Under the pieces are notes generated by a model. The model had not been told where the DNA came from. It worked only from the letters and a program-made list of their open reading frames with translations, and made no database searches. A DNA stretch of 23,783 nt from a virus: the IMG/VR virus record IMGVR_UViG_3300025168_000679, positions 1 to 23,783 of that record. The stretch is one strand, 5' to 3'. Positions 1-23,783 of the stretch are shown here, one piece after another (position 1 is the first letter of the stretch; every line of letters begins with the position of its first letter). A program made the translations under genes and the position numbers.

Positions 1-1637
1 TCTTGCTTGTGACTAATCACAAACACATTCTCATCACCCAATGTATTCAGAATTTTTAGAAACTCATCTGTTCCTGTTCCATCAAGTGAGCTGTCAAATA
101 TCTCATCTAGGATAAGTATATTTGTATTTGTTGAGTTCTTCATCTTTGCGATTGCTCTCCATGTGAACAACAGTGCAAGGTCAATACGCATCTTCTCACC
201 TTCACTGAATGATGCGTAAGTAAACTCATCACGATAACGAGACTTTATTGTTTCGTCAAAGTTTTCATTCAGTGTGAAGTTTACATAAAACTCCATTGAT
301 GTTAGATAGGTATTGATTAACTTATTCATCACAGGCAAATACTGTTTGATAATTTTAGTCTTGATACCAGTATCCATTAACATATTTCTTGAAGCTTCAC
401 TGTATGTTTGTTCTTCACGCAACTTTGATTTTTGCATGTTAAGACCAGATGAAGTTTTCTTTAACTCAGTTAGCTTGTCGTGGTCATTATTATTAACTTC
501 GTTATTATTTAATTGGTCAATCTCTGTTTGTAAAACAGCATTAAATTTTTCAAGTTGAATAAGAGAACTATTTTCTTTTGCAATATGAACTTCATTCTCT
601 CTAATCTTAACAGCAATAACATTAATTTCTTTCTGTCGATCAATAACTTTTTTTAACTCAAGTTTAAGTTCTTCCATTCCAGAATTAACTTTTTCTGCTT
701 CACCCTTCTTTTTATTAATCATCGATGATTTGAAAGTTTCATTAATGTGTTGTTGACAAGTTGGACAATCTTCGTTCTTCTCAAAGAAACCAACAAGTTT
801 ATTGTGCGACCTATGTTTTTCTTTTAACTGCGATTGAATGTCTTTTAGTTTAGTGTGTTTGATATTTACTTTATCATTGTCAACAATCTGAGCAAAGAGT
901 TCGCCATTGTTTTTAGTATAAAATTTTATATCTAAGTTTTTGTTAAAGATTTCTTCTTCGTTTGTTTTAACAAGTAGAGTCTTTTCTTTTATAAGATTTT
1001 CTTTATGCATAAACATATCATCAATATATTTTTCTTGTAGAGAAATCTTTTCATCTGTTAAATTAGATTGATAACCTATATCTCTAATATCATCAGAGAT
1101 AGTTTTTAGTTTTTGTTTAAGCAACATATTCATTAAAGAAAATATTTGTATGTCAAGAATTTCCTCAACAACCTCACGGCGATGTCTAGCCTTGAGTTGC
1201 ATAAAAGGAACAAAGGTAGATGAACCTAGAATAACAACCTGTGTAAAACTGCGATAGTTTAGTTTAAGTATTTGTTGTTCTAGATACTTTTGATAATCTC
1301 TTGCATTTGCATCTTGATTATACAACTTATTGTTAACGTGGATTTCAAAAATGTTTGGTTTAATACCACGAATTACCTTGACTTTTTTTGAACCAATTCT
1401 AAACTCAACTTCAACTACAGCTGAACTGCCGTTGACAGAGTTTATTAATTGGGCTTTGTTGATATTTCTAAATGGTTTACCAAACAAAGAAAAACAAAGT
1501 GCGTCAAGAATAGTTGACTTGCCAGAACCATTCTCTCCAATAATAAGAGTAGTATTGTTTCTGTCTAACTGTATCTCGGTAAAGTTATTGCCAGTTGAAA
1601 GAAAATTCTTCCACCTGACCTTTTCAAAGTGTATCAT
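1..1637 (-). CDS. 46: gp46-like recombination endonuclease subunit (SbcC/Rad50 family), 3' end cut by window edge
   Basis: This is the ATPase half of the gp46-gp47 nuclease that resects DNA ends for recombination-dependent replication. I translated it by hand because it runs off the window. It starts MIHFEKVRWKNFLSTG. Walker A is GENGSGKST (residues 34-42). A zinc-hook CPTC (Cys291 and Cys294, at 756-767) sits in the middle of the coiled-coil region. The ABC signature SEGEKMRIDLALLF lies near 170-205, Walker B LILDEIFDSSLDG near 83-123, and the H-loop VISHKQ near 5-20. About 545 codons are present, close to the 560 of T4 gp46, so only a few C-terminal residues are missing. The ATG directly abuts the TAA of the 72-residue gene upstream (TAAATG), which suggests translational coupling. 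The family call is firm. Confidence 0.95.
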   Translation of the reverse strand, partial: MIHFEKVRWKNFLSTGNNFTEIQLDRNNTTLIIGENGSGKSTILDALCFSLFGKPFRNINKAQLINSVNGSSAVVEVEFRIGSKKVKVIRGIKPNIFEIHVNNKLYNQDANARDYQKYLEQQILKLNYRSFTQVVILGSSTFVPFMQLKARHRREVVEEILDIQIFSLMNMLLKQKLKTISDDIRDIGYQSNLTDEKISLQEKYIDDMFMHKENLIKEKTLLVKTNEEEIFNKNLDIKFYTKNNGELFAQIVDNDKVNIKHTKLKDIQSQLKEKHRSHNKLVGFFEKNEDCPTCQQHINETFKSSMINKKKGEAEKVNSGMEELKLELKKVIDRQKEINVIAVKIRENEVHIAKENSSLIQLEKFNAVLQTEIDQLNNNEVNNNDHDKLTELKKTSSGLNMQKSKLREEQTYSEASRNMLMDTGIKTKIIKQYLPVMNKLINTYLTSMEFYVNFTLNENFDETIKSRYRDEFTYASFSEGEKMRIDLALLFTWRAIAKMKNSTNTNILILDEIFDSSLDGTGTDEFLKILNTLGDENVFVISHKQ

Positions 1638-1856
1638 TTAATCAAGAAATCTTTGTGTTTCACCGTCCCATTTTTCAAGAACATGTAACCTGTCCTCAGC
1701 CTCAGCAATCAAACTAATTTGTTCATCAACTGCTTGTACGACATTGGAGTGTTCTCCAATACCAGCTGGATTGTTAATGTATACTTGTACGTTTGCTCTA
1801 GCAACTGCAATTTCACCTTCGTATTTTTTTCTTAATGATTCTAAAATGTATCCCAT
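1638..1856 (-). CDS. Small conserved-type protein between gp47 and gp46, function unknown
   Basis: This 72-residue protein is not assignable by eye. It is mostly helical in appearance and acidic, with a central GIGEHSNVVQAVDEQ segment and heptad-like spacing of hydrophobics after residue 40, compatible with a short coiled coil. There is no signal peptide, membrane segment or cysteine pair. A ribosome-binding sequence AAGGAAAA lies upstream of the ATG. It follows gp47 by 10 nt and abuts gp46 with no gap, so it is translated within the 47-46 operon. T4 also carries small genes between 47 and 46. By position it could be an accessory factor of the nuclease, but that is inference only. Confidence 0.75.
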   Translation of the reverse strand: MGYILESLRKKYEGEIAVARANVQVYINNPAGIGEHSNVVQAVDEQISLIAEAEDRLHVLEKWDGETQRFLD

Positions 1857-1866
1857 AATATTTTCC

Positions 1867-2922
1867 TTATATTTCTAAGTCTTGTGCTTCAGTGTAAAGT
1901 GATCTCATTGTGTTTTTAAGTCTATCTTTACTTAGATTAACGTCTAACTGGTCAATATATTTTTCCAGCAACGTCATTGTATCTTCTGTATTTTCTACAA
2001 TATCATCTGATACATTCTCAGCATCTAATTCTGAGAAATCTTCTATAATTTTAACTTCGTATGCATCTGCTAAAAGCAACCTATCTACAAACTTGTCAAA
2101 ATTATATAAATCTTTTTTGTTTACAACAATTAATTTTACATATTGATCTTTGTACTGTGTTACATCGTGTTTAGTATAATCCTCTTGAGTATCATCATAG
2201 TATATCTTTCTAAATAATGTGTACGGATTAACTATACGTTCCAGCTCTCTTGTACTTGTATCAAAGATATGAAATCCTTTGGGGTCTTGAAAATCTGACC
2301 AATTAATTTCATAGGGTGTGCCTAGATAATAGATTTGACCATCATCAGACTTGTGGTGAAAATGTCCACTAAATACAGTATCAAATCTTCTAAATAATTT
2401 TCTATCCCAACCGCCTTCTGCAAACTGACCACGATGCATTTCAAAACCATTAATTTCTAAATGACCAAACAAAATATTTGACTTTGCAGTATCTAAAACA
2501 TTTACAGATTCATCATAGTTATTAGCATTAATCCAAGGCATAAACACAATATCAGTTCCATCAAAGTTTACAACTTCTGGGCCAGTGTATATTTTAAATC
2601 TATCTTTACCAACCAATTCTTCCATAGAATTAACTTCATTGGTGTTTTTATAATAGGTGTCGTGGTTGCCGATAATGATGTGTAAGTCAATACCAAACTC
2701 TTTAAACTTGTTTATAAATCTTTTACGAAAGTCATTTGCAATTCGAAAACTTATAAACTTGCGTCTATCAACAACATCGCCCATATGGACACAAGTTGTT
2801 ATTCCTCTTTCTTTTAAAGTTGGAAAGAAAACATTTTCGTAAAACTTATAAAAATATTCATTAAAATTAAGATTGTCATTGCGAGCACCAAAGTGAGTGT
2901 CCGTTATAATCGCAAGTTTCAA
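1867..2922 (-). CDS. 47: gp47-like recombination endonuclease subunit (SbcD/Mre11 family)
   Basis: This is the metallophosphoesterase nuclease partner of gp46. Numbered from the start chosen here, the phosphoesterase motifs are in order: DTHFG (Asp8, His10), GDVVDRR (Asp49), GNHD (Asn86, His87), GHLE (His154) and GHFHH (His187, His189). These are the residues that hold the two metal ions in Mre11-type enzymes. The frame has no suitable ATG. A TTG at 2931 overlaps the ribosome-binding sequence AGAGGAA with no spacing. A second TTG at 2922 sits 9 nt downstream of it and gives MKLAIITDTHFG, which matches the usual beginning of this family. I therefore prefer the TTG at 2922. The gene overlaps or abuts the end of gp55 and is probably translated from the same mRNA. 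Confidence 0.93.
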   Translation of the reverse strand: MKLAIITDTHFGARNDNLNFNEYFYKFYENVFFPTLKERGITTCVHMGDVVDRRKFISFRIANDFRKRFINKFKEFGIDLHIIIGNHDTYYKNTNEVNSMEELVGKDRFKIYTGPEVVNFDGTDIVFMPWINANNYDESVNVLDTAKSNILFGHLEINGFEMHRGQFAEGGWDRKLFRRFDTVFSGHFHHKSDDGQIYYLGTPYEINWSDFQDPKGFHIFDTSTRELERIVNPYTLFRKIYYDDTQEDYTKHDVTQYKDQYVKLIVVNKKDLYNFDKFVDRLLLADAYEVKIIEDFSELDAENVSDDIVENTEDTMTLLEKYIDQLDVNLSKDRLKNTMRSLYTEAQDLEI

Positions 2923-2923
2923 A

Positions 2924-3520
2924 TTAGTCAATTCCTCTTACTGCATCATGTTCATCTTCATCATCTTCCATGAAGTTTTCAAGTCCTTTAGTCTTAGTTA
3001 CTATTTTCTTTTTAGGCTTATAGACATCTTCATCTGGTAACATTATGTTTGGGTCAAATCCCTGCACAACATATCTATTGGTGTCACCTTCGTTAACTGT
3101 CCAAGATTGGTAACTAACACTTTCAATTATTTTATTTCTAACATGAGTTTGTTTTTTCTCTTTTGCAATTCTTCGTAGGAAAGCATAATAAATTATTTGA
3201 GTAAAATATGCAAAAGGATTCTTTGATTTCTCTGGATCAAAATTGCTGCAATATTGTAAACAGTTTTCAATACCGTCAGCAATCATTTCATCTCTATAAG
3301 TGTAGTTTATAAAATTTGGTCTATAAGATAGATGGGTTGCAATCTTTAAAAAACATTCGCCAATGTAGTTGGTTATTTGTGGTTTAACTTTTTCTTCTTT
3401 TGGTAAGTCTTTTTGCTCTTCTTCTGCAATTTTGCATAGAACTTTCCAATCGGTCATAGCTTGAAGAAAAACTTTATTGTCTACGTAGTGTTCTCCTTTT
3501 GCTTTTTTAGTCTTTGCCAT
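2924..3520 (-). CDS. 55: gp55-like late-transcription sigma factor
   Basis: gp55 is the phage sigma subunit that binds host core RNA polymerase and directs it to TATAAATA late promoters, assisted in T4 by gp33 and the gp45 clamp. The 198-residue product (T4 gp55 is 185) has a sigma region-2-like core around residues 70-125. It includes YRDEMIADGIENC, then NPFAYFTQIIYYAFLRRIAKE, the helix type used for core binding and -10 recognition. The N-terminus is Lys-rich and the C-terminal tail is very acidic (EDDEDEHD). The start has a strong ribosome-binding site, AGAGGAG, 5 nt before ATG. A sigma70-type promoter lies just upstream, fitting expression before late genes. The abundance of exact TATAAATA elements in this window supports the assignment. 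Confidence 0.9.
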   Translation of the reverse strand: MAKTKKAKGEHYVDNKVFLQAMTDWKVLCKIAEEEQKDLPKEEKVKPQITNYIGECFLKIATHLSYRPNFINYTYRDEMIADGIENCLQYCSNFDPEKSKNPFAYFTQIIYYAFLRRIAKEKKQTHVRNKIIESVSYQSWTVNEGDTNRYVVQGFDPNIMLPDEDVYKPKKKIVTKTKGLENFMEDDEDEHDAVRGID

Positions 3521-3550
3521 CTCAACTCCTCTTTTCCTAGTTATTCATAT

Positions 3551-3579
3551 ACTATACAGTATTCATCATATAAAGTCAA
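3551..3579 (-). promoter_or_regulatory. sigma70-type promoter for gp55 operon
   Basis: On the minus strand TTGACT (3574-3579) is followed after exactly 17 nt by TATAGT (3551-3556). Each differs from the bacterial consensus by one base. The expected start of transcription is about 20-25 nt before the gp55 ATG, leaving room for the AGAGGAG site. No TATAAATA element lies between this and gp55, so gp55, gp47 and gp46 appear to be served by unmodified host polymerase. Confidence 0.75.
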
Positions 3580-3610
3580 GTATCAACTGAAAAATAAAAG
3601 GGACTTGACT
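3574..3610. repeat. 8-bp inverted repeat overlapping the gp55 -35 box
   Basis: AGTCAAGT (3574-3581) and ACTTGACT (3603-3610) are perfect inverted arms separated by 21 bp, with centres 29 bp apart (close to three helical turns). The proximal arm contains the -35 hexamer of the gp55 promoter. This could be a pair of operator half-sites. The distal arm also reads TTGACT on the plus strand, with TAACAT 17 nt further on, so a weak divergent promoter is an alternative. Confidence 0.5.
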
Positions 3611-3627
3611 GCGCTGTAAAAATGGTG

Positions 3628-3644
3628 TAACATAAGCTATGTTA
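3628..3644 (-). terminator. Short hairpin after the 134-residue gene, possible weak terminator
   Basis: TAACATA and TATGTTA form perfect 7-bp arms around a 3-nt loop, starting 4 nt after the stop codon of the 134-residue gene. On the minus strand the hairpin is followed by CACC and then five T residues. The stem is AT-rich and the T run is offset, so termination would be weak at best. The intergenic stretch 3521-3648 otherwise holds only the gp55 promoter and the inverted repeat. Confidence 0.35.
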
Positions 3645-3648
3645 TAGG

Positions 3649-4053
3649 TTAATGAAGTAAAGATTTAGGTTTTAACATACTTTTAAGATTTTCAAGTAAT
3701 TCATTAGCTTCATCTTCATCAAGGGTATCTGCACTATCCCATTCTTCCACTTCATCAGATAATTTAAGTTCAGACCTTCGTTTAATAATATTTTTATAAT
3801 AATTAGTTAAACCAAATGACGCATCTGTAATTACAATTATGTGAGACTCTTTAATTTCAAAAGTTTTGTTTTCTGTAAACGGAGCAAGCCACGCAGTAAG
3901 AGATAATGAATCTCCATTTCCTAAAGTTTCGTCATCATGAACTTGCATTTTTAACGGTTCTCCAATCACATACTTATCACCAACATGATTAACCATTTCA
4001 CAAATAATATCATCACCATTTGATAATTTGATAACTTTATAATTATTATTCAT
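3649..4053 (-). CDS. Small acidic protein, possible Sm/LSm-like fold, function unknown
   Basis: This is a 134-residue protein with its own late promoter. Residues 1-35 (VIKLSNGDDIICEM, then DKYVIGEPLKMQ) have the look of an Sm-type strongly bent beta-sheet: a strand, a NG turn, a long strand, then a Y-I-x-P-L-x-M strand. A second strand group (FEIKESHIIVITDAS) follows at about 80-95. The C-terminal third is acidic and helical (residues 100-128). Sm-fold proteins bind RNA or act as assembly rings, but this reading is by pattern alone. AAGG lies 6 nt before the ATG. It sits between uvsW and gp55, alone between a late promoter and a small hairpin, so it may be monocistronic. Confidence 0.8.
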   Translation of the reverse strand: MNNNYKVIKLSNGDDIICEMVNHVGDKYVIGEPLKMQVHDDETLGNGDSLSLTAWLAPFTENKTFEIKESHIIVITDASFGLTNYYKNIIKRRSELKLSDEVEEWDSADTLDEDEANELLENLKSMLKPKSLLH

Positions 4054-4081
4054 ATCTAACCTTTTTATTAATCTTATGTTA

Positions 4082-4089
4082 TATTTATA
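4082..4089 (-). promoter_or_regulatory. T4-type late promoter for the 134-residue gene
   Basis: An exact TATAAATA on the minus strand lies 29 nt upstream of the ATG at 4053 and just after the uvsW stop codon. Its position gives a leader of about 20-25 nt containing the ribosome-binding site. Confidence 0.8.
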
Positions 4090-4092
4090 TGG

Positions 4093-5544
4093 TTACAAAT
4101 TAACCTTGCTAATCTGATAATCAAACTGTTGTTCATTATACAATGATATTCTTTCAGAAAAGTGATTTAGTGTAAAGTTTCGTTTGTCGTTATGTGACAT
4201 GTCATCAGCAATATCAAATATTAAAACGGAAACTTTAGTGTCGGTCTTACGCAATCCCCTGCCAAGACTCTGGAGCACTCTAATCCTACTTTTGCTTGGG
4301 GAGCTGAACACGATGTTATTAATGTTCCTAATATTAATACCAGTGCTAAACGTCCCATAACTTGCAAGTATAATTGATTTTTTCTCATTTTCTACAACTC
4401 CTCTTATATTTTCTCTTTCTGATGTATCCGTTCCACCATAGACAAAAAATGTTTTTCTATCATCTATAGTATCTTTAACTTGGGCATATAATGGCTTACC
4501 ATGTTTTTCAACTAACTGAAAAAGACATAAAGTATTGCCATCTAAATGTTGCAACAGATTAACTATAAAGTTATTTCGTTTCTCATTTGTCGCAAGATAC
4601 TCAAGTTCCTCTGCATATGTCATTTTCTCACGAATGTTTTTATGTTTTAAAACAATACACTTGACAGTTAAGTCTGCAAGTGTTTTCTTGTCTATAAGCT
4701 CCTTAGTCGTTACTATAGTTTCAGCTGTACCGAATAGTCCCTCTAATACGAGCCGATGCGTCAGCGTCCCATCTAACGTGCCTGTGAGTCCAAATCTATA
4801 CTTACACAGGTGCAACTTAGTCATAATACCTGTCAAAGATTTTGCTTTGAACATATGTGCTTCGTCACCAATCACACACCCAAATTGTTCAAAGTATTTT
4901 TTTGGCATCTTATACAAAGATTGCCATGTAGATATTATAACGTCCTTCTCAACCTTAGTTGTATAACCTTGATATATTTTCTGGCAATATGTTCCAGAGC
5001 TCCAACCGTAATCTTCAAAGTCTGAATACATTTGTTCTACCAGTGAAGTGGTTGGAACTAGTATCAGGGTTTTTAACCCCATCATTTTATAATAACGAAC
5101 TAACGAATATATTATTAACGACTTACCAGAAGCAGTGGGAGAAAGCAACAAAGCACGATGTCTGCTGACAGCATGATGTACGGCATCAATCTGATAATCA
5201 CGAACTTTAAGAGACTTGCCTCTTGATTTTGGTTTAAGAGATTTGACAAACCCCATGACAACTTCTCGTTCAACACTTTTTTCATCTTGTACTCCAGTTT
5301 CTAATATATATTCAATTTTGTTTCTTAAACAATATTCTTTAATGTAAGATAATAATCCAAAATATATTTCGCCCGTAGCAGGTGAAAATAAACGTATCTT
5401 ACCGTCCCACATACGATTACGATACATGGGCATAAACTTAAAGCCAGGCACTTCAAAAGTAAAGAACTCAGTTAGTTCTTGTTTTGTTGATGGGTCTAAG
5501 TCAGACAGTATTAAATATACTTCATTCTTTTTAGATATACGCAT
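4093..5544 (-). CDS. uvsW: UvsW-like DNA/RNA helicase
   Basis: UvsW is an SF2 helicase that unwinds branched DNA and R-loops and helps switch T4 from origin-dependent to recombination-dependent replication. The 483-residue length fits the family (T4 UvsW about 500). An N-terminal domain of about 110 residues precedes a Q-like RDYQIDAV. Walker A is PTASGKS (136-142), motif II is GDEAH (226-230), motif III is LTGTLDG (253-259), and motif VI is QSLGRGLRKTD (425-435). Its first 14 nt overlap the end of the upstream 2OG oxygenase gene, so the two are probably translated in tandem. It is the last gene of a uvsY - oxygenase - oxygenase - uvsW operon. Confidence 0.93.
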   Translation of the reverse strand: MRISKKNEVYLILSDLDPSTKQELTEFFTFEVPGFKFMPMYRNRMWDGKIRLFSPATGEIYFGLLSYIKEYCLRNKIEYILETGVQDEKSVEREVVMGFVKSLKPKSRGKSLKVRDYQIDAVHHAVSRHRALLLSPTASGKSLIIYSLVRYYKMMGLKTLILVPTTSLVEQMYSDFEDYGWSSGTYCQKIYQGYTTKVEKDVIISTWQSLYKMPKKYFEQFGCVIGDEAHMFKAKSLTGIMTKLHLCKYRFGLTGTLDGTLTHRLVLEGLFGTAETIVTTKELIDKKTLADLTVKCIVLKHKNIREKMTYAEELEYLATNEKRNNFIVNLLQHLDGNTLCLFQLVEKHGKPLYAQVKDTIDDRKTFFVYGGTDTSERENIRGVVENEKKSIILASYGTFSTGINIRNINNIVFSSPSKSRIRVLQSLGRGLRKTDTKVSVLIFDIADDMSHNDKRNFTLNHFSERISLYNEQQFDYQISKVNL

Positions 5545-6115
5545 TTTGCAACGTACCCTTTTTGCCGTAGTGTCCTCTTAACAAAATATTCCATGAGACA
5601 CTTATACGATGTTCTTCTGTTGCTGGCACCCAGTGTTGCAACCATGATGGAAAAATTAATGCAGATCCCTCAATTGAGTTAAAACCAAACATACTAGAAT
5701 TGTAGAGGTTTTCATTATTTCTTGGTTGCAATACACTTGCAGCTGGACGAGGATCAAAGAACTGTATGGGTGCAGTTTTCTTTGAGTTGCCTTTTAAATA
5801 ATAAACTCCAGATAAAAAATTATTTGAATGTGTGTGCGGTGGATGTACATCACCACCTTTCATCTCGTTTGCCCACATGTTTGTTATTTCTATTTTATCA
5901 TAAGAGTATTCTAATTTTTTTAAAATTTTAGTTGTTGCTTCAATTATACCATCAACTAAAGAGTTAAAGCTTGGTAAAAGAAACAATTGGTCTGTATTTT
6001 CTGTTGACCGCAAACTAGTTATCATAGGTTCATGATTTATCTTTAATGCAAAAGAATGGATTAGTGTTGGAAAACACTCAAAGGTTTTTACATCAACCAC
6101 GTTACAATACTCCAT
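5531..6115 (-). CDS. 2OG-Fe(II) oxygenase-like protein (TIGR02466-type)
   Basis: This is a probable Fe(II)/2-oxoglutarate-dependent oxygenase on a double-stranded beta-helix. The family signature is clear: HPPHTHSNNFLSGVYYL at residues 91-107 (His94, His96), and FPSWLQHWVPATEEHRISVSWN at 155-176 (His161 as distal iron ligand, Arg170 for the 2-oxoglutarate carboxylate). The 194-residue length is normal. Substrate cannot be read from the sequence. Proteins of this type recur in marine T4-like phages. The gene overlaps the upstream oxygenase by 28 nt, and its ribosome-binding site AAAGGAAC lies inside the conserved TKGTRWSIV codons of that gene. It is a sequence relative of the oxygenase at 19019-19624. 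Confidence 0.85.
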   Translation of the reverse strand: MEYCNVVDVKTFECFPTLIHSFALKINHEPMITSLRSTENTDQLFLLPSFNSLVDGIIEATTKILKKLEYSYDKIEITNMWANEMKGGDVHPPHTHSNNFLSGVYYLKGNSKKTAPIQFFDPRPAASVLQPRNNENLYNSSMFGFNSIEGSALIFPSWLQHWVPATEEHRISVSWNILLRGHYGKKGTLQNAYI

Positions 6116-6630
6116 CTTGTTCCTTTAGTAACTGGTTTTGCTTCGTGAGGAAACATAAAGTTAGATGGAAATATAATTGCAGAACCTTTAATAGGCAAAA
6201 ACTTTTTATCTGCTACATAAAACTCACCACCGTCATAATCATCATTAAGATATAGTAGTGCAGATACTTGAGGATAACCATACTGTTGGCCGTGACTGTG
6301 ATGAATATTATCTACATGTCTAGACATAAATCCACCCTTGCCGTATTTGTTAATACGAAAGTCAGTAGTACGACCAACAGAAAAAAGAGGGAAGTCAGTT
6401 TTGTATTTTACTATCACTTCTTCAAAACAAGATTTAACCGCAGTATAAAATACGCTCTCTTTTTTTATCCAAGCGTCTGACATTTTGACACGTTCTTGTT
6501 TTACAATTGCGCCACTATCGTGTGTCTGGTATTTTGAAGCTTCATATGGAAAATTATAATTTATTAAACTGTTGCAAAGATTTTCTGCCACTATGTTCTT
6601 ATAGTATTTTATATAACTATCTACATTCAT
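6088..6630 (-). CDS. 2OG-Fe(II) oxygenase, prolyl-4-hydroxylase-like
   Basis: This is a 180-residue double-stranded beta-helix oxygenase of the P4H-like group. The iron triad is visible: His105-x-Asp107 in MSRHVDNIHH and His162 in FPHEAKPV, with Arg172 in TRWSIV as the 2-oxoglutarate ligand. The VSALLYLNDDYDGGEFYV strand pair (122-139) is typical of this group, which differs from the TIGR02466-type neighbour. The likely reaction is hydroxylation of a protein side chain or small molecule, but no substrate can be inferred. The start ATG shares one base with the uvsY stop (TAATG), so translation is coupled to uvsY. It overlaps the next oxygenase by 28 nt. Confidence 0.87.
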   Translation of the reverse strand: MNVDSYIKYYKNIVAENLCNSLINYNFPYEASKYQTHDSGAIVKQERVKMSDAWIKKESVFYTAVKSCFEEVIVKYKTDFPLFSVGRTTDFRINKYGKGGFMSRHVDNIHHSHGQQYGYPQVSALLYLNDDYDGGEFYVADKKFLPIKGSAIIFPSNFMFPHEAKPVTKGTRWSIVTWLM

Positions 6631-7061
6631 TACATCATTCCTGCTTCAAACTTTCTCCACTCTATTGCATTTTTAATATCCCACCCACGATTGTCAATTG
6701 ATTTAATTACTCCATCAATATACTTTATAACAATTTCTAGATAACCAATCTTGTTCATCAGTTTAATAACTTCTTCGTCAGAAGTAATATACATTGCAAG
6801 ATCAGTTTTGAGGACTTTTAAGTCAAATGGTTTAGAAACATAAACTTTTGCGTCAGCTTTACCACCATAGTATTCCCACTTTTGGCGATACAGACGTTGA
6901 TAGTCTCCATTAGCAGCTTGTAATAGTCGTGCGAAATACGACCTGTGATCAAGATACTTTGCTTTTATCTTTTGGTTTGCAAGGGATTCAGATGCTAAAT
7001 CTTCCTCATTGGTAATGGGAAGATCCTTTCTAGCTTCTTCTTGCAGTTGTTCTAAATTCAT
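6630..7061 (-). CDS. uvsY: UvsY-like recombination mediator
   Basis: UvsY loads the UvsX recombinase on ssDNA coated with the phage SSB gp32. The 143-residue protein (T4 UvsY 137) aligns by eye over its whole length. The start MNLEQLQEEARKDLP corresponds to T4 MRLEDLQEELKKD. The middle WEYYGGKADAK corresponds to the LDYYSGRGD region. The end IKSIDNRGWDIKNAIEWRKFEAGMM matches IKSRGFAIKHIQDMRAFEAGK in pattern. The agreement at the N-terminus fixes the ATG at 7061. A weak GAAGAG lies about 12 nt upstream. It heads the operon that ends in uvsW, with two oxygenase genes between them. The reading frame continues open for 27 codons upstream to a TAA, but no family match is seen there. Confidence 0.88.
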   Translation of the reverse strand: MNLEQLQEEARKDLPITNEEDLASESLANQKIKAKYLDHRSYFARLLQAANGDYQRLYRQKWEYYGGKADAKVYVSKPFDLKVLKTDLAMYITSDEEVIKLMNKIGYLEIVIKYIDGVIKSIDNRGWDIKNAIEWRKFEAGMM

Positions 7062-7181
7062 AATATTATATTTCTCTTCAAATTGTGAGTAGTGTCGATG
7101 TACTCTCAGGTATATATTTTGACTCTCTAGAAGTCTTACTTTTTAAAAATTTGCTAAAGCTTTATCTTCCCTACTCATTTA

Positions 7182-7189
7182 TATTTATA
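7182..7189 (-). promoter_or_regulatory. T4-type late promoter upstream of uvsY
   Basis: An exact TATAAATA overlaps the stop codon of the tube-like gene and lies about 120 nt upstream of the uvsY ATG. The 123-nt stretch 7062-7184 contains no supported gene. It includes an ATG at 7178, three bases after the element, that opens an 11-codon frame (MSREDKALANF) ending in TAA, in the uvsY frame. Confidence 0.6.
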
Positions 7190-7772
7190 AAGTTTTTATT
7201 TCGTATATTTTATATGAGAACTCAGCAGTTGCAATTAAGTTGTCAACATCAGTTGCAGCTTGTGTGTAGTCTAATGCACCTAATGATATTGGAAATGCAT
7301 CTTGAAAATTAATCTCTACAATAGGATTATTTTTGTTTGACAATATCATAAGATTTGCATCAGAATACATTGCTTTGTCTGGTGTTGATATTCCAACATT
7401 TACCGCATCTACGCCTGTCGATCTTTTACTGTCAGGTGTAGTTGATGTCACATCTCTGTGCGTAGTAAATTGACTTCTGTTTTTAGGAAACCCAATTCCT
7501 GTCAACCAGTTATGTAAAGACAAATAATTTTCTAGATATTCATCTACAATGAAAGATATGGAAAGATTGCCATAATCAAGTTTATCCCCCATTGTGGGAA
7601 TATCTTTATATGGTGTGTTTAAAATTGCTGGAGTACCAGAAATTTCAGGCACATTTGCACTAACAGTAAAAAATTCAACTTTAGGAAGTTGAAGTATTCC
7701 AAACTTAAACTGAGTTGGACTTGCGTAGTCTAACTTAGTTGGTTGTCTTGATGTGGGGGATTGGGTTGCCAT
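7185..7772 (-). CDS. Tail-tube-like virion structural protein (gp19/gp54-type fold suspected)
   Basis: This is a 195-residue protein with the opening pattern of T4 tube-fold proteins: FKFGILQLPKVEFFTVSANVPEISG at residues 22-46, comparable to the N(Q)FRV..I..P....F.C.....LP segment of gp19. It continues with GNLSISFIVDEYLENYLSLHNWLTGIGFP (about 68-96) and a C-terminal strand pattern (TAEFSYKIYEIKTL). It is a paralogue-like structural protein rather than the main tube gp19, which lies at 14206-14739. It could be a baseplate-proximal tube initiator (gp48/gp54 role) or a minor tail protein. There is no ribosome-binding sequence before its ATG. It starts 5 nt after the pqqA stop, so it probably depends on translation of pqqA. 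Confidence 0.75.
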   Translation of the reverse strand: MATQSPTSRQPTKLDYASPTQFKFGILQLPKVEFFTVSANVPEISGTPAILNTPYKDIPTMGDKLDYGNLSISFIVDEYLENYLSLHNWLTGIGFPKNRSQFTTHRDVTSTTPDSKRSTGVDAVNVGISTPDKAMYSDANLMILSNKNNPIVEINFQDAFPISLGALDYTQAATDVDNLIATAEFSYKIYEIKTL

Positions 7773-7777
7773 AGTTA

Positions 7778-7849
7778 TTAACGATTGTTGATATACATGG
7801 TTACTTCAAATCCAAATCTAACATCTTGATACGTTGGTTTTGTCCACAT
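7778..7849 (-). CDS. pqqA: PqqA, coenzyme PQQ precursor peptide (23 residues)
   Basis: A tiny gene read by hand. The 23-residue product starts MWTKP and contains GFEVTMY, then ends NNR. In length and nearly every conserved position it matches the compact PqqA of gamma- and betaproteobacteria (the Klebsiella peptide is also 23 residues, begins MW-KP, has GLEVTLY and ends SNR). Glu15 and Tyr19 are in place; these are the two residues that the radical-SAM enzyme PqqE joins, with PqqD as chaperone, before the peptide is cut out and matured into pyrroloquinoline quinone. Differences (Thr6, Tyr7, Gln8, Val10, Phe12, Ile20, Asn21) are mostly at positions that vary. A good ribosome-binding site, AAGGAG, lies 7 nt before the ATG, and an exact late promoter lies 27-34 nt upstream. 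No pqqB-E genes are in the window, so maturation would need host enzymes. Confidence 0.93.
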
Positions 7850-7875
7850 AGTTTTTCTCCTTATTAATCTACTAC

Positions 7876-7883
7876 TATTTATA
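7876..7883 (-). promoter_or_regulatory. T4-type late promoter for pqqA and the tube-like gene
   Basis: An exact TATAAATA on the minus strand lies 27 nt upstream of the pqqA ATG, with AAGGAG between. It sits immediately after the terminator of the HTH gene, so pqqA is insulated from upstream transcription and should be expressed late, with virion genes. Confidence 0.85.
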
Positions 7884-7885
7884 AC

Positions 7886-7914
7886 AAAAAAAAGGGGGAA
7901 CAAAAAGTCCCCCC
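7886..7914 (-). terminator. Rho-independent terminator after the HTH gene
   Basis: On the minus strand GGGGGA (complement of 7908-7913) pairs with TCCCCC (complement of 7894-7899) around an 8-nt loop, followed by eight T residues (7886-7893). It lies 26 nt past the HTH stop codon, the classical layout of an intrinsic terminator. Confidence 0.9.
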
Positions 7915-7939
7915 TCATCATACCATAATTGCTATGGAG

Positions 7940-8197
7940 TTAGACAGCTCGAAGTGCCTGATACCCAGCCGCAATCACTGAACGTGGTGCAGTACCTAGA
8001 CGATACTTATTATAAGTTTCACCATCAAATGAACTTACACGCTTGTTGAGGAAAATGGGATATCCCTCTGTTCGAAGTTTACTCATAACAGCACGAACAT
8101 TCTTAACACCGTAACGTGCGCTAATTTGTTTTGCTGTGAGCTCTGCACCATCGATAAGAGCGTTAAGTACTTTTTCAGTTTTAGTAATAGTAGTCAT
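7940..8197 (-). CDS. Small helix-turn-helix (winged-helix-like) DNA-binding protein
   Basis: This is an 85-residue protein. Residues 5-48 read as a helix, a second helix ELTAKQISARYG, a short turn, then a recognition-type helix VKNVRAVMSKLRTEG. A wing-like strand pair follows (YPIFLNKR, then GETYNKYRLG). The tail PRSVIAAGYQALRAV is helical. This is the arrangement of a small winged-helix DNA-binding protein. It could repress or activate phage or host promoters; the target is unknown. The frame extends 12 codons further upstream, but ATG 8197 is chosen because AAGGAGAA lies 8 nt before it. It has its own sigma70-type promoter, leader hairpin and terminator, unlike the structural genes on both sides. 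Confidence 0.85.
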   Translation of the reverse strand: MTTITKTEKVLNALIDGAELTAKQISARYGVKNVRAVMSKLRTEGYPIFLNKRVSSFDGETYNKYRLGTAPRSVIAAGYQALRAV

Positions 8198-8226
8198 TGT
8201 ATAATTTCTCCTTGTCATGACATTAA

Positions 8227-8248
8227 CAATCAAGGATTTCCCCGATTG
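8227..8248 (-). other. Leader hairpin in the HTH gene mRNA
   Basis: On the minus strand CAATCGGGG and CCTTGATTG form a 9-bp stem (two G-U pairs) with a 4-nt AAAT loop. It begins at or very near the predicted transcription start of the promoter at 8256-8285, so the mRNA would start with this hairpin, about 30 nt before the ATG. It may stabilise the 5' end, or the DNA may be an operator. Confidence 0.5.
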
Positions 8249-8255
8249 ATGTAAT

Positions 8256-8285
8256 ACTATAACACGTTATATGGTAAAATGTCAA
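8256..8285 (-). promoter_or_regulatory. sigma70-type promoter of the HTH gene
   Basis: On the minus strand a consensus TTGACA (8280-8285) is followed after 18 nt by TATAGT (8256-8261). The same TATAGT -10 is used in front of gp55. No TATAAATA lies between here and the HTH gene, so this unit should be transcribed by unmodified host polymerase, probably early. Confidence 0.8.
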
Positions 8286-8305
8286 TACCCTTTTGAAATA
8301 AAAGC

Positions 8306-8340
8306 AAAAAAAAAGGGATTCCGTGAAGAATCCCTCTTTT
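8306..8340 (-). terminator. Rho-independent terminator after gp23
   Basis: On the minus strand AGGGATTC and GAATCCCT (arms 8328-8335 and 8314-8321) form a perfect 8-bp stem with a 6-nt loop, followed by eight T residues (8306-8313). It lies 27 nt after the capsid gene stop and closes the head gene operon. Confidence 0.93.
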
Positions 8341-8362
8341 AATAGGTTGGTTGACCCAATTT

Positions 8363-9712
8363 TTACATCAAATTGGAGACTTTAACTCTTCGATACCAAG
8401 CATTAGTGTTTGCATCAAGAGAAGCATCAGTATTAACTGTGTCTCCAGCAGCAACTGCACCAGCAGCAGCGAATGGGTTAGCAGCAAGACCATAACGAGT
8501 CTTGAAACCAATCTTAGGTTGGAAAGAACTTTCACCAACCGCACGAACCATCTGTAGTGGAACGTAAGGGCAGTAGAAGAATCCAGCGTCATAAGGTGAA
8601 GTACCTTTATAACCAACAACATAGTACTGCGAAGCAGATACGTTTGCAGCATATGGATCAACATATACTTTATAACGTCCGTTCATAACACCAGCAAATG
8701 TGGTAGTTGTGTCGTCTACGTTTAAGTTGTTAGATAGAGCAGGAGTGTAATCAAGTACACCTGCCATCTGAAGTGCAGAAGCAACATCAGCTGAACAGAT
8801 AACCATGTTACCCTTCCCTCTACGAGTCTGTTGACCAATCGCATTGGCATCACGTTCTATTGCGAACATAAGACCTTTGAATTTCTCAACTGACCAACGA
8901 CCATTGGAATCTGTATCTAAATCGAAGATACCAGCAGTAGTTGTGTTAACCTGAGCACCCTTGACCGCAGTAACATACAACGAGCGAATTACTTCACGGT
9001 TGATTTCTGCGAGGATTTCAGAACTTAAAATGTTAGAAAGTTCTGTCTCTGCGTCAAGACCATGAATTGCTTTAAGGTCTTGTGCGAGTTCCATTGTGTA
9101 CTCAGCTTTTAATGCACGACTAACAGCAGTCACAGTTGACTTCTCGATTGAGAATGCCATCTGAGCAAATCCGTTGTCTGAACTATCGCCTAATGCTTCT
9201 GCCTGAGCAGTAGTCATACCTGTTGCAGAAACATATGTTCCAGCAGAAGGACTGTCGTTAAGGACAGAAGGGTTAGTTTCACTTGATCCAACATCACCAC
9301 CACCGATATCACCGGCAGAGTTCTGGTTAGATGCACCAGTTTGGCCAGGCATTGCCTCGTCAACAAGTGCTTCTGCACCATCTTGTGAAAGGAAAGATGA
9401 TCGCATTGCAAAGATAAGACCAGTAGGCCCTGTCATTGGTTGCACACCACATACGTCATACGCAATGAGGTTAGGCATTGCACGGCGTACTAGGGATATT
9501 AAGATTGGATCCCATGTATCGAATTGTCCACCACCAGTACTGTTGACTGGCGCTGTCTCTCCAAGAAAACCTCGGTCTTCTCGTAGTGCTTTTTCTTGGT
9601 TCTCTAAGATGAGAGTAGTAACTGCCCGCTTATAGGGATCGCTGATCTCAGGAAGATCGGGATGCTCTAGGACTGGCTGCCACTTTTCTTGTAGATGTTC
9701 TGTCTGAAACAT
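8363..9712 (-). CDS. 23: gp23-like major capsid protein
   Basis: This is the precursor of the T4-type hexameric capsid subunit, 449 residues (T4 521). The typical block LVRRAMPNLIAYDVCGVQPMTGPTG lies near residues 74-98, and the C-terminal half has the family pattern (GRYKVYVDPYA, YYVVGYKG, PYVPLQMVRAVGESSFQPKIGFKTRYG). The prohead protease gp21 cuts after (L/I)-x-E; LGE at 50-52, just before the Gly-rich TAPVNSTGGG, is the likely site and corresponds in position to the T4 cleavage at 65. AAAGGAG precedes the ATG. No exact late element lies in the 44-nt gap after gp22; the nearest is an ATTATAATA sequence. The gene is therefore read from the gp22 promoter or a degenerate one. Confidence 0.96.
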   Translation of the reverse strand: MFQTEHLQEKWQPVLEHPDLPEISDPYKRAVTTLILENQEKALREDRGFLGETAPVNSTGGGQFDTWDPILISLVRRAMPNLIAYDVCGVQPMTGPTGLIFAMRSSFLSQDGAEALVDEAMPGQTGASNQNSAGDIGGGDVGSSETNPSVLNDSPSAGTYVSATGMTTAQAEALGDSSDNGFAQMAFSIEKSTVTAVSRALKAEYTMELAQDLKAIHGLDAETELSNILSSEILAEINREVIRSLYVTAVKGAQVNTTTAGIFDLDTDSNGRWSVEKFKGLMFAIERDANAIGQQTRRGKGNMVICSADVASALQMAGVLDYTPALSNNLNVDDTTTTFAGVMNGRYKVYVDPYAANVSASQYYVVGYKGTSPYDAGFFYCPYVPLQMVRAVGESSFQPKIGFKTRYGLAANPFAAAGAVAAGDTVNTDASLDANTNAWYRRVKVSNLM

Positions 9713-9756
9713 TTGTTTCTCCTTTTAATTTAAATACATCTGTTTTTTATTATAAT

Positions 9757-10989
9757 TTACGCACTTGCCTTTTGATTACGACTGATTGCCGACAAATAAG
9801 CACTCATCGCTTCTGTCGTATCCATGTCCTTAGCAGTGCTACCATCTTCATCATTAAATGTCTGTTCGACTACAGTATTCTTAGGAAAGTAACTTTCCTT
9901 CAAAGTATTCAGTTTTTCTCGGAATGATTCCTCATTTCCAAAATCAACATCCTCTGTGAGCCCTCTGAACTTCTCAATTTCTGTGTCGGCCAAATCTTCG
10001 GAAACCTCAGATATAACCTGTTCACGAACTAGTTTAGAGTTTGAATTAACCAACTCAACCGATTTCTCAATTGATTCGTTTAATTTGTCTTCTAATTCGG
10101 AAATTCTTTCAGACTGTGCTTCGAGAACATTATATTTCTCGTTAGGCACATCAATATAGTGATCTTCAAACAACTGTTTCAGTCCAGAAATAAAGTCTTC
10201 TGCAATTTCGCCCTTTAATCCACGTTCAATTGCTAACTCATTCTCTTTAGTCCATTCTTCTACAACGTAGTTGAGATATGTATCTACTTTTTCAGTAAGT
10301 TCTTCTTTGAATGTCTCCACTTCAGTTTCTCTCTCAGAGCTAACTTCTTCGTGTATACGTTCAATTTCAGATCGTACTTTTGATTTAACAGCAGCTTCAA
10401 AAATTGTTGCTGCCTTAACTTTAAAATCTTCAGAAAGACTGTCATCTGCATTCATCAAAGCTTGTACATCTTCTTTTACGTTGATGTCTTTGATTCGTGC
10501 TTCAACTGCTTCTGCTTTTTGAACTTCTTCTTCAGTAGGTTCTGCAACCTCTTTTTGCATTGCAGACATAATAGTTTCGTACTGAGACTTTAAATCTCCA
10601 GCCTTCATACCTTCCATTTTGTCGTACATTGCTTGTAACATTTCTTTCTTGGTCTTAGGCATATCCATTTCCACTAAACTCTCTTCGCCTTCTAGTTCAT
10701 GACTAGCTGCGAGTTTTTCTGGTTTATCTGATTTGCCTGCACCCTTCTGTTGTGCATCGCTCTTAACTGGTTTTGCTTTCTTGCCAGCAATATCTGTTGG
10801 GGAAGATGTATCAGTTGGGTCAACTACTGCTGCCCCTCCGTCTACTACTTCTCCGCCTGGCGTTGCAACGGCAATCTTCTCAGCTTTTGCGGCAGGAGCA
10901 GCACCATCAGTAGGCTGTTTAGATGCCTCTTCTAGTTCTGCAAGCACATCCGCTTCCAGCTCTTCAATTGTTTTATCTATTTCCGACAT
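9757..10989 (-). CDS. 22: gp22-like prohead core scaffold protein
   Basis: This is a scaffold that fills the prohead and is degraded by gp21 during maturation. The 410-residue protein is acidic and nearly all helix, with long heptad-rich stretches (about 165-325). Residues 1-90 are a low-complexity Ala/Pro/Lys/Glu segment. It ends with a conserved-looking tail (DGSTAKDMDTTEAMSAYLSA). It is longer than T4 gp22 (269), as is common for marine relatives. Several L-x-E/I-x-E triplets could be gp21 cut sites. Position between gp21 and gp23 confirms the role. AAGGAG lies 8 nt before the ATG, and an exact late promoter is 29 nt upstream. Confidence 0.88.
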   Translation of the reverse strand: MSEIDKTIEELEADVLAELEEASKQPTDGAAPAAKAEKIAVATPGGEVVDGGAAVVDPTDTSSPTDIAGKKAKPVKSDAQQKGAGKSDKPEKLAASHELEGEESLVEMDMPKTKKEMLQAMYDKMEGMKAGDLKSQYETIMSAMQKEVAEPTEEEVQKAEAVEARIKDINVKEDVQALMNADDSLSEDFKVKAATIFEAAVKSKVRSEIERIHEEVSSERETEVETFKEELTEKVDTYLNYVVEEWTKENELAIERGLKGEIAEDFISGLKQLFEDHYIDVPNEKYNVLEAQSERISELEDKLNESIEKSVELVNSNSKLVREQVISEVSEDLADTEIEKFRGLTEDVDFGNEESFREKLNTLKESYFPKNTVVEQTFNDEDGSTAKDMDTTEAMSAYLSAISRNQKASA

Positions 10990-11018
10990 TTTGGTGTCTC
11001 CTTAATGCTGTTAACATA

Positions 11019-11026
11019 TATTTATA
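11019..11026 (-). promoter_or_regulatory. T4-type late promoter for gp22 (and gp23)
   Basis: An exact TATAAATA on the minus strand lies 29 nt before the gp22 ATG and directly after the gp21 stop codon. It probably supplies extra scaffold and capsid mRNA relative to the portal and protease genes upstream. Confidence 0.82.
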
Positions 11027-11028
11027 AG

Positions 11029-11688
11029 TTATAATCTTTTGAGGAAGTTTGCAAATTCTAAAGCTTCTTGAGCATGATTTCTTTTTGCTTCTACCACATC
11101 AAATTTTTGTTTCGTATCCTCTAACTCTGCTTCAAAAAGATGACCATGTTTCCAAACCCACTCTTTGCCTTCCATAATACCCTCAACAAATGCGTTGGGA
11201 GCAGAAGGATCAGCAACAATATCTGCCGCTGTTGCAAGATAAAAATCGTCACGAACATAGTTCGCACCGTTCTTTTGATTCAAACTACCCATTCCTCTTG
11301 AAGAAACACCTAGTTTTGCACCTTCATCCATAAGACTCTTTACAATCTCACCCATAGGGGTTGACATTATTTTTGCCTCACCGATAAAATTCTTTCCATC
11401 AGGTTCTAAAGAAGTAATCATATGAGATACACGTTCCAGATTGACCGTTGGGCCATCAGGGTGTCCTAGTTCTCCATATGCACGATTCTCTTTAATAAAA
11501 TTCTTGTTGTATTTTGTTACTTCGTTCTGAAGTACTTCCATAGGATATATTCGACCATTACGATTTTTAATATCAGCCTGCATAAAGATACCACGAATCT
11601 TGTAGGTCTTATCACCGTCTTCTTTTGCTTCGGTAATGTATTCTACATCGTGGTCTACTGCTTCTGAAAATAATCTAACTGTATTCAT
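11029..11688 (-). CDS. 21: gp21-like prohead core protease
   Basis: This serine protease cleaves scaffold and capsid proteins in the T4-type prohead. The 219-residue protein (T4 212) shows the His motif AYGELGHPDGPTVNLERVSH (His76) and the Ser motif LGVSSRGMGSL (Ser129/Ser130). The spacing is close to that of the His85 and Ser140 pair of T4 gp21. The segment YRIRGIFMQADIKNRNGRIYP-like at 29-49 is also family-typical (here it begins YKIRGIFMQAD). GGATAGGA precedes the ATG. It lies in the expected order between the gp67/68 region and gp22. Confidence 0.93.
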   Translation of the reverse strand: MNTVRLFSEAVDHDVEYITEAKEDGDKTYKIRGIFMQADIKNRNGRIYPMEVLQNEVTKYNKNFIKENRAYGELGHPDGPTVNLERVSHMITSLEPDGKNFIGEAKIMSTPMGEIVKSLMDEGAKLGVSSRGMGSLNQKNGANYVRDDFYLATAADIVADPSAPNAFVEGIMEGKEWVWKHGHLFEAELEDTKQKFDVVEAKRNHAQEALEFANFLKRL

Positions 11689-11699
11689 ATTCCTATCCT

Positions 11700-12095
11700 T
11701 TATGCTGGTATGATGATGCCATCAAAACCTGATACTTTTTTCATTTTCAACCAAACTGTTCCGATACAAGCTGCATCATTTTCAAAGAAAATGTCTCCTG
11801 TAATCCCAGAACCAGCATTGTTTGCTAAACTAGGTAGTGATTGGCTCCCAGCATTATAACTGCCGTTTGTGTTTAATGACATACAAGTAACATTTGACGT
11901 AGCATCCCATTCAATTTCTAATACAGAACTAACTGTCCACTGACAAGCAACAATAGAAACTCTAGGGTTAGTTGCAGCTCCTGCTACTTCAGACACATCT
12001 ATAATTTTTGTTGCTGTTGCGTTTGTTCCAGAAATAGTGGTTTTAGTAATCAGTTCAAAATCTGAATCTACTAATGTTTGTGTTACGAATGCCAT
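11700..12095 (-). CDS. Probable virion structural protein, 131 residues, function unknown
   Basis: The protein is rich in Thr, Ser, Asn and Ala with alternating hydrophobics (residues 1-70) and ends in WLKMKKVSGFDGIIIPA, so it looks all-beta. The small residues and NGSYNAGSQSLPSLANNAGSG loop are like capsid-decoration or other virion proteins, but I cannot name the family. It lies within the head gene cluster, between the 82-residue gene and gp21, a place where T4 itself has no such gene. AGGAG lies 7 nt before the ATG. It is likely co-translated with the head genes. Confidence 0.8.
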   Translation of the reverse strand: MAFVTQTLVDSDFELITKTTISGTNATATKIIDVSEVAGAATNPRVSIVACQWTVSSVLEIEWDATSNVTCMSLNTNGSYNAGSQSLPSLANNAGSGITGDIFFENDAACIGTVWLKMKKVSGFDGIIIPA

Positions 12096-12104
12096 TATTC
12101 ACTC

Positions 12105-12353
12105 CTATATTGATAACATTTCTTTTTCAAAATAGTCCATAAGTTCTTTTTCCCGAACTTTAAACTTTTTCGATGCGTTTTTAATAGTTTTATCAAAAGT
12201 ATTTAGGAAATCTGAAGGTTTAGAGTCCATAACTCCAAAAATTTGATCAACTGCGTTCTTCATCTTCGGAGAAAGCTTTTGATACGTCTTAGATTTCTTA
12301 TGTTCATCCCTTTCAACAACGGACAAATACATACTTTCAAATTTTTTAGTCAT
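12105..12353 (-). CDS. Small head-cluster protein, gp68 position
   Basis: This 82-residue, lysine-rich and probably all-helical protein (KLSPKMKNAVDQIFGVMDS, KTIKNASKKFKVREKELMDYFEKEML) has no recognisable motif. The gene order portal - gp67 - this gene - protease parallels T4 20-67-68-21, so it may be a gp68-like prohead core protein. That is by position only; T4 gp68 is longer (141). It overlaps the gp67-like gene by 8 nt through ATGACTAA, which suggests coupled translation. Confidence 0.75.
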   Translation of the reverse strand: MTKKFESMYLSVVERDEHKKSKTYQKLSPKMKNAVDQIFGVMDSKPSDFLNTFDKTIKNASKKFKVREKELMDYFEKEMLSI

Positions 12354-12534
12354 TACCTACTTCTTCTTCAGCGGCTGCAATTTCATCTTTTGCTTGTTGC
12401 ACAAATGTCTTTGCAACTTCTGACCGTTTAATTTCTAAAGTGTCTCCAATTTTTGTTGACATTGCAGTTTTAAAAACTTCTTCTGCACCTAAGTTATTTC
12501 CTGATGCCATTGCATCTACAAATTCTCTACTCAT
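12346..12534 (-). CDS. 67: gp67-like prohead core protein
   Basis: This is a 62-residue protein with a pattern close to T4 gp67 (PIP). It has a short N-terminal helix EFVDAMASGNN, then EEVFKTAMSTKIGDTLEIKRSEVAKTF, comparable to the T4 segment ARKLFAEAM(...)IDLIKEEKI. It ends in an acidic tail (EEEVGND), though the tail is far shorter than in T4 (80 residues). gp67 is a core component needed for correct prohead shape. Its ATG shares one base with the portal stop codon (TAATG), and the portal C-terminal codons GGAGAT supply the ribosome-binding site. Confidence 0.65.
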   Translation of the reverse strand: MSREFVDAMASGNNLGAEEVFKTAMSTKIGDTLEIKRSEVAKTFVQQAKDEIAAAEEEVGND

Positions 12535-14171
12535 TAGTTATCTCCTTTTTCAAATTTTTGGCTATCGTCTGGTTTGCCATCATGTTCTGGGTCTTCATAA
12601 TCTGGCATATCTTCTGGAGTTACTATTCCCCCAGCGCCATCTTGTGGATAACGAGTAATTCCGTCACCACCATCAGGAACATCAATACCACCGTCCATAG
12701 GATCAGTATCACGTTCTTTTCTAATTTGGTCATTCATATCAGCAATTTCTGCATCATTCATACGCAAGACTTTCTTTAATACATATTCTTTACTAAAGAA
12801 AGTACCGATATATGATTGTATTCCGTCAAGTGCTGAAAGTCTGTCATTAAGAAGTTCTGCATCTTTTAACTCTGAAAAATGTCCATCTTGTAAAAAGTCA
12901 TATTGAATATGTTCTTGAATTGCGGGCCAATCTTCTGGTGCAATTACACCCTTCAATAACAACTGCGTTTTAAGAATGTCTGTAAATAAAGGAACAAACT
13001 TCTTACGAATACGTTGCACAAACTTAGTGAACTTTAATTCATCTCTTGTTATCTCTGATGATCTACCTAAAGAAAATCCAGCATCAGAATCCATACGAGA
13101 TATTGGAACATTCAAAGACTTGTAAAGTTTCTTTTGAAAATATTGAATGTCATCAATCTCTCCTAGATTAGAGCCGCCTGGCAAAGTTGTAATCTCTGTA
13201 CCTCGACCACCTTCTCTACGAGGCAACCAAAAATCTTCTAACATAGACATATGATTTCGATCATCTCTAATCTCACCTGTCCTTGCATCGTATACTAACT
13301 TGTTACGATAACGATTCATTACGTCTTTTAAATATTGTTCTGCTTTAATCTTTGGTAGATTACCAACATCAATATAGAATATACGTCTTTCTGGCGCTCT
13401 TGATATACGATAGATAACTAACGCATCTTCAATCATTCTAAGTTGGTTAACAGGTTTGATTGCTTTGTGTAGATAAGAAAGAACTCGTCCACTATTGCCG
13501 TCTATTAAACCAGATGGACAATATGAAATTGAATCATAAGCAATTTTTAATCCTTGATTACTTCCAGAAGTTCCAGCTGACGCTAATCCTTTTTCATTAT
13601 AGATATAATACTCTTCAATTTTTTCAGTCATTTGTATTGAAGTTTTTTTGTCTAATGATTTTTTAACTTCTCTGACTTTCTTAATTTTAGTAGGATCAAT
13701 ATATCTTAATTCGGTAATGCCCCTTCTAGGGTTTTTAGTATCAATTATTTTGTGATAGAATACACGACCATCTACATACCATCTGCGAAAAACGTCATGA
13801 CCTTTTTGTTCAAAACTAAGAAGTCGCAAGACCTCATGAAATTCTGAACGTATTTTTCTTTTAATTTTTTCTGGATAGGGTACACGATCTAAAGTAATTT
13901 CTACTGCTACATCGTTTTGGTTTGCAACAATACCCTCATTGATAATATCTTCAATTGCAGTATCACATTCTGCTTGCTGAGCAATATCACGATACCTTCG
14001 AATTAAATCTAAATCGGTTCGTTCTCTACCATCTGTGTCTAAAACTTGTCCAAAAAAACCACCACCAGCAACGTCTATAGTGCCGTCATCAGGAGTTGGA
14101 GTGGAGAAAGTTGTTTCCCCACCCGAATCCTTAGCTGATCGTTGAATTTTGAATCCAAATAACTCTGCCAT
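12534..14171 (-). CDS. 20: gp20-like portal protein
   Basis: This protein forms the dodecameric portal vertex through which DNA is packaged. At 545 residues it matches T4 gp20 (524). Family blocks are clear: DLIRRYRDIAQQAECDTAIEDIINE near 54-78, RRWYVDGRVFYHKIID near 125-141, YRISRAPERRIFYIDVGNLPK near 255-275, FWLPRREGGRGTEITTLPGGSNLGEI near 317-342, and LNVPISRMD near 353-361. The C-terminal 60 residues are acidic and Pro/Gly rich. GTAGGAGAT precedes the ATG, but most of this ribosome-binding site lies in a leader hairpin (14179-14204). Confidence 0.96.
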   Translation of the reverse strand: MAELFGFKIQRSAKDSGGETTFSTPTPDDGTIDVAGGGFFGQVLDTDGRERTDLDLIRRYRDIAQQAECDTAIEDIINEGIVANQNDVAVEITLDRVPYPEKIKRKIRSEFHEVLRLLSFEQKGHDVFRRWYVDGRVFYHKIIDTKNPRRGITELRYIDPTKIKKVREVKKSLDKKTSIQMTEKIEEYYIYNEKGLASAGTSGSNQGLKIAYDSISYCPSGLIDGNSGRVLSYLHKAIKPVNQLRMIEDALVIYRISRAPERRIFYIDVGNLPKIKAEQYLKDVMNRYRNKLVYDARTGEIRDDRNHMSMLEDFWLPRREGGRGTEITTLPGGSNLGEIDDIQYFQKKLYKSLNVPISRMDSDAGFSLGRSSEITRDELKFTKFVQRIRKKFVPLFTDILKTQLLLKGVIAPEDWPAIQEHIQYDFLQDGHFSELKDAELLNDRLSALDGIQSYIGTFFSKEYVLKKVLRMNDAEIADMNDQIRKERDTDPMDGGIDVPDGGDGITRYPQDGAGGIVTPEDMPDYEDPEHDGKPDDSQKFEKGDN

Positions 14172-14178
14172 AATATCT

Positions 14179-14204
14179 CCTACTAATTAATACTATTTAG
14201 TAGG
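14179..14204 (-). promoter_or_regulatory. Hairpin covering the portal gene ribosome-binding site
   Basis: On the minus strand CCTACTAA and TTAGTAGG form a perfect 8-bp stem around a 10-nt loop. The 3' arm contains AGG of the AGGAG ribosome-binding site of gp20, and the ATG follows within 8 nt. The sequence ACTAAATA in the 5' arm and loop is also a weak match to the late element. Confidence 0.55.
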
Positions 14205-14205
14205 T

Positions 14206-14739
14206 CTAAAAGTTAACGCCTGAAGCCTCAAAATGTTGATATCTCCATGTGCATTCAAACTCTTCAAGAGCATCAGCTGCTTCTGAAGTCAATTCAATCT
14301 GACTAATACTTACTGGCCATGCACTTCTAAAAATATAAGTCTTTAGAATTGTATCATCTCTATCTAACTGTTCAACAGTTAAATCTGTCTGATAATCAGC
14401 AGGGTCAATAACACCAGTGTTTAATGCTAAGTCGTTGATTCCATTAGACCACCTTTCCATTGCGTTACGAATCATAAAGTCCGTATCGTTAATGAATGTA
14501 GTCGTCCAAGTTTCACCAAATTCCCTATCTCCAGCAATATAAATTTTTCTGCCACGAAAGGGAACTTCGATTGGGGTCAGTTCTTGTGCAGGAAGATTAG
14601 TTCCTTTACACATGAAAGATGTTCTACGAACATCAAGACCAATTGCGATGCCTGGCGGAGGGGTAATAGTTACTCTGAACTGATTAGCCCTTGCACCACC
14701 ACCGATTAAGTTTGCTTTAAAATCGTTAATACTAGCCAT
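14206..14739 (-). CDS. 19: gp19-like tail tube protein
   Basis: This subunit of the inner tail tube has 177 residues (T4 163). The start MASINDFKANLIGGGARANQFRV is typical, followed by FMCKGTNLPAQELTPIEVPFRGRKIYIAGDR (42-72), and the middle TWTTTFINDTDFMIRNAMERWSNGIN (77-102). The end reads FECTWRYQHFEASGVNF. It begins 3 nt after the sheath gene stop, so sheath and tube are made from one late mRNA. It ends 34 nt before the portal ATG. Confidence 0.95.
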   Translation of the reverse strand: MASINDFKANLIGGGARANQFRVTITPPPGIAIGLDVRRTSFMCKGTNLPAQELTPIEVPFRGRKIYIAGDREFGETWTTTFINDTDFMIRNAMERWSNGINDLALNTGVIDPADYQTDLTVEQLDRDDTILKTYIFRSAWPVSISQIELTSEAADALEEFECTWRYQHFEASGVNF

Positions 14740-14742
14740 GAC

Positions 14743-16956
14743 TTATCCTCCTACCTCGCTAAACGATACGCCAGTTCGCACCGCAATAAAGTTTAATGAG
14801 ATAAAGTTGATAGAACGAGCAGGTTTGATGTATATATCTCCAACAAACTCATTACGGTCAATAACTTCACCAGTGTTATTTGTACCATCACATTTTACAG
14901 AGAAATCAGTAATACCTCTTCTACCTTGCACATCACGCAAGAAAGGTTCTACTTGGTTTCTAAATTGTGCCCTTGTAAATTCATCGTTGAATTCAAAGAG
15001 TTGAAATTTAGCTGCGGTTGCAATTGCTTTCTCAAGAACCAAGAATAATCGTCTGACGTTAATGCGGTCAAATGCACTTGGTTTTGTTTGAGCAGTTTTG
15101 TCACCGAACAGAACCACGCCTTGGCCAGGAAAATTAACCACTGGATTAATTCTAGATTTATAAAGTATGTCTCTATCTGCTTTTAGTGGGTTGTAAGAAA
15201 GTTTAATTGCACCTCTTACGTTGCCACGAGTATAACCAGCAGGAGAGAACCACGGATCAGCAACTGTATCTGTGTGAGCACAAAGACCAGCTGTATCACC
15301 ATTCAGTGGCACATACCGATAAACATCATTGTACTTGTCATACATGTATTTGTATCCACTATCGAATACCATGTAAGATGATGATGGACATGCATCAAAC
15401 GCATCTTTGACATTTTTAGTCATAGTTACGTTGCTTGTTCCACCAACTGTTGCAGCCCGATACGGAGAAACAAATCCTACGCAATCCCTACGAGTTTCGC
15501 AAAGTGCAGTAATCATTGTTACGTGGGTATCATGCCCAAGTTCAGTATCAGCAACACCAGAACTTGGCCCACCTAATACTAGGTTGATGTCAAGATTTTC
15601 TGTGTCCTCAAAATTATCATATGCAAGTTCAATTTCTCCAGCAGTAACAGAATAATCATCTGTTCCACCAGTTAGTGAATCACTTACAACTTCACTTACT
15701 AATGTGTAGTCTGTACCAGTTGCAATATCTGTACCCCAATTAGTACCTTGACTGAGATGATCCGTCCAGTAAATAAATTCTGATTTACGGAAAATAATAT
15801 CTGCATAATAGTTGTTGTCCCCTTGTGGAGATTTTCCAGATGGGTTCTTTGACATGGCAGCAAAAACTTCAATTATTGCACTTGTCCGTTGTCCTGCAAC
15901 ATCAACATCATAACCAGTGATATCACCAGTTGTATCATAAACTGCAACGTGGATTTCATCTTTTTCACCACGACCATTTGCAGTCGCCCAAGCAGATGTG
16001 CCTGGCGCAGCATCAAATAAGTCAGAAAATCTCCAACGTCTTGTGATGTATGAGTTGTCAGGAATTACAGTTTGTAATCCAGCTCCAGCAGGATCATCTA
16101 ACAAACGAATTGTTAGAGTATTAGATGAAACAGAAACTACTTCGTATTCTTGATTTTTAGACTCTACGTTTGCATCTGTTGTAAGTGCAAGTGCCACATC
16201 ATCTGCAACTGTGATTGCTTTGTCAAGTATTAATGCAGTCTGTGAAGTGACTGTTGCAATTTTAACAACCTCACCACCATCAGAAATGCCTGCACCGATT
16301 ACTCGTTGTCCAACTGCAGCTGTACCAGAGTTGCCATCAACCGTAAGGTTTTTAGTTGCAGTAGTGATTGCACCGTTAACAATTGCTGTAACAGCGTTGT
16401 TTGTTTGGAAACCAATGATGTCACCAGCTGAAATTGTAGCATTTGATGCATCTTGGTCATCCACATCAATAGACAAATCACCAACCGCACCAGCACCATT
16501 AACTAAGTTAAGTGTACCAAGTGGTTGTGTGTATGCTCTTCCACTTCCACATATATCTACACCAAGTGAGTTACCATGTGTTCCAGCAGACCTTGCAGTC
16601 CATTCACCATGAGAACCTTGTCCTGTGGAAAATGAAGCTTCGTAATGATCATCATCACGAATAAGTATGCCTGAGTTTGCACCAGCGTTTAATATTCCTG
16701 ATTCTGCACGAACTATACGAAGTGCATCAGAATATTGTAAAAAGTTAGAGGCTGTGAACCAAAACTCAAAATTGTTTGCATTTGGTTTACCAAATAACTG
16801 TACCAGTTGTTCCTCTGAACTAATTGTAGTTACAGACGAAACTGGCCCCTTTTCAAATGGCCCTGCAATTGCACCTATTGAGGTGGATACTGCTGGGATA
16901 ACATTTGTAAGGTCTATCTCTCTGACTTGAACGCCAGGCGAAACTAAAAATGCCAT
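14743..16956 (-). CDS. 18: gp18-like contractile tail sheath protein with an inserted domain
   Basis: This contractile sheath subunit has 737 residues (T4 659). The N-terminus FLVSPGVQVREIDLTNVIPAV and the C-terminus, with FLRDVQGRRGITDFSVKCD and FISLNFIAVRTGVSFSEVGG, are the conserved core that forms the interlocking sheath. PGQGVVLFGDKTAQTKPSAFDRINVRRLF, near residue 620, is another family block. Residues about 193-262 form an extra beta-rich segment (GTAAVGQRVIGAGISDGGEV and so on) resembling repeat modules of fibre proteins; it would sit on the outer face. AAAGGAG lies 8 nt before the ATG, with an exact late promoter 44 nt upstream. Confidence 0.95.
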   Translation of the reverse strand: MAFLVSPGVQVREIDLTNVIPAVSTSIGAIAGPFEKGPVSSVTTISSEEQLVQLFGKPNANNFEFWFTASNFLQYSDALRIVRAESGILNAGANSGILIRDDDHYEASFSTGQGSHGEWTARSAGTHGNSLGVDICGSGRAYTQPLGTLNLVNGAGAVGDLSIDVDDQDASNATISAGDIIGFQTNNAVTAIVNGAITTATKNLTVDGNSGTAAVGQRVIGAGISDGGEVVKIATVTSQTALILDKAITVADDVALALTTDANVESKNQEYEVVSVSSNTLTIRLLDDPAGAGLQTVIPDNSYITRRWRFSDLFDAAPGTSAWATANGRGEKDEIHVAVYDTTGDITGYDVDVAGQRTSAIIEVFAAMSKNPSGKSPQGDNNYYADIIFRKSEFIYWTDHLSQGTNWGTDIATGTDYTLVSEVVSDSLTGGTDDYSVTAGEIELAYDNFEDTENLDINLVLGGPSSGVADTELGHDTHVTMITALCETRRDCVGFVSPYRAATVGGTSNVTMTKNVKDAFDACPSSSYMVFDSGYKYMYDKYNDVYRYVPLNGDTAGLCAHTDTVADPWFSPAGYTRGNVRGAIKLSYNPLKADRDILYKSRINPVVNFPGQGVVLFGDKTAQTKPSAFDRINVRRLFLVLEKAIATAAKFQLFEFNDEFTRAQFRNQVEPFLRDVQGRRGITDFSVKCDGTNNTGEVIDRNEFVGDIYIKPARSINFISLNFIAVRTGVSFSEVGG

Positions 16957-16999
16957 GTCTTTGACTCCTTTATATTAGAGTGTTTTTAATCTTCACTAA

Positions 17000-17007
17000 T
17001 ATTTATA
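17000..17007 (-). promoter_or_regulatory. T4-type late promoter for gp18-gp19
   Basis: An exact TATAAATA on the minus strand lies 43 nt before the gp18 ATG. It faces away from a second exact element on the plus strand (17051-17058), so the sheath gene and the small plus-strand gene have divergent late promoters 43 bp apart. Confidence 0.82.
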
Positions 17008-17050
17008 AAAAAATAGTTTCTATAAACTACATTTTATATGTGTCTTTGCA

Positions 17051-17058
17051 TATAAATA
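17051..17058 (+). promoter_or_regulatory. T4-type late promoter for the plus-strand gene
   Basis: An exact TATAAATA on the plus strand is followed after 5 nt by the ATG at 17064. With the usual spacing of the late -10 element to the start point, transcription would begin at or within a base or two of the A of ATG. Confidence 0.65.
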
Positions 17059-17063
17059 ATATT

Positions 17064-17366
17064 ATGTCAAATAGTCATTACGAAAAATATAAAGATACTA
17101 TTAAAAAAGTATCTCGTAGAAACTATCGCAAAAGAATTGTTTTGCTTAACGAATTCCTTGCAGAAAAGTCATGCAAACATTGTGGAGAAAGTGAAACCGT
17201 ATGTTTAAAGTTTTACCCCCACGATTCTAAAATCCGTAAACTAACAAAAAGAGTTGGTGTAAATAATGAAAGTCGCAAAGAAATAATTAATCTTATAGAC
17301 AACTCTTTAATACTATGTTCAAATTGTTGGATTAAGAATGACAATGATCTAATAGAATTTATTTAG
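17064..17366 (+). CDS. Degenerate HNH/zinc-ribbon protein, only plus-strand gene
   Basis: This is a 100-residue basic protein. Cys37-x-x-Cys40 and Cys85-x-x-Cys88 (LCSNCW) form a probable zinc site, and between them lie CLKFYPHDSK (His53) and a helix-rich RKEIINLIDNS. This is the outline of small phage HNH endonucleases (C-x2-C ... L-x-FDH ... C-x2-CH). Here the FDH is replaced by FYPHD and the last C-x2-CH has Trp instead of His, so catalytic activity is doubtful. The start is set at ATG 17064, since the upstream extension is AT-rich and un-conserved in look. There is no ribosome-binding sequence. It is convergent with gp17, ending 4 nt from its stop. It looks like a later insertion between gp17 and gp18. 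Confidence 0.8.
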   Translation: MSNSHYEKYKDTIKKVSRRNYRKRIVLLNEFLAEKSCKHCGESETVCLKFYPHDSKIRKLTKRVGVNNESRKEIINLIDNSLILCSNCWIKNDNDLIEFI

Positions 17367-17370
17367 ACCT

Positions 17371-19017
17371 TTACCAATCTGAATCGTGGGATCTAACTAC
17401 TGGGCTCCAACGTGTTCCATATTCATCAACCATTGTACCAATATTTTCATCTTCTAAACCATTAACCATAAATCCAAACGGGGCCATGTCTTGTTCTAAC
17501 ATGTCTTGTTGTTCTCTCATCATAGTCTGTCTTATGTCCATATCAGTTAATTCTTTAAAATACGTCTGGTCTGTTGCCCATGCAAACATAAACATACACG
17601 CAACCAAGTCATCTGTACACCCATCGTCAGCTTCAAAAGATTGTCCTTTAACAATAAACGTAGATAGTTCACTAATAATTTGTAGGTCTTGAATAATAAG
17701 TTTATCATCCTCAATCATCTGTTTAAGATTAGAGCAACCTATTCGTTTTACAGCCTTAGTTGTTCTTACACCCAACTGCGCTCTACCACCTGAGAACCCC
17801 CCGCCAAGTACTTGTCCTGCACGCCCTCGCATACTTGCCATAATAAGGTTGTCATACTCCAAGTCAAACTGCATAGTTGATGCAACCTGTTCTCCTATGT
17901 CGTTTACCTCAATTAAAACAAATGCTTGATTGTATGCTCTTGCAACGTCATATATTTTAGCAGGAAATAATAAAGGTTTTATTTCGTTGTCACGAAATTT
18001 TGCGACAATCCTATACGGCATTTGCGACACATCAAACACTAGAAATGCAGAGTAGTCGTTAGACGTTCCCCTTGAAACGTCAGCTGTCAGTACATATGTG
18101 TGGTCTTTTAATGGTTTTTCAAACACATCAAGACCAGCATTAGATTGAATTGGTGGGTTGTAAGACATTGTTTTTAATTTTTGTGCTTTGATTAATGTAT
18201 CGATACTTCCTAAAAATTCACACTCAAACTCTGTGTTAAACTGTTGTTCACTAGTATTCTTTATAGTTTCTGCTTTCCATTCTTCATCACGGCCAGGAAT
18301 TTCACTCCAGTGAACCTCTATTGGAACGTAAGTATTTCTTTGGTTCTCTGCATCATTCCACAATTTGTAAAACATATTCATACCATGAGGAGTCGATACT
18401 ATCATCACTTTTGTAGTTTTACCCGAACTGATTGTAGGATAGACTGAACTAAAGAATTGTTCTGCTACGTTGGAAGGAACGTATGCAAACTCATCAAGAA
18501 AAATAATATTATATGAACCACCACGAACTGCACTTGCAGAAGTAGAACTTGCAAGAATTTTAGAACCATTCTCTAACTCTAAAGAGCCTTTGTTCCAACT
18601 CATGACTCCTTGTTGTAACCACTTGGGTAGGTGTTCATATGCAAGTTGTAACCGTCCTAGCAAGTCCCTAGCAGTCGCAGCTTTGTTGGCGAGTATCGCA
18701 ACATTAACTGAAGCATTGAACAAAACATAATGCAACAAATATGCTATAATGGTTGTAGATTTACCTGACTGTCTAGGAAGTTTGCAAATAGTAAAACGAT
18801 TGCTGTGAAATGTACCAACCATTTCTTTTTGGAAGTCGTACATTTTAAATGGAACTAAACCTTCATCAAGAGAAACAATTCGTATGTATGTTTGTATGAA
18901 ATACAAAGGATCTTTCATACACTTAGAGTATTCTTCAACTTCTTTTTTTGTCCACTCTTGGGACACGTTTGCCCGTTTGAGGTTTGGATTGCCTAAGTAT
19001 ACTCCTTGTTCAGACAT
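17371..19017 (-). CDS. 17: gp17-like terminase large subunit
   Basis: This is the packaging ATPase and nuclease. Numbered from the start chosen here: Walker A PRQSGKST (81-88), Walker B IIFLDEFA (171-178) and coupling motif STPHG (208-212). The RNase H-like nuclease has Asp312 (TADVSRG), Glu369 (LIEVNDIG) and the Asp468/Asp469 pair (GCTDDLVA). At 548 residues it is slightly shorter than T4 gp17 (610). An in-frame ATG at 19032 lies inside the end of the upstream gene and lacks a ribosome-binding site. ATG 19017, with GGGA about 9 nt before it and directly after the upstream TAA, gives MSEQGVYLGNPNLK and is preferred. Confidence 0.96.
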   Translation of the reverse strand: MSEQGVYLGNPNLKRANVSQEWTKKEVEEYSKCMKDPLYFIQTYIRIVSLDEGLVPFKMYDFQKEMVGTFHSNRFTICKLPRQSGKSTTIIAYLLHYVLFNASVNVAILANKAATARDLLGRLQLAYEHLPKWLQQGVMSWNKGSLELENGSKILASSTSASAVRGGSYNIIFLDEFAYVPSNVAEQFFSSVYPTISSGKTTKVMIVSTPHGMNMFYKLWNDAENQRNTYVPIEVHWSEIPGRDEEWKAETIKNTSEQQFNTEFECEFLGSIDTLIKAQKLKTMSYNPPIQSNAGLDVFEKPLKDHTYVLTADVSRGTSNDYSAFLVFDVSQMPYRIVAKFRDNEIKPLLFPAKIYDVARAYNQAFVLIEVNDIGEQVASTMQFDLEYDNLIMASMRGRAGQVLGGGFSGGRAQLGVRTTKAVKRIGCSNLKQMIEDDKLIIQDLQIISELSTFIVKGQSFEADDGCTDDLVACMFMFAWATDQTYFKELTDMDIRQTMMREQQDMLEQDMAPFGFMVNGLEDENIGTMVDEYGTRWSPVVRSHDSDW

Positions 19018-19018
19018 T

Positions 19019-19624
19019 TTATCTATTCCCATGTATTAAAAAGTTACACGCTATACTTATTCTTGTTGTATCTTTAGAACTAGGAGCAACACCATGTTCC
19101 AACCAACTCGGAAACAATATTAATTCTCCAGCATCAAACGGTCTTTTACCAATTACATTACTATAAGGTTGTTTTAAAAATCTATGAGAAGCATCCATAG
19201 CTTCCTGTGTTCGTGGGTCTTTAAGATATAGTATTCCATCTTCTGTTGGCGTTACATAATATACTGCTGACCAACTGGCTTCTTCGTGAATATGGGGCAT
19301 AGTACATTGACCTTTTCTTGCAATGTTTGCCCAACTGTTTATTAGACTAATATAACAATCATCAATATAAAGTGTACTTAATATTTTATTTACACTTTCA
19401 ACAATACTTTTTCTTAAAGGTTCAAGATTAGATGCGTAAGAATCTAATCCTCCAAGTAAAGATTTGTTGCTTTGCCAACCACCACCCTGTACTGGATTAA
19501 ATTGAAATCCTTGACCTTTTGTTTCTCTTTTTAATACTTCACTTTTGATTTTATCATTATCTAAGTTTTCAAGCTTTAAATTAAAAATTGTAGTTGGCCA
19601 CAATTGTTTTTGTTCTACATTCAT
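19019..19624 (-). CDS. 2OG-Fe(II) oxygenase-like protein (TIGR02466-type), second copy
   Basis: This is a 201-residue protein of the same type as the one at 5531-6115. Shared blocks are the WPTTIFNLKLE start (like CFPTLIHSFAL), MPHIHEEASWSAVYYV (109-124, His111 and His113), FPSWLEHGVAPSS (171-183, His177) and RISIACNF (Arg188). The region between the metal motifs, with LYLKDPR (133-138), is also family-typical. The substrate is unknown. It is inserted between gp16 and gp17, which are adjacent in T4, and ends within the possible extended start of gp17. A weak TAGGAT site precedes the ATG. The divergence from the other copy suggests an old duplication or separate acquisition. Confidence 0.85.
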   Translation of the reverse strand: MNVEQKQLWPTTIFNLKLENLDNDKIKSEVLKRETKGQGFQFNPVQGGGWQSNKSLLGGLDSYASNLEPLRKSIVESVNKILSTLYIDDCYISLINSWANIARKGQCTMPHIHEEASWSAVYYVTPTEDGILYLKDPRTQEAMDASHRFLKQPYSNVIGKRPFDAGELILFPSWLEHGVAPSSKDTTRISIACNFLIHGNR

Positions 19625-19653
19625 AATATAATCCTAATTGTAAGTTTAAAGTG

Positions 19654-20085
19654 TTATTTTTCTTTTAACATCTTTTGTAGTTCAGCTGTAGACCCAACAT
19701 ATAATGCATTGTTCACCGTCTTTGGAGCATGGTTTGGCACTTCTTTTAATTTTCGCATTTTCTCTTGGAGTTCTCCAAGTTTTTCTGTAACCTCTGCAAC
19801 CTGTTTAATGCCATTGAGTGCAACTTCGTAAGTTCTTGGGTGTTCTGATTCCTTTGCAAGTTCTAGAATACCATCAATTGCATCTTGACCACGTTCAATT
19901 AGATTATAAAGATTTTCTCTTTGATATTTATAATCATTGTCAATATCATCACTACTAGTAGCTGGAAGTATTGGGTAACCATCTCTAGAACTAATACTTT
20001 TTTTTTCAATCTTAGTTGATTCGGGAACAATATTTTCTATAACACCTAAAGTTTTGTCAAGTCGCAACGTAGAATCTTTATTCAT
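19654..20085 (-). CDS. 16: gp16-like terminase small subunit
   Basis: This is the DNA-recognition and regulatory partner of gp17. The 143-residue protein (T4 164) has an unstructured N-terminus, then the conserved DNDYKYQRENLYNLIERGQDAIDGILELAKESEHPR region (about 48-83; reported here as its start DNDYKYQREN and its end AKESEHPR). A long coiled coil (VALNGIKQVAEVTEKLGELQ) follows, as in the T4 ring. Its first 8 nt overlap the end of gp15 (ATGAATAA), so it is translationally coupled. An exact TATAAATA (19925-19932) falls inside the DYKY codons. Confidence 0.87.
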   Translation of the reverse strand: MNKDSTLRLDKTLGVIENIVPESTKIEKKSISSRDGYPILPATSSDDIDNDYKYQRENLYNLIERGQDAIDGILELAKESEHPRTYEVALNGIKQVAEVTEKLGELQEKMRKLKEVPNHAPKTVNNALYVGSTAELQKMLKEK

Positions 20086-20878
20086 CTGAACCTGTCACTG
20101 GATTAAACTCTTTTGCATCCTCAAAGAAAGACGTAGTTTCACTAAATCCAAAATCATCATCTGCGTCAGCACTTGTTGGATTTGGTGTAACCGTAAGTCT
20201 TTGTTCTCTTTTGGGAGAGTTAACTTCCAAGTCAGTGTATTGATCAACTTGCACAGTCTTGATAACCTTACTAGACGTAACAGGGCCATACAAATAAAAC
20301 TTCGCAGTAAATGAAAGAGTATATATTAATGCTCTACGAGTAGTAAAGTCTCCTTGATAATTATCTTCATACGAAATAGAATTTAATACAATGGGAACAT
20401 CTCTTTTGATACCCATATCTGCCATATCATTAATAGTCAATGTGTAGTCTGGTTGAAAGTATGGAAGAATCTGTTCTACAATTTGTAATGCGTCATCGGA
20501 TTGTTTTGCCATAACGTATAATTCTATTGCTAAATTATATGGCACAGGCATATACTGTGCGTCTAGTTGTTTAGCATTTGCACCTTTAACTTTTTTAAAT
20601 CGTTGAACACGATTTAATTTACGGGCAGAGTCATATTCTAAGTTTTGAATTTCAAATCCAATACGAGGTAAAGTAATCGCAACTTGTTTAGTTAAGTCTG
20701 CATCTTCATTTAATCGTACTAAAAACTTTTCTCTAGGCCCATACGCAAGAGGAACTTTCATAGATTGTAATATATTTCCAGAATTGTCTTTACGAATAAG
20801 ATTGATGTTGTTAAACATTGTTCCAAATGAAACAATAACCTTTCGTATACTCTCATGGTAGAACTGTTGGCCTAGCAT
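20078..20878 (-). CDS. 15: gp15-like tail completion / proximal sheath stabiliser
   Basis: This protein caps the tail and joins it to the neck. At 266 residues (T4 272) it aligns by eye over its length: FYHESIRKVIVSFGTMFNNI at the start (T4 FYNSSFRRYATLMGDLFSNI), VPLAYGPREKFLVRLN (T4 VPITYASKEHFMMKLN), ITLPRIGFEI, and the diagnostic QIVEQILPYFQPDYTLT (T4 has the same QIVEQILPYFQP). The C-terminal 50 residues are acidic and variable. GAGGAGA lies 8 nt before the ATG. The near-consensus late element at 20901-20908 precedes it. Confidence 0.95.
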   Translation of the reverse strand: MLGQQFYHESIRKVIVSFGTMFNNINLIRKDNSGNILQSMKVPLAYGPREKFLVRLNEDADLTKQVAITLPRIGFEIQNLEYDSARKLNRVQRFKKVKGANAKQLDAQYMPVPYNLAIELYVMAKQSDDALQIVEQILPYFQPDYTLTINDMADMGIKRDVPIVLNSISYEDNYQGDFTTRRALIYTLSFTAKFYLYGPVTSSKVIKTVQVDQYTDLEVNSPKREQRLTVTPNPTSADADDDFGFSETTSFFEDAKEFNPVTGSDE

Positions 20879-20900
20879 TATATATTCTCCTCATTCATTA

Positions 20901-20908
20901 TATTTATG
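20901..20908 (-). promoter_or_regulatory. Near-consensus late promoter for gp15
   Basis: CATAAATA on the minus strand differs from TATAAATA only at the first base. It overlaps the stop codon of the fibre-like gene and lies 22 nt before the gp15 ATG. This is a plausible weaker late promoter for gp15-gp16-oxygenase-gp17. Confidence 0.45.
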
Positions 20909-23336
20909 CGATAGTAGCAATAGGTGATGCAAGACATTCTACTTGCCATGTACCATCTGTACCATCATCTACTATGCAAGTAATTTTTGCTCTTGATCCT
21001 ACTACTGTACTATTTACAAATGTAAGTGCGTCCCCTGCATTATCAAGTACCGCATTTGCAGCAGTACCACCAGCAAGACTTAATGCACCAACAAATCCAC
21101 CACCCGAACCAGCGATATTAACAATTGTAGTTTTATCACCAGCAACAGCTACCCTTACAATAAGATCATAGAATATGCCTGGATTTGTTGTAGCAGCTGC
21201 TGGTAAATTAATTACATTATCTTCTGTACCATCAATTAATATTGTTGCACCAGACTGTGCAGCAGTTAGTGAAGCAGTTACAGCTGAAGTAGTATTAAAA
21301 GTAGAAACTATTGTTTTTCTACCAGCAACTGAACCACCTGTAATTGCACCAGTTGTAGTAATTGTACCAGCACCAACATCAATACTTGTAAATCCAGATG
21401 TGATACTACCAGAGTCTAATGCACCTACTGACACTAGGCCAGTTGCAGTTGTTATTGAATTTTGTGTTGCAGTAGTTACTGTGCCTGCCAAGTTACCAGT
21501 TACGTTACCAACAAATGCAGTTGATGTAATACTGGTTGCACCAGTAACCACACCAGCGTCAATAACAATTGTACCATCAAGAACAATCTGTTGACCTGCC
21601 AATGGTGTAATTAACAAGTCAGTACCAGCAGTTGAACTTAATGTATTGCCATTAAGATTTAGATTATCTATTTGAAGTGCAGTAAGTGTACCAACACTAG
21701 TAATATTTGTTTGAGCTGCTTGTGTAACTGTTAAGGCAGTACCAGAAGCGTTACCTGTCACATTACCTGTTAAGTTACCAACAAATGCTGTTGATGTAAT
21801 ACTTGTTCCACCAGTAACTACACCAGCATCCACATTAATTGTTCCATCTAGAACAATAGCAGAACCACTTGCAGGTGTAAGGTTTAAAGCACCAGAATTT
21901 GCTGTAATAGTATTACCATTAACACCAAGATTATCTACTGTTAAAGCTGTAAGGGTTCCAAGACTTGTAATATTTGTTTGAGCTGCACCAGTAACAGTTG
22001 CGGCTGTACCAGATGCGTTTCCTGTTACATTACCTGTTAACGCACCAGCAAATCCTGTAGCAGTTAACAAACCACTACTACTATTAAATGTTAGGTTTGT
22101 ACCACTCTTGGGTGGTAAATCGCCTGTTGCCGCAGTTGTAAATAATGGGAAACAAGTAGTATCACTTGACTCATCTGCTACCGTAACAGCAGTACCAACA
22201 GATGCTAAAGCAACTGCGATATTTCCTGTTCCATCAAATGATGTACCACCAATAGTTCTTGCGTTTGCTAATGCAGTTGCCGTTGCAGATAGTGCTACCG
22301 CAATATTAGCACTACCATCAAATGATGTACCACCAATAGTTCTTGCGGTTGCGAGTGTTGTTGCAGTTGCAGCATTACCTGTAACTTCTCCAGTGAGAGG
22401 GCCAGCAAATGCATCAGAAGTAACTGTTCCGTCAAAGAAAGCATCTTTAAATTCTAAAGTTGATGTACCTAAATCTACACCAGCATCCGTCACAGGAGCT
22501 AACGCACCATCTACTAGTTTTATTTGGTCTGTACCAGCAGCCCTAAAGATAATATTATTATCTGTTGCAAAATCTATATCGTTATCAGCATCTCTACCTA
22601 CTACGAGACTTGCATTGGTTAAAGAACTAATTGTTGTTTGTGAAGAACCTAAAACAAAATCTAAAGTGTTGTCGCCATCTTCGTATGTAACAGAAATACC
22701 TGTTTCAGTATTACTACCAACCATTGCTCCAACAGTGTCAGAGATTGTTTCTGATAAAGTTACACCATCAATAGTAATTGCATCAGCTTCTAATGTGCCA
22801 TCTACGTCAACGTCACCAGAGATGTCTAAAGAAACAGCTGCAATTTCTCCACTAGCAACAACCGCACCATTGATATCAATAGTAGTTGCGTTTATTTCTA
22901 TTTCGGTGTCTGCTACTAAGTCTAAAACTCCGTCTGCACTTTGATGGATGTATGTTCCACTATCACCAAATTGTAGTTGTCGAGTGCTGTTCAGAAGAAT
23001 CCCTGTGTCAGCAACGTGAGTTAATGTTGTATCTTGGTCTGCACCTAGATTAATAACTGCTGCGTCAGCAAGAAATAAATCTGAAAATTCTAAAGATGCA
23101 CTACCTAACGCAGTACCGTCTGATGCAGCTGGTGTTAATGTCGTAAATGTTCCGACTGCTGAACTAAGTGTTACTACTGATGCGGTTGCACTGATGCCCG
23201 TAGTTAAATCCGATGTGTCTCCAATTAAAGTATAAATCTCTAAAAAGTTATCGTTAACTTTATCGAGTGCTGCTCGTAAGGTATCTCCTGTTCCATCATT
23301 TGCAGCGCTACCTAATCCAAGTGTTTGATTTGCCAT
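20904..23336 (-). CDS. Repetitive fibre-like virion protein, 810 residues
   Basis: The N-terminal about 45 residues (LGLGSAANDGTGDTLRAALD, then NDNFLEIYTLIGD) look like a virion-attachment module found at the start of many marine phage structural proteins. The rest is Ala/Thr/Gly/Ser/Asn-rich beta material with internal repeats. An approximately 28-residue unit, ARTIGGTSFDG-x-x-NIAVAL, occurs twice. An approximately 89-residue unit containing LTGNVTGNASGTA-x-TVT and AAQTNITS-x-GTLTAL occurs twice, with a third partial copy. A C-terminal domain from about residue 690 (ATILIDGTEDNVINLPAAA) may be the tip. No chaperone or peptidase motif is seen. It may be a fibre, whisker or neck-attached structure. 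It lies between the probable gp14 and gp15, where T4 has none. Confidence 0.8.
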   Translation of the reverse strand: MANQTLGLGSAANDGTGDTLRAALDKVNDNFLEIYTLIGDTSDLTTGISATASVVTLSSAVGTFTTLTPAASDGTALGSASLEFSDLFLADAAVINLGADQDTTLTHVADTGILLNSTRQLQFGDSGTYIHQSADGVLDLVADTEIEINATTIDINGAVVASGEIAAVSLDISGDVDVDGTLEADAITIDGVTLSETISDTVGAMVGSNTETGISVTYEDGDNTLDFVLGSSQTTISSLTNASLVVGRDADNDIDFATDNNIIFRAAGTDQIKLVDGALAPVTDAGVDLGTSTLEFKDAFFDGTVTSDAFAGPLTGEVTGNAATATTLATARTIGGTSFDGSANIAVALSATATALANARTIGGTSFDGTGNIAVALASVGTAVTVADESSDTTCFPLFTTAATGDLPPKSGTNLTFNSSSGLLTATGFAGALTGNVTGNASGTAATVTGAAQTNITSLGTLTALTVDNLGVNGNTITANSGALNLTPASGSAIVLDGTINVDAGVVTGGTSITSTAFVGNLTGNVTGNASGTALTVTQAAQTNITSVGTLTALQIDNLNLNGNTLSSTAGTDLLITPLAGQQIVLDGTIVIDAGVVTGATSITSTAFVGNVTGNLAGTVTTATQNSITTATGLVSVGALDSGSITSGFTSIDVGAGTITTTGAITGGSVAGRKTIVSTFNTTSAVTASLTAAQSGATILIDGTEDNVINLPAAATTNPGIFYDLIVRVAVAGDKTTIVNIAGSGGGFVGALSLAGGTAANAVLDNAGDALTFVNSTVVGSRAKITCIVDDGTDGTWQVECLASPIATIA
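21480..22050 (-). repeat. 267-bp tandem repeat in the fibre-like gene
   Basis: The GTAATATTTGTTTGAGCTGC sequence is found at 21700-21719 and 21967-21986, exactly 267 bp (89 codons) apart, with similar flanks. The encoded units share LTGNVTGNASGTA and AAQTNITS. A third, shorter copy of the VTGN element lies further down at about 21480-21510. Confidence 0.75.
22231..22347 (-). repeat. 33-bp perfect direct repeat, period 84 bp, in the fibre-like gene
   Basis: The stretches 22231-22263 and 22315-22347 are identical and lie 84 bp (28 codons) apart. They encode the two copies of ARTIGGTSFDG. The rest of the unit is similar but not identical. Such repeats allow in-frame gain or loss of modules. Confidence 0.85.
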
Positions 23337-23352
23337 TACGTTCTCCTAATAC

Positions 23353-23360
23353 TATTTATA
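23353..23360 (-). promoter_or_regulatory. T4-type late promoter for the fibre-like gene
   Basis: An exact TATAAATA on the minus strand lies 16 nt before the ATG at 23336, with TTAGGAGAA between. It follows the stop of the probable gp14 directly. Confidence 0.8.
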
Positions 23361-23361
23361 A

Positions 23362-23783
23362 TCATTTAGGATCACCAAATGGATTAGATTCACTGAAATC
23401 CAAAACTGTTGCGCTTTGTGCGCTAAACAATTCATTTTGTGCAGTTTTATCTGATGAATAATCTCCAACAGATTTAGCATCTTCTTGTAATAAGTAATTT
23501 GTGTCGCCACTATCTGATGAATTTTCAAGCATAATACTTTCTCCAAGAGATCGTGGGTCTGTACTAACTGTAGTACTATCGGCCGTAACATCAGTGTTAT
23601 CAACTGTATAGAAATTATTATCTACAGTTAATGATTCACCAACACTAGTGCCTTCTTCCAAAGTAAATTGGAACAGAAGTCTGTCAACACTTAATTCATC
23701 TTCAATCGCATCAATGTCTGCAATACCTGTATCAATAATTTCTGAACTATAATCATACAGACGACATCTTAATTTATAAACTG
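23362..23783 (-). CDS. 14: Probable neck protein gp14, C-terminal part only
   Basis: The frame is open from the window edge and was translated by hand: it begins VYKLRCRLYDYSSEIIDTG, continues IADIDAIEDELSVDRLLFQF, and ends TVLDFSESNPFGDPK. About 140 residues are visible, acidic and Ser/Thr/Asp-rich. The YKLRCRLYDYS-type strand with DIDAIED and the final NPFGDP tail resemble the C-terminal part of gp14 neck proteins of marine T4-like phages. The position before gp15 agrees with the T4 order 13-14-15. The N-terminal half lies outside the window, so the call is provisional. Confidence 0.55.
   Translation of the reverse strand, partial: VYKLRCRLYDYSSEIIDTGIADIDAIEDELSVDRLLFQFTLEEGTSVGESLTVDNNFYTVDNTDVTADSTTVSTDPRSLGESIMLENSSDSGDTNYLLQEDAKSVGDYSSDKTAQNELFSAQSATVLDFSESNPFGDPK

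Follow-up and report, generated by a model that had tools for sequence, protein, structure and literature searches.

Solitary pqqA genes in phages of methylotrophic bacteria suggest viral support of host PQQ production

Here we show that a T4-like phage carries, between a putative late promoter and its tail-tube gene, a solitary short gene whose product is best explained, from its sequence, as a genuine substrate of the pathway that makes the cofactor PQQ, and that such pqqA genes recur across viruses of methylotrophs. Their near-identity in many unrelated viruses suggests that these viruses feed PQQ production in their hosts. We consider it probable (roughly 0.75) that the phage supplies extra PqqA precursor peptide to the host enzymes PqqD, PqqE, PqqB and PqqC, thereby sustaining PQQ for methanol dehydrogenase.

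The window analysed here, meaning the whole 23,783-nucleotide stretch of IMG/VR virus record IMGVR_UViG_3300025168_000679, belongs to a T4-like phage with genes for capsid, terminase, tail tube, a UvsW-like helicase, UvsY and gp46/47-like nucleases. The original prediction had described a 23-residue peptide that begins MWTKP, contains GFEVTMY, ends NNR and holds Glu15 and Tyr19; every one of these elements is present, and the reading frame, whose strand had been left unstated, runs on the minus strand. The plus-strand translation at 7778-7849 is unrelated to PqqA, and a plus-strand reading was rejected for want of a sensible product. The AAGGAG and the promoter said to precede the gene were likewise located. 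The features of the locus are as follows:

7849-7778, minus strand: pqqA, 23 codons and a TAA stop, encoding the PqqA precursor peptide (open reading frame and profile matches)
7862-7857, minus strand: Shine-Dalgarno sequence AAGGAG, 7 nt before the pqqA ATG
7883-7876, minus strand: putative T4-type late promoter TATAAATA, 26 nt before the pqqA ATG, kept at the locus whether or not pqqA is present
7886..7914, minus strand: intrinsic terminator of the upstream gene, a GC-rich GGGGGG hairpin and T run directly before the promoter, read from the sequence and conserved in sister loci
7185..7772, minus strand: gene for a tail-tube-like protein (phrog_45, "tail completion protein" in some relatives), starting 5 nt after the pqqA stop and served by the same putative late promoter
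7940..8233, minus strand: upstream gene, phrog_4973, a neighbour of pqqA in some but not all sister phages
2924..3520, minus strand: gp55-like late sigma factor (phrog_234, 204 bits)

Identity as PqqA was borne out by profile search over the full length of both models: the peptide scores 46.1 bits against NCBIfam TIGR02107 (E = 2.9e-12, model positions 1-21 of 21, curated cut-off 20 bits) and 43.2 bits against Pfam PF08042 (E = 3.7e-11, positions 1-19 of 19, curated cut-off 21.1 bits). It is the sole PqqA profile match within the whole record; the same search of 14 control genomes gave no matches, and PHROGs holds no family for the peptide. Glu15 and Tyr19, the residues of PqqA that become PQQ, form the expected Glu-x3-Tyr pair. 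A pqqABCDE operon, usual for the family but not required, is absent; solitary pqqA is normal in Methylophilaceae, so this leaves membership intact.

The TATAAATA motif occurs at 8 sites in the window against 2.7 expected, a number reached in 0 of 100 shuffles, and together with the window-encoded gp55-like sigma factor, which is expected to read this promoter, the enrichment makes late transcription of pqqA credible at the sequence level. Because a terminator lies upstream, a new transcript would begin with pqqA. The predicted late expression is particular to this T4-like group; other methylophages carry pqqA in unrelated places outside a late operon. The motif is also found at 17051, inside a weakly HNH-endonuclease-like frame (phrog_3106; 16980-17366, plus strand) that opposes the surrounding structural genes.

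By its capsid, the window phage is nearest to the SAR11 phage Mosig (73.3%) and then to the OM43 phage Melnitz (73.1%), and by its terminase to Melnitz (73.2%). The nearest host peptide found is of the Methylophaga type (18 of 22 residues); assignment of a host through PqqA similarity was dropped, 22 residues being too few, and capsid and terminase indicate Melnitz (OM43) and Mosig (SAR11). A small protein at 3649-4053 (minus strand) matches phrog_471, named 'methylamine utilization'; a gene of the SAR11 phage Mosig is annotated identically, and the name therefore says nothing in favour of a methylotroph host. The window further encodes three 2OG-Fe(II) oxygenase-family proteins within 24 kb (5531-6115, 6088-6630 and 19019-19624, all minus strand), of which two are adjacent and near pqqA.

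Searching 50,697 phage records with the window peptide by tblastn gave 12 matches (four Melnitz strains, Venkman, P19250A, MEP301, MEP401, MEP402, a Manatee Spring metagenomic phage and two "Acinetobacter phage" contigs), and Pseudomonas-, Methylophilaceae- and gammaproteobacterial-type PqqA queries returned the identical 12 records. The PqqA cut-off was exceeded in 6 of 6 phage records tested by whole-record profile search. Solitary pqqA without pqqB-E is present in all six testable methylophage isolate lineages (Melnitz, Venkman, P19250A, MEP301, MEP401/402), a count that excludes isolates MEP431-434 and Venkman EXVC038S, and it is absent from the related SAR11 phages Mosig and HTVC008M. In P19250A it occupies positions 28085-28153 of KX815270.1 on the minus strand (36.4 bits by profile). 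Every inspected phage record leaves the gene unannotated or covers it with an opposite-strand hypothetical CDS. The two Acinetobacter records were excluded from the phage set: CAKLQF020000010.1 (labelled Acinetobacter phage MD-2021a) holds a complete pqqABCDE operon, a polyphosphate kinase and a peptidase gene and therefore looks bacterial and wrongly labelled, and CAKLQH020000055.1, under the same label, is short and likewise matches PqqA. All true phage records with pqqA and a known host infect Methylophilales, in agreement with the predicted link to methylotrophy; among records with known hosts, the gene is confined to phages of PQQ-producing methylotrophs.

Two motif scans and a synteny search of IMG/VR, together with the isolates, yielded at least 188 distinct viral neighbourhoods with pqqA. 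These form 20 groups when two shared flanking open reading frames are required and 39 when three are, and fuse into 4 when a single shared frame suffices as a link, so that they set no firm number of independent acquisitions. No pqqB-E homologues were found near viral pqqA in these neighbourhoods, the mislabelled Acinetobacter contig excepted, and the remaining steps of the pathway would thus fall to host enzymes. A Shine-Dalgarno-like motif precedes 188 of the 188 loci collected, compared with 13% of random ATGs. An alphaproteobacterial-type PqqA motif gave three stretches in viruses and, with the motif used, no PqqA-like open reading frame. One 72 kb viral contig (G203, with locus L485 at G203:C1:26000-44000), with pqqA at G203:C1:41890-41952, also has a complete PQQ-dependent methanol-dehydrogenase-like gene adjoining a molybdopterin oxidoreductase (L485 7990-9864 and 9944-12784), the latter with 2Fe-2S and 4Fe-4S domains and resembling a formate dehydrogenase alpha subunit; curli genes are found on the same contig, which carries a compact methanol-oxidation set within a phage.

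To collect loci syntenic with that of the window, viral contigs were searched with the neighbouring tail-tube protein in place of pqqA. In fourteen of them (L009-L011, L015-L025) pqqA separates the late promoter from the tail-tube ATG, and the peptide subtypes end in INNR, IMNR or IHNR. Seven others (L012-L014, L026-L029) present the exact empty site, where a similar terminator and TATAAATAG lead directly into the tail-tube ATG; their tail-tube proteins are 82-87% identical, which argues that pqqA is dispensable or host-dependent. On the tail-tube tree, three state changes are needed for pqqA, all inside one clade. The tail-tube site is free of pqqA in Mosig, HTVC008M and Melnitz, and with these as outgroups the insertion is likely derived and followed by losses, an order that long outgroup branches keep from being firm. 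In L012-L014 (for example L012:3490-3506), only ~5-7 nt lie between TATAAATA and the start codon of the tail-tube gene, which would leave the message nearly leaderless; an inserted pqqA would supply the tail-tube transcript with a leader as well as a Shine-Dalgarno site.

The original prediction would have both the Glu-x3-Tyr pair and a synonymous-site bias preserved in related phages, and both are seen. The synteny set, assembled without regard to motif, gives pN 0.033 and pS 0.234; among the isolates together with the window the values are 0.153 and 0.593. Synonymous changes far exceed amino-acid changes, and the peptide is therefore under purifying selection. Across an alignment of 187 viral copies Glu15 and Tyr19 never vary. 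In part this follows from the design of the motif scans, whose loci were selected for EVTMY, but the pair is kept also in the synteny set and the isolates. Pro5 and Arg11, which lie outside the DNA search motifs, are invariant while their synonymous codons vary freely, and Trp2, being required by the open reading frame filter, is no evidence of conservation. A host-like metabolic gene, found in bona fide phage genomes and under selection, pqqA qualifies as a phage auxiliary metabolic gene.

In PQQ synthesis, PqqA is consumed one for one. Methylophilaceae carry pqqA in 185 of 187 genomes, with a mean of 4.0 copies and a maximum of 12, mostly two or three in genomes of 1.2-1.4 Mb, and pqqE scores above cut-off in 56 of 60, nearly always as a single gene. 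About four pqqA copies against usually one pqqE make substrate supply a plausible lever, and it is plausible that a phage adding one strongly expressed pqqA would pull a lever that the hosts appear to use themselves. A published comparison likewise gives 3-12 copies of pqqA against single copies of the other pqq genes (PMC4109929), and a cell extract is reported to convert added PqqA to PQQ (cited in PMC9851590).

In the scheme that we favour, the phage sigma factor would transcribe pqqA together with the tail-tube gene late in infection, host PqqD and PqqE would crosslink Glu15 to Tyr19 of the phage peptide, and host PqqB and PqqC would complete the cofactor. The extra precursor would keep PQQ available to the periplasmic PQQ-dependent methanol (alcohol) dehydrogenase, the presumed entry point of carbon and energy for the host, while host messages decay. 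We infer that host enzymes process the peptide, that PQQ rises and that the phage gains in fitness, and likewise the path from precursor through PQQ to methanol oxidation in infected cells. Against this supply role, PQQ pools formed before infection may suffice if only tiny amounts are needed. The close sister phages that lack pqqA at the tail-tube site, and its position outside late operons in other methylophages, also count against it.

Several other explanations of phage pqqA can be weighed against precursor supply. The gene could encode a decoy whose excess occupies PqqD and PqqE or titrates a regulator, lowering or redirecting PQQ and bringing methanol oxidation by the host to a halt. Made late and in quantity, the peptide could overwhelm these enzymes, and these phages lack pqqB-E, but loss of Glu15 or Tyr19 would cost a decoy nothing, whereas both crosslinked residues and all invariant residues of the family are kept, and hosts bear several pqqA copies without harm. 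We regard a decoy as decidedly unlikely. Somewhat easier to entertain, though still unlikely, is superinfection exclusion, in which extra PQQ closes the importer PqqU, a phage receptor, and shields the infected cell. PQQ does block a PqqU-targeting phage (PMC12124388), and pqqU itself is the insertion site of a second kind of pqqA phage, the enterobacterial prophages described below. Where the host of a phage record is known, however, pqqA tracks methylotrophy and not the receptor.

The many solitary pqqA copies of hosts would be available for repeated capture as neutral hitchhikers of no benefit to the phage, and presence of the gene does vary between sister phages. This we regard as very improbable in the face of the strong synonymous excess, the universal Shine-Dalgarno-like site among the viral loci collected, recurrence in 20-39 neighbourhood groups and, in records whose host is known, confinement to phages of methylotrophs. 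Misassembly of bacterial DNA into viral contigs has a precedent in the two "Acinetobacter phage" records, which look like bacterial contigs, the whole pqq operon being seen in the larger; yet 14 syntenic viral contigs have pqqA between phage genes and it is present also in the complete genomes of phage isolates, and on the strength of synteny and isolate genomes contamination was rejected as the source of viral pqqA, its probability being negligible. Provision of precursor to the host pathway is the reading that we retain.

A Klebsiella-type motif revealed solitary pqqA genes (MWKKPAF.D.RLGLEVTLYISNR) in enterobacterial prophage contigs (L461, L463, L465, L468, L469, L471, L473, L477, L479, L482 and L483, on contigs G213-G221 and others). 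In these, pqqA lies a few hundred bases inside the boundary at which the 5' end of pqqU/yncD (its first 83-89 codons) breaks off. Contig G219 encodes PqqU residues 10-86 at one end and 77-113 at the other; with pieces of pqqU at both ends, the prophage sits in that gene. Phages use PqqU, the PQQ importer, as a receptor, and infection by one such phage is blocked by PQQ (PMC12124388). The prophages inserted in pqqU suggest that phages may have another reason to carry pqqA, independent of the first. PQQ driven by phage PqqA might be armour as well as fuel, closing or bypassing the receptor of other phages, a rather unlikely proposition in our estimate; if true, enterobacterial prophages in pqqU with pqqA at the attachment boundary would be the clearest case of cofactor-based superinfection exclusion.

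Whether phage pqqA had been described before was left undecided by the original prediction: it has, once in detail, in the Lake Baikal population VP_266, within a report by Coutinho and colleagues of PqqA and methanol dehydrogenase in T4-like viruses (PMC7678222), and viral pqqA is listed among phosphate-cycling genes in a 2026 reservoir study (PMC13188868). The idea of viral pqqA is thus not new. The Lake Baikal report states that P19250A has none of its reported auxiliary genes, whereas P19250A does carry pqqA, and the accessible papers on methylophage isolates were found to make no mention of PqqA among phage genes. New, as far as the searchable literature goes, appear to be the presence of pqqA in all testable isolates including P19250A, its breadth, the cassette with its late promoter and its empty site, the test for selection and the absence from the related SAR11 phages. 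As every tested methylophage isolate carries the gene and the inspected records leave it unannotated, the influence of viruses on marine and lake methanol oxidation is probably undercounted. A precursor peptide of a ribosomally made cofactor would be a very cheap means of metabolic steering, at ~70 bp, and phage pqqA is in keeping with the view that methylotrophs have a control point for PQQ supply in the dosage of PqqA.

Among known systems, VP_266, a Methylophilaceae phage population, is also T4-like with pqqA as an auxiliary metabolic gene and a PQQ-dependent methylotroph as host; it is a single freshwater population with pqqA beside methanol dehydrogenase, whereas the window genes examined include no recognisable methanol dehydrogenase. 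The extra solitary pqqA genes of Methylophilaceae (3-12 per genome, PMC4109929) likewise lie away from the pqq operon and add precursor, but they are chromosomal, host-regulated and of another peptide subtype, mostly ending [MC]N[KR]. The 23-residue Klebsiella-type PqqA of PQQ-producing bacteria resembles the window peptide in length, Trp2, Pro5, Arg11, Gly13, Glu15 and Tyr19; the window copy differs in being phage-borne, without pqqB-E and behind a putative T4-type late promoter. Photosynthesis genes of cyanophages (psbA and its kin) are auxiliary metabolic genes that replenish a host component consumed in infection and, like phage pqqA, are found in many phages belonging to a single physiological guild, but a pqqA phage gives only a precursor peptide, which several host enzymes would have to process.
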